NCBI GenBank assembly: GCA_002731275.1
Contig: PCBK01000162.1
Location: 1-64,000 of the forward strand
Reading direction: 5' to 3'
Source of the DNA: Deltaproteobacteria bacterium
GTDB lineage: Bacteria; Myxococcota_C; UBA6777
Length of the DNA: 64,000 nt
Both the position numbers and the translations under genes were made by a program. Positions 1 to 64,000 of this stretch are shown in pieces. How positions within the stretch are numbered: the stretch's first letter is position 1; each line of letters opens with the position of its first letter. The notes below the pieces were generated by a model that was given only the letters and a program-made list of their open reading frames with translations, was not told the DNA's origin and did not search any database.

Positions 1-256
1 CTCAGGGGGATGGAGAGGTTTGTAGAAGGGGTGGTTGCAAAGTGAATGAAGCAAATGACAACCGCATATGTTGTCCGAGCAATCGAGCGTTAAGAGGATG
101 TCGCTTGCGACATACGTATGATCATGAGGGATTGTGTTGTATGTTCGGGTGCATTTTGCGAAGACACAAGTGCAGCTGCCCCTGGATCAGCACTCTAGTG
201 TCTCCTGTATACATCGGTTGATTGTCTTGTCAAATAAGGGGAGTTTGCGGATATAT

Positions 257-3200
257 TTAAGATTTCTTTTTTGTTTTGGTGGGTTTCTTGGCTGTGGTTG
301 TTTTCTTGGTCGTGGCTTTTTTTGCGGTGGTCTTTTTCGCAGTCGTAGTCTTGGTTGTGGGTTTTTTCTTGGTTGCAGGTTTCTTGGTGGTGGTCTTTTT
401 CGCAGTTGTAGTTTTGGCTGTCGCCTTCTTTGTAGCTGTCGCCTTTTTTGTAGCTGTCGCCTTCTTTGTAGCTGTCGTCTTCTTCGTTGTGGTGGCTTTT
501 TTGGCCGTGGTTGTTTTCTTCGTTGTCGTCGACTTTTTGGCTGGCGCTTTCTTCGCAGATTTTTTGGTGGTGGTCTTTTTTGGTGCGACAGGCTCTGAAG
601 GTACCACTTCTTCTGTGGGTTCTTTTTCTATTGTCTTTTTGGCAGTTGCTTTCTTTGTTGTCGTCGATTTTTTGGCTGTTGCCTTTTTTGTTTCTTTGCT
701 AGGTGGAGTGAGGGAAACACCTTGTTGTTGGAAGATCTCCTTGAGGAATTCACCTGTGTAACTTGTGGGGTGAAGGGCGACTTCTTCGGGAGTTCCTTCG
801 ATCAAGAGCTCTCCACCTCGATCACCACCTTCTGGTCCGAGATCGATGATCCAGTCAGCCGTCTTGATCACGTCGAGTTGGTGTTCAATGACGAGAACAG
901 TGTTCCCTTCATCTGCGAGTCTATGAAGGACTTTGAGGAGCTGTTCAACGTCCGCGAAGTGGAGTCCTGTTGTGGGTTCATCGAGGATATAGAGGGTGCG
1001 CCCTGTGGAGCGACGGCTGAGCTCTTTGGAGAGTTTGACACGTTGGGCTTCTCCACCAGAGAGGGTCGTCGCAGATTGTCCAAGAGCGACGTAGCTGAGA
1101 CCCACATCCTTCAGGGTTTGGAGTTTTCTTCTGATGTTGGGGATGGCGTCAAAGAACGCCAAGCCTTCCTCGACAGTCATACTCAGGATCTCTGCGATGT
1201 TTTTGCCTTTGTAAAGGATCTCAAGAGTCTCTCTGTTAAAGCGTTGCCCTTTGCAAGCCTCACAAGTGACGAAGACGTCTGGCAAAAAGTGCATCTCGAT
1301 GCGGATGATTCCAGCTCCTTCACATTCTTCGCAGCGACCACCTTTGACATTGAATGAGAAGCGGCCTGCTTTGTACCCACGCGCACGTGCTTCGGGGATT
1401 TGTGCGAACAAGGTCCGGATGGGGGTAAACAAATCGACGTAAGTCGCAGGGTTGGAGCGAGGCGTCCGACCGATCGGTGATTGGTCGATGTTGATGATTT
1501 TATTGATATGTTCGAGGCCTTCGATGCGCCGGACCTCTCCAACACGTCCTTTGGCGCCGTGAAGGTGCTGGGCTATATAGCGGTACAATGTGTCGATGAT
1601 CAGGCTGGACTTTCCGGAGCCAGAGACACCTGTGACACAAGTCAATGTGCCGAGAGGGATATCGACGTCTTGATGCTTGAGGTTGTTGTGGTAAGCTCCA
1701 ACAATACGAATGAATTCTCCATTGCCCGGTCGTCTCTGCTTGGGGATCTCTATCTGCCTCTTGCCGCTGATGAATTGTCCCGTGAGACTCGCCTCAATCT
1801 CACAGATCTCCTCTGCGGTCCCTTGGGCGATAATCTCTCCACCATGTACACCTGCGCCTGGACCCATGTCGATGATGTGGTCGGCATTTCGCATCGTCTC
1901 TTCATCGTGCTCGACGACGAGAACTGTGTTGCCAATATCCCGTAGGTGGCAGAGTGTTTTGAGTAGCCTGTGGTTGTCTCTTGGGTGGAGGCCGATAGAA
2001 GGCTCATCGAGGATATACAAGACCCCCATGAGAGAGGAGCCGATCTGTGTGGCGAGTCGGATCCGTTGGGCTTCTCCGCCTGAAAGTGTGCCAGCTGTAC
2101 GGCTCAAGGAGAGGTAATCAAGGCCAACGTCGAGGAGAAATTGTAGGCGCTCGCGAATCTCTTTGAGGACACGACGTCCAACCTCCAGATCTCTACCTGA
2201 CAAGTTGAGTTGTTTGAAGAATTTCGCGGCGTCCTTGATCGACATATGTGTGACGTCGGAGATGTTTTGACCACTGACGAGAATGTACCGGCTCTCCACA
2301 CGGACGCGGGCACCTTTGCAGGTTTCACACGAACGTTGGCGCATAAAGCGTGAGATCTCTTCTTGTCTTTTCTCCGAATCACTCTCTTGATACCAACGCT
2401 CCATCGCTGGGATCAGTCCTTCGACGCGCAAAATGTAATTCCATCCATGTAACCAACGCCGACGTCCCCGACGCTTTCCTTTCTTTTTTGGATCCCCAAA
2501 GAGCAGGATCTGTTGGATGTCTTGTGGGATCTCGCCAAAAGGTTTGTCAACACTGACACCAAGCTCTTCACAGATCTCAGTCATGACTTCACCTGCACGA
2601 CTGTCCTTGGTCTTACCCCAAGGAGCGATCGCACCGTCACTGATTGAGAGGCTGTGATCGGGAACGATCAAGGAGGGGTCGATGTAGTTCTCTGAGCCAA
2701 GACCATCACAAGAAGGACAGGCTCCTTGTGGAGCGTTGAAGGAGAACATACGCGGTGATATTTCGGGATAGGAGATCCCACAATCCATACACGCGTGATG
2801 CTCACTCAACAGCAACTCGTCACCGTCCTTAAGCAGGATACGGATGATGCCTTCACCGAGTCGAAGGGCAGCTTCGACGGAATCTGTCAGGCGGTTTTTC
2901 ACACCTTCACGCACGGAGAGTCGGTCGATGTACACGTCGATGTCGTGCTTCTTTTTGCGGTCGACTTCGATATCATCGCCAAGATCGAAGGTCTCTCCGT
3001 CGATTCTGACACGGACGTAGCCTTCTTTGCGTAGCTGTTCAAGTTCTTTTTTGTACTCTCCTTTGCGACCCCTCACGAGAGGGGCGAGGACGGAGAATCG
3101 TGTCTTCTCTGGAAGGCTGAGGATCTTGTCGACCATTTGTTGGACAGTTTGCCCTCGGATGGGTTTCCCACAGTTGTAGCAAAAGGCTTTTCCTACGCGG

Positions 3201-3544
3201 GCAAAAAGTAAGCGAAGGTAGTCGTAAATCTCCGTGACCGTTCCGACTGTTGAGCGTGGGTTGCGGTGTGTGGTCTTTTGCTCGATCGCGATCGCGGGGC
3301 TCAACCCCTCGATAAAGTCGATGTCAGGCTTGTCCATTTGAGGGAGGAATTGCCGGGCATAGGCTGAGAGTGATTCGACGTAGCGTCGCTGACCTTCTGC
3401 GTAAATGGTGTCAAACGCGAGGGAAGATTTTCCACTCCCACTCAAGCCCGTCACAACGACGAGTTTGTCTCGTGGGATCTTTGCTTCGATATCCTTCAGG
3501 TTGTGCTCACGTGCGCCACGGACCAGGATGTGATCTTTTGCCAT
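257..3544 (-). CDS. uvrA: Excinuclease ABC subunit A (UvrA) with long basic C-terminal tail
   Basis: This is the damage-recognition ATPase of nucleotide excision repair; it loads UvrB at DNA lesions in the cytoplasm. The N-terminal Walker A motif [10 protein letters not shown] lies near residues 33-42. Two ABC signatures ([12 protein letters not shown] and [12 protein letters not shown]) and two Walker B segments ([10 protein letters not shown] and [10 protein letters not shown]) are present, and CxxC pairs of the zinc modules are visible (CMDC/CPSC and CEEC/CEAC). The protein has 1095 residues, whereas UvrA is usually about 940-950. The extra ~150 residues after about residue 945 are an almost pure Lys/Thr/Ala tail, interrupted once by an acidic Pro-rich segment. 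The start ATG follows an AAGG about 8 bases upstream. No neighbour is co-transcribed. I saw no clear LexA-type box upstream. Confidence 0.97.
417..488 (-). repeat. 18-bp tandem repeat in the uvrA tail
   Basis: Four consecutive 18-base units are nearly identical on the plus strand (each begins gctgtcgcc or gctgtcgtc). On the coding strand they encode the Lys-Lys-Ala-Thr-Ala-Thr type repeat of the UvrA tail. The low divergence suggests that the tail expands and contracts by slippage or unequal recombination. Confidence 0.85.
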
Positions 3545-3858
3545 CTGGGGAAACCTTTCGTGTTTTTTCTACAAGCAGGAACATTTGATTTGAGCGGAGT
3601 ATGGACTTTCTCTATGGGACTGATCTTTTTTTCAGTCATTGGAACGCACAATATAGGGAATCCATATACGCAAATCAATCCCTTTTTCTTGGAGGTCTTG
3701 AAGGTATCGTCTGGCTATTTTGTCGGGGAGGGTTGCAGAGGTTACTGAATAGGTGATTTGGTTGCCTTCTATTGGGATATAGACTACAATCGTGTGCGTC
3801 ACGTTGTCGATTGTTGAAGTCCGTGTTTTTCGGATAAACCAAGCAAGGGTGCATCATC
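3545..3858. other. Divergent intergenic region between uvrA and the kinase gene
   Basis: This 314-base stretch has no convincing gene; the short open frames in it overlap on both strands and lack good start contexts. It contains the candidate uvrA promoter (3650-3678) and, within the predicted uvrA leader, a small hairpin (GACTGA/TCAGTC arms at 3618-3623 and 3632-3637). I see no strong promoter for the rightward kinase gene. Confidence 0.6.
3650..3678 (-). promoter_or_regulatory. Candidate sigma-70-type promoter of uvrA
   Basis: Read on the minus strand: TTGATT, 17 bases, TATATT. The spacing is ideal and the -10 box matches five of six consensus bases. Predicted transcription would start near 3643, giving a leader of about 100 bases. 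Confidence 0.5.
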
Positions 3859-6800
3859 TTGTCTTCCCATCTCCCCTACGAAACAATAGGACCCTACCAA
3901 GTTCTCGCAGAGGTTGGTCGCGGTGGAGCTGCGACGGTTTACCGTGTCAGTGACGCCGAAGGAAAGATCTTTGCGCTCAAACTACTTCACTTTGCGAGTC
4001 ACAACGACCAAAGAAGAAGTGTCCGATTTCAAAGAGAGTTTCGACTCCTTTCAAACTTGCACCACCCCCATCTCATTCAGGTATACACGTACGGTGAAGA
4101 TCACGAGCGGCCTTACTTTGTGATGGATTATATTGAGGGGTGCAACCTGTGGGATTTCTATCGTAATCGTCTCGCAGGGAAAGAAGTGCATGAGCGGATC
4201 AAGTTGTTGTTTCCACTCGTCGCGCAAATTATCACGTCACTTGATTTTATCCACCAACACCAGGTGGTCCACCAGGATCTGAAGCCCGCCAATATCTTGT
4301 TGAATGTCTCCGAAGACACTGCGTATCTCGCTGATTTTGGGCTGGCCAAAGATCTGACGACAGATGAACTCTTTACACGCCCCGGATTTGTTGGGACCCT
4401 CGGCTACTCTGCACCGGAGCTGATCGAACGCAAACGGTTGGATGGTCGCACTGACTTGTATTCTCTTGGTGTGATCCTGTACACGCTGCTCTCAGATCGA
4501 CGTCCCATCGCTGTGGAAGGACGCTCTTTTCATCAGCTCGTGCAGGCCATCCGGGAGGAGATCCCAGTCCCACTCAAAGAGATCTGTCCTGCGATTCCTC
4601 ATGAAGTAGGGCGTCTTATCGATCAATTGCTCCAAAAAGATCCGGCATACCGCTATCAAAATACACGGCATCTATGGGCTGAGTTTTTGCCTTTGCTCCA
4701 GCCAAGAGGGACCACAGAAGATGTGCGTCCTCAACCTTCCCTCAAATCAACCCAACCAGAACAAGCTCCTAAGCGCGGTGGGTGGCTTTTGCAGAGCGGT
4801 TTGGTCGGGCGAGATCGAGAGTTCGAGATCTTTTCACAACAGATCAACTCGCTGCGGGAGAATAAGCAGTTTTATGCGCTCTTGTTCTTCGGTATCCACG
4901 GGATCGGGAAGAGTTTTTTACTCGATGAGTTCTCTCGTCACGCAAAAACCTTCTCAGAAGTCGTTTGTGTCCAAACCCACTTTCGAGCCTCCGAAACACC
5001 CTACAGCGCACTCACAACGCTTCTGCTCGCGCTCTGTCCCAAGCTCGAAAAGGAGATCTTGCAGTCCGAACAAGCGCGACTGCTCTCCCATATGTTCCCG
5101 GCACTCCAGGAGTTGATCCCTCCGACTGGAGAAAGACCTGCAAACCTCAACGATCCCATCACTGAGATCGCCGATCTGTTCCTACGAATGCTGCAAATGC
5201 AGCGGCAAAGAAGCCCTCATATCTGGTTCCTCGATGATCTGGATAAGGCTGATCTTGTCTCTCTGCAGATCTTACAAGTCCTATTTCTACGGCTCTCCGT
5301 CGAGAAGGATGTCCCCATCTTGATCCTCTCGACACTTGGGTACAAAGATGGTGAGCAAGCTCTGCCATTCCCACTCCCCGAGCGGGACAACGTCGAACGA
5401 CACTTTTTGTTGCCTCTCAACGAAGAGGAGGAGACGTTGTGTGTGCAGCGGATCCTCGGTCGTAATCCTTCCTACGAAGAGTTTGCGCAGATACGAGCCG
5501 CGAGCCACGGGATCCCCAAACATACCACCGAGATCGTCTACTACAGTCAATCCATGGCGCAAGATCTGGAGGACAAGCAATATTGGACTTCTCCTCCCGA
5601 AGAACACGATATGTACGCAGATCTTGTCCCTGCCCTTAAAGAACTCTCTTCTGTCTCGATGAACCCATTGCTAGAGCAAAAGCCAGCCTCACAAGACGAG
5701 GTGGACTTTATCGAAAGCATGGTCAACGAAGATGTTCTGGTTCCCCAAAATATCGAGGAGTTAGAGCTGGAAGAGCTCCACTTTAACGAGTTCGCGAGAG
5801 AAGAACTCAACGCCGAAAAAACGCAGGTGTTGGCGATCTCATCGCTCGCATTGCAGGCTTCCGAGTCCTCCTCACAAAAGCATCAACATAAAGAGACTGT
5901 GCGTACACTCTCTTCCAATGCGTTTGAGGAAAGTTTCCAACAACAGGACTCTTCAGGAACTTTTACAAAGACACAATCTCCAACAATGCCTGGTGTCAGT
6001 TCTTTTTCTGATGGAGCTGAGAGCGATGAGGTCATCGTGCTCGAAGAAATTGATGAGCTCGATGTTGTTGAAGACCTCGAAAGTATAGAGGTTGTTGAAG
6101 ACCTCGAAAGTATAGAAATTATCGATGATGTCGAAAGCATGGAGGTTATCGAGGGGGTTGAGGTTGAGGAGCTTGCCCAAGAAGATGTCGAGGAGCTTGT
6201 CCTTGAAGATGTCGAGGAGATAGAAGAATTTGACCTTGATGATCTCGCCTCTATCGAAGGAGATACAGGTCTGCTCGCGCAGGCAGAGGATGATCTCGAA
6301 GAGTTGCTCTTGGAGGACGCGTTGGTCGAGTTGGAGGAAGAGGAGGTCGAAAAGACAGGGATCTCTACCTCTCCTTACCCAACCGAACCGGGCGTTGATG
6401 TTCTGAAACCACAAACCAACCCCCTCTCCAAGACACTCTCTGATGTTGCGATGTCTGATGTTCGAGAAGCGCTTGCGTCGATCATCCCCTCGCAGAGTCT
6501 GATGGACGAGGAGGATGATATTGGCGAAGGGACATTGCTTGATCCCGATATTTTGTCAGCTTTGGGAGCTGGCGGAGACGTCACGAAGACAGAGAGAGTA
6601 CCCACAAAACCTACAGTCGAGGATTTTAACATCCCGGTGGGGGATGGGACCGAGCGTTCGATAAGACCTCCTGTTGCGATTGCGCGTCCTGTTGCGACCG
6701 CTCGCCCTGCAGCAAGCGCCGTCGCGATGGCGCGTCCGAGCACTGGTAAGACGGGTGTACACGCTGTTGGGGGGAACGACAATGTTCTGGAGGCACTCTT

Positions 6801-7584
6801 TCAACGCCGAATGGACATGTTAGGACGAACACACCGCGATTTTCTGACGCGAACTTCTTTCCTCGCTGAGGAGTTTTCCCTGCGAGAGTTAACAGATGCT
6901 CTACAAACGACGGATGAGGTGACACTGGACTTTGTGAACAACACCCTTGCGCTTCGTCTGTTGGAAGCCAAGTCGTCTGGTTTATCTGAGAGATACGCGT
7001 TCTTGCATCCGGTCTTGGGGGCCTTGTTACAGCGAGAGCTTGGTGGAAAAGAGAAGAGGGCATACTCTCTCCTCGCCGCACGTGCAATGTCGAAAGAGCG
7101 TTTACAGCAAGGGAGCGAGGACAACGCGGAGTTGATCGCGCGGCGTTTTTATGACGGACATCATTTCGTCGAAGCTGTGCTGTGGACGCTCCGCGCGATC
7201 GAGCAGTTTTTGATGGCTGGGCTTGATGGACCTTATCTCCGAATGTTGGCGTTTTTGTCCCCTGTCTTGCAAAGATGTTTCAAGTTCTCCAAACAACAAG
7301 AAGTCTTGTTGGCGTTACCCAAGTTTTTGGAAGAGAGGAATCCACCGACAAAACAGGCGCTGTGTCAGCTCTCTTTTCGGCTCTTGTGGGTGGGGATTTT
7401 GCGCAAGATTGGTGAGGAGCGCATCGCAGAGCGGCAACGAGAGGATCTGCCTTCGTTGTTGGCGGCGTACTGGGACACACTTGATGACGCATTGCACGTC
7501 ACACGTGAGTATTGGGAAAACGATGAGTATTTGGTTCCGTTGTTTGAGTTTTCAGGATGTTCGTTAGAGGACGTCGGGCTGTAG
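3859..7584 (+). CDS. Ser/Thr protein kinase fused to an AAA ATPase sensor region
   Basis: A cytoplasmic Hanks-type kinase occupies about residues 10-285. It has a Gly-rich loop (VGRGGAATVY), Lys41 in FALKLL, a catalytic loop HQDLKPAN (138-145), DFG at 159-161 and SAPE. The usual HRD is HQD here. Next comes an AAA/NACHT-like ATPase (Walker A GIHGIGKS 345-352, Walker B FLDDLD about 457-462). A very acidic, repetitive low-complexity stretch follows (about 720-860), then a Pro/Ala linker and a helical C-terminal region. The layout recalls myxobacterial and PknK-like kinases that couple a kinase to a large sensor ATPase. Start: a TTG with an AAGG about 8 bases upstream. A membrane protein gene follows 36 bases later. 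Substrates are unknown. Confidence 0.85.
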   Translation: MSSHLPYETIGPYQVLAEVGRGGAATVYRVSDAEGKIFALKLLHFASHNDQRRSVRFQREFRLLSNLHHPHLIQVYTYGEDHERPYFVMDYIEGCNLWDFYRNRLAGKEVHERIKLLFPLVAQIITSLDFIHQHQVVHQDLKPANILLNVSEDTAYLADFGLAKDLTTDELFTRPGFVGTLGYSAPELIERKRLDGRTDLYSLGVILYTLLSDRRPIAVEGRSFHQLVQAIREEIPVPLKEICPAIPHEVGRLIDQLLQKDPAYRYQNTRHLWAEFLPLLQPRGTTEDVRPQPSLKSTQPEQAPKRGGWLLQSGLVGRDREFEIFSQQINSLRENKQFYALLFFGIHGIGKSFLLDEFSRHAKTFSEVVCVQTHFRASETPYSALTTLLLALCPKLEKEILQSEQARLLSHMFPALQELIPPTGERPANLNDPITEIADLFLRMLQMQRQRSPHIWFLDDLDKADLVSLQILQVLFLRLSVEKDVPILILSTLGYKDGEQALPFPLPERDNVERHFLLPLNEEEETLCVQRILGRNPSYEEFAQIRAASHGIPKHTTEIVYYSQSMAQDLEDKQYWTSPPEEHDMYADLVPALKELSSVSMNPLLEQKPASQDEVDFIESMVNEDVLVPQNIEELELEELHFNEFAREELNAEKTQVLAISSLALQASESSSQKHQHKETVRTLSSNAFEESFQQQDSSGTFTKTQSPTMPGVSSFSDGAESDEVIVLEEIDELDVVEDLESIEVVEDLESIEIIDDVESMEVIEGVEVEELAQEDVEELVLEDVEEIEEFDLDDLASIEGDTGLLAQAEDDLEELLLEDALVELEEEEVEKTGISTSPYPTEPGVDVLKPQTNPLSKTLSDVAMSDVREALASIIPSQSLMDEEDDIGEGTLLDPDILSALGAGGDVTKTERVPTKPTVEDFNIPVGDGTERSIRPPVAIARPVATARPAASAVAMARPSTGKTGVHAVGGNDNVLEALFQRRMDMLGRTHRDFLTRTSFLAEEFSLRELTDALQTTDEVTLDFVNNTLALRLLEAKSSGLSERYAFLHPVLGALLQRELGGKEKRAYSLLAARAMSKERLQQGSEDNAELIARRFYDGHHFVEAVLWTLRAIEQFLMAGLDGPYLRMLAFLSPVLQRCFKFSKQQEVLLALPKFLEERNPPTKQALCQLSFRLLWVGILRKIGEERIAERQREDLPSLLAAYWDTLDDALHVTREYWENDEYLVPLFEFSGCSLEDVGL
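6064..6117 (+). repeat. 27-bp direct tandem duplication in the acidic kinase region
   Basis: Two adjacent 27-base copies (starting gttgttgaagacctcg) differ only at the last base. They encode a duplicated nine-residue Val-Val-Glu-Asp-Leu-Glu-Ser-Ile-Glu block, a recent in-frame expansion of the acidic linker. Confidence 0.9.
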
Positions 7585-7620
7585 TCTGGTGTTTGCACAT
7601 ATGTAAGGGATGGATGATCG

Positions 7621-8760
7621 ATGCCGCAACGTTTTGAGGGACGCCGCTTGGGTGCATTTTTGACCGTGGCTTTGGGTTGGCTTGTGGTGATGGTTTGTTC
7701 GCCACTTGTTTGGTATGGACATATACCTTGGTTGAGTGAAGGCCAGATTGGTTGGTTGTTTACATTGCCTCTGTTGCTTCTCTCTGTGGGTTTATTCGCG
7801 AATGGTTTGTGGATGTATATGCGTTCGAGTGGTCCAGACGCGGTACATGGTTACGAGTTGGCAGAGTTGATGGAGGAGCTGCAGAGGGGGGGGATGATCG
7901 CGCTGCATTTTATTCCCTTTTTGGGTGCGGTCGGGATCATCCAATTACTTCCTGGTTATATGTACACAGATGTGGGGATTCACCATCCGTTTTTGGTTAC
8001 ATTGTACGCGGCGTTGCTCTTGATAGGCTTGTCCAGATGGCTCTTTCGTCAACCATTTTGGCACGCTATCATTGGGGTCGTGGTTGCCTTCTTGTGTTTG
8101 TATTTAGGACACGTATTTCATTGGAGCTTGCCCTCTTTACGGGCTTTTGTTTGGCATGGTCTGTTTGTGTCTTTGGTGTTTTTAATGGTCTTTGCGTATA
8201 TGGGGATGGGGTTGCGCTGGTGGTTTCGTCAGACATCTTTCCGTGCATCGTTGCAACAAGGATTTTATCTCACATGGTTGTTGGTGACTTTGGGGGGGTT
8301 GCTCGTCGTTGTATGGCAAGGAGGAGTGGCGCTCAATAAAGAGCTCGCGATTCGGTTGATGCTGTTTGGTCTGCTTGTGTTGATTTGGTTAGGGATTCGT
8401 TCTATCGCCTTGTTTTGGCAGATGACATTTTTGCCTCGCTCCTTTGAGACGTTGGGTGGGAGTGGGTATGTCTATGCAGGGACGTTTCCGATGGCGTTGT
8501 TGGTGGCCTGGATTGGCTGGGTGATTTTTGGTGGTTTGCCACACCAACCCACATTCCAAAGAGACCCGATGTTGTTGTTGTCTTTGTTTGTGATCCACTT
8601 GCTTGCTGTGAGTGGCTTCTCAGCGTTGTCGAGTGTGCATCAAGACGAACTGCGTCATCAGCATCGTGTGTGGCAATTCTTTCGTCCGGTGTTGGTGTAC
8701 CTTGTGGTCTTTTTGCCGTTTGGTTTTGCAGGGGTTGCGTTTTTTCGTGCGGGGATCTGA
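7621..8760 (+). CDS. Polytopic membrane protein of unknown function
   Basis: The protein has 379 residues with roughly ten hydrophobic segments, for example residues 12-32, 42-62, 87-110, 118-136 and 140-160, and a short basic N-terminus. I recognise no family. Loops are short, and there is no extracellular domain or obvious catalytic motif. It starts 36 bases after the kinase-AAA gene on the same strand, so the two are probably co-transcribed; it could be an accessory of that kinase, but nothing in the sequence proves it. The start ATG has an AAGGGA about 11 bases upstream. The gene converges on serS with a 28-base gap. Confidence 0.7.
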   Translation: MPQRFEGRRLGAFLTVALGWLVVMVCSPLVWYGHIPWLSEGQIGWLFTLPLLLLSVGLFANGLWMYMRSSGPDAVHGYELAELMEELQRGGMIALHFIPFLGAVGIIQLLPGYMYTDVGIHHPFLVTLYAALLLIGLSRWLFRQPFWHAIIGVVVAFLCLYLGHVFHWSLPSLRAFVWHGLFVSLVFLMVFAYMGMGLRWWFRQTSFRASLQQGFYLTWLLVTLGGLLVVVWQGGVALNKELAIRLMLFGLLVLIWLGIRSIALFWQMTFLPRSFETLGGSGYVYAGTFPMALLVAWIGWVIFGGLPHQPTFQRDPMLLLSLFVIHLLAVSGFSALSSVHQDELRHQHRVWQFFRPVLVYLVVFLPFGFAGVAFFRAGI

Positions 8761-8788
8761 AGGTGCGAATAGAAGAAGGAGTGGGGTG

Positions 8789-10072
8789 TTATTGAGGGAC
8801 GATCTTGTCTTTGCCCATCCACTGACGTAGGACTTCTGGGACGACAACGCTTCCGTCTGCTTGCTGGTAGTTTTCGAGGATGGAGATAATCCCACGGCTT
8901 GTTGCGATAGCTGTCCCGTTGAGGGTGTGTGCCATGAGTGGTTTCTTTTGACCTTCTCTACGGAAGCGTGTCTTCAAACGACGAGCTTGGTAATCAGTAC
9001 AGTTCGAGGTGCTGGTGACCTCTCCGTATTTTCCTTCCTCACCACGGCCAGGCATCCACGCTTCGATGTCGTATTTTCTGTAGGCTTGTGCGCCGAGGTC
9101 ACCACGACAGCAATCCACGACTTGGTAGGGGACTCCGAGTCCCTGGAAGATCTTCTCTTCGATGCGCAAAAAGTCTTCGAGCGTGTTGTTGGATTGTTCG
9201 GGCGTTGTAAAGGCGAACATCTCGACTTTTGTGAACTGGTGAACGCGGTAAAGTCCTCTTGAGGCGCGTCCTGGTGCGCCGGCTTCGGTACGGAAGCAGT
9301 GGGAGATACCTGCGATTTTGAGGGGCAATTCTTCCTCACTGAAGATCTCATCCTGATACATCCCGCCGAGGGTAATCTCAGCGGTTGCGATGAGCGCGAG
9401 ATCCGTATTCTCAATGGAGTAGATCTGGGTGGCTTCGCCGCGGGGGTTGAAGCCGATGTTTTCGAGGATTGTTTTTCGTGCCATGTCTGGTGTTGTGTGG
9501 ACGATGAAGCCTTCTTCTTCGAGGATGCCGAGAGCGTATCGGATCAACGCGAGCTCAAGCCATACTGCGTCACCACGCAGAAAGTAGAATTTGGAACCCG
9601 TGACTTTTGAACCTCGTTCCCACTCGATCAAGCCGAGTTTGTCCGAGAGTTCAACGTGGTCGAGTGTGGGGAAGTCGAACTTCGTGGGTTCGCCCCAGTA
9701 TTTGAGCGCTTTGTTTTGTTCGTCGGTGGCGCCGTGTGGGACGTCAGGGTGTGTGAGGTTGGGGATCTGTATTTGCAGTTCGAGGAGTTGGGCCTGGGTC
9801 TCTTCGAGTTTGCTTTCGAGGTCGCTGACGTTGGTTTTGAGCGTACGTCCTTCTTCGATGAGTGGCATACGGTCTTCTTTTGTGAGGGACTTGTCCTTCA
9901 TCTGGTGAGCGATTTCATTTTGTCGTTGGCGTGTGGAGTCGACTTGTTGGATCAGCTCACGACGTTGCTCTGCGAGCTGTGCAAAACGCTCCATATCAAC
10001 GGGCATATTGCGCTCGTGGGTGTTTTTTTTGACCTCTTCGAGGTTGTCGAGGATGTAGTGAAGATCGAGCAT
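8789..10072 (-). CDS. serS: Serine--tRNA ligase
   Basis: This class II aminoacyl-tRNA synthetase charges tRNA-Ser with serine in the cytoplasm. The N-terminal ~110 residues form the long antiparallel coiled-coil arm that recognises the tRNA variable arm. The catalytic domain has motif 2 (CFRTEAGAPGRASRGLYRVH) and motif 3 (TSRGIISILENYQ), followed by the usual C-terminal VVPEVLRQWMG segment. The length of 427 residues is typical. The ATG is preceded by AGGAAG at a good distance. It is transcribed alone, with a 210-base upstream gap. Confidence 0.97.
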   Translation of the reverse strand: MLDLHYILDNLEEVKKNTHERNMPVDMERFAQLAEQRRELIQQVDSTRQRQNEIAHQMKDKSLTKEDRMPLIEEGRTLKTNVSDLESKLEETQAQLLELQIQIPNLTHPDVPHGATDEQNKALKYWGEPTKFDFPTLDHVELSDKLGLIEWERGSKVTGSKFYFLRGDAVWLELALIRYALGILEEEGFIVHTTPDMARKTILENIGFNPRGEATQIYSIENTDLALIATAEITLGGMYQDEIFSEEELPLKIAGISHCFRTEAGAPGRASRGLYRVHQFTKVEMFAFTTPEQSNNTLEDFLRIEEKIFQGLGVPYQVVDCCRGDLGAQAYRKYDIEAWMPGRGEEGKYGEVTSTSNCTDYQARRLKTRFRREGQKKPLMAHTLNGTAIATSRGIISILENYQQADGSVVVPEVLRQWMGKDKIVPQ

Positions 10073-10156
10073 GGGGACTTCCTTTCTTCATTCGATATCA
10101 ACGAAAGATACATTCTATGGATGAACGCGATGTCGCGAGAATCACATACGTCAGGT

Positions 10157-10171
10157 CAAGTCTTTGACTTG
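10157..10171 (-). other. Small perfect hairpin upstream of serS
   Basis: A six-base perfect stem (CAAGTC/GACTTG) with a three-base loop lies 85 bases upstream of the serS start. It could be part of the serS leader. There is no T-box-like sequence. Function is unknown. Confidence 0.3.
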
Positions 10172-10256
10172 CCTTGCGTGCTTTGTCAAGAGACGGGTGG
10201 CAAACGCGACGTGTTCTGTTTTTAGTTTGTGTGGAGAATAGGGGCGTGGAGGGTGC

Positions 10257-10285
10257 AGGTCACGGGCGGGATAGGCCCGCGACCT
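10257..10285 (-). terminator. GC-rich stem-loop at the stop codon of the PP2C gene
   Basis: Eleven-base arms (AGGTCACGGGC and GCCCGCGACCT) pair with one A-C mismatch around a seven-base loop. The stem overlaps the stop codon of the leftward PP2C gene. No U-run follows, so this is either an imperfect intrinsic terminator or a 3'-end stabilising hairpin. Confidence 0.55.
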
Positions 10286-11591
10286 AACTAGAGCGACGGC
10301 GGATACTATCGGTGAGTCGGATGATCAGATCGCGCTGTGAGATGGCGAGCTCTTGGAAGATATTCCAGAGGATCTTGTATCCTATTTCGGGGCTCTGTTC
10401 GAGGAGGTTGCGAAACTCTTCGGGTTTGAAGATGAGGATGCGCATCCCCTCTCGTTCACATCGCATCGTGACAGTGCTGACCGCGGGGCCGAGGAGTGCG
10501 GCTTCGCCGAAGAAGCAACCTTGTGTATATGTCGCGAGCCAAACCTGTTGGCGGGTGACCTGCGCGCGCCCGTCGAGGACGATATAGAGTCCTTCGAGGG
10601 GTTGTTCTTCTTCGATGATGGTCTCAGCGCCGATAAAGGATTTGACCTGTCCACTCTGCAAGAAGGCTGCGGAGTCCATAAAGTCGAGGCCTTGGAGAAG
10701 TCGCAGAGAGGAGAAGATATCCGGTGCGACATCGAGCTGTGTGGCCGCGACACTGTCCCAAGGGGAGCTGACACGAAGCGCGATCGCGGTGATGTTGTCT
10801 TTTCCGCCGCGTTGGTTGGCGCAGGAGATGAGACGTGGGATCAGGCGGTCGCCGTCTTTTTCTTGGAAAACGGTGACGACTTCATCATCGACGAGATAGT
10901 TGTGCAGACCGTCTGAGCAGATCAAGAATTGATCACCTGGTTGCAAAGTCAAAAAGCCGATGTCCAACTCTATTTTGGGACTCACACCGAGGGCTTGCAA
11001 TAATACGTTTTTTCCGGGAGCGACGCGTGCTTGCTCTGGTGTTAACTCACCTCGTCTCACACGCTCTGCGATCAGAGAGTGGTCTCTTGTCAGCTGGCGG
11101 ACTTGGTTGTCACGAATACGATAGAGTCGGGAGTCTCCGACGTGAGCGACGACACCGATCCGGCCACAGATGATGAGGCAGGTGACGGTTGTCCCCATGT
11201 ACTTGCCTTTTGCAAGTGAACGAGCTTGGTTGCGAATATTGGAGTGTGCACCAAGTACCGCGCGGTGGACGAGTTGTTGCACTTTTTTGTAGTGCTCTCT
11301 CGTCGAATCTTCTGCAAATTGTCGCAGGGTGTTCATGTCGTTGAAGAGTGTGGAACGGATACTCTCAACGGCCATACGACTCGCTTCGCCTCCGCGTTCT
11401 CCACCTCCCATTCCATCTGCAACAATGAACAGGCCATTCACTGGATCGATAAGACTGCAGTCTTCGTTTTGTTTACGCTTTCGTCCGAGGTCGGTTCCAC
11501 CCCAGGCGCGAAAGCGTAACTCCGAGCCTACTGCTACGAATGGGCCTGTTTCACCATCCGACTCGACTATGATTCGTTCGTCTTCTGACAT
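10284..11591 (-). CDS. PP2C-type Ser/Thr phosphatase fused to a cyclic nucleotide-binding domain
   Basis: About residues 25-270 form a PP2C (PPM) phosphatase: GxxRKxNED near 36-44, DGMGG at 59-63, VGDSRLY, and late ICSDG and GGKDNITA motifs supplying the metal-binding aspartates. About residues 295-420 form a cNMP-binding fold (GLYIVLDGRAQV and CFFGEAALLG). Such fusions are inferred to dephosphorylate Ser/Thr-phosphorylated proteins under control of a nucleotide or another ligand. The canonical PBC Arg that binds cyclic nucleotide is not obvious after FGEAALLG, so ligand binding is uncertain. The start at 11591 is preferred over 11612 because AGGTGG lies six bases before it. It may oppose the kinase at 3.9 kb. 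Confidence 0.88.
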   Translation of the reverse strand: MSEDERIIVESDGETGPFVAVGSELRFRAWGGTDLGRKRKQNEDCSLIDPVNGLFIVADGMGGGERGGEASRMAVESIRSTLFNDMNTLRQFAEDSTREHYKKVQQLVHRAVLGAHSNIRNQARSLAKGKYMGTTVTCLIICGRIGVVAHVGDSRLYRIRDNQVRQLTRDHSLIAERVRRGELTPEQARVAPGKNVLLQALGVSPKIELDIGFLTLQPGDQFLICSDGLHNYLVDDEVVTVFQEKDGDRLIPRLISCANQRGGKDNITAIALRVSSPWDSVAATQLDVAPDIFSSLRLLQGLDFMDSAAFLQSGQVKSFIGAETIIEEEQPLEGLYIVLDGRAQVTRQQVWLATYTQGCFFGEAALLGPAVSTVTMRCEREGMRILIFKPEEFRNLLEQSPEIGYKILWNIFQELAISQRDLIIRLTDSIRRRSS

Positions 11592-11915
11592 CTGTTTCCA
11601 CCTAAAACACATTTATACGGAGGATTCGCTTCTCACCTACCATACGAAGAACCGCACGAAAAATCAAGAACCGATATACCCTCCCTTCCGGTTTCTTTTT
11701 CTGCCCTCTTTTTCAAGGTGTTCTTGACTTACTTTGGATCGGTGGGACAAAATAGAGCGCAACCAAAAGAACAAAAAGGTTGACGTTCGGCTAGAGAGGG
11801 ATTATCCCATTAGACTGTTGATATGACCCATATCACCTATATAAGGATGAACCATCCATTGACGCCACATTCTTTTGTTTGGAGAAGGTGGTCTTTCTTG
11901 GTGTGAGGAGAGCTC
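11592..11915. other. Divergent intergenic region
   Basis: This 324-base region between the PP2C gene and the rightward Cys-motif gene has no supportable gene. It holds the promoter candidate at 11818-11845 and several AT-rich stretches. Confidence 0.55.
11818..11845 (+). promoter_or_regulatory. Candidate promoter of the Cys-motif gene
   Basis: TTGATA, 16 bases, TATAAG. Predicted start near 11852, leaving a leader of about 64 bases before the GTG at 11916. Confidence 0.4.
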
Positions 11916-13337
11916 GTGGCTAAAAAGAAAAAAGTGTCCGCAAAAAAGGAAGAAGAAAACAACAACGTTGATGTCGAAACTGACGAGGCCGTAGAAGCCG
12001 CCGAACCCGAAGATGAAATTGATGCTGAAGCGATTGAAGAATTTTCAAATGAAAGCGTCGATGATTGGGTGGAAGACGACGACGACGACGATGATGACGA
12101 CGATGACGACAATGAACGTCTCAATTTTGCAGGACAGGAACATAGAGAAGAGACCGGACAGGTCGAGGATTTTCTTCGACACATTGTGATGGTTCGTTGT
12201 GAACGGTACAACGCGAATCTCACCTCGCTCGGTTGCAAACGCAAAAAGGAGTCCGCGCCTCCCCGCGTCAAAAACTCTTCGATGTCCGATGAAGAGAGTA
12301 TCCAAAACCACCCATGTTTTGGATGCCTTGGTCCCATCGTGATCAACTGGGATGTCGACAGGCCTCCTATCGCATTGCACGAGGTCGAGACAACACCGAT
12401 CATCTTGCACCCCAACCTTGAAGACGGCTTTTCTGCGAATAGAGCCCGTCGTCTCAAAGAAGACAGCGAAAATCGTGTGCAGCGTATTCCTTCTTTTAAC
12501 TCCGTGTTAGAAAAGGGAGGTCAAGCCAAAGAGGTGACCTCTGAGGACGATGTCGCGATTGGTGTCACCGCGAAAGAGGCAAAAGTCCAGGCCGAAGTCG
12601 AAGCGCAAACGGCTCCCAAAGCACCTTCGGCTGATAGCGAACTCACAATCGTGCCCCAGGAGACAGAGGCTGCGAAGCCTGTTGCTGAAGCTCCTGTGCC
12701 CAAAGAACCTGAGCCTGTTGAAGAAAAAGTTGAAGAGAAGGTCGAAGCCAAGCCCAAGAAAGTCTCCAAGGGCAAGAAGAAGACCTCCAAAGTAGCCGAA
12801 GAAACTAAGCCTGCGGAGAAAGAGACTCCCGTTGAGGAGGTGAAAGAGACCACGAAGTCCAAAGCACCTGCAAAAACGAAGGACACAGAGGAAACGAAGG
12901 CCGCCAAAGAAGAGACCAAAGACGAGAGCGCCGAGGAAACCAAGGAGTCGTCAGAGGAGAAAAAAGCTTCCAAGGGCAAAAAGCCCAAAAAATCCAAGAA
13001 GGACGATAAGAAAGGCGAGAGCACCGCTGATGGTGAACATCCTCCATGTGCGAGTTGTGGGCGTGAATATACACCGAAATACTGGCGTGGTGATATTTGC
13101 AACCCCTGCTATGCTCGTCGTCTTCGACAGAAAAAGAAGGAACAACAGCAGGCCAAGACCAAGAAGGACAAGAAGGACAAAAAAGAGCATCCACCATGTA
13201 CAAACTGCGGGCGTGAATACACCCCGAAACATTGGCGTGGTGATATCTGTAACCCCTGTTATGCTCGTCGTCTTCGGCAGAAAAAGAAGGAAAAGCAAAA
13301 GGAAAAAGAGAAGTCAAAAAAGACCAAGTCCAAATGA
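11916..13337 (+). CDS. Acidic/Lys-rich protein with two C-terminal tandem CxxC-CxxC modules
   Basis: I do not recognise this 473-residue protein. Its parts are: a Lys/Glu N-terminus with a run of twelve Asp residues; a middle region (about 85-190) with Cys residues (MVRCERY, LGCKRK, PCFGCLG); a long Lys/Glu/Ala/Pro disordered stretch; and two nearly identical C-terminal modules (about 370-405 and 422-457). Each module reads PPC-x2-CGREYTPK, then WRGDICNPCYARRLRQKKK. Each has four Cys in two CxxC pairs and an Arg/Lys-rich exit, like a small zinc ribbon or treble clef. Nucleic-acid or protein binding is inferred only. The GTG start follows GAGGAGAG closely. It is a single gene, convergent with the DUF2752 gene. 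Confidence 0.8.
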   Translation: MAKKKKVSAKKEEENNNVDVETDEAVEAAEPEDEIDAEAIEEFSNESVDDWVEDDDDDDDDDDDDNERLNFAGQEHREETGQVEDFLRHIVMVRCERYNANLTSLGCKRKKESAPPRVKNSSMSDEESIQNHPCFGCLGPIVINWDVDRPPIALHEVETTPIILHPNLEDGFSANRARRLKEDSENRVQRIPSFNSVLEKGGQAKEVTSEDDVAIGVTAKEAKVQAEVEAQTAPKAPSADSELTIVPQETEAAKPVAEAPVPKEPEPVEEKVEEKVEAKPKKVSKGKKKTSKVAEETKPAEKETPVEEVKETTKSKAPAKTKDTEETKAAKEETKDESAEETKESSEEKKASKGKKPKKSKKDDKKGESTADGEHPPCASCGREYTPKYWRGDICNPCYARRLRQKKKEQQQAKTKKDKKDKKEHPPCTNCGREYTPKHWRGDICNPCYARRLRQKKKEKQKEKEKSKKTKSK

Positions 13338-13364
13338 AGCTATTTTAAATCACGCCCCACGTGA

Positions 13365-13398
13365 AGAGGGGTTCATTTGGATGGTTCTTTTCCCCTCT
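13365..13398. terminator. Possible bidirectional terminator between convergent genes
   Basis: Seven-base inverted arms (AGAGGGG and CCCCTCT) flank a 20-base loop between the stop codons of two convergent genes. The short stem and long loop make it weak. Confidence 0.3.
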
Positions 13399-13920
13399 CT
13401 ACATCTTGGAGAACATGCGCGCGTAGCCAAACAGCGTCCACGCGAGCAATACAAGCCCCAACCCTACATCAAGCCACCGACCGTGCTGTCTGATCCACCC
13501 TCGCAATCGTGGTTGTAAGGAGGTCCAAGAGAGCAGTCCATAGACAAGATGCCACGTACAAAACGCAAAGACCGCGAAACTAAAAGGGTTGAGCTCCCAA
13601 GCTTTTCCCCACGCCCCTTGTGTGACTGCGCCGAGGCCTCTCGTCAACCCACATCCCGGACATGGCAACTGCGTCCAATACCGAAACGCACAACAAGGGA
13701 TCCCCAAACCATGCTCAAGATCGACAAACAACGAGATGCACAAAATACACGCAGTGATAACGCTGAGCCATGGCTCTGTGAGCAAACCTGCGCTCCAAGA
13801 AGGGGGAGGTGTTTGAGCAGAAGGGGGAGGGGGCGTGCGCAATCCAAAGTCCGTGCAAAAATTGAAATTATCCGTAAAAAAAACAACAATGGCCTGACAT
13901 GATCCGCCTCTGCAGGTCAT
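13399..13920 (-). CDS. DUF2752 family membrane protein
   Basis: The protein has 173 residues. The hallmark is the segment LPCPGCGLTRG, the CPxCGxTR motif of the DUF2752 family, followed by hydrophobic helices (AVFAFCTWHLVYGLL and a last segment near the C-terminus). Another hydrophobic segment precedes the motif (LSVITACILCISLFV). The biochemical role of the family is not settled; the conserved cysteines suggest metal or redox chemistry at the membrane. The start at 13920 is an ATG with AAGGG about six bases upstream and is preferred to a TTG five codons earlier. It is divergent from mltG. Confidence 0.75.
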   Translation of the reverse strand: MTCRGGSCQAIVVFFTDNFNFCTDFGLRTPPPPSAQTPPPSWSAGLLTEPWLSVITACILCISLFVDLEHGLGIPCCAFRYWTQLPCPGCGLTRGLGAVTQGAWGKAWELNPFSFAVFAFCTWHLVYGLLSWTSLQPRLRGWIRQHGRWLDVGLGLVLLAWTLFGYARMFSKM

Positions 13921-14007
13921 GTAGACCCTTCTCAAGTGAGAGCAAAACCTCCTTCTTGTCGGAGTAACGCTCTTCTGTGACCCTGATTATCAAGCCGGAG
14001 CAATGGC

Positions 14008-15501
14008 ATGAATGTAAAAGCGATGCAGTGGCTGCAATTGGCAGCCTTTCTCAAGGAAAGAGAAAGACAATTTGGCGCACGTGTCAAGGGGTCTCCTGTC
14101 AGTATGCAGGAGCTCCCACCTAAAATAAATGACCCCGAAGTCTCCCACTTCCTCGAAGCGCGCATCGAGCAAACGGCTGAAAAAAAAGGCTGTCGTCAAC
14201 TGCATATCGAAGCCGTGTACCAGGCTGTCCTGGCTCATCCACACGCTGAGGCCGAGATCGTCGCGACACTTCAAAATGATAAGGAGCGCATCGATGCGCT
14301 CTATGCACACGCTGCCGAGTACACACGTACGCTTGAAGCCCAAGCGCAAGTCGAAGAAGACTACCGCAAGACGCTCTCTTCTTCGACTGGAGGACGCTGG
14401 TGGCAGGTCGTTTTGATCGTCGTCCTCGTCGTCTGCTTTGGCGCGGCTGGCTACGTCTATATGAGCTATCGTTCGATGGGACGCTTTCTCGATACACCTG
14501 TAGGAGCCGAGAAGGGAAAGGTCGCCCTGACCATCCCCAAAGGCGCAAGCAGCGATCAGGTGCTCGATGCTCTTCAATCATCTGGTGTTGTCGGAAAGAA
14601 ACACAGCGCACGTTTCTCCATGTTGTTCCGCTACCACAAACATTGGCATCGTCTCTTTAGCTCTCAATTGAGAAGAGGCAATGTGCGTTTCCGTTTTGGT
14701 CGCTACAAGATCGAGACCAACCTCACTCCTCTTGAGATCTTCGAGAAGTTGCGCAAAGGACCACCTCGTGTCTCTATCCGTGTCACCATCCCAGAAGGCT
14801 TCAACATCTGGAAAATTGCGGCACGTCTCCAGCGCAAAGGAATTTGCCGACGTACCGATTTCTTGAAATTTGCGAGAAGTCGCCGCTTCGCCGTTCGTTT
14901 ACTCGGATGGGATACACCAAGCGTTGAAGGGTATCTCTACCCTGACACCTATCGATTCAACAAAAACACCCCTGCGGATCGCGTGATCCGTGTGATGGTC
15001 CGGCGCTTTAAACAATTGTATCGCAATGAATTCCGCCAAAAAGCCAACGAGCTGAAGATGAGCACACATCAAGTGGTGACGCTCGCCTCCATCATCGAAA
15101 AAGAAACAGGCCAACCCACTGAGCGACCACAGATCTCCAAAGTTTTCCACAACCGGATGAAGCGTGGTTGGAAGCTCGAAACAGACCCCACTGTCATCTA
15201 CGGTTTGATGCCCAACTTTAACGGTAACCTGACCAGCCGGGATTTGCATAACCCTCACCCATACAACACATACAAACATCGCGGCCTTCCACCTGGACCG
15301 ATCGCGTCTCCTGGCGTCGCTGCTATCCGCGCCGCTCTTTATCCTCGCGGACGTCGCTGTATCATCTTCTTTGTCGCGCGTGGAGACAGGACACACGTCT
15401 TCTCTTGCACCAAGCGAGAGCACGAGTGTTGGGTTGATGTATACCAGCGCAAGTCCAAACCGAAGTCCGCCTGTGCGAGATTTCGAAGACGTCGTCGTTA
15501 A
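14008..15501 (+). CDS. mltG: Endolytic transglycosylase MltG with N-terminal cytosolic extension
   Basis: This inner-membrane lytic transglycosylase cuts nascent peptidoglycan strands and so sets glycan length. A single membrane segment (about residues 131-150) is followed by a LysM-like region and the YceG catalytic domain. The invariant EKET motif is at 364-367, followed by HNRMKRGWKLETDPTVIYG and NTYKHRGLPPGPIASPG. The protein has 497 residues against about 340 in Escherichia coli; the extra ~130 residues precede the membrane segment and would be cytosolic, helical and charged. The start ATG has GGAG about eight bases upstream. The C-terminus is very basic. Confidence 0.93.
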   Translation: MNVKAMQWLQLAAFLKERERQFGARVKGSPVSMQELPPKINDPEVSHFLEARIEQTAEKKGCRQLHIEAVYQAVLAHPHAEAEIVATLQNDKERIDALYAHAAEYTRTLEAQAQVEEDYRKTLSSSTGGRWWQVVLIVVLVVCFGAAGYVYMSYRSMGRFLDTPVGAEKGKVALTIPKGASSDQVLDALQSSGVVGKKHSARFSMLFRYHKHWHRLFSSQLRRGNVRFRFGRYKIETNLTPLEIFEKLRKGPPRVSIRVTIPEGFNIWKIAARLQRKGICRRTDFLKFARSRRFAVRLLGWDTPSVEGYLYPDTYRFNKNTPADRVIRVMVRRFKQLYRNEFRQKANELKMSTHQVVTLASIIEKETGQPTERPQISKVFHNRMKRGWKLETDPTVIYGLMPNFNGNLTSRDLHNPHPYNTYKHRGLPPGPIASPGVAAIRAALYPRGRRCIIFFVARGDRTHVFSCTKREHECWVDVYQRKSKPKSACARFRRRRR

Positions 15502-15846
15502 ATGTTGTCTCAGGACACTTAACGGATTCCTCCCTCTGTATGCTGCTCCAGTTTCCTCCTCACAAAAGAAATCAATTTCTCGTTTGACTCTTGCGAAGAA
15601 TGGTTTACATTCTTTTGCTATGCACCTCACCATGTGGTTTAGACAGAGGGTCTGTGTGAGCCTCTATCACAGCAGTCTTGGCGTCCTGGCCTCTGCTGAA
15701 AAAAACACCACCTGTTGGAATAAGGAAGGTGTGTATCCTGTTCTCAACTTTAATGAATGAAGCAATTGCTTCCTTATGCGTCAAAACCTGTATATGAAGT
15801 GGAGCCATTCCAACCGCGACCACTACGAGCTAGGAGGACTGAAAGT
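15502..15846. other. Intergenic region between mltG and the thioredoxin-like gene
   Basis: This 345-base stretch has no supportable gene. A perfect 14-base palindrome, GAAGCAATTGCTTC (15759-15772), lies 75 bases before the next start and could be an operator. A short hairpin ACAGA-GGG-TCTGT is also present near 15640. I see no convincing promoter. Confidence 0.45.
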
Positions 15847-16881
15847 ATGCGTAGGTTGATATCATGGAGTCTTGGATGTTTCTTGATGCTGTTGGCTTCG
15901 AGTGCAATGGCGAGCGTCATTCTCGGACCCAAAGCCAACACACTCCCCAACGCAACATTTCGAGTGTTGCCAAATGGCACTGATGCCAAAGCCGAGGTCA
16001 AACTCGTACCCGCCGCTTCCCTTCGTGGAAAACCCATCGCGCTCCTTTACTGGAAAGTCGGTGACTCAAAGTCTGAGACTGAGCTGAAGGTCTTTCAAAA
16101 GCTCGCGACGTTGCCCACATACAAAGGCAAAGTCCACTTTTTGTCCGCTGTCAAAGCTTCCTCTGCTGCAGACATCAAAGCCGCGACCAAACGCATCCGC
16201 GAACTCAAATTGTCCATCCCCACAGTCATGGATCGTAACCAACTCGCACCTTACCTCGAAGCGTGGTTTGGATTCCCTCGTTACGGACTCGTCGATAAAG
16301 ACGGTCGTATCGTCGTGTGGCACGTCGCTCACTTGACCGAAACGATCGGACCCAACTACACCTTTATGAAGGCTCTCCAGCAGCTCGCTGCGGGCAAAAA
16401 AGTTCCCGCAATGCGCGGAACCACCAAGCTCAAAAATACACACCAATTGATCGGTAAAAAAATCCCCAACGTCGGACTCAACGACGAGCAAGGTAAAGCC
16501 ACTACGACCATGAAGTACCACAAAGGCAAGCCTTTGCTGTTGGCTTTCTGGTCTGTGACTTGTCCTCACTGTCGCCAGGTGATCCCTGTTGTCGGAAAAT
16601 ACTGGCACGCACGCAAAGGAAACGTTGATCTCGTCACTATCACTCGCGCACCCTCTGACTCTTTGAAGAAAATGATCCGCGATCTCTTCAAAGAAAAAGG
16701 CTTCTCCTGGGGCGTCTCCTACGCTCCTGAGAACGCGACTCTTGGCTTCTTTAATATCGTCAAAGTCCCCACCGTTATCCTCGCTGACAAAAAAGGCATC
16801 ATCCGCTACGTCTGGATCCAACCTGACGCCAAGTGGATCGAAGGTGCGATTGAATCCGCTCTCGTGACACTCGCTCCTTAA
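15847..16881 (+). CDS. Exported tandem thioredoxin-fold protein
   Basis: The 344-residue protein begins with a cleavable-looking signal peptide (MRRLISWSLGCFLMLLASS, then AMA), so it is periplasmic. Two thioredoxin-like domains follow. The first (about 45-190) has no CxxC. The second (about 205-340) contains CPHC within LLAFWSVTCPHCRQVIPVV, followed by a cis-Pro-type VPTVILADKKG, as in TlpA/ResA-like thiol-disulfide oxidoreductases. Its likely role is extracytoplasmic thiol redox, with the first domain for substrate or partner binding. The start at 15847 has AGGAGG nine bases upstream and is preferred to the open frame upstream. No redox partner is adjacent. Confidence 0.85.
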   Translation: MRRLISWSLGCFLMLLASSAMASVILGPKANTLPNATFRVLPNGTDAKAEVKLVPAASLRGKPIALLYWKVGDSKSETELKVFQKLATLPTYKGKVHFLSAVKASSAADIKAATKRIRELKLSIPTVMDRNQLAPYLEAWFGFPRYGLVDKDGRIVVWHVAHLTETIGPNYTFMKALQQLAAGKKVPAMRGTTKLKNTHQLIGKKIPNVGLNDEQGKATTTMKYHKGKPLLLAFWSVTCPHCRQVIPVVGKYWHARKGNVDLVTITRAPSDSLKKMIRDLFKEKGFSWGVSYAPENATLGFFNIVKVPTVILADKKGIIRYVWIQPDAKWIEGAIESALVTLAP

Positions 16882-17033
16882 GCCTATCTTTCCAACGACA
16901 CTCCCCTCCAACAAACATCTTCTGTTCTGCTCATTTGTCTTCCTATCACTCGTCAAAACCCAAGCAACAAACGGCGTTTTTCTCGCTGCTCGTGGGAACT
17001 TCTTTGTCTGAAAGTTGCCTGGATACACTCTTC

Positions 17034-17121
17034 CCTTGCAAACGCAAGGTAGATGGACATAATTCGTCTCGGCACAACACGCCAAGTGTTGTTGTCTTTC
17101 CTGAGGCCGTTGTCGCGGCCT
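17034..17121 (+). other. Three consecutive hairpins in the leader of the propeller lipoprotein gene
   Basis: Three perfect stems occur within 88 bases: CCTTGC-AAAC-GCAAGG (17034-17049), ACAACAC-GCCAA-GTGTTGT (17074-17092) and AGGCCG-TTGTCG-CGGCCT (17104-17121). The ribosome-binding site of the next gene is about 30 bases after the last one. None is followed by a U-run. They suggest a structured leader or an unannotated small RNA. Confidence 0.4.
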
Positions 17122-17163
17122 GTTATCCTCGCAATGTTGGTTCTTACTGATGAGGCAAAGATC

Positions 17164-19470
17164 GTGAAGAAATCCAAGATACTCGTCTGGTTCGCTTGCA
17201 TCATGTTGTTGACTGGTTGTGATGAGGACCGATTTAAGGTCAAAACGAAGAAGCGCAAGGTCGACGTGACCAAGCGCTTTCGCGCTGCAGCTCCGTTGAC
17301 AAAGGCGTCCTTCAAAACACTCGTCATGAGCGCAAAGAAGGCTGCTGCCCCGCCCAAACGGCGACCTGTGAGTCGGCCTTCTTCACAAGCAACAAGCCGC
17401 GCTACATCGAAAGTGGTCACCAAGAAGACCACACACGCTCCCCAAGAGACACCTCCAAAAAATCTGTATCTGCGAGCAAGTGCCGGTCATGTCGAGGCTA
17501 TTCGTGCGCTTGGTGTCGTCTCAAGTGGCTTGTACGCCTGGAGCGGAGGAGATGATCGAACATTGATCAAGTGGAAACTCCCCGCGCTCACACCTGTGAA
17601 GACACTCCGAAGCACAAAAGGGCGTGTTCGAGCGATCGCAGTTGGGCCCACAGGGCGACGGATGGTTACATTAGAAGGGGAGGGGCATTTGTCTCTTCGA
17701 GACGCTGATGGACGTGTTCTGCGTTCGAGTGAGTCGCCTGTTGCGCTGAGTGGAATGCAGTTTGCGCGGCTGGACAACAAACTCCTGGCGATCTCCAAAG
17801 GAGGCGAGCTGCTCACCTTCCACGGAACCTCATTGGCACTACAAGCTCGTGTCAAAGGGTGCCCCAAAGGTGGCGCGACTGCGCTTCATACAGATCGCTT
17901 TCAGGCCCTCGTCGCAGTCGTTTGTGGGGATGGTCAGCTCTGGCTCTCCACATATGATGGGAAAGTCAACAAGCTGCTCAAGACCAAAAAGAAAATTCTC
18001 GGTGTTTCTATTGCTCCGGACGGTTTACATTTTGCAGTGTCTACGGAGGATGCTGCGATCACAGTGTGGAAGGTCCACTCGAAAGCCCTCGATGTCCAAC
18101 AAGTCGCGCGTGGTTACGGTCACGTTCGCGAGGCCAACGTTCTGCATTTTTCACGCGATGGTCGCACACTTTTGACAGCCGGAGTTGGGCGTACAATTGC
18201 GTTGTGGAAGGTGACGGCAAAAGCTCTCACACTTCAGCGGTATCTCCAACATGAAGGAGCTGTCACTGGAGCATTTTTCTTGCCTGACAATAAGCACATC
18301 CTCGCTGTTGATACGGCGAGCAATGTGCGCCTATGGAAACGCAACGGTGAGAGTGCCAAGACCATCCAAGGACCCAAAATCCGCAGCGTCTCAATGTCAT
18401 TTTCAGCTGATGGACTTTCGCTCACCACTGCAGATCAGCGAAAGATCTTTTCCATCTGGGATCTGCGTAAAGGCCAACGCCACATTGTCTTTGGCATCCA
18501 CCCAAACCATCTGATCCGCGTGCAGCATGCGTTTGACGCCAAGCACTTGCTCGCTGTCGATCCTGATAACGCTGTCTTTTGGGATCTTAAGCAGCGCCGC
18601 ACGATCGATTTGATTCGCCCCCCTGTGAATGACACTATCTCTGCGGCTGCGCTCGGTCGTGACTGGACAGAGGTGTTGATCGGGACGACACAACATGGTG
18701 TGCAGTTGTGGACCATTCGGGGGGGACCCACGCGAATTTACCGGCATCGCAAGCCACAAGGTGTGACATCGCTTGACGTCCATGCGCTCTCACGTCGTGC
18801 TGTTGTCGGGACGATGGAACCTAAAATCTACATCTACAATTTGCAGCAGTTCCAACTGCTCAAAGAGATCGATTTGTCCAAACTCACACCAAAGCCTCCA
18901 AAGGGACTCTTTGTCCGGCTCGTGAGGATGTCATCTGATGGGAAACAATTTGTTGTGTTGGCTGGTCGTCAGGCGTGGGTGTTGTCGACAAAAGATGCGA
19001 AAGTACTCGCAACATACCAGCACACCGCCACATTGCACAGCGCAGCGTTTTCTTCTGATGGGACCATGTTGGCGTTGGGTTCGTCCGATCAGCAGGTCCA
19101 CGTGATGTCGTTAGGTGACAAAAAAATCACCACGCGCTTGAGCGGCTGTCGTTCGACAGTGGGGGGATTGGTCTGGTCTGCGAAACACCCTGTCATTGTA
19201 GGGGCCTGTCACAACGGCGCGCGCATCTTTTGGCACGCAAAGACAAAACAGTCCATCGTAGCCATCCGACCGCTAGGGAAAACGGACTGGTTGACGTATA
19301 CAAAAGACCTCTCTTTTGCGGGTTCTGCTGGCGCATTGAAGCACGTCTCTTTTTCCAATGGGACCAAGACTTTCCCTCTCACAGCCTTTGGCGGCCGCTT
19401 TTTCCAGCCTACAAAGATCCAGAAGATCTTCCAGACAACTTTCCCACCACGTAAGACACAAACACCCTGA
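17164..19470 (+). CDS. WD40-like beta-propeller lipoprotein
   Basis: The 768-residue protein starts with a classic lipoprotein signal (VKKSKILVWFACIMLLTGC), so Cys19 would be lipidated. A Ser/Thr/Lys-rich linker leads to about a dozen WD40-like blades; recurring GH...V..L..S.DG...L..G..D..I..WK patterns begin near residue 110. These propellers are protein-interaction scaffolds, probably exposed to the periplasm. The GTG at 17164 has GAGG about eight bases upstream and gives a perfect signal peptide; upstream starts in the same frame would bury it. The binding partner is unknown. Confidence 0.85.
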   Translation: MKKSKILVWFACIMLLTGCDEDRFKVKTKKRKVDVTKRFRAAAPLTKASFKTLVMSAKKAAAPPKRRPVSRPSSQATSRATSKVVTKKTTHAPQETPPKNLYLRASAGHVEAIRALGVVSSGLYAWSGGDDRTLIKWKLPALTPVKTLRSTKGRVRAIAVGPTGRRMVTLEGEGHLSLRDADGRVLRSSESPVALSGMQFARLDNKLLAISKGGELLTFHGTSLALQARVKGCPKGGATALHTDRFQALVAVVCGDGQLWLSTYDGKVNKLLKTKKKILGVSIAPDGLHFAVSTEDAAITVWKVHSKALDVQQVARGYGHVREANVLHFSRDGRTLLTAGVGRTIALWKVTAKALTLQRYLQHEGAVTGAFFLPDNKHILAVDTASNVRLWKRNGESAKTIQGPKIRSVSMSFSADGLSLTTADQRKIFSIWDLRKGQRHIVFGIHPNHLIRVQHAFDAKHLLAVDPDNAVFWDLKQRRTIDLIRPPVNDTISAAALGRDWTEVLIGTTQHGVQLWTIRGGPTRIYRHRKPQGVTSLDVHALSRRAVVGTMEPKIYIYNLQQFQLLKEIDLSKLTPKPPKGLFVRLVRMSSDGKQFVVLAGRQAWVLSTKDAKVLATYQHTATLHSAAFSSDGTMLALGSSDQQVHVMSLGDKKITTRLSGCRSTVGGLVWSAKHPVIVGACHNGARIFWHAKTKQSIVAIRPLGKTDWLTYTKDLSFAGSAGALKHVSFSNGTKTFPLTAFGGRFFQPTKIQKIFQTTFPPRKTQTP

Positions 19471-19762
19471 GGCAATGACTTCGCTGTCCTTTACGGACGT
19501 CTTCACTCGCTTACGGTCGATTTTTCTGTTTGGGAGAAAGACAAAGATTTCCATAGGGATGGTCTCGTCTTGGAGACTGTACTCTACTTTTTTCCTAGAA
19601 AATGCCCTCGAAAATGTATATATATCAGTTGCATGCTCGCGCTTCTTTGTGCGTGGGTGGTCGTGCTTCTTGCATCCAGTGTGGGGAATCACCATGATAG
19701 TTGTCGAGGAAATTCTACTTCTGGAACAAATATCGTTGGATATGATTCACAAAGGGTGAAGC

Positions 19763-20482
19763 ATGAATCAGTTTAAAACAAAATTGAAGTCATTGAAACA
19801 TAAAGAGAATAGCGTGATTACAGCCTACGGAGAGACAAACCTGCCGACTGAATTTGGCCTCTTTCGTGTTATTGTTTTCCAGGAGAACGAGACGGGGAAA
19901 GAACATCTTGCCATTATTGCAGGTGACATCGAGAACAAAGAAGACATTTTGATTCGTGTTCATTCCGAGTGTTTGACTGGCGAAGTGCTCCACTCTCGAA
20001 AGTGTGATTGTCGTGAGCAGCTCGAAGCTGGGCTCTCTCGGATCGCTGAGGAAGGCGAGGGCATGGTGATTTACCTTCGCCAGGAAGGACGTGGTATCGG
20101 ACTTGGCAACAAGATCCGCGCGTACGCTCTTCAGGAGAGCGGCCATGACACTGTGGACTCCAACCGGATGCTCGGCTTCGGTGATGATCTCCGGACGTAT
20201 GAGGTCGCGGTCGATATCCTTCGTCATCTCAACGTGCAATCAGTGCGGTTGATGACGAACAACCCCTCCAAGATCAAGGCCCTCCAAGAAGAAGGTGTGG
20301 TCGTCAATGGTCGCGAAGAGATCTTTTGCGAACCCAATCCCCACAGCATCAACTACTTCCGCTCCAAACAAGCTCGTATGGGGCATATGTTCGACGATGG
20401 CGAGCTCCGTCAAATCGAAAGTTCTCTCTCCAATGTGAGCACTCTCTCCAAGCCAAATGGTACCCATCCCCACAACAAATAA
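19763..20482 (+). CDS. ribA: GTP cyclohydrolase II
   Basis: It catalyses the first committed step of riboflavin synthesis, opening GTP to the diaminopyrimidine with loss of formate and pyrophosphate. The zinc ligands are Cys70, Cys81 and Cys83 in HSECLTGEVLHSRKCDC. The RQEGRGIGLGNKIRAYALQ helix and the TNNPSKIKAL C-terminal motif are intact. At 239 residues it is a stand-alone RibA without the DHBP-synthase domain of RibBA. AAAGGGTG precedes the ATG. I looked for an FMN riboswitch in the 290-base upstream gap and did not see its conserved core. Confidence 0.96.
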   Translation: MNQFKTKLKSLKHKENSVITAYGETNLPTEFGLFRVIVFQENETGKEHLAIIAGDIENKEDILIRVHSECLTGEVLHSRKCDCREQLEAGLSRIAEEGEGMVIYLRQEGRGIGLGNKIRAYALQESGHDTVDSNRMLGFGDDLRTYEVAVDILRHLNVQSVRLMTNNPSKIKALQEEGVVVNGREEIFCEPNPHSINYFRSKQARMGHMFDDGELRQIESSLSNVSTLSKPNGTHPHNK

Positions 20483-20505
20483 GGCCGTTTTCTTCTGAAA
20501 CGACC
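20483..20505. terminator. Weak hairpin between ribA and herA
   Basis: Imperfect arms (GGCCGTTTTC and GAAACGACC, loop TTCT) begin immediately after the ribA stop codon in a 54-base convergent gap. Bulges and the lack of a U-run make this tentative. Confidence 0.25.
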
Positions 20506-20536
20506 TACGACTTACTCCCCGCTTACCACTCAACCA

Positions 20537-22237
20537 TTAGACAACTCGACCTTTTCGTCTCTTTTTGGGTTTCGAGTCAGGGACCGTTGCGTTGGAGAGT
20601 CGTCGCTTCTCCTGACTGGAAGAGGAGAAGTAGTGCAGCCACTCTTGTGGTGCGTCGAGTGTCTCGCCACCGTGCGGTGTATGGCGTGTGCGGACTTTAC
20701 ACAGGACAGGTGTGTGGATGGCGTTGCCTGCTACGATCACTTGGCCACGTGTGAGGGATGGAAGCTCTGAGAGTAGATCACGCCCAGCGCTCTCGACGCT
20801 CTCTGCGATGCTTCGTTGGTCGATGGGGTTGACGATCCGCATAAACAACTGTGTCATGCACTGGGAGAGCACGTCTGAGTCGAGTTTTCCCGGTCGTTGG
20901 CTGATAACGCCGATCCCTACGCCGAATTTTCGTCCCTCTGAGAGGATGGTTTTGAGAATGTTTGTGGTGATCGCGTGTCCACCTGCAGGCGCAAAGCGGT
21001 GTGCCTCTTCGATGAGGATAAAGACCGGAAAATCAAGCGCCTCTTGTCTGTGTTGGTTGAGATCTTTGACCGCGTTCATGCGCGAGTAGAAAGCCCGCCG
21101 TAACAACGTCCCGAGGATGATCTGTTGATCTTCTGCGTCGATCTCGGACATCTGCAAGACCGTACACTGACCTGGTGCAAAGAGCTCTCGGAGTGGGATA
21201 TGTTGTGCGTCACTGAACAACTCTTTTGAGCGACCAAAACGCATATCGATCTTCCACATCAACGCGTTGATGGTCGAAAAGTTTTCCCCTGATCCGTCTG
21301 GAGCGAGTGAGAGTAAAGCCTGTTTGAGATCAGCAAGACCCCACTGTTTGCCTCCATCGTCTTTTTTACTGCCGACGACTTTTCTGTAGGCCTCCCCTAA
21401 AAAGTGACTTTGCTTCTCGGTCAACCCCGGCAGTAAATAGCGAAGATCACTCTCCCTTAAGCTAGAGAGGCGAATACGAATACTCTCAGGTGGTTTGATT
21501 TGGACCTTGGGTTGGTAATTATCCGTACCAAACTCTACATTCTCTTCGAGCTCTTGGAGTGTCGAGTATTCTCCGTGAGGGTCGGCGATCAGGACGGCTG
21601 CGCGGTTGTAATGCTTGAGCATCTCTTCGACGAGGACTGCCGCTGTATAACTCTTACCTGAGCCCGTTCCTGCGAGGATCGCGAGGTGTGTACTGACCAT
21701 CTCTCGGACACGTAAGACAACAGGGACACGACCTTCTTCGCGAGTGAGCAGGTGTCCGAGGTGGGCCGAACCGACCTGTCCTTTGCCACAAGGGGAGAGC
21801 ACAGAGGCCAACTCCAGATCGGCGGTGAGGAACACTGGATCGCCTGGATCGGGTGTCAGGCGTGGGTTGACAAAGCAATTCATGTTGTAATTCCAGCTTC
21901 CGAGGATCTGGGCTTCGACCTCGTAGATCTCATCCCCATCACCATCTGCACCCAACACAAAGGCGAGCTTTCTCAGCTCGATGTTGGGATCGGCGAGTAA
22001 GCCGGCTGGATATGAACGTGCCAACTTCCTGGACACGATCTTCCCGTAGATGGGGAAGGCATCAGGGTCGTTGTGAGGGTAGTAGTGGATAAACTCACCG
22101 ATCTTGCTGCGGCGGTTGTCAGAGGTGATGAAGACGTAGCGACTCCCTTCCTCGCTTGGGCCTTTGACAACGCCAAGTGCTTGTTCTTCCTCAAAGTCTC
22201 CGAAGATTGGAGCTTGCTCTGTGATATCTGTGCTCAT
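20537..22237 (-). CDS. herA: HerA-like bipolar DNA translocase ATPase
   Basis: The 566-residue protein is a FtsK/HerA-clade hexameric ATPase. An N-terminal HAS-type beta-barrel region (about 1-110) precedes the ATPase core: Walker A GTGSGKS (190-196), ADPHGEY, Walker B FILIEEAHRF (406-415), then a late SQRPGKLDSDVLSQC arm. HerA pairs with NurA to unwind and degrade DNA ends in archaea and some bacteria. It is the last gene of a four-gene operon; its ATG overlaps the TGA of the preceding gene (ATGA), with GGGGA seven bases upstream, which fixes the start. The C-terminus is basic. Genome repair or phage defence are both possible. Confidence 0.9.
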   Translation of the reverse strand: MSTDITEQAPIFGDFEEEQALGVVKGPSEEGSRYVFITSDNRRSKIGEFIHYYPHNDPDAFPIYGKIVSRKLARSYPAGLLADPNIELRKLAFVLGADGDGDEIYEVEAQILGSWNYNMNCFVNPRLTPDPGDPVFLTADLELASVLSPCGKGQVGSAHLGHLLTREEGRVPVVLRVREMVSTHLAILAGTGSGKSYTAAVLVEEMLKHYNRAAVLIADPHGEYSTLQELEENVEFGTDNYQPKVQIKPPESIRIRLSSLRESDLRYLLPGLTEKQSHFLGEAYRKVVGSKKDDGGKQWGLADLKQALLSLAPDGSGENFSTINALMWKIDMRFGRSKELFSDAQHIPLRELFAPGQCTVLQMSEIDAEDQQIILGTLLRRAFYSRMNAVKDLNQHRQEALDFPVFILIEEAHRFAPAGGHAITTNILKTILSEGRKFGVGIGVISQRPGKLDSDVLSQCMTQLFMRIVNPIDQRSIAESVESAGRDLLSELPSLTRGQVIVAGNAIHTPVLCKVRTRHTPHGGETLDAPQEWLHYFSSSSQEKRRLSNATVPDSKPKKRRKGRVV

Positions 22238-22854
22238 CGCATATTCCCCAAGGTTGATTGCCAAGCTGCATTTTTCTGAAGGGCCGTCAAAATGCGTCGT
22301 TCAGGAGGGCTACAAACAGACATCAGCTGTTCACAGATCATCGACAGGAGCGAACCTGCGAGGCCTGGGCCGCTCTCTGCGAGCAGTGGGTAGTAACGCA
22401 GCTGAAAGCGTCCATTCTCGTCGTAGTGGAACCCTTTGTATTCTTCTGTCGAGAGTGTTCTGACCGTACATCCGACTGGAAGGACATGTGGAGGGACGCC
22501 TTGTTTGCCGCTCTGATCGGGTCGCAGCTGTCCGAGTAGCAAGATGCTCACGACAACGCCGACTTCGTTTAGATAGTCAGGGGCGAAGACGGCATTTTGT
22601 TCATGGGGAATGGTCAGTCGTGGACCAAAGTTTCCGCTCTCGGGGTTGAGGAGGCGACTGTTTGAGATGATGCCGACGATTTTCTCGCGATGTGTGTCCT
22701 CTGCGGTGTCTTGGTGAGGTTGCATCAGGACAAAGGTTCCAAATGCATAATCTTGCCGTTTGGGTGGGGCGCTGCATTCGCTCTCGTCGTATATCCTTGC
22801 GTTGTAGAGCAGGTGGGATTCGGAGTTGAGGATCTTTCCCAGATCGATGGACAC
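22234..22854 (-). CDS. Unknown protein between NurA and HerA; possible stand-alone HAS-type barrel
   Basis: The 206-residue protein is not recognised. It has no catalytic motif, signal peptide or membrane segment. Beta-rich stretches (YAFGTFVLMQP, IVGIISNSRLLNP, NEVGVVVSILLLGQL) and VPPHVLPVGCTVRTLS resemble, by eye, the N-terminal barrel of HerA proteins, where a similar Pro/Gly-Val segment ends the barrel. A helical C-terminal part follows. The start is GTG with AGGAGA at good spacing. The stop overlaps the herA start by ATGA, so production is coupled to HerA. It may be a HerA ring adaptor or a NurA-HerA bridge; this is inference. Confidence 0.72.
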   Translation of the reverse strand: MSIDLGKILNSESHLLYNARIYDESECSAPPKRQDYAFGTFVLMQPHQDTAEDTHREKIVGIISNSRLLNPESGNFGPRLTIPHEQNAVFAPDYLNEVGVVVSILLLGQLRPDQSGKQGVPPHVLPVGCTVRTLSTEEYKGFHYDENGRFQLRYYPLLAESGPGLAGSLLSMICEQLMSVCSPPERRILTALQKNAAWQSTLGNMR

Positions 22855-22907
22855 GGTATTGTTCTCCTGTTGTGTGAAGAGCGATATGTTCTGGAGTGGA
22901 CGAGCGT

Positions 22908-24089
22908 CTATCGTCTTCTCTGCTTGCTTTGTAATTTACCGGAAATTTGAAGTGAGAGCGAATGACTTTCGAGGAAGGACTTGAACAAGTTGTTAAATCG
23001 ACTCCGATCGAAGGGCGAAAACCATGCGACTTGATCCGCTGTTTCCAAGGCATAGGGATAACCATTGCCGATAATACACTCGGCTCTGACGATGTCGAGC
23101 ACGTCGTCGAGTTGGCCACTCTCATGTAACCAAAGAGGGAACTCGATACGTGTGGGGAGTCGATCCATTTTGGTCCGCATGTAGAGGAACCCAAGCTCCG
23201 TTGAGAAGTCGCCATACTCTCTTAGTATGCCAGGGCGAGAGAGTCGAAACGCGATGGTCCTGTCACCCCAATTTGGGATCAAGTTTTGTACGAGTTGTGC
23301 ATCACGCAAGCCATCTTGTTGAAGATCTGGTTCGTCACAGAAGGTGAATTGCAACATGCGTATCAGATCTCTCGCGACAGAGGTGTCTACATACCCGATG
23401 ACAGGGGCGGCTTGTTGTTGGGAGGCTTCGAGCAGGGCGAGGGCTGATTGGAGATAACGTTGTCTATAAAGCTCCATCAAGACCTCTGCAAAAGAGATCA
23501 GCAATGAACCGTCAAAGAAGGTCACGGAGCGTTTGACGTTTTGGGTTCGCGAGAAGAAGTTGAGGATCGTGTCAATCTCCAGCTCGTATCGGCGAAGGCT
23601 GATGATTTGATCGTGGTACATCTTCTCTTCGCTGCCTGAAGAGAGGAGCTCTTCAGGACCGATGACCTCCGCGTGGACATTCTTTTCGAAGGGTGCATTT
23701 GCCTCGTGTGGGTTGAGATACCAGCCAGCTTGCACAACGGCGACGGGGATGGAGATCTCTTTGTTGGGCATGATCTGCGAGCCATCGACGGCGAAGGTGG
23801 TACGCGCTGTGAGGACTGAGGCGGCCCACTCTCGGGCTTCCTGGTGATTGTGGAAGCTCTGTGTGAAGGGGACAGCGAGACTTTGATGGGTTTCCCATTC
23901 CCTGGTGGGGTGTGCGCCTGGATAGTCGAGAGGCGCGAGTCGTGCGTCTGCGAAGAGGTAGGTCAGCGCGGAGAAGCGTTCGAGCCATTCGCTATGTTGT
24001 GCACTCTGTGCGGTTTTGGTTTCGTGGTGGCTTTGGAATTCGTCGACTTTGCGCTCGAGGGCGTGAAGGAGGTGGCCAGGTTCTAGCAT
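22908..24089 (-). CDS. nurA: NurA-domain nuclease
   Basis: The 393-residue protein has the NurA pattern: a first acidic motif FAVDGSQIMP (Asp102), a second FFDGSLLIS near 195, a YVDTS motif near 255, and a C-terminal conserved segment with MRTKMDRLPTRIEFP and GNGYPYALETADQVAW. NurA proteins are manganese-dependent 5'-3' exonucleases and ssDNA endonucleases that work inside a HerA ring to resect DNA ends. The gene begins 12 bases after the Rad50-like gene ends and is followed by the 206-residue gene (53-base gap), so co-transcription is very likely. Confidence 0.88.
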   Translation of the reverse strand: MLEPGHLLHALERKVDEFQSHHETKTAQSAQHSEWLERFSALTYLFADARLAPLDYPGAHPTREWETHQSLAVPFTQSFHNHQEAREWAASVLTARTTFAVDGSQIMPNKEISIPVAVVQAGWYLNPHEANAPFEKNVHAEVIGPEELLSSGSEEKMYHDQIISLRRYELEIDTILNFFSRTQNVKRSVTFFDGSLLISFAEVLMELYRQRYLQSALALLEASQQQAAPVIGYVDTSVARDLIRMLQFTFCDEPDLQQDGLRDAQLVQNLIPNWGDRTIAFRLSRPGILREYGDFSTELGFLYMRTKMDRLPTRIEFPLWLHESGQLDDVLDIVRAECIIGNGYPYALETADQVAWFSPFDRSRFNNLFKSFLESHSLSLQISGKLQSKQRRR

Positions 24090-24101
24090 ATCATTTTGCT
24101 C

Positions 24102-27100
24102 TTATTTTTCGCGGTCGATCCAGACGACGTGATCGGTGATCGATTCGAAGGTGTCGTCGTGACTGATCACGAAGAGTTGTTCAAAGCCGTTGATGTCCAT
24201 GAGCTGTGTGGCGAGGTTGTGTCGACGTTCTGCGTCCATGTGTGCGGTAGGTTCGTCAAAAAATGCGATGCGTACACTGGACAGCTCGCGGACAAAGGCG
24301 AGTCGGATGGCGAGCGCTGCGGACATTTGTTCGCCACCTGAGAGGTTGGCGAAGGAGCGCTCAATACCTTCTTCTTCTACAAACAGCTCAAAATCCTCGC
24401 TCCATCGTAAATGCAGGCGGTTTTGATCCATAAGGTGACGGAAGATCCTGTTGGCCTCTTGTGAGATGGAGCCAATCAGTGCGCGTGTTACGCGAGGACC
24501 TGCTTCGTTATAGACTTTTCTTGTGAGCTCACAGCAGTCGATGACTTCTTTGAGCCTGTTGCACTGTCCTTGCTGTTCGGCGACCTCTGTGCGGAGGAGT
24601 TGAAGCCGTTCAATATCCTTGGAGAGTGTACTGAGTCGTTCTTTTTTCTCTGGTAGGAGGACGTTGAGCTGTGTGCTGCGTTGTTTCAGCGCCTCAAATT
24701 CGTCTTGTAGTGTCTTCATCTGCTCGGGCTGGAAGGCTTCTTGGAGAGGTTTGATGCTCTCTTTGAGCTCCTCAACGAGCGCTTCTGTTTGTCGCAGTGA
24801 GGTTTCAATTTCCTTGAGTCTGCGTTCACTTGCGGGGAGCTTTTCGGCGGCGTGTTTGTGTTGCAGGTGTTTCTGGTAGGCTTCTTCGGTGCGTTGTAAT
24901 TGCTCGCTAACCTCTTGAAGTTTTGCGTCGAGGGTTTCGAAGTCTTTACGCTTTTCGGCGAGGGTGTCGAGGCGGCTTTGACAGGAGGTCTGTTTGGTTT
25001 GGGTTTGTGTGAGGGTCTTTTGTAGTGTGGGCAGTGCTTTGAGTTGTGATTGGTTAAAGCGCACTTTTTCGCGTGGGTTGCCCAACTCTTTGAGTGAAGC
25101 TTCGATCGGTGGGATTTGTGCTTCTGCGTTGGAGAGGGAGCTGATCTGTTGTTGGAGTTGCTCGACGTGTTGTTGTCGTTTGGTGAGGTCTTGCTGGAGT
25201 CGTTGGTAGAGACCTTCTTCGACGGGGAGTTTTTCTGCTTCTTTTGTCAACTGGTGAAGGACTTTGTAGTCCTCGCGCAGTTGGTGTCGTTGTTTGCCGA
25301 GCTCTTCGAGTTCTTTTTTGTTGTCTGGGAAGGCCTCGAGTGTTTTGACAATCTCTGCGCGCTGTTGTTTTTTTTGTTCGAGGAGTTTGTGTTTCTCTTC
25401 GAGTTGGATCTTCAGCTTTTCGCCGTCTGTTTGGAGAATATTCCGCGAGGTCTTGGCATGTTGGATTTGTTTCTCAAGTGTGTCCCAATCTTTTTTGCGC
25501 TGTGTGCGTGTCTCTTGGGCTTTTTGTAGTGTATTGCCAAGGTGCTGTTCGAGATTTTGGCCTTCTGGCAGGTTGAGACAGGGTTGTTTGAAGAATGGGC
25601 AGACCCCACCTGAGACGTCTTTGCTAAATTGCTCTTCGCGTTCGATTTGGGCTTCGAGAGCGCCAAGCTCTCGCTGACATGTGTTGAGCTTTGTTTCGAG
25701 CTGTGGGAGGTCTTTGGCGATGGGTTGGTGTGTGTCGAGGAGGGTTTTGTGTTTCTCTTCATCCGCTTTGAGGGAGGCTTCAAACGCGGTGAATTCTTTG
25801 TCAAAGTCTTCGAGGCGTTGTGCGATGGCTAGGCGTTCTTTGTCTTGTTTTTCTATTTGCTCAATACGATCGGAGATCTCTTTGCCTTTGGTGCCAATTT
25901 GTTCTTTCTCTTCGACCTTGGGTTGGAGCTTGCGAAGCTCTTCGACTTTGGTTTGTCGGACACTCTGCTCTTTCTTCAGCTCCTCAAGAGCGCTCTCTTC
26001 GCGTTTGAGTCGCGTTTTGGCTTCTTGCCATTGGAGGGTCTCTTTGCGTAACTGTTCGAGTTGTGCTTCGAGTTTGGTTTGGGTCTCGACTTGTGCAGCG
26101 AGGGATGTATTTTCAGCTTCGAGAGCTTCGAGTTTTTGAACTTCTTTTGTTTGCGTTTCAAGTGATTGCGCGAGGCTCTGTGCTTGCAATGTCAGCTTGG
26201 AGATTTCTTCTTGAACGGTCTTGGCGTCGCGCTGCTGTTGTCTCAGCGTTTTATCGGCTTGTCGGGCTTCTTCGTGTTGTTTGGCGTCTTGTTTGACAGC
26301 TTCAACGATCTTGTGGGAGGTCTTTGCCTCTTCAAAGTCGCGCATCGCCGTACGTTGTTCGCTGCGGAAGCGCTGCAGACGTTCCTGATTCTTGTCGAGC
26401 TTCTGTGTTTGTTTGCGTAGCTGCTCTTGTTGTTCGTTGAGCTTGTCGAGTTGTTCGACGAGTTGCGGTTTGCGTGCTTCAAGTTGTGTGTGTTCGACTT
26501 CGAGCGCCTCGGTTTCTTTGCGTAGTATTTGCTCTTGCTGTTCTTTTTCGGGCAGCTGTTCAAGTTGTTCGAGGCGGGATTCGAGTTTTCCTTTTAGCTC
26601 ACTGAGTCGGTTTTTGAGCTGGTTGAGGAACTCTCTCATTTTGTCGTAGGCGCTCTGGTACTCTTCAACACGTAGGAGAGGGTAGAAGGTTTTTTTGCGG
26701 TCCTTCGGGGTTTGTCGGAAGGCTGAGGTGAGTGTGCCTTGTGGGACGCCGAGTGTCGTCTCGAAGAGTTGAGGAAGCTCGATGTTGGGGTCGAGCTGCA
26801 TAAGGTCTTGCAAGACGCTTTGTGACTCGCCTGCGCCTTGGGCCATTAAGGAGCCCGTTTCGAGGTCGTGGACGGCGTAGTGTCCGCCACCGCGCTGTGT
26901 GATCCTACGCTCGACGATATAATCTCGCCCGTCCGCAGCGGCTTCAAACTCGACGATGATCGTGGCACGTCGGGCACCTTTGCGAAGGAGCTCCGAGACT
27001 TTGGTCGAGCGATGGTTAAAGAGCGCAAAGCCGATCGCCTCGACAAGGGAGGTTTTTCCTGCCCCGTTGGGGCCACAAATTGCATTCGTCCCTGGAAAGA

Positions 27101-27161
27101 AGGTGCCTTCGAAAGAGACATGTCGTTTGAAGTTCTCCAACTTCACACGTTTGATGTACAT
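24102..27161 (-). CDS. Rad50/SbcC-like SMC-family ATPase
   Basis: The 1019-residue protein has an N-terminal ATPase half (MYIKRVKLENFKRH, Walker A GPNGAGKTSL), two very long Glu/Gln/Lys-rich coiled-coil arms, and a C-terminal half with LSGGEQMSAALAIRLA signature, IAFFDEPT Walker B and VISHD. The hinge point, residues 521-528, reads CPFFKQPC: the two Cys are six residues apart, not the CxxC of a standard zinc hook. Rad50 normally works with the Mre11 nuclease; none is encoded next to it. The start at 27161 matches the family N-terminus and has GGA upstream; an ATG at 27227 is the alternative. It is the first gene of the operon. Confidence 0.9.
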   Translation of the reverse strand: MYIKRVKLENFKRHVSFEGTFFPGTNAICGPNGAGKTSLVEAIGFALFNHRSTKVSELLRKGARRATIIVEFEAAADGRDYIVERRITQRGGGHYAVHDLETGSLMAQGAGESQSVLQDLMQLDPNIELPQLFETTLGVPQGTLTSAFRQTPKDRKKTFYPLLRVEEYQSAYDKMREFLNQLKNRLSELKGKLESRLEQLEQLPEKEQQEQILRKETEALEVEHTQLEARKPQLVEQLDKLNEQQEQLRKQTQKLDKNQERLQRFRSEQRTAMRDFEEAKTSHKIVEAVKQDAKQHEEARQADKTLRQQQRDAKTVQEEISKLTLQAQSLAQSLETQTKEVQKLEALEAENTSLAAQVETQTKLEAQLEQLRKETLQWQEAKTRLKREESALEELKKEQSVRQTKVEELRKLQPKVEEKEQIGTKGKEISDRIEQIEKQDKERLAIAQRLEDFDKEFTAFEASLKADEEKHKTLLDTHQPIAKDLPQLETKLNTCQRELGALEAQIEREEQFSKDVSGGVCPFFKQPCLNLPEGQNLEQHLGNTLQKAQETRTQRKKDWDTLEKQIQHAKTSRNILQTDGEKLKIQLEEKHKLLEQKKQQRAEIVKTLEAFPDNKKELEELGKQRHQLREDYKVLHQLTKEAEKLPVEEGLYQRLQQDLTKRQQHVEQLQQQISSLSNAEAQIPPIEASLKELGNPREKVRFNQSQLKALPTLQKTLTQTQTKQTSCQSRLDTLAEKRKDFETLDAKLQEVSEQLQRTEEAYQKHLQHKHAAEKLPASERRLKEIETSLRQTEALVEELKESIKPLQEAFQPEQMKTLQDEFEALKQRSTQLNVLLPEKKERLSTLSKDIERLQLLRTEVAEQQGQCNRLKEVIDCCELTRKVYNEAGPRVTRALIGSISQEANRIFRHLMDQNRLHLRWSEDFELFVEEEGIERSFANLSGGEQMSAALAIRLAFVRELSSVRIAFFDEPTAHMDAERRHNLATQLMDINGFEQLFVISHDDTFESITDHVVWIDREK

Positions 27162-27587
27162 ATTGTATCCATTCTGTGGAAGATCCCCATCCTTCGGCAA
27201 AGACGTTTGGACAGGTGTGTCAAACATTCGCCATTTGAGCGGTCGGTGAAAAGTCTACTCTAGAGACTCGATTGGACTGCTGCAGCACACGAGCGTGTAG
27301 TTGTACCAAAACCCCTCCAAGAGGTCAATCAGAGCCTCTCGAATTGTATTTTTTCATGGGGGTATTCTTGTCATATTTGGGCTGTTCGTGGTACTTTAAC
27401 TCGTTGGCAAGCAGTGACGGCTCACCTCTCCTTTCGAATGTTGGATGTCTTCCTTATCACGTGGACCGGCTGCACGATTGAATTGCACTCGCGAACTTGC
27501 CTTCTTTGTCTCCATCGTCTCTCGAATCGGCGTCAATACGATGGGTTGGCAAGTCGCTGTTTGCTTTGGACTGTAGGGCATGTGTGG
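27162..27587. other. Divergent promoter region of the Rad50-NurA-HerA operon
   Basis: This 426-base region contains the operon promoter candidate (27300-27328, minus) and a weaker plus-strand candidate (TTGTCA, 18 bases, TACTTT, 27368-27397) for the MshEN gene. Longer frames on both strands extend into it, but their translations are atypical and no ribosome-binding site supports them. Confidence 0.5.
27300..27328 (-). promoter_or_regulatory. Candidate sigma-70-type promoter of the Rad50-NurA-HerA operon
   Basis: Read on the minus strand: TTGACC, 17 bases, TACAAC. Predicted start near 27293. It supports the four leftward genes as one transcript, because no comparable element lies between them. 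Confidence 0.5.
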
Positions 27588-28613
27588 ATGAGAACACCGA
27601 ATAATCCGCTGGCTGATATTTTGATGCGTGCTGGTTTGATCTCTCCTTCTCAACTCGAACAGGTGTTCCAGGAACAGCAGCGTTGGGGAGGGCGTTTGAT
27701 CCCGCTGTTGGTCGAGATGGGATTGATTCAGGAGACACGCCTTGTGCAGATGTTGAGCCAAGAGATGAGGCTGTCTGTTGCGACACTTGATGGCATGAGA
27801 CAGATCCCCCCCGAGGCGCTTCGGCGCGTCCCTGTCGCGCTCTGTGAAAGGTATGACGTGATCCCCATTGGGTACGATGGACGTCACAACCGACTCCAGG
27901 TCGCGATGAGTGATCCAACTGAACAGGTCGTCCTTCAAGAGGTACGAACGGTCTCCAACAGCGAGATCGATCCTTACGTTGCAGGTGTGACGTCCATTCG
28001 TCGTGCCATTCGTATCTATTTCTACGGTGAGAGCACGGCTGAAGTCCTGCGTGTTGTCCCCGATCTTCATCCTGAGGCTTTTGGTGGTTACAAAAATCCC
28101 CCGCCTGCGATGTCTCACGGTGATCTCTCTGGACCTATCCCAAGTGTCCCATCTGGTCAGTGGACCGGACCCTCTATCCCCACAACAAATTACCAACACC
28201 CACCACCAAGGAAGGGGAGCTATCCCCCTGAACGTCCGCCAAACTCACGTGATAGTTACGACGCTCGTGGAGCCGCCAATAAGAGTTTTGGCTCCAGACC
28301 ACCCGAGCGAAGCGGAGTACCAACAGGCCCACGTCCTACGACTCCAGAGTCTGAACATATCGCAGGTCTCGAACGAAAAGTTGATATCCTTGAGCGCGAA
28401 ATTCATAAGTTGCGCAACACCTTCAATCAACTCGAAGACAAGTTCGAAGATGAGATTCAGGAAGTCCAGCAACTTCTACGCAATCGCTTCCAAGAGCAAC
28501 GTATGCTCGTACGTGGCTTGCTCGATCTACTCGTCGCAAATGGTCATCTTCGCAAAGAAGATATCGTCAATATGCTCAACCAAATCGCACAAAACCAAGC
28601 CAACAAATCATAA
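27588..28613 (+). CDS. MshEN (GspE N-terminal) domain protein with C-terminal coiled coil
   Basis: The 341-residue protein lacks any ATPase domain. Residues about 1-150 match the MshEN domain found at the N-terminus of type II secretion and type IV pilus ATPases: two similar short blocks (LADILMRAGLISPSQLEQVF and RLIPLLVEMGLIQETRLVQM), then an alpha/beta part. MshEN domains can bind cyclic di-GMP; here the first block lacks the leading Arg-Leu-Gly, so binding is uncertain. A Pro/Ser/Arg-rich linker and a C-terminal coiled coil follow. The ATG at 27588 was chosen because the domain begins just after it; an adjacent GTG at 27582 is possible. It is a stand-alone gene. Confidence 0.78.
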   Translation: MRTPNNPLADILMRAGLISPSQLEQVFQEQQRWGGRLIPLLVEMGLIQETRLVQMLSQEMRLSVATLDGMRQIPPEALRRVPVALCERYDVIPIGYDGRHNRLQVAMSDPTEQVVLQEVRTVSNSEIDPYVAGVTSIRRAIRIYFYGESTAEVLRVVPDLHPEAFGGYKNPPPAMSHGDLSGPIPSVPSGQWTGPSIPTTNYQHPPPRKGSYPPERPPNSRDSYDARGAANKSFGSRPPERSGVPTGPRPTTPESEHIAGLERKVDILEREIHKLRNTFNQLEDKFEDEIQEVQQLLRNRFQEQRMLVRGLLDLLVANGHLRKEDIVNMLNQIAQNQANKS

Positions 28614-28747
28614 GCAAATACGCACAAGAGGGGCTTAAGCGCCGACGTGATACCCTCGTGAAGTCAAAGGATGGACGCGATGCAGCGTTTTTCGGGGGCA
28701 GGTTTTGTGTCCAATGTCTGTGCTGTAGGTGTTTGTGAGGAGATGGC

Positions 28748-30823
28748 TTAGGGGAGCAGTTGTTTCCACTTGAGTATCTCGTGGATGGGGACCTGTGGGG
28801 GGAAGAAGTGAAGGCCATCCTGCCATGCGATCAATTGACCTCGTGACAGCAATTGAAGTAACTCCATGTATTCGTTGAATGGCTGTGCTGTTTGGGGAGC
28901 GGTCATGTGGCCCTGAAAGCCACGCAACATACTGAGCCGTGAGAGTCCTTTGTTGGAGCGACAGATTCGCAGCTCCGTCTTCTTTTTGATGTTTGCCAAC
29001 TCGCGGGCCTTTTGGTATGCAGATTCGAACGTCCCACAGCTATCGACGAGATTGATGGAGAGCGCTTCCTGTCCAAAGTAGACTTTCCCTTGCGCGATGG
29101 CGTGGACCTCATCCACACTCATATCCCGACTCTCCGCGACCCTGGCCAAAAAGCGCTTGTAGAAGAGCGCCATTTGGGACTCGATGCGCGCATCTTCGAC
29201 TGCTGTAGGCTCTTTAAATGGAGAAAAGACCAGGCTTCCAGGGGATTCATCGACCGCTGTGTGTCCAATGCGTAGTTTGTGCAATAGGGATTGGACGACA
29301 AATTTCCCGCCAAAGACCCCAATGGAGCCTGTAATCGTCCACGGACTCGCGATGATTGTCTCTGCGCCGGCTGCGATGTAATACCCTCCAGAGGCTGCGT
29401 AATTCTCCATGTACGCGATCACCGGTTTCTCCGCAGACAACTGCTTGACGGCGTACCAGATGGCTTCAGATGCGTGAGCGGAACCCCCACGTGAGTCGAT
29501 GTATACGATCGCTGCTTTGACCCGGCGGCTATTTCTGGCCTCCTCGATCGATTCGAGGACGGCGTCTTTAACTGCTGCCTCTTCTTGGCTGAAACCATTA
29601 TCGCCAGCTTCGTCTTTGATGATGCCTTCCACTGGAATGACTGCGATCTGTGGTCCCTTCCTCAAGGGTGTCCACGTCCAGAATCGGGGGCGGCCTGTGT
29701 AAAAGTCGGACAGGTCCGCAAGCTCTGGCTCATCTTCGTCATCTTCGTCATCTTCGTCTTTCTCTTCGGTCTCTTTCTCTTCAGACTTTGTCTCGGCCTC
29801 TTTCTCTTCTGTGGGGGCTCCGCTTTCGGATGCTTCGCTCGTTGTCTCGTTCTCGGACTCTTCACTCGCGGTCTCGTTCTCGGACTCTTCGCTTGTTGCC
29901 TCACTTTCCGTCTCTTTCTTTGGAGCGTCACTTTCGGATTCTTTGGTCTCTTTGGAATCCGTCAGCTCTGTGTGAGACTCGTTTGTACGGTCGAGCGCAG
30001 TGTATGTGTGTTCGAGCTGCGGCATTTCGAGCGTCTCGAAGGCGCTTGGTGCCTTCTCCTTGAGGTACGCCGCGACTCTATCCATGTAGCGAACAGCGTC
30101 GATGAGACCGTGCTCATGTGCCTCTTCAATTGTGAAGATCCCTTGCTCAAAGATCTCTTCAAGTGCCTCTTGAGTTGTGTCTTTGCGGGCTGCGATATGT
30201 TTGAAGAAGTTGGCTCGGTACTCGCGTAGAGTGCGTTTGATATCTTCTCTATTGGTCGGTGTCGGGAAGGAGCGTGTGAACATCTCTGGCGCGGTTTTGT
30301 GTTCACCTACGGCGTAGAAATGTGGTTTGACGCCGAACATTTCCAATGTCTCACCGAAGAACATGACGTTGGCTGTGGGTGTGGTGAGGTGGACATTTGC
30401 GGCAGGGGAGACGAGCAGATCGTCGGCGGCGCTAGAGAGGTAGCATTCGATGGGACCTAGATTGTGGGCATAAATGGTCACCCGCTTGTTTTGATCCCGG
30501 AACGTCTGTAAGAGACCGCGCAATTCTTCGACTTGAGGCCATCCTGTGGATAACTCGTGAATCTCACAGACGATGCCTTCTACACGATCGGAGGTCGCAA
30601 GTGTTTCGAGATGGGTTTTCCACTCTCCAAGCGTCAGATCTTCGGGAGCATTACTCCACCATTGCAAAAAGGAATTTTGCTCCCAGCGGAGGATTGTTTT
30701 GTGGATCTCGATATGGATGGTGCTCTCTTTGGGGATGCGAAAGAAAAGTTGGATCAATCGCAGCGGGAAATACAGGATGTTCTTGAGTAGATTCCACAAC
30801 AAAATGAATGGAATACGTAGCAT
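28748..30823 (-). CDS. sppA: Signal peptide peptidase SppA (long form) with acidic insert
   Basis: This 691-residue membrane serine protease cleaves leftover signal peptides. It has an N-terminal hydrophobic anchor and two tandem Clp-like domains, as in the 67-kDa type. The catalytic Lys is Lys176 (EHKTAPEMFTRSF) and the catalytic Ser is Ser478 (NYAASGGYYIAAG); both are intact. Between the domains (about residues 300-385) lies a low-complexity insert of Glu/Ser/Thr/Lys ending in a Glu/Asp run, absent from standard SppA. The start at 30823 puts the hydrophobic anchor directly after MLRIPF and has GGAG about 11 bases upstream; a longer frame to 30889 is not preferred. Confidence 0.92.
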   Translation of the reverse strand: MLRIPFILLWNLLKNILYFPLRLIQLFFRIPKESTIHIEIHKTILRWEQNSFLQWWSNAPEDLTLGEWKTHLETLATSDRVEGIVCEIHELSTGWPQVEELRGLLQTFRDQNKRVTIYAHNLGPIECYLSSAADDLLVSPAANVHLTTPTANVMFFGETLEMFGVKPHFYAVGEHKTAPEMFTRSFPTPTNREDIKRTLREYRANFFKHIAARKDTTQEALEEIFEQGIFTIEEAHEHGLIDAVRYMDRVAAYLKEKAPSAFETLEMPQLEHTYTALDRTNESHTELTDSKETKESESDAPKKETESEATSEESENETASEESENETTSEASESGAPTEEKEAETKSEEKETEEKDEDDEDDEDEPELADLSDFYTGRPRFWTWTPLRKGPQIAVIPVEGIIKDEAGDNGFSQEEAAVKDAVLESIEEARNSRRVKAAIVYIDSRGGSAHASEAIWYAVKQLSAEKPVIAYMENYAASGGYYIAAGAETIIASPWTITGSIGVFGGKFVVQSLLHKLRIGHTAVDESPGSLVFSPFKEPTAVEDARIESQMALFYKRFLARVAESRDMSVDEVHAIAQGKVYFGQEALSINLVDSCGTFESAYQKARELANIKKKTELRICRSNKGLSRLSMLRGFQGHMTAPQTAQPFNEYMELLQLLSRGQLIAWQDGLHFFPPQVPIHEILKWKQLLP

Positions 30824-30970
30824 ATGGTCCGACGCTCCTTTGGGGTATGGTGAAACCGAAGACCACCATACAGTGGCCTTGGTACGCAAGAGTGGAACAA
30901 TGTAATCACCATTTTTGGGAACACAAGAATCCCCCTCAAGAGGGATCGTGCGGTTGCTCTGGGCGTTGTT

Positions 30971-33427
30971 TTACTTGGGGAGTGGGAGCAGGGAGAGAGA
31001 GTCGTCTTTTTGGTTGAGGATGACAGCGATGTGTTCGTTGTCTTTGCGCTTCCATACGGCGATTTCGGTTGGATCACAACCGACTGAGAAGGTCGCGATG
31101 AGGCGTTTTTGTGTGGGATCGAGGAGGTGGAGTTGGTGGTTTGTACGGTCTGTCACCAAGAGGAACTGTTTGTACACTTTGAGGGCACCAACCTGTCCAT
31201 GAAGCTGGATGGTTTGGGAGGAGGCTTGTGCGTGTCCGTGTTGGATAAAGGACGCGACATCGAGGAGTTTGAGGTATCCCGTCGTTTTGTCGCCTGTTGT
31301 GATGTTGTAAGCGATCGCGACTTTCTCTCCAACACGAACCATGCGGACAGGTTGACCGGGCAACGTCAACGCATCCTTGAGCACAAATGCATTGTTGGAC
31401 GCGCTTGTCTTGAGTTGGTCCTCCATGAGGTAGAGATTTTGTGAGTATTGGTCGAGTAAGAGGGTGTGTACACCCCAAGGAAGAATGCCCACGATCTCCG
31501 TTTTTTGTCGCCCAAAAGGCAGGGTCATAGTGATCGCATCCCACGGCTCGTTTTGTTGTTTCTTGGAGAGCTGGATACGTGTGATAAAAGCAGGGGTCTC
31601 ATCATTTCCGTCTTCCCAATGAGACAAAAATGCGAGTCCATCCTGAACATGTCCCGCACGGACCGGGAGTAAGAAGGGAAGAGCTTCGCCTTCTTGAAGA
31701 CCTGATTGTAGGTTGTGGAAGTATAGAGCTGTGCCTGTCTCATTCGTACGCAAGAAGATCTGGTCAGTTGTGGTCATCCACTGTGCTGCGCCCCAATCAT
31801 GGTGTTGCACGACTGGTTTCTGGATGACATTGGGGACGATGTGTTCACTTGCGGTGAGGAGATCGAGCGCGACGGTCCTTTTGGAGAGTGTGTCTTGTGT
31901 GTATGCGTGCTGTTGCTGCAAAGAGAGGGAGCGCAATGAGGTCCCTACATGTAGCTGCATCAGTCCGTAACGTGTCGTTAACTGGTATCGCATCAAGTAC
32001 TTTTCGTCGGAGGACAAAAGAACCCATTCACCGGTGATGTGTAGATCCTTTGCCATCACCGGAAGGGTCAGCGTTTGCACGACACGTCGAGTTTGTAGGT
32101 TCACGACATAGAGCCGTGGGAGCTTCTTTGTAATGACAAGGGCTGTATGTCCGAGCAGCGCGATCTTTTTGGGGACACCATGCAGGTACATCTGCTGGGC
32201 TTGTGGTTTTCGCGATGTGCGGTCATAGATGGTCATTCGCTCATCATTTTCATTGGCGATGAGGAGATAGGAGCCATTGACCGCGAGAGCTGTTGGAGCT
32301 GTCGGGGAAGTGTAGCTCTGACCGATACGGATGTTTCCTTGGCTGGTAAAGTAGAATGTGGAGACCTGTCCGCTCTGTGCGTTGTGATGTCCTACAAAAA
32401 ACTCTCCATTGACCGTCGCGAGCGCTGTCGGTGGGGTGGAGGCGATCGGAAGGGAGCGTGCGTTTTCCGTTGGATGTAGGACGTTGAAGACGAGCAGGTG
32501 CTTGTCTTGTTTGTGCGCGACAACTGCGTAGGGGCCTGATAAGGCAAGGTCCTGTGGGCCTTTGTTTAGCGCCCATCCGTCTTTTGGGCCAATGATGGTG
32601 TGGGTGTTAAGTGAGAACGCGAGCAGGCGTTCTGTTCCTTCGCAGATGACGGCGTATGTGTTGCCGTGTAATGATATACTTTTGGGAATACAGTTGTCGT
32701 GAAGCTCGATGAAGCGGGTGGGTTTATCAGAGCGAGCATCTGCGAGCATCAGTGAGTCCGTCGAGTAATCGGACGCGCTGTTGCTCAAAAGGACGCGATG
32801 TCCGAGTGAGGTGATGCCGTGGGAGGGATAACCCGTGAAAATGTGCCCGCGTGCGATGAGGTGATCACCCGCCGTATCGTTCTCTTGTGAAGAGTCTGTT
32901 GAGATGCCTGTTGAACCGTACTGACCGCTCAGTGAGGCAGGCGTGAGTGTGTCCTCTTTTGGGGACTGAGGGGTTGAGGTACACGCTTTGAACTGGAAAC
33001 CTTCTGGAAGCTGTCCGTGTGTGAGGGGGAGTGCATCGAGTGCGACCGTCCCGCCGGGGTGGGCTTTGATTTCCTTGATGAGATACCCAACGAGTTCTTT
33101 GGTGTTGGTGTTGGTATTGATGTGGTAAGCCTCGATGAACACGGAGAGATGACCTGCTTGGAGAGGGGGCAGGTAGAAGTCCTCTTGTCCGAGGGGGTTG
33201 AGGATCTCTCTTTGTCGGACGAGAGGGGGTGTCTCTGGATGATCACAAAAGTACAGGCTGAGTTTGAGCTGTTGTGTCTCTTGGGGGAGCTGTGTGATGG
33301 AGACAGAGGCGTAGTTTTCTGCGAGCTTGTCTGGCGCAAGACACCCAACCATGACGAGCATACAGAGCCCGACAAGTAGCATCCAAAGCGGATGATATTG
33401 GGTGGTTGTTTGGGGACAATATCGCAT
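30971..33427 (-). CDS. Large beta-propeller lipoprotein
   Basis: The 818-residue protein has a lipoprotein signal (hydrophobic stretch ending LVMVGC), so Cys29 is probably lipidated. The mature protein has an initial beta domain (about 40-150), then YncE-like repeats such as GNTYAVICEGTERLLAFSLN, ALSGPYAVVAHKQDKHLLVF and VNGSYLLIANENDERMTIYD, consistent with one or two propellers. The C-terminus ends in another blade. Enzymatic motifs are not seen. The start at 33427 has GGAGAG seven bases upstream and is preferred to an ATG five codons earlier. The gene lies 147 bases upstream of sppA on the same strand. The binding partner is unknown. Confidence 0.8.
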   Translation of the reverse strand: MRYCPQTTTQYHPLWMLLVGLCMLVMVGCLAPDKLAENYASVSITQLPQETQQLKLSLYFCDHPETPPLVRQREILNPLGQEDFYLPPLQAGHLSVFIEAYHINTNTNTKELVGYLIKEIKAHPGGTVALDALPLTHGQLPEGFQFKACTSTPQSPKEDTLTPASLSGQYGSTGISTDSSQENDTAGDHLIARGHIFTGYPSHGITSLGHRVLLSNSASDYSTDSLMLADARSDKPTRFIELHDNCIPKSISLHGNTYAVICEGTERLLAFSLNTHTIIGPKDGWALNKGPQDLALSGPYAVVAHKQDKHLLVFNVLHPTENARSLPIASTPPTALATVNGEFFVGHHNAQSGQVSTFYFTSQGNIRIGQSYTSPTAPTALAVNGSYLLIANENDERMTIYDRTSRKPQAQQMYLHGVPKKIALLGHTALVITKKLPRLYVVNLQTRRVVQTLTLPVMAKDLHITGEWVLLSSDEKYLMRYQLTTRYGLMQLHVGTSLRSLSLQQQHAYTQDTLSKRTVALDLLTASEHIVPNVIQKPVVQHHDWGAAQWMTTTDQIFLRTNETGTALYFHNLQSGLQEGEALPFLLPVRAGHVQDGLAFLSHWEDGNDETPAFITRIQLSKKQQNEPWDAITMTLPFGRQKTEIVGILPWGVHTLLLDQYSQNLYLMEDQLKTSASNNAFVLKDALTLPGQPVRMVRVGEKVAIAYNITTGDKTTGYLKLLDVASFIQHGHAQASSQTIQLHGQVGALKVYKQFLLVTDRTNHQLHLLDPTQKRLIATFSVGCDPTEIAVWKRKDNEHIAVILNQKDDSLSLLPLPK

Positions 33428-33561
33428 AAAGGGTCTCTCCATCGTGGTGTAAACTACATTAGATTACATAGAGAAGGCACAAAATGCAAGTCTGGAAGAC
33501 AAAAGAGAGTGATATCATGCCACAACACGCTATGACTCGTACGAGAAGTCAAAATGGGTGC

Positions 33562-33591
33562 TTGACTTTGCGAGCCGGTCCCGTCTAGTCT
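33562..33591 (+). promoter_or_regulatory. Weak candidate promoter for the exported-protein gene at 33703
   Basis: TTGACT, 18 bases, TAGTCT. The -35 box is good and the -10 box poor. Confidence 0.3.
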
Positions 33592-33702
33592 CATGTGATA
33601 GAACGTGAGCAAAGAGCGACGGGTAACATGGTGTTTTTGGCCCGTTGCTGCTGCTATATATCCATACGGTTATGGACACATCATGTGCGCAAAGAGGTGA
33701 GT

Positions 33703-34662
33703 ATGTCGAATCTACGTGTTGCCCTTCTTGGTAAGTGGATGGGATGTTTGTTGGTCTGGCTTTTTGTGTGGGGTGTTGCGACCTCAACAACAGCCCATGC
33801 GCAGGAGGTGAAGGGATTGACGACCAATCCACTGCTGCGACAGGGGCTTGCGTTGTACAACGAGCAAAAATATCCACAGGCGATCGTCGTTTTTAAACAG
33901 GTGCTTGGGTGGACTGGAAGTACCAAAAGCCACAAGATCGAGGCGCTCAAGTTTTTGGGCTTTATACACATCGTCCTTGGGAAGGGGAAGGCTGCTGAGA
34001 GTTACTTCCTGCGTATCCTCAACATGAGCCCCAAGTTTGATCTCGATAGTGCATTTTACTCTCCTAAATTCGTTAACTTTTTTGTTCCCATTCGCAATGC
34101 TTTTATCAAAAGTCGGCGTGTGCAAATTATCAATCTTAACCCCAAAGAGTTGAGCATTCGTAAGTCTTTGCTGCTCAAGTTTAAGGTGAAAGACAATCTC
34201 AGACGCGCCGACCAATTTGCGCTGTACTACCGAATCCAAGGGAGTTTGCAGTACGCAAAAAGAAGGCTGAAGGACAAGAATGGTTTGCTCGGAAAAGCAT
34301 CCAAGAGCAAAGCACCCGCTGTCTACGAATTTATGTACCAGGTCCCACGTGGTCTTGGTGGATTGCGTGAGGGAGCTTATCTTTTCGAGTACTACGTCGT
34401 CGCAGCTGGTAACGGCAAGATCCTTGCGAACCTGGGAACAGCCAAGAAGCCTGTCCAACTCAAGCGGACCTTTCCGATTGAAAAAGAGCCCAAGCCTGTC
34501 GTGAAAGCCGGACCTCCGTTTTACCAAACGTGGTGGTTTTGGACGATCGTCGGCGTTGGAGTCGTTGGTGGAGGCGCAGCGGCAGCTGTCGCGATCGTTT
34601 CTTCACAACCCCCTGCAGCGCCTGGTGTTGGCTCTGCTGTGATCACAATCGTGCGAGAATAG
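33703..34662 (+). CDS. Exported TPR-like protein with C-terminal membrane segment
   Basis: The 319-residue protein has a signal peptide (hydrophobic GCLLVWLFVWGVATS, then TTAHAQ). About residues 40-120 form a TPR-like helical region (GLALYNEQKYPQAIVVFKQVL). The middle is a beta-rich domain, and near the C-terminus is a Gly/Ala-rich hydrophobic segment after WWFWTIVGVGVVGGG. This layout resembles exported TPR plus C-terminal anchor proteins common in myxobacteria. The start at 33703 has GAGG five bases upstream. Two small lipoprotein genes follow on the same strand (59- and 63-base gaps), so the three may form one unit. Function is unknown. Confidence 0.78.
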   Translation: MSNLRVALLGKWMGCLLVWLFVWGVATSTTAHAQEVKGLTTNPLLRQGLALYNEQKYPQAIVVFKQVLGWTGSTKSHKIEALKFLGFIHIVLGKGKAAESYFLRILNMSPKFDLDSAFYSPKFVNFFVPIRNAFIKSRRVQIINLNPKELSIRKSLLLKFKVKDNLRRADQFALYYRIQGSLQYAKRRLKDKNGLLGKASKSKAPAVYEFMYQVPRGLGGLREGAYLFEYYVVAAGNGKILANLGTAKKPVQLKRTFPIEKEPKPVVKAGPPFYQTWWFWTIVGVGVVGGGAAAAVAIVSSQPPAAPGVGSAVITIVRE

Positions 34663-34721
34663 CGGTATGGGATCTCTCACTCTTTTTGTACATAACCCCC
34701 CGTGTTGATGGAGAGGAAAGT

Positions 34722-35132
34722 ATGATTGTTCGATTGGCATGTTTGTTGATTTGTGCGTTGGCATTTGTCGGTTGCGCTGGTGCACCGGCTCCAGAGATCT
34801 CGTTGCGCATCTCGGAAAAGGCTCTCGTCGATCTCGATAAAGTTGACATTCTTATCGGCGCTGTCGGTGGTGGAAACGCTGCAAGTTGTGACGCGTACTT
34901 GAGCAAGACGACAGTCTTCTCTGCGGATAAGTTTACCGCGGAAAAAACGCAGGCCATTGCACTTGGCAGCGCGACCAAACAAGAAGTTGTACTCTCCGAT
35001 TTGCAACCAGGTGAAAAACTCTTTGTGATCGCCGGGTACCAAAAAGGAAATCTCGTGATGCTCGGTTGCGATAAGGGCACGATTGAGGACGGAAAAAAAT
35101 TGATGCTCTCCATTGCGATGTTGGCATACTGA
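34722..35132 (+). CDS. Small lipoprotein of unknown function
   Basis: The 136-residue protein has a lipobox (MIVRLACLLICALAFVGC), so Cys18 is the likely lipidation site. The mature part is a small beta-rich domain with two Cys (ASCDAYL and MLGCDKG) that could form a disulfide. The start at 34722 has AGGA five bases upstream; the open frame extends upstream but would bury the signal. It is probably co-transcribed with its neighbours. I do not recognise the family. Confidence 0.75.
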   Translation: MIVRLACLLICALAFVGCAGAPAPEISLRISEKALVDLDKVDILIGAVGGGNAASCDAYLSKTTVFSADKFTAEKTQAIALGSATKQEVVLSDLQPGEKLFVIAGYQKGNLVMLGCDKGTIEDGKKLMLSIAMLAY

Positions 35133-35195
35133 ATGTAACTTACCTTTGTAAGTGTGTTTGGTTTCGGTTCCAGTGTCCTGTGGGAGGTAAGGAGT

Positions 35196-35876
35196 TTGCA
35201 CAACAAGCGCTTTGTGCGTTGGGTCTTTTGTCTGTTGCTTTGTGTTGGCAGCGTTGGGCTCGCTGGTTGTCCGTCTATCTTATACTCCCGCAAAGAGTTA
35301 AAGGGGGCGACACCTGAGCGGGATCTTGTCGCAGCCTCTGTCATGGGGCCACTCAAACGAGGCTCTTCTCTTCAATTCTCCGTTCGTGGTGTCAGGCTCA
35401 TGGACCCTATCAAACGTGTCCATGCGTTGTGGGGACCGCCCTCCGTCAAACGAAAAGATCACCACCTGTGGAAAGATCAAAGGGGTCGTTACCTCGCGCG
35501 CATCGTGCTTGGCCGAAAGATGCACCGCGACTCCAGGGACGCCCAAGGGGATGATCGCAAGCGCCCGATTCGTTGGTTGTATGTCGTACGCCAGATCGAT
35601 CTCTTCTCCCACTATCTCGAAAAGCTTCATCCACGCAACCGTTCCCTTCTCCAAACGTCTAAAATAGAGTCCGTCTCATGGCGTACAAAGACCTTCGGTG
35701 GGCCCGGGCGCGTCCAAAAGGACGATCTACGCCGACGATATATCTACTTCGAGCGTGGTTTTCAAATGATCCTTTTTTCGAAAGCCTACCCTTTACAAAA
35801 GAAGGTCTCTTCAGTATTCAGTCTGTACATTCCCGCTTCAACAATGACACTCAAGGGGATCTTCCCTATGTCATAA
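35196..35876 (+). CDS. Lipoprotein of unknown function
   Basis: The 226-residue protein has a basic start and lipobox (HNKRFVRWVFCLLLC, then VGSVGLAGC). The mature part is rich in Arg/Lys and aromatic residues and may contain a GWxxR-like small beta domain (RVHALWGPPSVKRKDHHLW, then RGRYLARIVL), but I do not recognise it. The TTG start at 35196 with GGAGG eight bases upstream gives the best signal peptide; a GTG at 35154 is the alternative. Confidence 0.68.
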   Translation: MHNKRFVRWVFCLLLCVGSVGLAGCPSILYSRKELKGATPERDLVAASVMGPLKRGSSLQFSVRGVRLMDPIKRVHALWGPPSVKRKDHHLWKDQRGRYLARIVLGRKMHRDSRDAQGDDRKRPIRWLYVVRQIDLFSHYLEKLHPRNRSLLQTSKIESVSWRTKTFGGPGRVQKDDLRRRYIYFERGFQMILFSKAYPLQKKVSSVFSLYIPASTMTLKGIFPMS

Positions 35877-35950
35877 AGCGGCATGTGCTGTGATACTTCT
35901 TCGACCTGACGCTCTTTTGAGCTCTCCCAAACCATAGTGGAATTGTATTC

Positions 35951-37678
35951 ATGACTAAGATTGTATATGCCGGCGTATTTGAGGGACTCGATCGGATCAA
36001 CCGTGGCTGGCGGATCTTGCGCTACCTTCAACAACACACAGATCAGCTCATGGCGGTCGGCTCTGGGCGCGCTTTTGCCGCTGTCGAAGAAGAGTTTGAA
36101 AACTGTTTTTACCTGATCTCACCCCCTCGTTACCTGCGTGGCCGAGATCGTGACAACTTTATGTGGGAAAAAAACCGCGTGTTGGGATCACGACTCGAAC
36201 ATTTTCGTCCCGATCTGATGATCCTCGATGGACAAACGTTCGCCGCACAGCTCGCGACCAAACAACGCATCCCCATCATCTCCATCGATCAATTGCACTT
36301 TTTTGCGCGTACCCGATTGGATATTCCGATCCCTCCAGCACAACTCGATAAGTACTTGCAGCAAAAAACCGCCGTAAAAAAACGTGGCTACCAGGCCGCA
36401 CATTACCTGTTGCCGATCTTCTTCCAACCTGAGGTGACAGCGGAACGTACCTCCCTTGCACCACCACTCCTTCGTGAAGGGGTTGAGGAAGTCACGCCAT
36501 CTGCCGGCGACGCGTTCGTGGCTTTTGGTTGGCATGGGATCCAAGATGATGTGCATGTCTTTGAGGCTCTTGAACAACCCATCGAGATTCAGATGCCTGT
36601 TGGTAAACGCCGCCGCAACAAAGAGCGCGTCGTCTCCGTCTCTGAAGTCCCCGATACAGAAGGGCGATTGGACGATTATTTCGAGGCGCTGCCTGCTCCT
36701 GAGCCTGACGAAGACAGTTACGATGAGAGCGAGCAAGAGAAACTCCAAAGTCACAGCGCCATTCGTAAGCGTCGGAAAGTGAAGCTCTCCGATGAGCTCG
36801 ATAGTATGGAGATGAACTCATTGCTCCCTGTCTCGACAAAGATGACGACCTACAAAGTCGCGCAGCCCGAGACATGGGGGAAGGCGATCGCGGACGCAAA
36901 AGCCGTGATGCTCGCTGGCGATCACACGCAAATTGCCGAAGCGATCTTCCTCAAAAAGCCCATTCTTATCATTCCTCAAAATGAGCGCATCGATCACTGG
37001 GTGTATGCTCACTATGTCGAAAAGATGGGCTTTGGCGAGCATCATCCACGACTGACACGTTCGGTCCTCGAAGGATTTCTTCAACGCCTCGAACGTTATC
37101 AGGCAAAACTCGATGCACACGAAAGTAAAGGCGCTGAGGCTTTCTTTGCGATGCTCGACGAGCAGATCAGGGAGTGCAAAGAAGTCAGACCCCAACGGAC
37201 CGAGCGTCCTCAACACGGGAAAGGTCAACGTGGTCCCCGGCGCGAGGGCGGACCCAGACGACAGGGGCAAGGAAGACGTCATGGTGGTCCAGCAAGAGAA
37301 GGAGGACCAAGGCGCGATGGTGGACCAAGGCACGAAGGCGGACCAAGACGCCATGGTGACTCCAGACGTGACGATGGCCCAAGACGTGACGATGGTCCAA
37401 GACGTGACGATGGCCCAAGGCGTGACGGTAGTTCGAGACGCGATGGTGGCCCAAGGCGCGACGGTGGGCCAAGACGCGATGGTGGGCCAAGACGTGACGG
37501 TGGGCCAAGACGTGATGGTGGGCCAAGACGTGACGGTGGGCAAAGACGTGACGGTGGTCCAAATTGGCAGGGTGGACCCCGAGACAAACAAGAAAGACAA
37601 GTCCAACAACCCAAGCCCAAACCCCGCAAGATGAGGCGTGTGTTCGATCCTTCAGCGCCAGACGACGACAAGTCTTGA
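35951..37678 (+). CDS. MurG-like glycosyltransferase with Arg/Gly-rich C-terminal tail
   Basis: The 575-residue protein has a GT-B-like fold. The N-terminal half starts MTKIVYAGVFEG and has a helix after GSGRAFAAV. An acidic insert lies near residues 235-275. The C-terminal half has AGDHTQIAEAIFLKKPILII, matching the donor-sugar region of GT28/MurG-type enzymes. After about residue 415 the protein becomes an Arg/Gly/Asp/Pro low-complexity tail made of GPRRDG-type hexapeptides, ending in a Lys/Arg segment. A nucleotide-sugar transferase is inferred; donor and acceptor are unknown. The start ATG lacks a strong ribosome-binding site. Confidence 0.75.
   Translation: MTKIVYAGVFEGLDRINRGWRILRYLQQHTDQLMAVGSGRAFAAVEEEFENCFYLISPPRYLRGRDRDNFMWEKNRVLGSRLEHFRPDLMILDGQTFAAQLATKQRIPIISIDQLHFFARTRLDIPIPPAQLDKYLQQKTAVKKRGYQAAHYLLPIFFQPEVTAERTSLAPPLLREGVEEVTPSAGDAFVAFGWHGIQDDVHVFEALEQPIEIQMPVGKRRRNKERVVSVSEVPDTEGRLDDYFEALPAPEPDEDSYDESEQEKLQSHSAIRKRRKVKLSDELDSMEMNSLLPVSTKMTTYKVAQPETWGKAIADAKAVMLAGDHTQIAEAIFLKKPILIIPQNERIDHWVYAHYVEKMGFGEHHPRLTRSVLEGFLQRLERYQAKLDAHESKGAEAFFAMLDEQIRECKEVRPQRTERPQHGKGQRGPRREGGPRRQGQGRRHGGPAREGGPRRDGGPRHEGGPRRHGDSRRDDGPRRDDGPRRDDGPRRDGSSRRDGGPRRDGGPRRDGGPRRDGGPRRDGGPRRDGGQRRDGGPNWQGGPRDKQERQVQQPKPKPRKMRRVFDPSAPDDDKS
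37290..37565 (+). repeat. 18-base repeats encoding the RGG-like tail
   Basis: About a dozen 18-base units (variants of ggtgggccaagacgtgac) run in tandem, encoding Gly-Gly-Pro-Arg-Arg-Asp. The last copies are nearly identical, pointing to recent slippage or recombination. This is coding sequence, not a CRISPR array: there are no spacers. Confidence 0.9.
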
Positions 37679-37688
37679 GGTTTGGACC

Positions 37689-38243
37689 TTGAGACCGCTG
37701 CAATACCGCGACTTTTGGCTCGATGTTATTGTTTGGACTAGCATCGTCCCCGCAGGTGTCGCGACACTCACCTTCCTGCTCTACAGTCTAACGCTCAATC
37801 TGATCTGGCCGTTGGTACAAACCCACAAGGTGGAACCTCTCGTGACGCCTGGTGTGTTCTCCTTTTTTCTCTTCCAACCAAGACTGTTTTCCATTCTGGG
37901 GACGATTGCATCTTTGATCGCGTTCTTCGTCTCCTTTGCGTTGATGCGTCGTGTCTCCTGGTCTCGTGTCGCTCACATTGTACTCTTATGGGGAGCGAAT
38001 TTTGCGGCGCTTGGTTTGTTGATCTTGATCTGGTTTTTTTTGTTCCCGATCAAAGCACCCCGCGCGGAGATCCCTGTTGCGCTCTCCAATCAAGGTGTGA
38101 AGATTTTTTTGTCTTTTTTGGTTGTGGGGATGATGGGATTTTGGAGCTGGGGGATTTGGCTACTTCAGAGGCCCGAGGTGAAGGAGGTCTTTCAAACTGT
38201 ACCTCGCCTAGAAGATCGGGTCACCGATCGCGAGGTTACATAA
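37689..38243 (+). CDS. Four-helix membrane protein of unknown function
   Basis: The 184-residue protein has four hydrophobic segments (near residues 15-35, 55-85, 95-118 and 130-155) and a charged C-terminus. No family is recognised. The TTG start at 37689 is ten bases after the glycosyltransferase stop, with GAGG eight bases upstream, so it is probably co-translated. An earlier GTG inside the glycosyltransferase gene is less likely. Its 3' end overlaps the convergent bamA gene by 36 bases. Confidence 0.6.
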   Translation: MRPLQYRDFWLDVIVWTSIVPAGVATLTFLLYSLTLNLIWPLVQTHKVEPLVTPGVFSFFLFQPRLFSILGTIASLIAFFVSFALMRRVSWSRVAHIVLLWGANFAALGLLILIWFFLFPIKAPRAEIPVALSNQGVKIFLSFLVVGMMGFWSWGIWLLQRPEVKEVFQTVPRLEDRVTDREVT

Positions 38244-40748
38244 GAAGGCCGAGTCAAGCCCTTCACGTCTGGTGATGGGGACACCACATTCGAGGCGAAA
38301 GAGTCCTTGTCCAGGCAGCGGGAGGCGGATCCCAACACCAGCGTTCATATACATCCCAAGTGGGAGATCACGTTCGCCGTCCTGGAAGAAGAGGGCATCA
38401 TTGTCGTAGACATTCCCTGCATCAAAGAAGATCGTCGCGCTCAAGCGCATCGATTTGATGAGCGGAATCTGTAATTCAAAGTGCAATTGGATTTTTTTGT
38501 TTCCACCCCAAAACAACGATCTTGTCGATGACGCTGGATCAGAAGAGGCCGGGATCTTTCTCGTGGGGGAGAGTGATTCAAGCGGAAACCCTCTCAGGTT
38601 GTATGTTCCACCCAAAAAGTATCGCTCAAAGGTCGGTGTCCCGTAGATGTCAGGTGAATACATCCATCCGACGATTGCAGCCGCGCGGACGATCCATTGG
38701 TTGGGGAGGTGGTAGTACCAGCGTGTTGTAGCTTCGAGTTTGTAGAGTGTGTAGTCCGCACCGAGGTAAGGCGCAGCGTGTTCAAATTGAAAACTACTCC
38801 ACATCCTGAATGGACCGACTCGAAATGTCCTTGAGCCGATGTCTAACCCTAGCTGTATCGAGCTGATAAACCATGAACCTTCGTATCCAGCGATGCGTCG
38901 ACTTCTGTCTTGCTCGCCACCTGTGGAGATCTCTGCCTGGCCGACACGCCAATGCAAGCGCATACGCGCCCACTTCCAGCCTGGGACGGGGTGGGAGAGG
39001 TTGAGCTTGGTCTCCAACCTGGAGCGCGCAAAACCTGCGATCAATGGCTCAAAATAGGTCCTATATGCAGACAAAGACAGGTAGAGATCGGAGCCGAGAA
39101 AATGAGGGTCGATAAAGTAGAAGAAAATATTCCAGTATTTTGGGGCACCTTCGAGCAGGTCGCGGGATGTGACGAGTCCACGGACCATCAGTGTTTGTCC
39201 CAACCCCATGAAGTTCGTCGTCCCGATAGGGAGCGCGAACACCCACTCGAAGTCGGGCAGGTAGCTGAAGGAAGGGACAGGTAACACAAGGGTCAGTTTT
39301 TCGCGAACAGTGAAGCGCAACACAACAGTGTTGGGTTTGGAGCCTCTTACCACATCGACTTTGACGCCCATACGCTGATCTGTTGGGAGGAACATGCCGA
39401 GCGCGAAGATGCGGCGTTGACTGTAAGCGACCTTTGTCGCGCTGTACCGGTCACCGGGTTTGAGCGTGACGGCTCTACGGATGACGTGGTCTTTGGTCTC
39501 TTTGTTTCCTTTGATTTCGACTTTTTCGACGGTGACAAGGGGACCTTTGTTGATATAGTACTGGATGTTGACGGTCCCCATCATGGCGTTTGGCTGGGGG
39601 ACTGGCTTGAGGCGGACGAATGCGTAACCTGCGTCTTGGTAGAGTCGAAGGATCGGATAGATCGTCTTTTGGTAGAGCTGTGTACGATTGAAGACATCGC
39701 CCGTTTCGTATTTGATCATCTTGCGGAGTTTGTCTCGTGGGATGATCAGATCTCCCATAAAGGCTGAGACGCCATAGACGTACTTCATGCCTTCCTGAAT
39801 GGTGTAGGTGAGATCGACAAAGCGACGGTCTTTGCTCACCTCAATACGGGGACCTTTGATGCGGTGATTCATAAAACCGTGATCGTAGTAGTAATTGCTC
39901 ATAAAGTAGCGATCACGTGCGACAAATGAAGGGTGGTAGATGCCCCGACTGCCAAAGAGACCGAGCAGGCCGTCTGGAATATTTGTGGGGCGAGAGTCGA
40001 GCAGTTTGATCAGGTTGCTGCGCTTGACCTGTGTGTTTCCGCGCAGGTGGATACGTCGGATGCGTGCGGGTTTTCCCTCTTTGATGATGAACCACAAGAT
40101 GAGCTGCTTGGGTTGCACATTTTTGAGCCAACTGCCTTTGACTGTGATGCGTGTGCGAAAGTAACCTTGGCTGTGATAGAGCTTGATGATGCTCTGTGCG
40201 TCCTTTTCAACTTGTTCACGGCGAAAGGGTGTTCCTGCGCGAAGCGCGAGGCGTGGTCGCAGGTGCTCTTCACCGAGGAGTTTATTCCCCTTGAAGTAGA
40301 CACCTCGGATCCAGGTGCCTTGCTCTCGCAAGATGAAGACGAGCGTCACGAGACCTGCATCGTAAATCTTTTGGACCTTGATAGAGGAGAAGTAGCCGGT
40401 CCTTTTGAGACGATTGATATCCCACCGCAAGATCTTTTTGGAGTAACTCCCACTTTGTTGGTTGAAGAGCATCTTCTTGACTTTTTCTTTGTCGAGAAAC
40501 TGCAATCCTTTGATCACGACCTTTGTGATCAACGCACCTTCGGGAGGTTCGCTGGTACTTACATTAGGAGGAGGGGGGGGAGGACGCTTGGGTGTATGTT
40601 GGCTTGTTGGTTGACTTGTGGAAGACGCAGGCGTGCCTTTTGTCGTGTTCTTTTTGGTGGACGCAGCGATAGTCGGTGTTGGAGAGACAAAGAACAACAA
40701 CACAAAGGCGATCAGGAGACAAAGTGGCTGTCGTTTACAAGGGGACAA
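38208..40748 (-). CDS. bamA: BamA-type outer-membrane assembly protein
   Basis: This Omp85-family protein (846 residues) inserts beta-barrel proteins in the outer membrane. After the signal peptide (hydrophobic LCLLIAFVLLFFVSP) and a Ser/Thr/Pro-rich linker come about five POTRA-type repeats (VVIKGLQFLDKEKVKKML, GVYFKGNKLLGEEHLRPRL, IHLRGNTQVKRSNLIKLLD, VEIKGNKETKDHVIRRAVTL). The barrel has the family RGFPLES motif and GLFRLECGVPITRREG near the end. The TTG start at 40748 has GGAAG five bases upstream; a GTG at 40778 with no ribosome-binding site is the alternative. No chaperone gene follows. Confidence 0.88.
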   Translation of the reverse strand: MSPCKRQPLCLLIAFVLLFFVSPTPTIAASTKKNTTKGTPASSTSQPTSQHTPKRPPPPPPNVSTSEPPEGALITKVVIKGLQFLDKEKVKKMLFNQQSGSYSKKILRWDINRLKRTGYFSSIKVQKIYDAGLVTLVFILREQGTWIRGVYFKGNKLLGEEHLRPRLALRAGTPFRREQVEKDAQSIIKLYHSQGYFRTRITVKGSWLKNVQPKQLILWFIIKEGKPARIRRIHLRGNTQVKRSNLIKLLDSRPTNIPDGLLGLFGSRGIYHPSFVARDRYFMSNYYYDHGFMNHRIKGPRIEVSKDRRFVDLTYTIQEGMKYVYGVSAFMGDLIIPRDKLRKMIKYETGDVFNRTQLYQKTIYPILRLYQDAGYAFVRLKPVPQPNAMMGTVNIQYYINKGPLVTVEKVEIKGNKETKDHVIRRAVTLKPGDRYSATKVAYSQRRIFALGMFLPTDQRMGVKVDVVRGSKPNTVVLRFTVREKLTLVLPVPSFSYLPDFEWVFALPIGTTNFMGLGQTLMVRGLVTSRDLLEGAPKYWNIFFYFIDPHFLGSDLYLSLSAYRTYFEPLIAGFARSRLETKLNLSHPVPGWKWARMRLHWRVGQAEISTGGEQDRSRRIAGYEGSWFISSIQLGLDIGSRTFRVGPFRMWSSFQFEHAAPYLGADYTLYKLEATTRWYYHLPNQWIVRAAAIVGWMYSPDIYGTPTFERYFLGGTYNLRGFPLESLSPTRKIPASSDPASSTRSLFWGGNKKIQLHFELQIPLIKSMRLSATIFFDAGNVYDNDALFFQDGERDLPLGMYMNAGVGIRLPLPGQGLFRLECGVPITRREGLDSAFLCNLAIGDPIF

Positions 40749-40835
40749 TGATTCTTCCACAATGTGAGGTTGACCCACAAAAGCGCGCGGATCGACCTGG
40801 GTACAGGCTTCTATACATCAATATAGTCATGGGTG

Positions 40836-42506
40836 TTACTGTTTCAATTTCCGGTGCTGAATGTTGAGGCGTTTCATCTTGTTGTACATACTTGAGCGTC
40901 CGATTCCAAGAAGCCTTGCGGCTTCGCTGACGACACCTTGACATTGTTCGAGAGCGTCGAGGATTGCCTGTCTTTCGGTCTCTTCGAGACTGGCTGTGCC
41001 ACGTGGAGTGTGGGGTGTGGAGAGGGCTTGGGGAGGTGGTGTGGAGTGGTCCATGTTGCCCTGAAAGTGCAGGTCTTGTGGGTAGATCGATTGTCCTTCG
41101 ACGAGGACGATCGCACGTTGGATGACATTTTTCAGTTCACGGACGTTGCCAGGCCAATTGTATTGTTGGGCCTTTTCGATCGCAGCCTGTGTAAATTCAA
41201 GCTGGCGAGGACCTGCGAATTTTTGCAGGAAGTAGTCCATCAGGAGGGGGATGTCTGCTGTGCGTTGGCGCAGCGGTGGGATGTGGACTTGCAAGACATT
41301 GACCCTGTAGAAGAGGTCTTCTCGAAAGAGGCCATCCTGGATGCGTTGTGGAAGAGAACGGTGCGTCGCGGTTAAGACCCTCGCGCGACTTTGTAGTTCT
41401 TGGTTCCCGCCGATACGTCTGAATGTCCCAAGCTCCAACACACGGAGTAAAGAGACTTGTTGTTCGAGCGGGAGATCGCCTAACTCATCGAGGAAAATTG
41501 TGCCGTCGGCGGCTTCTTCAAAGGCTCCTTTTCGACCTTCAATTGCGCCCGTAAAGGCGCCCTTTTCATGGCCAAACAAGGTGCTCTCGATCAGGTCTTT
41601 GGAGATCGCGCCACAGTTGAGCGCGACGAAGGGTTTTTTGGCGCGTCCACCTGCGAGGTGGATGGCGCGCGCGATCAGTTCTTTCCCGGTCCCGCTCTCT
41701 CCAGTGATCAGGACAGGTGCTTCGTCGTTGTCTGCGATGCGTTGGAGCATCTTGAAGAGTCGCTCCATACCTGGATCCTGGCTGACAATGCCGGAGAAAC
41801 CTGGATATTCCGTCGTAGACGTTGTGGGAGCTGGGCTCTCTACCTCGTCTCGTTCGAGGGAGAATTGAAGGGGGAAACGTCCTACATAAATCTCCGCTTT
41901 GTCTGGCAATTCACCTTCTACCTGTTTGAGACCGTTGACCCACGTGCCATTGAGGCTATCGAGGTCGCGGATGTAGTATCGTCCCTTGCGGAAAAAGATG
42001 CGACAGTGAAAGCCCGAGGCGTGTGGATCATCGATCTGGATGTCGTTTTGTTCGGATTTTCCGATGTTGACAGGGTTTTCGCCCAAGATAAATTCGAACT
42101 TTTGCTCTTGCAATGTGTATTGAAGGGTGGCGCACTGCTCTGCGTCTTGCGGTGTGGCTTGTGCCATAGGGAGCGTGGAGTCTCCACGTGTGATCAGTGT
42201 TTGTCCGACACCTCGCTCTCGGACGCGAAAGATCACGCGCCATTTTCCGAGCTCAAATTCATCCCCGTCACGGAGGAGACTTTCGTGGACGATTTTGTCA
42301 TTGAGCGTAAGTCCTTGCCCTGTGAGATCACGCAGCCAGTAGAGGCCCTGTCTCTCTTGGAGGAGGGCATGGTAACGGGAGATGTTTTGTTCGTGCTCTG
42401 GGAAGGCGATGTCATTTTGTGGACCGCGTCCGATGCGAGTCACCCCATCATCGAGATGGTAGTACATGACTTCTTCCCCCCGGCGGACAAAGATCAATTC
42501 GGACAT
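40836..42506 (-). CDS. Sigma-54-dependent activator with two N-terminal FHA domains
   Basis: The 556-residue bacterial enhancer-binding protein has FHA domain 1 (about 5-95, GVTRIGRGPQNDIAF and ISRYHALL), FHA domain 2 (about 120-205, NPVNIGKSEQNDIQI and SLNGTWVNG), the AAA+ domain (ITGESGTGKELIAR, GHEKGAFTGAIEG, FLDELGDLP) with intact GAFTGA loop, and a Fis-type helix-turn-helix (EAARLLGIGRSSMYNKMKRL). FHA domains bind phosphothreonine, so input from Ser/Thr kinases is expected. AGGAG lies six bases before the start at 42506. It targets a sigma-54 promoter that I could not locate. Confidence 0.92.
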   Translation of the reverse strand: MSELIFVRRGEEVMYYHLDDGVTRIGRGPQNDIAFPEHEQNISRYHALLQERQGLYWLRDLTGQGLTLNDKIVHESLLRDGDEFELGKWRVIFRVRERGVGQTLITRGDSTLPMAQATPQDAEQCATLQYTLQEQKFEFILGENPVNIGKSEQNDIQIDDPHASGFHCRIFFRKGRYYIRDLDSLNGTWVNGLKQVEGELPDKAEIYVGRFPLQFSLERDEVESPAPTTSTTEYPGFSGIVSQDPGMERLFKMLQRIADNDEAPVLITGESGTGKELIARAIHLAGGRAKKPFVALNCGAISKDLIESTLFGHEKGAFTGAIEGRKGAFEEAADGTIFLDELGDLPLEQQVSLLRVLELGTFRRIGGNQELQSRARVLTATHRSLPQRIQDGLFREDLFYRVNVLQVHIPPLRQRTADIPLLMDYFLQKFAGPRQLEFTQAAIEKAQQYNWPGNVRELKNVIQRAIVLVEGQSIYPQDLHFQGNMDHSTPPPQALSTPHTPRGTASLEETERQAILDALEQCQGVVSEAARLLGIGRSSMYNKMKRLNIQHRKLKQ

Positions 42507-42688
42507 CTTCACTCCTTCTTTCAGTCGACAACAAGGACAGGTTGATATGGACGAACGATGGACAAAGAGAGACATGCACTGTGTGATGAGACACGTGCGC
42601 TGTGTAAATCATTCTATCCGCAAAATGGAAGATATAGAGGGTTTCGAGAAAAAAATCAACGTTGGAATCTCTTGTGACGGGCTTGGGG

Positions 42689-42717
42689 TTGAAACTGTTT
42701 GTTTTCAGTGTTATGAT
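42689..42717 (+). promoter_or_regulatory. Near-consensus sigma-70 promoter of the sigma-factor operon
   Basis: TTGAAA, 17 bases, TATGAT. Predicted start near 42724. It lies inside a longer open frame and so argues against any start upstream of it. Confidence 0.6.
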
Positions 42718-42742
42718 GATTCATATTTGTCCCTTTACCCCA

Positions 42743-43462
42743 ATGCTGGATAACGTAGTGTTTGTATTCAAAATTCAAAATCCAACTCCGCCAGCGAACG
42801 ACGAAGATGTGAGCGATAAGCTCGACGATCAGAATCTTGTTCAACGTTGTCGTGACGGGGATAAGCATGCTTTTCGCATCCTCGTTGCGCGATACCAAAA
42901 GAAACTCTTTTCCATCGCGTTCGGGATGCTTCACCACCCAGAAGATGCGCTGGACGTCGTCCAAGAGGCGTTCCTCAAGGTACACCGGTATCTTCCCAAG
43001 TTTCAAGGGAATTCAAGCTTTTATACGTGGATTTATCGGATCGTCGTGAACCTCTGCATCGACTTCCTTCGCAAGGAAAGTCGTCACCAAGCGATGGATT
43101 ATGACGACGGCATTCAACATAACTCCGAGACACAACAAGCCCTCGAAGGGATGCTTTTGTGCTCACAAGCAGTTGATCCGATCAAGGCACTCAAAAACAA
43201 AGAACTTGGACAGCACATCATCAAAGCCATCGAAACTCTCTCTCCTAACCATCGTGCGGTGATCTCTCTCAGGGAGATCGAAGGTATGAGCTACGAAGAG
43301 ATCGCCCAGACTCTTGAGTGCTCAAAAGGCACTGTCATGAGCCGTCTCCACCACGCACGAGCCAAACTCCGTCAACAACTTCAACAATATGTTGATGTCG
43401 AGAAAACAGGCGATAAGTCCGAAGAAAAGGGGGGAGTTGCGGAGTCTTCTTCTCCCGCTTGA
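42743..43462 (+). CDS. ECF-type RNA polymerase sigma factor (RpoE-like)
   Basis: The 239-residue protein has region 2 (FSIAFGMLHHPEDALDVVQE and FYTWIYRIVVNLCIDFLRKE) and region 4 (LSPNHRAVISLREIEGMSYE, then an HTH ending GTVMSRLHHARAKLRQQL). It redirects RNA polymerase to a stress- or envelope-type regulon. The ATG at 42743 lies just downstream of the promoter; a GTG at 42809 would also give a full domain. It is followed by an anti-sigma-like gene. I see no sign that it recognises its own promoter, which looks housekeeping. Confidence 0.88.
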   Translation: MLDNVVFVFKIQNPTPPANDEDVSDKLDDQNLVQRCRDGDKHAFRILVARYQKKLFSIAFGMLHHPEDALDVVQEAFLKVHRYLPKFQGNSSFYTWIYRIVVNLCIDFLRKESRHQAMDYDDGIQHNSETQQALEGMLLCSQAVDPIKALKNKELGQHIIKAIETLSPNHRAVISLREIEGMSYEEIAQTLECSKGTVMSRLHHARAKLRQQLQQYVDVEKTGDKSEEKGGVAESSSPA

Positions 43463-43625
43463 AAAGGTTTTTTTCGAAGTATTGAAGCTCTTCGCCATTT
43501 TCTACGTCTTAAACTTTTGTAGGTCTTTTTTTTGCAATCATCGATCTTCGTGATCATGATGATTGTGTTGTTGACTGAACGATATAGAACACCCCTTTTA
43601 GGGTAAAAGCGTTGTAGGTGTAATC

Positions 43626-44255
43626 ATGTTTCCAACAAACCAGGAAAACCAGATAATGTGGGAGGCTTTCCTGGATGGTGAGCTCGAGCCTCAAGAAGCA
43701 AGCGCTCTCGAAGCACAACTCGAGAACGATCCCCAGCTGCAAGAAGCTGTGGCCCAACTTCAAGAAGAATCCGGGCTGCTTCGACATCATCTGCGTGAAG
43801 AAGTCAATGTCGCGACTGATCTCGTCGATTTCGACCAGTTCTACGCACAGCTCTCCTCGCAAATCGAGGCACAAACCTCATTCGAACCCTCAATCCCCGT
43901 GCAGGAAGAAAGCACAACCTCTCTCTTTGCACAATGGTTTGGTTGGTTCCAAAGCCATCCAGGAATCTCTTTGGCCTTTGCTTCGGCTGTTGCCGTCGCT
44001 GTTATTTTCTCTTTACCCTTTCTCGACCCAGGCCCCGACGCCAACGATTGTATCGTCGAGAAAGTCACGAGTGACAAAGCTTCGCAAGTTGCTGTCTTGC
44101 AAACCAAGAACTCTGCAACGGGTCAACGCATGACTGTCATCGTCGTCAATGAACCTCCCAAAAAGGACAAAGACAAAGACGATGATGATGACTCTGATCT
44201 GAAGCAAAAGAAGCCCAAAAAGCGTCCTGTGAAACCAAATAAGGGTCAACCTTGA
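43626..44255 (+). CDS. Anti-sigma-factor-like single-pass membrane protein
   Basis: The 209-residue protein has a cytosolic N-terminal helical region typical of anti-sigma factors (AFLDGELEPQEASALEAQLE), without the HxxxCxxC zinc motif. A membrane segment follows (about 115-135, LAFASAVAVAVIFSLPFL), then an extracytoplasmic part ending in a Lys/Asp/Pro tail. Position right after the sigma factor supports the assignment. AGGTG lies six bases before the ATG. Its stop codon overlaps the next start (TTGA). Confidence 0.78.
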   Translation: MFPTNQENQIMWEAFLDGELEPQEASALEAQLENDPQLQEAVAQLQEESGLLRHHLREEVNVATDLVDFDQFYAQLSSQIEAQTSFEPSIPVQEESTTSLFAQWFGWFQSHPGISLAFASAVAVAVIFSLPFLDPGPDANDCIVEKVTSDKASQVAVLQTKNSATGQRMTVIVVNEPPKKDKDKDDDDDSDLKQKKPKKRPVKPNKGQP

Positions 44256-44842
44256 GTCTCGCCAAAGCATTTGTCGCATTTTGTGCTGTTTCTCTTATCG
44301 CTCCCCATGCCAGTTGGGCTGCTCCCATGCCTTTTTTGTCCTCTCAAAAGGCCACGAGTAAGTTGCAGCTGCGCAACAAAACACTCCCACGAACCAAAAG
44401 ACCCCGTAAAGTCGCACGCTACCGCTTCCGGAAAGTACGCCTCAACGTCAAAATCGTCTACGCTTACACACAAGATAAACGTAGCGTCGATAGACGCTTG
44501 CAGCGCGATCTACCTTCTCTTCGGAAACTCTTTGACTACAACGTCTACCGTCTCTTGCGCGTCGTCAAACACACGATCCCATTCCGACGAGCGCTGATCG
44601 TCCCGATCAGCGCTCGTTATCAAGTGCAACTTAGTCCAAAAGACTTCAACAAACGCACGCAAAAAATCTCCATTCGTGCGACCTTCCTCAAACGCATCCG
44701 ACATCGCCGCGAAGAACGTCCCCGTTTTGCGGCTTACGCTTCTGCCTTGATCAAGCTTCAAAATGGCGGAAAGGTCGCATTTCTAGGCCCATCCTATCAG
44801 TACGGACGCATTCTCCTCATTCTCGACGCACAAGGACGATAA
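44252..44842 (+). CDS. Exported basic protein coupled to the anti-sigma gene
   Basis: The 196-residue protein has a signal peptide (KAFVAFCAVSLIAPHASWA) and an Arg/Lys-rich mature domain with a beta-strand-rich C-terminus (FAAYASALIKLQNGGKVAFL). No family is recognised. The TTG start overlaps the anti-sigma stop codon (TTGA) and has AGGG six bases upstream, so its translation is coupled. It could be a periplasmic sensor or an output of the same sigma system. Confidence 0.72.
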   Translation: MSLAKAFVAFCAVSLIAPHASWAAPMPFLSSQKATSKLQLRNKTLPRTKRPRKVARYRFRKVRLNVKIVYAYTQDKRSVDRRLQRDLPSLRKLFDYNVYRLLRVVKHTIPFRRALIVPISARYQVQLSPKDFNKRTQKISIRATFLKRIRHRREERPRFAAYASALIKLQNGGKVAFLGPSYQYGRILLILDAQGR

Positions 44843-44904
44843 ACCTTCTGCTGCGAACGCCCCAAAAGCCTCCCTCACATCCATTCTGGCACAGATGATA
44901 AATG

Positions 44905-46794
44905 TTAGTAGAGTAGCGAGAAGGTCAGCACGACGCTCTGATCGATGTACCATTTGTCCAATTCATTCGTCGCAAGGATCGCTGGATCTCGTCGGATGCG
45001 CAAACGGTAAATAATCGACGCGTAGTGGGAAAGTCGTAAGATCAAAGAGGTCCGCCAGTCGATGTCAAAGTCGAAGAAGGACTGAAATTGACCGAGCGCA
45101 TCGAATTCGGTTGTGAAGGTAAAGAAGCGAGAGACAAATCCTGTCGCGACAAGCGCAAGCTCCAGACCCTCCCTGTGTGACGAAGGCTTGCGAAAGCGGA
45201 TGATATTTGAACGGTCAGTGACGCGCTCTGAGGGGGTCGAGCATCCACTCAGATCAAGTGGGTCATTGGGATTCACTTTGGACGCGTCGAGACATCGTTC
45301 TGTACTGACTTCGATCTGGTTGACGTTACGCGCGGACTCCTGACGAAACCCAATCCCAAGCAGTAAACGCAGATCAAACCAGGGAGTTCGAGGGGTTTGT
45401 AAGCTGATCCCGAACCCCTGTTTGAGCAAAAACGGATCGAAAAAGCTTCCAAGCTCTAGTGGGTCTGCTCCTTGACCCACGATGGAACGCGTAAAGGAGC
45501 ACTGACGCGCCCCGTTCCCGTCGAGCACACAATCGTACAAAGAGACCGGATAATCGAGATCAGCGTTGTCCTCGTTAAAGTAGAACGAGCGCGGAAAGAT
45601 CGAGGTTTCAAAACCCGCTCGAACGTAGGGTCCAAATAACGACAAGATCCGGTAAATATAAATGGATTGTAGACTGAGCAGATCCGACCCCTTTCGCAAG
45701 TTGAGCCCTGTCGAGGTAAAACCCAACTCGGCGTTGAGGGTCGTCAGAAAGAAGTGGGATTTTGTGTTGTACGTCAGGCGTCCAAACAAAAATGATGTCA
45801 GGCTGAAGGTGTGGCCGTTATTGGCTGCTGGCACATTCGCTTGCTGGTTCCAAATGAAGCTGCCGTTGAGCTGTAGGCTAAAGTTCCAACCACTGCCACG
45901 CTTGACGTATTTGTTGTTGAGGACGATCCCGCCACCGAGAAATTCGCCGGTGTTTCTATCTGCGACAAGACGAAAGAAGGTGACCTGTCCTTGGGTGATG
46001 CGAACCGTGAGGAAGTTGGTCCTCGCGAGATAGCTGTCTCCTGTACGTACGAGCATGTAGACTCCAGGAGGGAGCAACCATGCCTGTACTTTTTCACCGA
46101 TGTTGTCATCTGCACCGAGCCCTGTGCCGACGTTGAGTCGTGATTTGAGGTGGATGATGTCGTACCGTCCACGAAATTGAACGAGTCGTGTGTCGACAAC
46201 TCTCACAACAAGGGCTGCCCAGCGTGGTCGAAGGACTGTGAGCTTGTCCTTGTAAACTCTGATGCGGTATGTGGGGAGAAGGTCGGTGAGGCGGCGTCCG
46301 ACTTTGACTGTGTATATGCCTGGAGGGACGAAAGCTTTGCGACCTGTTTTGGCTGTGGCAAAGAGTCGGTTGTGTTTGTCGTAGACGAGATAAGAAGGGG
46401 CCCGCACGGCCGCAGAGCGTTTGATGATCAAGGGGACGAAGATCGCGCCGAGTCCCTTGGGGATCGGCATTTTGTCTTGTTCGATTTGCGCTTGTATTTC
46501 GCGCATCTCTTTGCGCACTTTGCGTTTGAGGACAGCGTTGAGTCCTGCGGTCATTTTGCCCAATTTGCTCGTCTGTTGAGGGGACAAGATAAACACATTG
46601 GGCCCTGTCCCTCGTTGAATCTTTCGTTTGGACCGTCGTTTGAATGTACGTTTGCGCTTTTTGGGGGCAGTGGGTTGCTGGGCATGAGCTGGTATCCACA
46701 GGAGCAAACACATCGTCGCGATGACGCTTTGTGTCCACCGTATCAGGCCAACAGGTGCGAGAGGGCAACCTGGACAGGTGTGGCTGTGTTTCAC
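44905..46794 (-). CDS. Predicted outer-membrane beta-barrel protein of the lipid-transport operon
   Basis: The 629-residue protein has a signal peptide (SVIATMCLLLWIPAHAQ), a Lys/Arg-rich linker, a periplasmic beta domain (about 115-290, with VPPGIYTVKV and LPPGVYMLVR repeats), and then from about 300 onward alternating amphipathic strands ending in SVVLTFSLLY. An aromatic last residue is typical of Bam-inserted barrels. It starts 24 bases after the MCE gene in the same operon, so it is a candidate outer-membrane partner for lipid transport. The GTG start has GGGAG ten bases upstream. No family name is recognised. Confidence 0.78.
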   Translation of the reverse strand: MKHSHTCPGCPLAPVGLIRWTQSVIATMCLLLWIPAHAQQPTAPKKRKRTFKRRSKRKIQRGTGPNVFILSPQQTSKLGKMTAGLNAVLKRKVRKEMREIQAQIEQDKMPIPKGLGAIFVPLIIKRSAAVRAPSYLVYDKHNRLFATAKTGRKAFVPPGIYTVKVGRRLTDLLPTYRIRVYKDKLTVLRPRWAALVVRVVDTRLVQFRGRYDIIHLKSRLNVGTGLGADDNIGEKVQAWLLPPGVYMLVRTGDSYLARTNFLTVRITQGQVTFFRLVADRNTGEFLGGGIVLNNKYVKRGSGWNFSLQLNGSFIWNQQANVPAANNGHTFSLTSFLFGRLTYNTKSHFFLTTLNAELGFTSTGLNLRKGSDLLSLQSIYIYRILSLFGPYVRAGFETSIFPRSFYFNEDNADLDYPVSLYDCVLDGNGARQCSFTRSIVGQGADPLELGSFFDPFLLKQGFGISLQTPRTPWFDLRLLLGIGFRQESARNVNQIEVSTERCLDASKVNPNDPLDLSGCSTPSERVTDRSNIIRFRKPSSHREGLELALVATGFVSRFFTFTTEFDALGQFQSFFDFDIDWRTSLILRLSHYASIIYRLRIRRDPAILATNELDKWYIDQSVVLTFSLLY

Positions 46795-46818
46795 GTCGAT
46801 TTGTCTCCCATCAATTGG

Positions 46819-48186
46819 CTATTTTTTGATCACGCGACCTGCGCCTCTGGCTTTCTTAAACTCGGAGTCCGAACGTTTGATGATAAATCGTACCATTTGG
46901 CGGAAGATACGTGTCCTCTTGATCTGTCCAAGGACGACCTTGAGATCCTCAAAGGCTGTGGGGTCGTTGATGATCGCTCCAAGCGTTCCTTTTCCTCGTC
47001 GGATATCTTTCATGATGGTGCGTACGTCATTGCTCGCTTTGGTCAGGTTGGTGAGCAACGCTGCGCTCTTTTTCTCGTACAAGAGTTTGTACAAGAGGGT
47101 GTTTTTGGTCTGTGGTGCTTTGGCGATCTTATTGATGGAGACCATCGTCTCACGTGCGTTGCGCACGAGCAACTTGAGATCGTAAGCGAGACGACCACCT
47201 TGTTTGGACATCAACAACCGACGAACCAATGTTCCGGGTTTTTGGATGCGTTTGAGGAACCATTCGATCTGTGCGATTGTTTGTTTCAGATTTTTTCCGA
47301 TGCCTTCGAGTTGACGAAGGATACCACGCAAGCGGTTTCGGACGGGGATGCTGTAGAAGAGGTCGTGCATGAGGCCGGGACCTTTTTCTGCTCTTGTGAG
47401 CAATCCATTGACGGAGGAGACGATCCCCTTGAGGTTGTGAGCGAGCTCTGGGTCTCGGTACTGTTTGAGGATTTTGTCGATGCTGCGGAGTGATTCTTTG
47501 ACGCGATCCATGACACGTCCGCCATCTTCCATAAAGTCAGACATCCCTTTCGGGGTCACACCTGTGATCCAGGCTCCCGATTGCACTGTGTTTGGACTCG
47601 TCCCCACTGTGATGTTGACGAGGGCATCTCCGAGCAAACCCTTGCCTTCGACGGTTGCGATGGAGTCAGTGCGGATCCACTTGAGGATGTTGCGTGAGAC
47701 TTTCATCCGCACATACACGAACTTCTGTTTTACCGGTACACAGCGAAGTTTGTACTCTTGACAGCGTCCCTGATCCCTATCACAGAGGTCTTCAAAGGAC
47801 AGGCACTTCTTTGTGAAGTCGCTACACTCTGCGTTGTAACGCGGACAGCTCGCTTTGTTTTTGGAGCAACGTACGCGCATTTTGAGACACCTTCTCTTGA
47901 GCAGCTGCCATTGTGGGCCGCCGTCGATGCCTTTTGTCTGCTTTTTGAACTTTTCACCTCGGTTAAGCTCGATATTGTCGACGACACCTACTTTGAGTCC
48001 TGCGAGACGGACCTGAGAACCGACTGCGAGCCCCGACACTTTTGAAAATGATGAGTAAAGAGTCGCTTGTGACTCGAAGGTCTGATTTGCGCTGCCGATA
48101 ATAAATGTCATGGCGCCACCCACCACGAGGGCGAGCAGAAGGAATATGCCGACCTTGAGTTCCGTGGAACCTTGTCGTTGTGACAT
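46819..48186 (-). CDS. MlaD-like MCE-domain protein with a cysteine-ladder insert
   Basis: The 455-residue periplasmic protein is anchored by one N-terminal helix (KVGIFLLLALVVGGAMTF). The MCE domain (about residues 40-190) has VSGLAVGSQVRLAGLKVG at the start and KGLLGDALVNITVG at the end. Between its strands lies an insert of about 60 residues with eight Cys at residues 100, 107, 114, 121, 128, 135, 142 and 149, exactly seven apart. Long coiled-coil-like helices follow. MlaD homologues form hexameric lipid shuttles. The start at 48186 has GGAG six bases upstream. It lies 32 bases after the ATPase gene. Confidence 0.9.
   Translation of the reverse strand: MSQRQGSTELKVGIFLLLALVVGGAMTFIIGSANQTFESQATLYSSFSKVSGLAVGSQVRLAGLKVGVVDNIELNRGEKFKKQTKGIDGGPQWQLLKRRCLKMRVRCSKNKASCPRYNAECSDFTKKCLSFEDLCDRDQGRCQEYKLRCVPVKQKFVYVRMKVSRNILKWIRTDSIATVEGKGLLGDALVNITVGTSPNTVQSGAWITGVTPKGMSDFMEDGGRVMDRVKESLRSIDKILKQYRDPELAHNLKGIVSSVNGLLTRAEKGPGLMHDLFYSIPVRNRLRGILRQLEGIGKNLKQTIAQIEWFLKRIQKPGTLVRRLLMSKQGGRLAYDLKLLVRNARETMVSINKIAKAPQTKNTLLYKLLYEKKSAALLTNLTKASNDVRTIMKDIRRGKGTLGAIINDPTAFEDLKVVLGQIKRTRIFRQMVRFIIKRSDSEFKKARGAGRVIKK
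47740..47889 (-). other. Segment encoding the eight-cysteine heptad ladder
   Basis: Codons for eight cysteines occur every 21 bases across this stretch. The spacer residues between them vary freely, so the periodicity is in the Cys positions and not the result of a simple DNA repeat. Confidence 0.92.
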
Positions 48187-48218
48187 GACTTCTCCTTCCA
48201 GGTCTATGGCTATGAGGC

Positions 48219-48995
48219 TCACTCCTCGTCAGGAATGCCTCTGAGAAAGTTTTGAATCGCCGGATCACTTGCGGCCCTCATCTCTTGGACCGTCCCAAGT
48301 TTGTAAATGTGACGGTCTTTGAGGAAGGCGATACGATCTGAGAAATAAAACGCTCCACCCATATCGTGTGTGATGACGATGGAGGTGACACCGCGTTCTT
48401 GTTGAATTTGTCGGATCAGTTTGTTGATCACGACGGTGCTCTCTGGATCGAGTCCAGTCGTGGGCTCGTCGTAGAGGATGACTTCGGGTTCCATGACGAC
48501 AGAGCGTGCGAGCCCGATGAGTTTTTTGACGCCCCCTGAGAGTTCACCTGGATAACGATGTTGTAACTCTTGGGGAACGTTGATCAGTGACAGTTGGTTG
48601 GTGACACGTTCTGTGATCTCTTCTTCTGAGAGTTTCAGATGGACGCGCAGTGGGTAAGCGATATTTTCAAAGACCGTCAGAGAGTCGAATAAGGCCGCGA
48701 GCTGAAAAACCATCGAGATTTTTTTGCGGACGTCGATCATCTCGTGATCTTTGAGCGGAGCGAGGTCGAGATCGTGGAACAAGACCTGGCCTTCGTCTGG
48801 TTTGAGCAGGCCGATGAGCATCTTGATCATGACGCTCTTACCTGTCCCAGAGCCTCCCAAGACAGTGAGCGTCTCACCCGGGTAAATGTTGAAGTGCAGA
48901 TCATCGTAGATCTTTTTGGGTCCAAAAGCCTTCTTGACGTGGACGTACTGGATGATCGGGTCGACACCTGACTGATGGGGGAGTGGTCTTTGCAT
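48219..48995 (-). CDS. mlaF: MlaF-like ABC transporter ATPase
   Basis: The 258-residue cytoplasmic ATPase powers an MlaE-type lipid permease. It has Walker A GGSGTGKSVM, Q-loop VFQLAALFDSLT, signature LSGGVKKLIGLARS, Walker B VILYDEPTTGLDP and the ITHD switch His. The LSGGVKKLI variant and the ALFDSLTV region are typical of MlaF. GAGGT lies five bases before the ATG; the gap from the MlaE gene is eight bases. Confidence 0.95.
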   Translation of the reverse strand: MQRPLPHQSGVDPIIQYVHVKKAFGPKKIYDDLHFNIYPGETLTVLGGSGTGKSVMIKMLIGLLKPDEGQVLFHDLDLAPLKDHEMIDVRKKISMVFQLAALFDSLTVFENIAYPLRVHLKLSEEEITERVTNQLSLINVPQELQHRYPGELSGGVKKLIGLARSVVMEPEVILYDEPTTGLDPESTVVINKLIRQIQQERGVTSIVITHDMGGAFYFSDRIAFLKDRHIYKLGTVQEMRAASDPAIQNFLRGIPDEE

Positions 48996-49003
48996 GCTCT
49001 ACC

Positions 49004-49792
49004 TCAGATGATCATCATCAACAGCTTGGTCAAAAAGAAGTCACTGACGAGGACACTGATACTGATAAGCTCGACAGTTCCTGTTGTGGATTGCCCTACG
49101 CCTTGTGTCCCGCCGCTTGTGTTAAAGCCTTGGTAACAGCCAATGATCGCGACGAGAAAACCAAATACGACGCTCTTGGCCAGACCACTAAAAAGGTCGG
49201 AGAGATCCACAATATCGAGGACGGAGCGGTAAAAGAACAATGGCGCGATATCGAATTGTGCAGAGGAGAGGGCAGAGGCACCGAGGAGCCCTACGAGATC
49301 TGCGAGGACCGTGAGCAGAGGCATGATCAAAATGCTCGCGGCGAGGCGTGGCACGATCAATTTTTTGATGGGGTCAGCCCCCAACGCTCTGATCGCGTCG
49401 ATCTGCTCACCGACCTTCATCGAGCCTAACTCTGCTGCCATCCCGCTGCCAATCCGACCACCAACGATCAACGCTGTAAGGACAGGAGCCAGCTCTCTTA
49501 ACAACGCAACTGCGACGACTGGACCGACGTAATCCTGGGCACCAAATTTGGCTAGACCAAACGCAAACTGTAGCGCCAAGACAGAGCCGACAGCTGCGGC
49601 TGTAAGGAGACCAATGCGCAATGAGTTCACACCGAGCAGCTCGATCTGCATGATCACGTCCCGGAATGAGTAAGGAGGCATCAGCATACGCCACACCGCT
49701 CCCCACGCCAGGATCGCGATCGAGCCTGTAAACTCGATGAGCCGAATTGCTCGGCTTCCGAGACTTTCTATCAACGCTGTGATGAGCTTCAT
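49004..49792 (-). CDS. mlaE: MlaE-like lipid ABC permease
   Basis: The 262-residue inner-membrane permease has five to six hydrophobic segments and the family hallmarks LLRELAPVLTALIVGGRIGSG, then AAELGSMKVGEQIDAI and RALGADPIKKLIVPR. It moves phospholipid between the inner membrane and the MlaD-like hexamer. Its start overlaps the upstream lipoprotein stop by ATGA. Confidence 0.95.
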   Translation of the reverse strand: MKLITALIESLGSRAIRLIEFTGSIAILAWGAVWRMLMPPYSFRDVIMQIELLGVNSLRIGLLTAAAVGSVLALQFAFGLAKFGAQDYVGPVVAVALLRELAPVLTALIVGGRIGSGMAAELGSMKVGEQIDAIRALGADPIKKLIVPRLAASILIMPLLTVLADLVGLLGASALSSAQFDIAPLFFYRSVLDIVDLSDLFSGLAKSVVFGFLVAIIGCYQGFNTSGGTQGVGQSTTGTVELISISVLVSDFFLTKLLMMII

Positions 49793-50361
49793 GAACGAAA
49801 TACCTGAAATCCGTAAATCACGCGGTGAAAGGTGTTGATGCCTCGCTTGAAGTTCCAGGGGCGCGTGATGTAGGCGAAGTCAAAAATGCACTCATTTTTT
49901 TTGATGACGAGGAGGGCTGCTTGCACGGAGACGCCGTCAAGTGTCGCTTTTAACTCCGTGTACAGAGCGTCACGTCGATCGATTTTTCGTTTCTCTTGGA
50001 TGATAAATTTGCGGTCTCTGAATCCGTAGATCAGGTGGTCTGTGAGGTTCTTAAGGGTTGTATCCTCATAGTCCTTTCGACATGTCGCGTTGATCTGCAC
50101 GATCGCTTTGTACTGGCTGTTGTAAAAGGCGATGTCATTTTGTGTGAATTTGACCTTCCGCCAATCTCGATTGACTTGGCCGATTTTGTATTCGAGTGGG
50201 CCTTTGTGATAGACCCAGTTGCCATCGAGTCCTTTTCGTGTGCAACCCAAAAGCCCCCACATCATCGATAACATGAGGCACGCTATACTCACGCGTCGGA
50301 GTGTGCGCTTGAGTGTGAACAGCAACGTTGGACGGTATGAAACCATAGTGTTTGCTCTCAT
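49789..50361 (-). CDS. Lipoprotein of the lipid-transport operon
   Basis: The 190-residue protein has a hydrophobic stretch ending WGLLGC, so Cys40 is the likely lipidation site. The mature part has no recognised family. It overlaps both neighbours by four bases (ATGA upstream with the ATPase, ATGA downstream with MlaE), so it is translated with the transport machinery. An ATG at 50346 with GAGAG upstream is an alternative start. It may be an adaptor, acting where MlaC or LptE-type proteins act in other systems; this is inference only. Confidence 0.75.
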   Translation of the reverse strand: MRANTMVSYRPTLLFTLKRTLRRVSIACLMLSMMWGLLGCTRKGLDGNWVYHKGPLEYKIGQVNRDWRKVKFTQNDIAFYNSQYKAIVQINATCRKDYEDTTLKNLTDHLIYGFRDRKFIIQEKRKIDRRDALYTELKATLDGVSVQAALLVIKKNECIFDFAYITRPWNFKRGINTFHRVIYGFQVFRS

Positions 50362-51116
50362 GGTGTGGTGGATTGTTCTTGTTCTTCTGTAAGTGCCAAA
50401 AATATCTCTTCAAGTCCGGAGTCTTCCTGTTGTGCTTGTTGGTGCAGCTCTCCCAGAGTGCCAAGCGCAATCAGCTGTCCTTTGTATATGATCCCGATAC
50501 GATCACAGACTTCTTCTGCGATGGAGAGGGTATGTGTGGAGAGGAGGATGGTGACCCCTTCTTCCTCACACAACGAACGGAAGATCTTTCGTATCAACAA
50601 GCTTCCTTTTGGGTCGAGCCCGACCATCGGTTCATCGACGATGATCACACGTGGTTTGTGGATCAGGGCGGAGGCCATCGTTAAGCGTTGTTTCATCCCG
50701 TGGGAGAAGTTTTCTACAAGCTCGTGTGTTTGTGCTGAGAGTCCGAAGAGCGAGAGGAGTCTCTCTGCGTCTTGTTTGGCGTCGTGTTTGGGGATGTTGT
50801 AGAGGCCTGCCATAAAGAGGAGGAATTCATGTGCTGTGAGTTTTTCGTAGATGAAGGGGCGATCTGGGATGTAGCCGATGCGCTTCTTCGTCTCGACAGG
50901 AGCGTCTTGTTGGTTGATTCCATCGATGCGAACTTCGCCGGCTGTTGGTTGAAGTAAGCCCGCGAGGATCTTCATGGTGGTTGTCTTTCCAGCACCATTG
51001 GGACCAAGAAAGCCAAACAATTCGCCTCGGTTGATCTCAAAGGAGATGTCATTGACAGCCAACAGGGAGCCGTATCGTTTGACGAGGTGCTTGATTTCAA
51101 TCATAGGAGGTTGCAA
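50358..51116 (-). CDS. CcmA/YbhF-type ABC ATPase, first gene of the lipid-transport operon
   Basis: The 252-residue ATPase has Walker A GPNGAGKTTTMK, signature FSHGMKQRLTMA, Walker B VIIVDEPMVGLDP and STHTLSIAEEVCD. This architecture fits ABC-2 (drug/polysaccharide/lipid) exporters rather than MlaF, yet no ABC-2 permease gene is adjacent. The TTG start at 51116 has AAAGGA six bases upstream; ATG codons at 51146 and 51104 lack a ribosome-binding site. It is joined to the lipoprotein gene by a four-base overlap. Confidence 0.88.
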   Translation of the reverse strand: MQPPMIEIKHLVKRYGSLLAVNDISFEINRGELFGFLGPNGAGKTTTMKILAGLLQPTAGEVRIDGINQQDAPVETKKRIGYIPDRPFIYEKLTAHEFLLFMAGLYNIPKHDAKQDAERLLSLFGLSAQTHELVENFSHGMKQRLTMASALIHKPRVIIVDEPMVGLDPKGSLLIRKIFRSLCEEEGVTILLSTHTLSIAEEVCDRIGIIYKGQLIALGTLGELHQQAQQEDSGLEEIFLALTEEQEQSTTP

Positions 51117-51316
51117 GTGAAATCCTTTCTCAATACAACGCGACATCTATGTCATAGGTGTGCCATACAAACAACACGTGTTCACCAGCTCTGTACAATT
51201 CCATGTATCGTGGCATGAATGCAAGAAAGAAGCAAGTCAGCCAGAGACAAGGGGTGTGGGTTGTGTGGGGGAATTCAAGAAAGGTGCCAGGAGAGGGGAG
51301 GGGGTGGAGATGAGAT

Positions 51317-52771
51317 CTACCAGTCGTCGTCGACGTCGTCTGGGGAGGAGGTGCGTTTTTTGGGCTTGCGCTTTTTGGGCTTGCGCTTTTTGGGCTTGCC
51401 AGGGGCGCTTTTTTTAGCTGCTGAAGAAGGCTCTTCTACATCACCAGGCTCATCTGTATCAGGTTCGCCGCCGCCGCCACCGCTGAAGGCAGAGGTTTTT
51501 TTGGCGACACGAAGATCACCAAATTTTCTTTCGAGTGGGTTTCCGCTGCTTGGTTTGTCTTTGCGAGCGGTCTCCAAAGCGTAGCGTACTGCGAGCGCTT
51601 TGAGTGGCATGTTACCACGTGCGAGACCTTCTCGGATCACGCCAGTTCCTACCTGTGAACCTTGTTTGACGAGCGCAAAACCTGCGTGTACGCGGACGAG
51701 CAAGTGCACATCGCGAAGCGCCTTGAGCAGCGCTGCTTTGACTTTGCTGTTGCGTTTGGCATCGATCAATGCAGCCGCTGCGTCAGCTCTTGTGAGCGCG
51801 TCGCTGTTGCTGAGCTCACTGAGCAACAAGGAGATACCTTTTGTGCTGCCGAGTTTGTTGAGTGCATGTGCGGCTGCGATGCGTACACGTCGTGATTTGT
51901 CCTTGAGGAGTTTTTGCAGGGCGCGTCGTCCCTTGCGGATTTTGTGTTCACCGAGGGTTTGCACTGCGATCATGCGGGTCGCTTCGTTGCGTGAGCGCAA
52001 GTCCCTGATCATCGAACGTGACCAGCTCTTGTTGCCGAGTGAAGTCAACGCTTTCGCGATACCTTGACGTGCGCGGCGGTTACTGTTGGTTTTCATTTGC
52101 TTCTTGAGATAACGCAGGGTGTTGCGTTTTCCGAGGCGAGCGATGAATTGTGCGCAACGAAGGCGCATCGCACGAAAGCGTCGCTTGGTGTTTTTGAAGC
52201 ACTTGTTGAGGTAGGCATGACCTGCTTTGTCGCCAATTTTGGCGACAGCCCATGCGCCACTGCTTGCGACGAGGGGGTTACGTGATTTCAAGAGTTTTTT
52301 CAGCGCAGGCAATGCCTTTTTGTCGCCGAGTTTACCAAGGGCTTCTGCCGCTTGAATCTTGACGAGCATAGAGCTCTTTCTCAACAGCGGGATCAAGGCA
52401 GAGACTGCCTCTTTGTCGCCAAGCTCGCCAAGGTAGTTGGCGGCCAACTCATGGGCTTTGTTGCTTTTGCCGTTGAGCACGCCCAACACCAAAGACCACG
52501 AGACTTTGTTCAACAAAGTGTAGTTTTCTTTTTTGCTGATACCTACGAGCATTTCGTAGGCAGCCAACGCTTTGCTTCCGCGCTTGAGTCTCGTGAGCGC
52601 TTCTACCTTCATAGAGAGCGCTTGGAAGATGTACTTATCGAGCTTTTTGAGCGAAGACTTGGTGTTTCCGTTGTCCAGCTGGGTTTTGATTTCCGACAGA
52701 TCTTGTGCCATGACTGGGTTGCATACCAGCCAAACACCAAGTGTCATGCAAAGGAACAGTGCTTTTTGCAT
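51317..52771 (-). CDS. Exported HEAT-repeat protein with basic tail
   Basis: The 484-residue protein has a signal peptide (LFLCMTLGVWLVCNPVMAQ), a TPR-like helical start, and many HEAT repeats (AVSALIPLLRKSSMLVKIQA, ALPALKKLLKSRNPLVASSG, GISLLLSELSNSDALTRADA) forming a curved helical scaffold. The tail is acidic and Gly-rich, then KPKKR repeats, then SSPDDVDDDW. It has no enzymatic motif. The promoter candidate at 52834-52862 precedes it. The mature protein is probably periplasmic or surface-associated, acting as a protein-binding platform. Confidence 0.85.
   Translation of the reverse strand: MQKALFLCMTLGVWLVCNPVMAQDLSEIKTQLDNGNTKSSLKKLDKYIFQALSMKVEALTRLKRGSKALAAYEMLVGISKKENYTLLNKVSWSLVLGVLNGKSNKAHELAANYLGELGDKEAVSALIPLLRKSSMLVKIQAAEALGKLGDKKALPALKKLLKSRNPLVASSGAWAVAKIGDKAGHAYLNKCFKNTKRRFRAMRLRCAQFIARLGKRNTLRYLKKQMKTNSNRRARQGIAKALTSLGNKSWSRSMIRDLRSRNEATRMIAVQTLGEHKIRKGRRALQKLLKDKSRRVRIAAAHALNKLGSTKGISLLLSELSNSDALTRADAAAALIDAKRNSKVKAALLKALRDVHLLVRVHAGFALVKQGSQVGTGVIREGLARGNMPLKALAVRYALETARKDKPSSGNPLERKFGDLRVAKKTSAFSGGGGGEPDTDEPGDVEEPSSAAKKSAPGKPKKRKPKKRKPKKRTSSPDDVDDDW
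51352..51399 (-). repeat. 15-base tandem repeat encoding the KPKKR tail
   Basis: Three copies of a 15-base unit (ttgcgctttttgggc on the plus strand) encode Lys-Pro-Lys-Lys-Arg in the HEAT-protein tail. The near identity suggests recent expansion. Confidence 0.85.
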
Positions 52772-52833
52772 CAGGATGTCTCTCCCTATGTCTCTTGAGA
52801 ATGGGCCATATGTATCTTTGTGAGAACCATATT

Positions 52834-52862
52834 TTTGTATTCCTATGGTTTCAGGACTCCAA
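52834..52862 (-). promoter_or_regulatory. Candidate promoter of the HEAT-repeat gene
   Basis: Minus strand: TTGGAG, 17 bases, TACAAA. Spacing is ideal, the -35 box weak. Confidence 0.35.
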
Positions 52863-53007
52863 TGGATTGATTTGACGTGGGTGTCCCTTTTCGATGAAGA
52901 GATGCAAAGGATGTATCAATATATTTGGTTGGGTTCAAGTGGGGAGCGCTTTTTTGAGTGAGAAGGTCTTTGAAAAGAAAAGGGATTGAAGAACTTGGCG
53001 AAAGAGA

Positions 53008-53874
53008 CTATTTGACTGGAGAGTGTGTCTGCAATGCTCTCAAGATGGTCCTGATGTGGGGGGCTCTGGTGGATTTGCTGCGTTCGATGAAGAATTTTTT
53101 GAAAGCATTTTGTGAGAGTCCCGTGACCTGTTTAAAACTTTCGGCGAAGGACCTGCCTTGTCTCATCAAGGTGAGCAGCTTGCGTACACCTTTGACCTTC
53201 CACTTTTCGACGAGTACGGCAAACATCCAGTGTCCAAGGGCATACACGAGAGGCTGTTGGTAGCGCAAGTAAGCGCTGGGACGCGCCATCAATTTTTTCC
53301 CATGAGAGGTGCGTAGATAACGCCTCATCTTTTTCCAAGGCCAATTGTATTGTCGTTCTTGTGCGGTGACTGTCGCCATACCTTCGCGAAACCAGAGCGG
53401 CAAATGGCGTTTGTGCCACGCTGACTTGGTACAGCAGAGCTGGTACATCACGACGTGGGTTAACTCATGTGTCAAGATCGTCTGCAGAGGAGCCTGATAG
53501 TAGTGGTAACGCCAAGTCCGAGGAGATTGGAGGTAGATCCGATCGTACATGGCCCAGGCGCGTAGCCATCTATAGGGTCGCGCTGTCGCTTCTTCGAGTG
53601 ATTGGTGGTTTGGGAACACTTTGATATGGGTTTGGACTTGCAAGGGCCCCCACAACTGGGCTCGTTGTGCAGCTTGTCGGAGTCCAGAGACGACATCCGA
53701 GACGACGTTTTGATCTTGGGGATAAAAGTGGAGCTTCATGCCTTTTTCTGTGGCAGAAGAGGTGAGTGTGATCGTGTGGGGGAAGGTTGGAAGGATGACT
53801 CGAAAGCATCCGTTGAGCAAAAAGAAAATACTCGCGACCAGGCCCCAGCGAACGGACATCAGGGTGTGTGTCAT
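53008..53874 (-). CDS. Gluzincin-type metallopeptidase lipoprotein
   Basis: The 288-residue protein has a lipoprotein signal (LVASIFFLLNGC, Cys23). The zinc site is HELTH at 136-140 with the third ligand probably Glu164 in WFREGMA; this is the peptidase-MA-like (minigluzincin) pattern. Catalytic residues are intact. It is probably anchored to the inner face of the outer membrane or periplasmic side. The ATG at 53874 has only a weak ribosome-binding site. It is an isolated gene with large gaps on both sides. Substrates are unknown. Confidence 0.85.
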   Translation of the reverse strand: MTHTLMSVRWGLVASIFFLLNGCFRVILPTFPHTITLTSSATEKGMKLHFYPQDQNVVSDVVSGLRQAAQRAQLWGPLQVQTHIKVFPNHQSLEEATARPYRWLRAWAMYDRIYLQSPRTWRYHYYQAPLQTILTHELTHVVMYQLCCTKSAWHKRHLPLWFREGMATVTAQERQYNWPWKKMRRYLRTSHGKKLMARPSAYLRYQQPLVYALGHWMFAVLVEKWKVKGVRKLLTLMRQGRSFAESFKQVTGLSQNAFKKFFIERSKSTRAPHIRTILRALQTHSPVK

Positions 53875-54111
53875 GCGTTATCTCGCGCTTCTTGTTGGAT
53901 CGAAGGTTGGGCTTGTTGGTTGCGCTCTCTGTTGAAGTATACTCCCACTCAAGAAGAATGTCACACAGACATTCATATCGTCTGGCAGGTCGATCTTACG
54001 ATCTTGTAAAAGAGACACTGGGCTTCGCATCGACAAGCCATCTGCGCCTGTTTTGACACAAAGACTGTGACAAACCAAAAAACTTGCACAAAGGGGCTGT
54101 CGATATGAACA

Positions 54112-55287
54112 TCAACCACCCAGTCCCCAACTTACAGAGAGGACGGGGTTTTGGATGTCTTCTACGTCGAAGAAGACGCCGACGGAAAACTGACCAATGA
54201 TCGAGTGGATGCGCATCCCGCCCCAAAAGGTCACGCGAAACAAACCGTTAAGGCTGAAGTTGTCGAAGTTATTGTTGTTCTCCTGGCCCCCTACGAAGAG
54301 TTTGACTTGCATCGCCATCGCGCCAAGTCCAAGGGATACATAGTTGAGGTAAGGTCGAACCTCTCGGGGCATTAAGAAACGATAATTGATGTCTGTACCG
54401 ATCAAAAAGGACAGATCGAGATTGGTGCTGAGGGAGAGCAGGTCAAATCCTGCGTACAAACCCCAAAGAAGCTGATCCCAAAATATCAAATCGACACGAA
54501 GCTCCTGGTTACTTGGTGATATACGTGTCGCATTTGGATCGCCAAGGGCGTATGAAAAGCGAGCGTCAAACTGTGCGCCAAACGAGAAGAACGGCCATCC
54601 TTGTCGTGGTGTTGGGTTCGCGAAGAGTTTGTTGATCAGGGGGTGTCTTGCGACGACTCCGATCGGGATGCGTTTGGGACCTTGGTCCGTCAAGAGGCCA
54701 ATCACATGCCCATGTTGATTGAGCAGTGGGGCGCCTGCAAAACCCGAGATGACAGACATATTCACTTGGACGTGCTCTTTGGTGACTCGACCGACGACTC
54801 CTGTGGTCAAACTCCAACTCAGTACTTTCAAACGCCATTGATCGAGTGGGCCAAATGATTTGTAAGGGTGTCCTATCGCTGCGACTTGTTGCCCAATACG
54901 CGTCGAGTCAGGCTTGCTACGAGGAAGAGGGGTATCCGGAAGGGGTTGGCTGGCTTTCAAAAGGGCGATGTCGTACTTCTGCATGTAGCCCTTCATTTTG
55001 ACCGCAATCCACTTCTTTTCACCCTGTCTCTTGAGCCAAATGGTCCGACCGCAGCCACTTACACTGAGTGTCGTGAGGATGTGTTGTTTGTCTCTGTACA
55101 AGAACCCAGCACCTTTACGTGTACCGCATTGGATGAGGTAGATGCTTGGACTGGCTTTTTCGTAAACAGATCGCCAGTCTTTTTGGACGAGGCCGCCTTG
55201 ACTGGCCAACGCACCCTGACTCATGAAAAAGGTCACCATCGCACTAAACCACAACATCCATCCTCCTATTTTGTTCACTGAATCCAT
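54112..55287 (-). CDS. Catalytically dead trypsin-like domain fused to a beta-barrel-like domain
   Basis: The 391-residue protein has a signal peptide (MLWFSAMVTFFMSQGALA). About residues 40-215 are a trypsin-like fold with YDIALLKAS (Asp kept). The His position (normally TAAHC) reads ILTTLSV, and the Ser position (normally GNSGGP) reads GFAGAP, so His and Ser are missing: no protease activity is expected. About residues 245-391 are beta-strand-rich (RVDLIFWDQLLWGLYAGFDL), like an eight-strand outer-membrane barrel. The start ATG lacks a strong ribosome-binding site. Confidence 0.75.
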   Translation of the reverse strand: MDSVNKIGGWMLWFSAMVTFFMSQGALASQGGLVQKDWRSVYEKASPSIYLIQCGTRKGAGFLYRDKQHILTTLSVSGCGRTIWLKRQGEKKWIAVKMKGYMQKYDIALLKASQPLPDTPLPRSKPDSTRIGQQVAAIGHPYKSFGPLDQWRLKVLSWSLTTGVVGRVTKEHVQVNMSVISGFAGAPLLNQHGHVIGLLTDQGPKRIPIGVVARHPLINKLFANPTPRQGWPFFSFGAQFDARFSYALGDPNATRISPSNQELRVDLIFWDQLLWGLYAGFDLLSLSTNLDLSFLIGTDINYRFLMPREVRPYLNYVSLGLGAMAMQVKLFVGGQENNNNFDNFSLNGLFRVTFWGGMRIHSIIGQFSVGVFFDVEDIQNPVLSVSWGLGG

Positions 55288-55537
55288 CTCTTTCCAAACT
55301 CCGACACTTTACGAGTTGTTCGTGTGGTAGGGGCAAAACCTCACAAATGATTCCATGTTAGTTATTGACATCCCTGTGATTATTTGCAAATCTTCAAGCT
55401 CGATAAAACCGAGTGTTGCCCGGACTTCCTGTTGCGTCTGCACTTGAGTTTGGGTTCATTTTACACCAAACGCTTTCTTGTCGGGCCATCTTTCTGTGCT
55501 TTGCTCTCTCATCCGTATATGAAAGGTTCTCAACGCG

Positions 55538-58003
55538 ATGAAACAGTCGTTTTTATTCAAACCATTTGGTGTGTCGTTGATTTTGACGCTTCTTTTGGCC
55601 GCTGGTATGTTCTTGGGTGGAGCGGATTTTCTCCGTGAGATGGAGCTTCAACAGCTCGATGATCGCTTCGCATTTCGTGAAATGACGCCCAAACCTTTTC
55701 CCAAAAATATCGTCCTCGTCGAGGTGAACAACCGCAGCGTTCACTTTGAGAAGCGTTGGCCGTGGGATTGGGGGAAGGTCGCGAGTATGATCGAGACGAT
55801 TCGCAAAGCTGGACCCAAAGTGATCGCACTTGAAATCCCTCTTTTGCATCGACCCGATGTGCGAAAAATCCGCAAGGTCAACAAACTACTGGCCTCTTAT
55901 AATGAGCAGTATCCGGCGCTTGACAAGGCCGGTTTGGAGAAGGCGAAAAAACGCTTTCGCTACAACCGCAAAAAGGCGAAAGAGTTTTTTGAGCAACAAA
56001 AGAAGATTGAAGAACTCCGCAAGCAGCTCAAAGAGGTCGTTGGGACCAAACACCCGATCGAGGCCTTGATGGATGTGGTGAAAAAGACACCCCAGCTCGT
56101 GCTTGGATTTCGTTACTACAAATCGCAGGCTGACGTCCCTGGACACGAACTCATCTACATCAAAAAGAAGAACGGTAAGAAAAAAGCCGACAAAAAGAAG
56201 GCCGCAAAAAAGAAAACCGCGCCTACTGCGACAGCGAGCAAGACAAAATACTATCGTCCCAAGTTCCCCATCCAATTGTTCGACATTGGTCAACCAAGCT
56301 TTTTACTCGGTGCGACAGAGGATCCAGCCCAAGAAGCGTATGCTTTTGTCGAAAACCCTTTCATCGCGCCGCTCGCGAAGTATCACGGGTTCCAGAATGT
56401 CGTCAACGAACCCTCCCAGATCCTTCGGAAGGTCCCACTTTTTGTGAAGCACGAAAAGAAGGTCTACCCCTCACTTGCGCTCGCAGCCTACATCGCAGCA
56501 CGTGACAAGCGGATCCCCAAGCGCATTGTCGGCGCTGGCGGCTACATCAGCCTGGAGCTTGGCTCGACTTCGATCCCTTTGACGCAAAAAGGCGAGATGT
56601 GGTTGAATTTCTATGGTACATTCAACCGGCTACCCCCTGCACAAAAGATCCTCGCGGGTGATGTCCTGACTGGAAAGAACTCCAACGCTGAAGACATCAA
56701 CACACAGGTCGCGCTGGACGTAAAACAAAAGACTGTTCTTGTTGGACTCTCTTCGTCTCGAATGGCTCGCACTTTCCAGACTCCCTTTCGCAAGGCTTTG
56801 TCCTCCTTGGAGATCCACGCCACGGCGCTTGGAAACCTCGAAGAACGTGAAGCGCTCCGTCGCGACAGCATGACCAAATACATCGAGGTCGGTCTGCTCG
56901 TTATTTTGGGACTTTTGCTCGGTGGGTTATTGATGAAGCTGCGCTTCGTCGGTGGTTTCTTTGCGCTCGTGATTTTGATCGCGCTGCTCAACTTTGTGGA
57001 TCGTTACTACATCTTCCCACAAGGTATGTGGTTGCATCTGCTCTACATCCAACTCTCGCTCTTTGTCGTATACCTGATGGCGAACATGATCCGCGCAGTC
57101 ACCGGCGACAAGGTTGTACGTTTGATCGAGGGACGCTTCAAAGAGAAGCTCTCCGAAGAAGACTTTCAAAAAGTCATCAGCCAACCCGAAGTTCTCGCAC
57201 AAAAAGGAGCATGGAAACATGCCTCTGTGGTGTCTGGTAGCGCGATGCCATTTGGTAGCGCGCTCAACGAAGAGATGGGTGGTCCTGGTGCGTTGCGTCT
57301 CGTCTCGCAATTTGCAGCCCCCGTCTCTGAAGCGATCCTGCGCAACAAGGGATTGCTCAACGGGATCTCTGCCGACTCCTTTCAAGGTGTCTTTGGAGCA
57401 CCTTTTAAGCGCGATGATCATATGGAGCTTGCCTGTCAGGCTGCGTTGCAAGTGCGCTTTGCATGGGAAGGATTCCTCGGTCACTGGCACCAAGAGGAGT
57501 TGCCTGACCCTGGACTCGCTATCGCGGTCGACTCTGGACCTGTTTTGATCGGAGATGCTGGAAACGAGAAACGCTTCATCTACACAGCCGCTGGTGCACC
57601 TCTCGAACACAGTGAGATGCTCCAGACTCTCGGACGCCAATATCAATGCCAGATCTTGGTCTCCGCTGCAGTAAGCGAAGCGCTACGAGAGCGTGGTCGT
57701 TTCCTCGTTCGCGAGTTGGATTGGGTGCGCTTCCAGGACAACCAGGCTGCGATGTCGATCTTCGAGCTGCTTGGTGAACGTGGTGCCAGTCAGATCCCAG
57801 CAGAGGCTGTGGAGTGGTATGAGCAAGGTCTCGCACATTATCGTGGACGTCGTTTCCAGGAAGCGGCCAATCATTTTCAAGAGCTGTTGCGGGTGCGTCC
57901 CAACGATGGTCCCGCACAAGTCATGTTACAACGTGCTCAACACTACATTCACTACCCACCTAGCTTCCAATGGGATGGAGCTTGGAAAGCCGGAGGAATG
58001 TAG
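55538..58003 (+). CDS. CHASE2 sensor with degenerate adenylate cyclase domain and TPR
   Basis: The 821-residue membrane protein starts with a hydrophobic segment, then an extracytoplasmic CHASE2 domain (about 35-430, with IVLVEVNNRSVHFEKRWPW and KTVLVGLSSSRMARTFQTP) carrying a Lys-rich insert near 220-235. Three membrane helices follow (about 450-520), then a class III cyclase-like domain (about 545-740) and a TPR-like C-terminus. In the cyclase the first metal-binding Asp is lost (SVVSGSAMPFGS where FADIxGFT is usual), and the usual VNxAxRL segment reads APLEHSEML. A pseudo-enzyme or ligand-binding role is likely. AAAGG lies about ten bases before the ATG. Confidence 0.82.
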   Translation: MKQSFLFKPFGVSLILTLLLAAGMFLGGADFLREMELQQLDDRFAFREMTPKPFPKNIVLVEVNNRSVHFEKRWPWDWGKVASMIETIRKAGPKVIALEIPLLHRPDVRKIRKVNKLLASYNEQYPALDKAGLEKAKKRFRYNRKKAKEFFEQQKKIEELRKQLKEVVGTKHPIEALMDVVKKTPQLVLGFRYYKSQADVPGHELIYIKKKNGKKKADKKKAAKKKTAPTATASKTKYYRPKFPIQLFDIGQPSFLLGATEDPAQEAYAFVENPFIAPLAKYHGFQNVVNEPSQILRKVPLFVKHEKKVYPSLALAAYIAARDKRIPKRIVGAGGYISLELGSTSIPLTQKGEMWLNFYGTFNRLPPAQKILAGDVLTGKNSNAEDINTQVALDVKQKTVLVGLSSSRMARTFQTPFRKALSSLEIHATALGNLEEREALRRDSMTKYIEVGLLVILGLLLGGLLMKLRFVGGFFALVILIALLNFVDRYYIFPQGMWLHLLYIQLSLFVVYLMANMIRAVTGDKVVRLIEGRFKEKLSEEDFQKVISQPEVLAQKGAWKHASVVSGSAMPFGSALNEEMGGPGALRLVSQFAAPVSEAILRNKGLLNGISADSFQGVFGAPFKRDDHMELACQAALQVRFAWEGFLGHWHQEELPDPGLAIAVDSGPVLIGDAGNEKRFIYTAAGAPLEHSEMLQTLGRQYQCQILVSAAVSEALRERGRFLVRELDWVRFQDNQAAMSIFELLGERGASQIPAEAVEWYEQGLAHYRGRRFQEAANHFQELLRVRPNDGPAQVMLQRAQHYIHYPPSFQWDGAWKAGGM

Positions 58004-58034
58004 CATTGAGCTGACCTCCTAGGAGCTTGAAGAT

Positions 58035-59252
58035 ATGGGATGGTGGATTCCTTCTATTTGGCAAGAGTTCTCAAACTTGTTTCTCATCATCGCATGTCTT
58101 CAGGCTGTGATCCTTCTCCTGACACCTGCCCTCGCCATGTATCTCTCAGAACGTTACAAACCCATTGGTATTCTCGGTCCAGTCGTCCTCTGTTACCTTT
58201 GCGGTATCTTTCTTCAAAACACGGCCTTTTTTCCGCTGTTGGATCGGCTCCCTTTGCACATGGGTCTCAGCGATACGCTCGCGAGCCTCTCCGTGCCGCT
58301 GGGGGTTGCGTTGTTGTTGTTTTCCACCGATTTGGTGAAGTGGGTGCGCTTGGCCAGGATGACAGTGTTGTCCTTTGGTTGCATGGTTGTGGCGGTCTTG
58401 GTGAGCGCATCAACGACTTTTTTCTGGGGGCGTGGTTGGGTTCCACAGCCCCATATGGTCTCGGGGATGCTCGTTGGGGTATACACGGGAGGGACACCGA
58501 ATATGAGCGCGATAGGGCTTGCTCTTGGTGTGAGGCAGGAGTTGTTTGTTTTGGTCAACGCGTCAGATGTGATCCTCGGTGGTACATACCTCATGTTTTT
58601 GTTGACCTTCGCGCAACGTTTTTATCTCTTGTTCTTACCACCTTTCAAAAAGCAGGAGACAGAGACCGCTGAGGAGGTCGAATTGGATGCTACCTTTTCT
58701 TCTCCTTTACGTGGATTGCGGCTCTCTGTGCAGATCCGAGCGGTTGGACTCTCCATGTTACTCTCTGTGCTCATCCTGGCTGTGAGTGTGGGGGTTTCTT
58801 TGCTCTTGACGGGGAAGATGTCTGTCGTCGCGATCATTTTGAGTGTGACAACCCTCGGTATCCTGGCCTCGCTCTCTGCGCGTATTCGCTCAATTCCAGG
58901 TAGTTACGAGACAGGGGATTATGTCTTGTTGGTGTTTTGCGTGGCGATCGGGACGATGACAGATCTTCAGATGGTGATGGATGCTGGTCCGGGATTGTTG
59001 ATGTATACAGGATGTGTCATGTTTGGTGCGTTGATATTGCATCTTATCATGGCGAAGATCTTGGGAATCGACGCGGACACTGTCGTCATCACGTCCACTG
59101 CCGGGATCTACGGGCCGGTGTTTATCGGTCCTGTTGCCAGCGCGATGAAGAATCGCGAGATCGTCGTCTCTGGTCTGACGACAGGGCTCGTCGGGTACGC
59201 TGTTGGGACGTATTTGGGGCTCTTTCTTTCGAGCTTTTTGGGGTCTTTTTAA
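58035..59252 (+). CDS. DUF819 family membrane protein
   Basis: The 405-residue polytopic protein has about ten membrane segments and the DUF819 pattern: VPLGVALLLFSTDLVKW, VYTGGTPNMSAIGLALG, VNASDVILGGTYLMFLL. The family resembles ion-coupled transporters but substrates are not established. AGGAG lies nine bases before the start. It follows the CHASE2 gene after 31 bases and precedes the ATP-grasp gene by six bases, suggesting one operon. Confidence 0.88.
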   Translation: MGWWIPSIWQEFSNLFLIIACLQAVILLLTPALAMYLSERYKPIGILGPVVLCYLCGIFLQNTAFFPLLDRLPLHMGLSDTLASLSVPLGVALLLFSTDLVKWVRLARMTVLSFGCMVVAVLVSASTTFFWGRGWVPQPHMVSGMLVGVYTGGTPNMSAIGLALGVRQELFVLVNASDVILGGTYLMFLLTFAQRFYLLFLPPFKKQETETAEEVELDATFSSPLRGLRLSVQIRAVGLSMLLSVLILAVSVGVSLLLTGKMSVVAIILSVTTLGILASLSARIRSIPGSYETGDYVLLVFCVAIGTMTDLQMVMDAGPGLLMYTGCVMFGALILHLIMAKILGIDADTVVITSTAGIYGPVFIGPVASAMKNREIVVSGLTTGLVGYAVGTYLGLFLSSFLGSF

Positions 59253-59258
59253 TCAGTT

Positions 59259-60380
59259 ATGGCTGCTCGTCTCGTCGTCCTCCTCTCCGAATGTTTTCCT
59301 ACAAAACGTCCATTTGGACGTCAGACGCTGTGGTTGTTCGAAGCCGCACATCTTTACAGTTGCGATTTTGTGGTGATGGAGCTCTCTTCTGTGTGGAACG
59401 CTTATCATGCCCAGGAGAGCGGACCATTGTGTGCTGGTGGGTGGTGTTGGGATGGTGATGCCTGGAGAAGAGGTGTCTTTGAGGTGGGGGGGATTTTTGA
59501 TCGTTGCTCCGGTATGTCGCCTGCGTTGTCTCGGATGTGGGAGGTGTTATCGCGTGCTTTGCCGTTGAGGGGGGTGTGGTGGTCCAATCCAGCGTCCTTT
59601 ATTCAGCTAAGTTCCGATAAATGGGCGACGTATCTTGCCTGTCAGCGTGAGAAGAGTCCATGTGTTGAGAGTATGTTGTATGGAGGAGAATCTTCGGCGG
59701 AGTGGTTGCGAGCGCTGAGATGGGAAGAGGGAGTGTGTAAGCCTCGTTATGGCTCACATGGAGAGGGGCTGTGGAGATGGTCTTCGGCCGGTGTGTTTGA
59801 GCAAGAGGGGGTGTGTTGTGTGTGGGAGGATTGGTGTGAGAAGAGGGCAGGGGAGAGCTGGATTTTTCAGCCGTTTGTGTCTTGTGTAGAGGAGGTCGTC
59901 GAGCTGCGGTGTTGGTTGCAGAGGTCAAAAGAGGGGAGGTGGATGATCGCAGGAGCTGCCGGGCGGGTTGGGGCTGGAAGTTGGATCCGCAATCTCGCAC
60001 GTGGTGGTCGTTACCACCTCTTGAGAGGCGCTCCTTGGCGTGGCTTGGTTGGAGCGCTGGAGCGTCGAGTCTCTAGAACTATCGGCGATGAAGCGCTGGG
60101 GGCATTGTCGTGTTGTCAGCAAGTGATGAGCGCATTGGAAGATACGCTGTGTGAGGATGAACGGATGTTCGTTTGCGAGTGTGCATTGGATCTGATTCGG
60201 ACAGAGGAGGGGTGGAGGTTGTTGGAGTGTAATAGTAAGCCTGGGAGGCAAGTCTCGTCGGTGGGAGGGGAAGAAGCACGAAGCGCGAGGCGCGCTCTTG
60301 TGATGGGTCCGTTTCTCTATCTTTCGAAGAGAGCGGGGGCGAGTATGACAAACACAACTTTCCTTGACGGTTCGCGATAA
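59259..60380 (+). CDS. ATP-grasp fold protein (YheC/D-like), Cys-rich
   Basis: The 373-residue protein shows ATP-grasp features: a phosphate loop KPRYGSHGEG (Lys161) and the acidic metal-binding end CALDLIRTEEGWRLLECNSK followed by PG. It is most like YheC/D- or RimK-type ligases that join carboxyl and amino groups using ATP. It is unusually rich in Cys and Trp (CCVWEDWCEK, ELRCWLQ). It starts six bases after the DUF819 gene with no ribosome-binding site, so translation is probably coupled. Substrate unknown. Confidence 0.75.
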   Translation: MAARLVVLLSECFPTKRPFGRQTLWLFEAAHLYSCDFVVMELSSVWNAYHAQESGPLCAGGWCWDGDAWRRGVFEVGGIFDRCSGMSPALSRMWEVLSRALPLRGVWWSNPASFIQLSSDKWATYLACQREKSPCVESMLYGGESSAEWLRALRWEEGVCKPRYGSHGEGLWRWSSAGVFEQEGVCCVWEDWCEKRAGESWIFQPFVSCVEEVVELRCWLQRSKEGRWMIAGAAGRVGAGSWIRNLARGGRYHLLRGAPWRGLVGALERRVSRTIGDEALGALSCCQQVMSALEDTLCEDERMFVCECALDLIRTEEGWRLLECNSKPGRQVSSVGGEEARSARRALVMGPFLYLSKRAGASMTNTTFLDGSR

Positions 60381-60525
60381 TCTCCATAGCTTTGAGTGGA
60401 GTGTTTGGAAAAAGAAGCGCATATTTATTGTGTGAGTGATGTCTCTGGGCCTATAAAGTTAGGACATGTGGAGATAAATGAGCACGACCCTTATTGGGTT
60501 TGTGTGGAAAGACAAGGAAGCCAAA

Positions 60526-61290
60526 ATGATCATTCGTGCGTTGTTGTTGTTGTTGCTGTCAGGAGGGATGGCGATTTCCGTCCAGGGGTGTCGGTCCAAT
60601 TGTGCAAAGTGTGGTGTGATCAATGATGAGGCGATGCGGTATCTCAAAGCCGACAGGGTCGAACTCTCCCGGCAGCGGTTTAAGTTGTGTTTGGAGTACG
60701 ATCCTGACTACATGTTGTGTTTGAACGGGTTGGGAATGATCGCCCTACGTGAGAAGAAGTTCAAGAAAGCCGCGAAGTTTTTCAAGAAGGCATTGGCGAA
60801 GAACTCGAACTTTGCGCAGGCGCGAGTGAATTTGGGGTTTGTGTATGCCCACTGGAAAAATTACAAGAGAGCCCGGCACTTGTTTTACTCGGCGGTGCGC
60901 ATCGATCCTGCTCTGAAAGACGCTCGTTACAATCTCGCGAGGATGTTGATCCACCTTCGCCGCTGGAAGAAGGCGCGCGCACACTTACTTCGCTTGACAG
61001 CCTTTTACCCTCGCTTCTCTGAGGCCCATGCCTTGCTCGGGTATGTCGAGTTTGAGCGTAAGAACTGGAAGCAAGCTGCGCGTCATTTTTTGCGGACAGT
61101 GCAAATCTCACCCAACCATCTGTCGGCACATATCAATTTGTGCAAGGTGCTTTATTTCCTAGGGACATTCCCGCAGGCTTGTTGGCACTGTAATCAGGCG
61201 CTGCGCATCGATCCACAAAATGCGGAGTCAAAAGCTGCAAAACAACAGGTTGACATAAAGTTGCGGCAATTTGGAAAGCGTTGCCAATAG
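60526..61290 (+). CDS. TPR-repeat lipoprotein
   Basis: The 254-residue protein has a lipobox (MIIRALLLLLLSGGMAISV, then QGC), so Cys22 is likely lipidated; two more Cys follow in SNCAKCG. Five or more TPR units make up the rest (AAKFFKKALAKNSNFAQARV, RARHLFYSAVRIDPALKDAR, ACWHCNQALRIDPQNAESKA). The layout resembles PilW/PilF-type pilotins and other TPR lipoproteins, but no pilus gene is near. The ATG at 60526 has AAGGA seven bases upstream. Gap to the previous gene is 145 bases. Confidence 0.82.
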   Translation: MIIRALLLLLLSGGMAISVQGCRSNCAKCGVINDEAMRYLKADRVELSRQRFKLCLEYDPDYMLCLNGLGMIALREKKFKKAAKFFKKALAKNSNFAQARVNLGFVYAHWKNYKRARHLFYSAVRIDPALKDARYNLARMLIHLRRWKKARAHLLRLTAFYPRFSEAHALLGYVEFERKNWKQAARHFLRTVQISPNHLSAHINLCKVLYFLGTFPQACWHCNQALRIDPQNAESKAAKQQVDIKLRQFGKRCQ

Positions 61291-61670
61291 GTGCTTTCTT
61301 GGCTTGAAGAGACGGTGTAGACGTGGGAATGCTCTTTAGTGGGCTGTGTGGGGAGAGGCGGAGGTTGGGGGTTTGTGGCACATTGGCGGGGAAGTTGTTG
61401 TATTTGGGGGGGCTTTGCAACTTGTTGAAAGTATAGCATATTCAGTTTTTGTACAAAACAACATGGTTGCCTTGTGTTGTGGGCTGTGTTAAGAATAAAT
61501 CGCTAAGGGAAAACCTTATCTCGAAACCGAAGAAGGTAACGATGTATGGCGGTTTTCCGGTGGACAAAGGACCCGATTTAAACACCCACAGATGATACCC
61601 ATACAGCGACGAAACGCGGTTTCTATCACGCTTCCTAATCACACCCTCAGTATCGCAGGAACGGTGAACC
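61291..61670. other. Intergenic region before the large TPR gene
   Basis: This 380-base stretch has no supportable gene; a 76-codon frame on the minus strand (61442-61672) has no family pattern. A 12-base perfect palindrome TTTTGTACAAAA (61447-61458) could be an operator, and a weak promoter TTGCCT, 17 bases, TAAGAA lies shortly downstream (about 61468-61496). Confidence 0.45.
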
Positions 61671-64000
61671 ATGGCAGAAGAAGAAATCCTTAACTATTTG
61701 CGAATCCTAGAAGCGGTTCCCTCCAATGTTCCAGCCTTCGAAGCTCTTAAGCAGATTTATACCGAAGCAGAACGTTGGGAAGAACTGGCCAAGCTTTATG
61801 AAGACCGAGCGGAACGGCTCCCTGATCAAAGTCAGGTGCCAGCTCTGTATCTTCAGGCGGCAGTGTTGCGCTATCACCGATTAAAGGACATCGCAGGAGC
61901 AAAGCAGGCGATTTCCAAAGTATTGGAAAGCCAACCTAACCACAAACAGGCTCTTGGTCTTTGGCGTCAAATTGCGATGGCCGAAGAAGACTATGCCATG
62001 GCCATCAAGATTCTGCGTCAGGAGACGCAGCTGACTGACGATGTCCAGGAGAAAGCGTCACGTTTTGTGGAGATTGCGAAACTCTTTGAGACGCATCTCG
62101 ACAATGACGATCACGCCGCGGTGGCTTACCACCAGGCGTTTTTGCTTTCTCCCACAGCGCTCGAAGCGATGGACAATGCTTTGCGCCTGTACAAAAAAGT
62201 TGGAGAGTGGCAACGCGTCATCGCGGTCCTTCGCGCTCGACTTGAGAGTGTGAATGATGCGACTGAGAAAGCGCGCTTACTCTACCAAATCGGGGATATT
62301 TTCCTTCGTCAACTCGACGAAGGTCGTACCCCCGAAGGGCAAGAGAAAGCCTCCCAACTCTTCAAAGAGGCACTCGAGCTCGACCCCGAACAAGAAGACG
62401 CCAAAGAGGCCCTCGAAGAGCTTCAATATGAACTCGAAGATTGGAGCTCTTTGCTCAAACGATTGAAAAAGGAAATCCGGAAATCTTCCGATACTCCCGA
62501 TCGTGCAGCCTTCTTGAACTACAAAATTGCAGAAGGTTACTATCGACGCGAAGGCAAGCCTGCTTACGCGATTCGTTACTGTAAGCAAGCGCTTGAACTC
62601 AAAGGGACACACACCAAGTCTCTTGACTTGATCCAAAAGCTCTATGCAGAGCTTGGCAAGTGGGAAGCGCTCGCGGACTTTTTAACGGATCGGTCTGAAA
62701 AGGCAGATGACGTCGAGAGTAAAGTGATGTGGTTGAAGAAGTTGACAGAGCTTCATAAAGACCACACACAAGAGCGCGATCGCGAAATCGAGACACTCGA
62801 ACGCATCATCGATATCCAGCCAAATGAGATGGAGACGTTGTTGCGACTTGAGTCGATCTACCGCGAAGACAGTCGCTTCTCCAAAGCACTTGGTGTGATG
62901 GAGAAACGCTTGGCCATCGCAAGCGAAGACTCCGAGAAGAAGAGTCTTTTGTACAATATGGCCGAGATTGCTCATCGCGAACTCGAACGCCGCGAACAAG
63001 CTGCACAATACTACGAAGACATTCTCAGTATTGATGAAGACGATGTCGATGCAATCGATGCCTTGTTGCCTCTCTACGAGAAAGAAGGCGACTGGGAGAA
63101 GTTGATCGGTGGACACGAGCGTCGCCTCGCACACACGAGTGACAAAATCGAACGAGCACAAATTCACACTCGTATCGGTGATATCTACGGAAACCAACTC
63201 TCTCTGTCCAAAGAAGCTTTCGACGCTTATACACAAGCGCTCCGAGAGAACCCACAAGACAATGAGCTGACTGAAAAACTCGAAAGTCTCGCCCGCCAAA
63301 TCGGGAACTGGCAAGAGATGATCGAGCTTTATCGCAGCACGCTCGACCTCGCCGAGGATCCAGGCGACCAAGCCGCACTTCACTTCCGTATCGGTGACAC
63401 GTATGAACGCGAAATCGGCAATGTCGAACTCGCACGTCGTTCTTACGAGGAAGCACTGGAGTTCGCTCCCCATCTCGAAACGATGAATGCACTCCAACGC
63501 ATCTATCGTCAATCCGAAGAGTGGATCGAGCTCGCTGAGTTGCTGAAGGAAAAATCCAAAGCAGAAGCCCTCGAAAAAGAAGAACGCATCACCGTCCTTC
63601 AAGAGCTCGCACGTATCCAGGAAAGTCACATCGATGATCCCGATGGTGCTGCCGAAGCTTACGAAACGATCCTCGAATTCGAAGAAGCTCACCAACACTC
63701 TCTCGAGTCCCTCGAACGCATCTACAAACAAACTGAAAATTGGGAGTCCTTGCGCGGCGTATACCAACGTCGTATTGACAACCCAACCTCCGAAGGCGAG
63801 CTGAAGTCCACACTTCATATCCTCGGTAGTTTGTTGATCGAAAAGCTCGAAGCGCTCGACGGAGCTGTTCCCATCTACCAAAGACTTCGTGTCCTTGATG
63901 AGCACGATAACCTCGTCCTCACACGTCTCGAAGAACTCTTCCGTCAGCTTGAGCGATGGGAAGAATGGGTGGAAACAGCACGTGGTCGTGCTGACAGCAT
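61671..64000 (+). CDS. Large TPR-repeat protein, truncated by the window edge
   Basis: The frame is open from ATG 61671 to the last base (more than 776 codons), so the C-terminus is outside. It has no signal peptide or membrane segment at the N-terminus (MAEEEILNYLRILEAVPSN). The visible part consists almost only of TPR-like helical pairs with a conserved 34-38-residue pattern, for example RIGDIYGNQLSLSKEAFDAY and RIGDTYEREIGNVELARRSY, and conserved WEELAKLYE or WQEMIELYR segments. Such long cytosolic TPR proteins are common in myxobacteria and act as scaffolds. The start has AGGA about ten bases upstream. Confidence 0.85.
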   Translation, partial: MAEEEILNYLRILEAVPSNVPAFEALKQIYTEAERWEELAKLYEDRAERLPDQSQVPALYLQAAVLRYHRLKDIAGAKQAISKVLESQPNHKQALGLWRQIAMAEEDYAMAIKILRQETQLTDDVQEKASRFVEIAKLFETHLDNDDHAAVAYHQAFLLSPTALEAMDNALRLYKKVGEWQRVIAVLRARLESVNDATEKARLLYQIGDIFLRQLDEGRTPEGQEKASQLFKEALELDPEQEDAKEALEELQYELEDWSSLLKRLKKEIRKSSDTPDRAAFLNYKIAEGYYRREGKPAYAIRYCKQALELKGTHTKSLDLIQKLYAELGKWEALADFLTDRSEKADDVESKVMWLKKLTELHKDHTQERDREIETLERIIDIQPNEMETLLRLESIYREDSRFSKALGVMEKRLAIASEDSEKKSLLYNMAEIAHRELERREQAAQYYEDILSIDEDDVDAIDALLPLYEKEGDWEKLIGGHERRLAHTSDKIERAQIHTRIGDIYGNQLSLSKEAFDAYTQALRENPQDNELTEKLESLARQIGNWQEMIELYRSTLDLAEDPGDQAALHFRIGDTYEREIGNVELARRSYEEALEFAPHLETMNALQRIYRQSEEWIELAELLKEKSKAEALEKEERITVLQELARIQESHIDDPDGAAEAYETILEFEEAHQHSLESLERIYKQTENWESLRGVYQRRIDNPTSEGELKSTLHILGSLLIEKLEALDGAVPIYQRLRVLDEHDNLVLTRLEELFRQLERWEEWVETARGRADS

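Follow-up and report, generated by a model that had tools for sequence, protein, structure and literature searches.

The question raised by this locus is why the MlaD-like subunit of a lipid transporter carries eight cysteines at a strictly constant interval, and what such an arrangement might do. The window, the 64,000 nucleotides of contig PCBK01000162.1 analysed here, encodes on its reverse strand an MlaD-like MCE protein of 455 residues (46819..48186, counted from the ATG) with cysteine at residues 100, 107, 114, 121, 128, 135, 142 and 149 and nowhere else. This (C-x6) array spans residues 100-149 (47740..47889, reverse strand), and its seven spacers are all different (LKMRVR, SKNKAS, PRYNAE, SDFTKK, LSFEDL, DRDQGR and QEYKLR), so that the exact seven-residue period with varied spacers described in the first-pass annotation proved correct, with the coordinates 47740-47889 exact. 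Given eight cysteines in a span of 50 residues, exactly equal spacing has a probability of 1/C(48,6) = 8e-8, or about 1 in 12 million, and cysteine accounts for 1.1% of the residues in 27 long genes of the window. The seven-residue spacing is not due to chance.

The assignment of the protein to the MCE/MlaD family, made at first pass from the sequence, is borne out by two types of comparison. Pfam MlaD (PF02470) matches at 43.8 bits (cut-off 25.1; E 3.1e-11) over profile positions 4-39 of 81, a match that ends where the insert begins, and the core of a full-length model, which was built with seven relatives, superposes on E. coli MlaD (5uw8) with a VIA Z of 16.6 and an rmsd of 1.6 over 98 residues. 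The NCBIfam equivalog model for MlaD (TIGR04430) was not reached (68.1 bits against a cut-off of 135), and for this reason “MlaD-like” is the right name rather than MlaD equivalog. A transmembrane helix is predicted at residues 5-35 and a helical C-terminal tail at residues 215-437, while the MCE barrel occupies about residues 38-212 of the model, its strands having a pLDDT of about 75-80. By homology with MlaD, for which the complex has been described (PMC7790496), the MCE domain would face the periplasm. The reading frame is open over 46819-48222 (reverse strand), with no stop through the entire single-pass MCE protein; translation probably begins at the ATG at 48186, and an upstream GTG at 48222 is a possible alternative.

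As expected for this family, the gene is encoded together with a permease and an ATPase. All genes concerned are on the reverse strand. Upstream are an MlaF-like ATPase (48219..48995; Pfam ABC_tran, E 3.3e-31), whose stop codon overlaps the possible GTG start at 48222, an MlaE-like permease (49004..49792; Pfam MlaE, E 7.1e-72) and a predicted lipoprotein (49789..50361) with a lipobox-like MMWGLLGC recognised by eye, the gene for which keeps the same position in relatives. Downstream is the gene for a probable outer-membrane beta-barrel protein (44905..46794; weak match to Pfam DUF3078, E 6.6e-6), and a similar gene also follows mlaD in the relatives. The complete order of lipoprotein, MlaE permease, MlaF ATPase, MCE protein and probable outer-membrane protein is shared with them. 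The product of 44905-46794 is a candidate for a partner protein accepting lipid instead of MlaC/MlaA. Apart from the insert, the transporter is an ordinary MlaEFD-like system.

The cysteines lie within an insert in the MCE domain, as had been proposed at first pass and as both the model and the alignment confirm. Model secondary structure, loop lengths and alignment together delimit an enlarged hairpin loop of residues 76-155 (47722..47961, reverse strand), located between predicted strand 3 (64-75) and strand 4 (156-164) of the barrel. With loop length taken as the stretch between strand 3 and the pore loop, as matched by a regular expression that mis-parsed a few additional sequences, the window's protein has 113 residues, and 19 other MCE proteins, which come from diverse genomes, have 33-40. 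Within the family, metagenome genomes labelled Myxococcales or Myxococcota that contribute orthologues from other genera, it has 64 (G001) or 76 residues (G002, G004) in orthologues and 119 residues in paralogues (G002, G004), which indicates that the strand-3/4 site tolerates inserts. A contig search of genomes with the single MCE protein gave no match, and one with the family alignment returned the same three genomes.

The three orthologues (41-46% identity), found among the four other family genomes examined, have the enlarged loop and no cysteine in the whole protein, and the two paralogues from these four genomes have none in the enlarged loop. The conservation in relatives that the first-pass annotation had named as a check on the eight cysteines, with its absence as a ground for refutation, is thus lacking in 3/3 orthologues, although all come from other genera, and the transporter does not need them. 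Among the genomes compared, the enlarged hairpin appears to belong to the family and the cysteines to the genus of the window's genome alone. None of 26 other MCE stretches that run between strand 3 and the pore loop, selected by the regular expression, contains a C-x6 array, which upholds the earlier remark that the pattern is not familiar from MCE proteins; we know of no such array in another member. The paralogues (L112:1609-2994 and L113:1609-2994) lie in tandem beside the orthologue, and their strand-3/4 loop of 119 residues has many charged residues and no cysteine.

C-x6 arrays were also encountered in other exported proteins. DNA pattern searches for 5, 6 or 8 spaced TGY codons were swamped by 21-base minisatellites and their shadow frames, and after filtering by frame and unit identity only two arrays of the window's genome remained; the same filter applied to 120 viral stretches left one cysteine-dense protein of a different kind. 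The second array of the window's genome occurs in an orphan predicted lipoprotein (L057:5967-6872, forward strand), where 12 cysteines between beta-like segments keep a seven-residue register save for one 8-residue step. It is also free of a DNA repeat, as judged from the pattern search of this genome. This lipoprotein has 18 non-lipid cysteines in all, and no relatives were found in 60 genomes beyond one minisatellite match. A profile derived from these two arrays (A2) was insensitive to unrelated arrays, for which reason its negative results were disregarded. A profile of cysteines only, with random spacers (A5), was applied to 195 genomes of the phylum of G032 and 386 across the domain, and almost all of its matches were minisatellites. 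As this profile recovered the MCE array with an E of 0.006 but missed the lipoprotein array, with candidates only partly scored, the rarity of C-x6 arrays is an impression rather than a measured rate.

The one exception among the A5 matches was a large predicted lipoprotein in G154, which combines a carboxypeptidase-regulatory-like domain with Reg_prop propeller repeats. Its array has 25 cysteines overall, 16 of them in uninterrupted register. An orthologue in G292, from another genus of the same phylum, which is not that of the window, keeps 25/25 of the array cysteines, while identity is 33% for the other array residues and 38% for the rest of the protein (L325:2160-5156 and L336:2797-5730, both forward strand). 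Neither Pfam nor NCBIfam has a match to the array, whose spacers are rich in proline and glycine. Retained cysteine spacing with free spacers is the pattern expected for disulfides, and this pair shows most clearly that arrays of this type can be selected for their cysteines and little else.

The arrays resemble one another in several respects. All are located in exported proteins, between beta elements, and the numbers of non-lipid cysteines are even (8; 18; 30 and 36). C-x6 occurs 8 to 16 times in a row with diverse spacers, and every array contains one C-x-x-D heptad (CDRDQGRC, CPTDDPQC and CTVDGSAC). The arrays in L057, L325 and L336 differ from that of the MCE protein in their host folds and in having more proline and glycine in the spacers, and the propeller pair also in the conservation of its cysteines between genera. 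With the cysteines held fixed, the similarity between the MCE and L057 arrays does not exceed that of shuffled arrays (p = 0.69), and a profile made from the L057 array alone did not find the MCE array. The MCE array is a repeated C-x6 without a DNA repeat in an exported protein, and no sign of common descent with the lipoprotein array emerged from these comparisons; their likeness could be convergence. The array is not specific to MCE proteins; it belongs to a wider pattern of C-x6 arrays in exported proteins that has no name as yet.

Some further leads were discarded. A tblastn search in plasmids returned only unannotated or IS-flanked stretches with coincident cysteines. A 14-residue double repeat in the L057 array, suggested by the 42-base autocorrelation (p < 0.001), was not upheld at the protein level. 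Rusticalin (Cx6Cx6-7Cx8Cx7CC, defensin-like; PMC6339383) was set aside as an animal protein of irregular spacing.

Of the possible explanations for the array, we favour an oxidised, disulfide-braced insert on the enlarged hairpin of an MlaD-type ring that is ordinary in other respects, an account to which we assign a probability of roughly 55%. The reasons are that all eight cysteines are in the insert and even in number, that other arrays of this type occur in exported proteins, and that VKOR, a disulfide-forming enzyme, is encoded once in each of 5/5 family genomes. Formation of disulfides in the envelope is therefore plausible, as is the oxidising environment that the first-pass annotation had assumed for the MCE domain. 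In this account, an MlaD-type subunit of an MlaEFD-like lipid transporter has an enlarged strand-3/strand-4 hairpin in common with its family relatives, and this hairpin has acquired a (C-x6)n array in the genus of the window's genome. The eight cysteines would most likely pair to give four disulfides per insert in the oxidising envelope, and these could confer a fixed, protease-resistant shape on a poorly structured segment projecting from the ring, where it may serve as a structural or docking appendage. We infer disulfide formation, pairing within rather than between subunits, and the role as an appendage from the combined evidence. A more general proposal, which we regard as possible and hold at somewhat less than even odds, is that (C-x6)n arrays constitute an undescribed class of disulfide-rich insert in hairpins of exported beta-domain proteins of several phyla, with only the cysteine spacing under selection, and that six copies would form a disulfide-braced collar on the MCE ring.

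The first-pass annotation had offered a different structural reading, in which every cysteine lies on one face of a helix or coiled coil. Seven residues correspond to about two helical turns, hydrophobic residues are frequent at heptad position d (M, N, Y, F, F, D, Y, V), and the full-length model does place helices at residues 91-109 and 117-129. By eye, the loop of the paralogue in relatives also looks helical. However, pLDDT in the insert is mostly 27-47 in that model, and the insert folded alone, with no alignment, has hardly any helix (pLDDT 49). The insert residues other than cysteine have no helical amphipathicity (p = 0.67), the array itself contains one proline and one glycine, and the other C-x6 arrays are rich in both (8 Pro among 64 residues in one, 11 Pro and 11 Gly among 106 in another), unlike a continuous helix. 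A helix deduced from the heptad is an argument from geometry only. With models that conflict at low confidence and no amphipathicity beyond the cysteines, the one-face arrangement and the coiled-coil reading, which we consider unlikely, are unsupported rather than refuted.

It was also suggested that disulfides link the inserts of adjacent subunits, so tying the hexamer together or gating the lateral entry of lipid by redox state. Six subunits would gather 48 cysteines, and a precedent exists in E. coli MlaD, where engineered cysteines between neighbouring alpha-1 helices block transport and a reductant restores it in single mutants (PMC11289387), so that disulfides in an MlaD ring can control transport. 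The insert, however, is on the strand-3/4 hairpin and not on the central helices tested in E. coli, and no model puts it where subunits meet. Since arrays of this type are also found in proteins with no known ring, a ring is not needed to explain them. Cross-linking between subunits we judge to be improbable, and disulfides within each insert remain our preferred interpretation.

The array might instead be the functionless remnant of a 21-base tandem expansion, as 21-base repeats with in-frame cysteine codons are frequent in the relatives and such minisatellites are very common in the genomes of the family. Tandem Repeats Finder found no repeat in the DNA of the array, and the 21-base autocorrelation with the cysteines fixed was not significant (p = 0.07), those at 42 and 63 bases with the cysteine codons fixed being unremarkable. 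The 21-base units have a mean identity of 0.37, near the value given by the cysteine codons alone, so there is no similarity between units beyond these codons, yet eight cysteines and seven spacings are exact. Exact spacings with diverged units would not be left by drift without selection, which makes a remnant very unlikely. Base composition (49% G+C, against 51% for the genome) gives no sign of recent import, and a PDB sequence search with the insert as query gave no match. A role in binding metal ions, as a thiolate cluster or a copper/zinc store, was also raised in view of eight thiols within 50 residues, but it is without support and hardly to be expected of an insert that has no histidine, no CxC or CxxC spacing and one methionine, in an exported protein from a genome encoding a disulfide-forming enzyme.

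Among known systems, E. coli MlaD (MlaFEDB; PDB 5uw2, 5uw8, 6xbd) is alike in its N-terminal transmembrane helix, MCE barrel, pore-loop motif GLLG and C-terminal helix, and in being encoded with MlaE and MlaF. It lacks the strand-3/4 insert and has a much shorter C-terminus, whereas the protein described here has an 80-residue loop with eight cysteines and a tail of >200 residues. MlaD of A. baumannii also has a large insert in the barrel, 47 residues long and helical, between strands 4 and 5, the function of which was stated to be unclear (PMC7677376; PDB 7d06, 6z5u). That insert comes one hairpin later, is helical in the map and has no cysteine array; the two insertion sites appear to differ, as deduced from the strand order in the sequences. 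Veillonella parvula has a long “transenvelope” MlaD to which a beta-barrel is fused (PMC10665443). This resembles the present system in the long helical region after the MCE domain and in a minimal MlaEFD with no MlaC in the operon, and differs in that the window has a separate gene for the probable barrel and in that no cysteine array was reported.

If our interpretation is right, the rings of MCE lipid transporters accept large lineage-specific appendages at a second hairpin (strand 3/4), a site that adds to the strand-4/5 insert known from Acinetobacter. Also, exact seven-residue cysteine arrays would recur in unrelated exported proteins without having a Pfam or NCBIfam name. This raises the folding question of what structure an oxidised chain adopts when every seventh position is cysteine and the spacers are almost free.

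Some minor observations were made in the course of this analysis. Two of the family genomes, G002 and G004, are full of 21-base minisatellites (e.g. L101, L102, L103, L104, L119 and L128), mostly intergenic or in shadow frames, and several of these share one unit at different places (e.g. the PRFLSRC / PRFISRC frames). Elsewhere in the window, an open frame of 407 residues (62682-63905, reverse strand) encodes 18 cysteines and has no Pfam match at E 0.01, and an 18-base tandem repeat of about 11 copies (37273-37562) overlaps a glycosyltransferase-like gene (35951-37678) in its 3' part.
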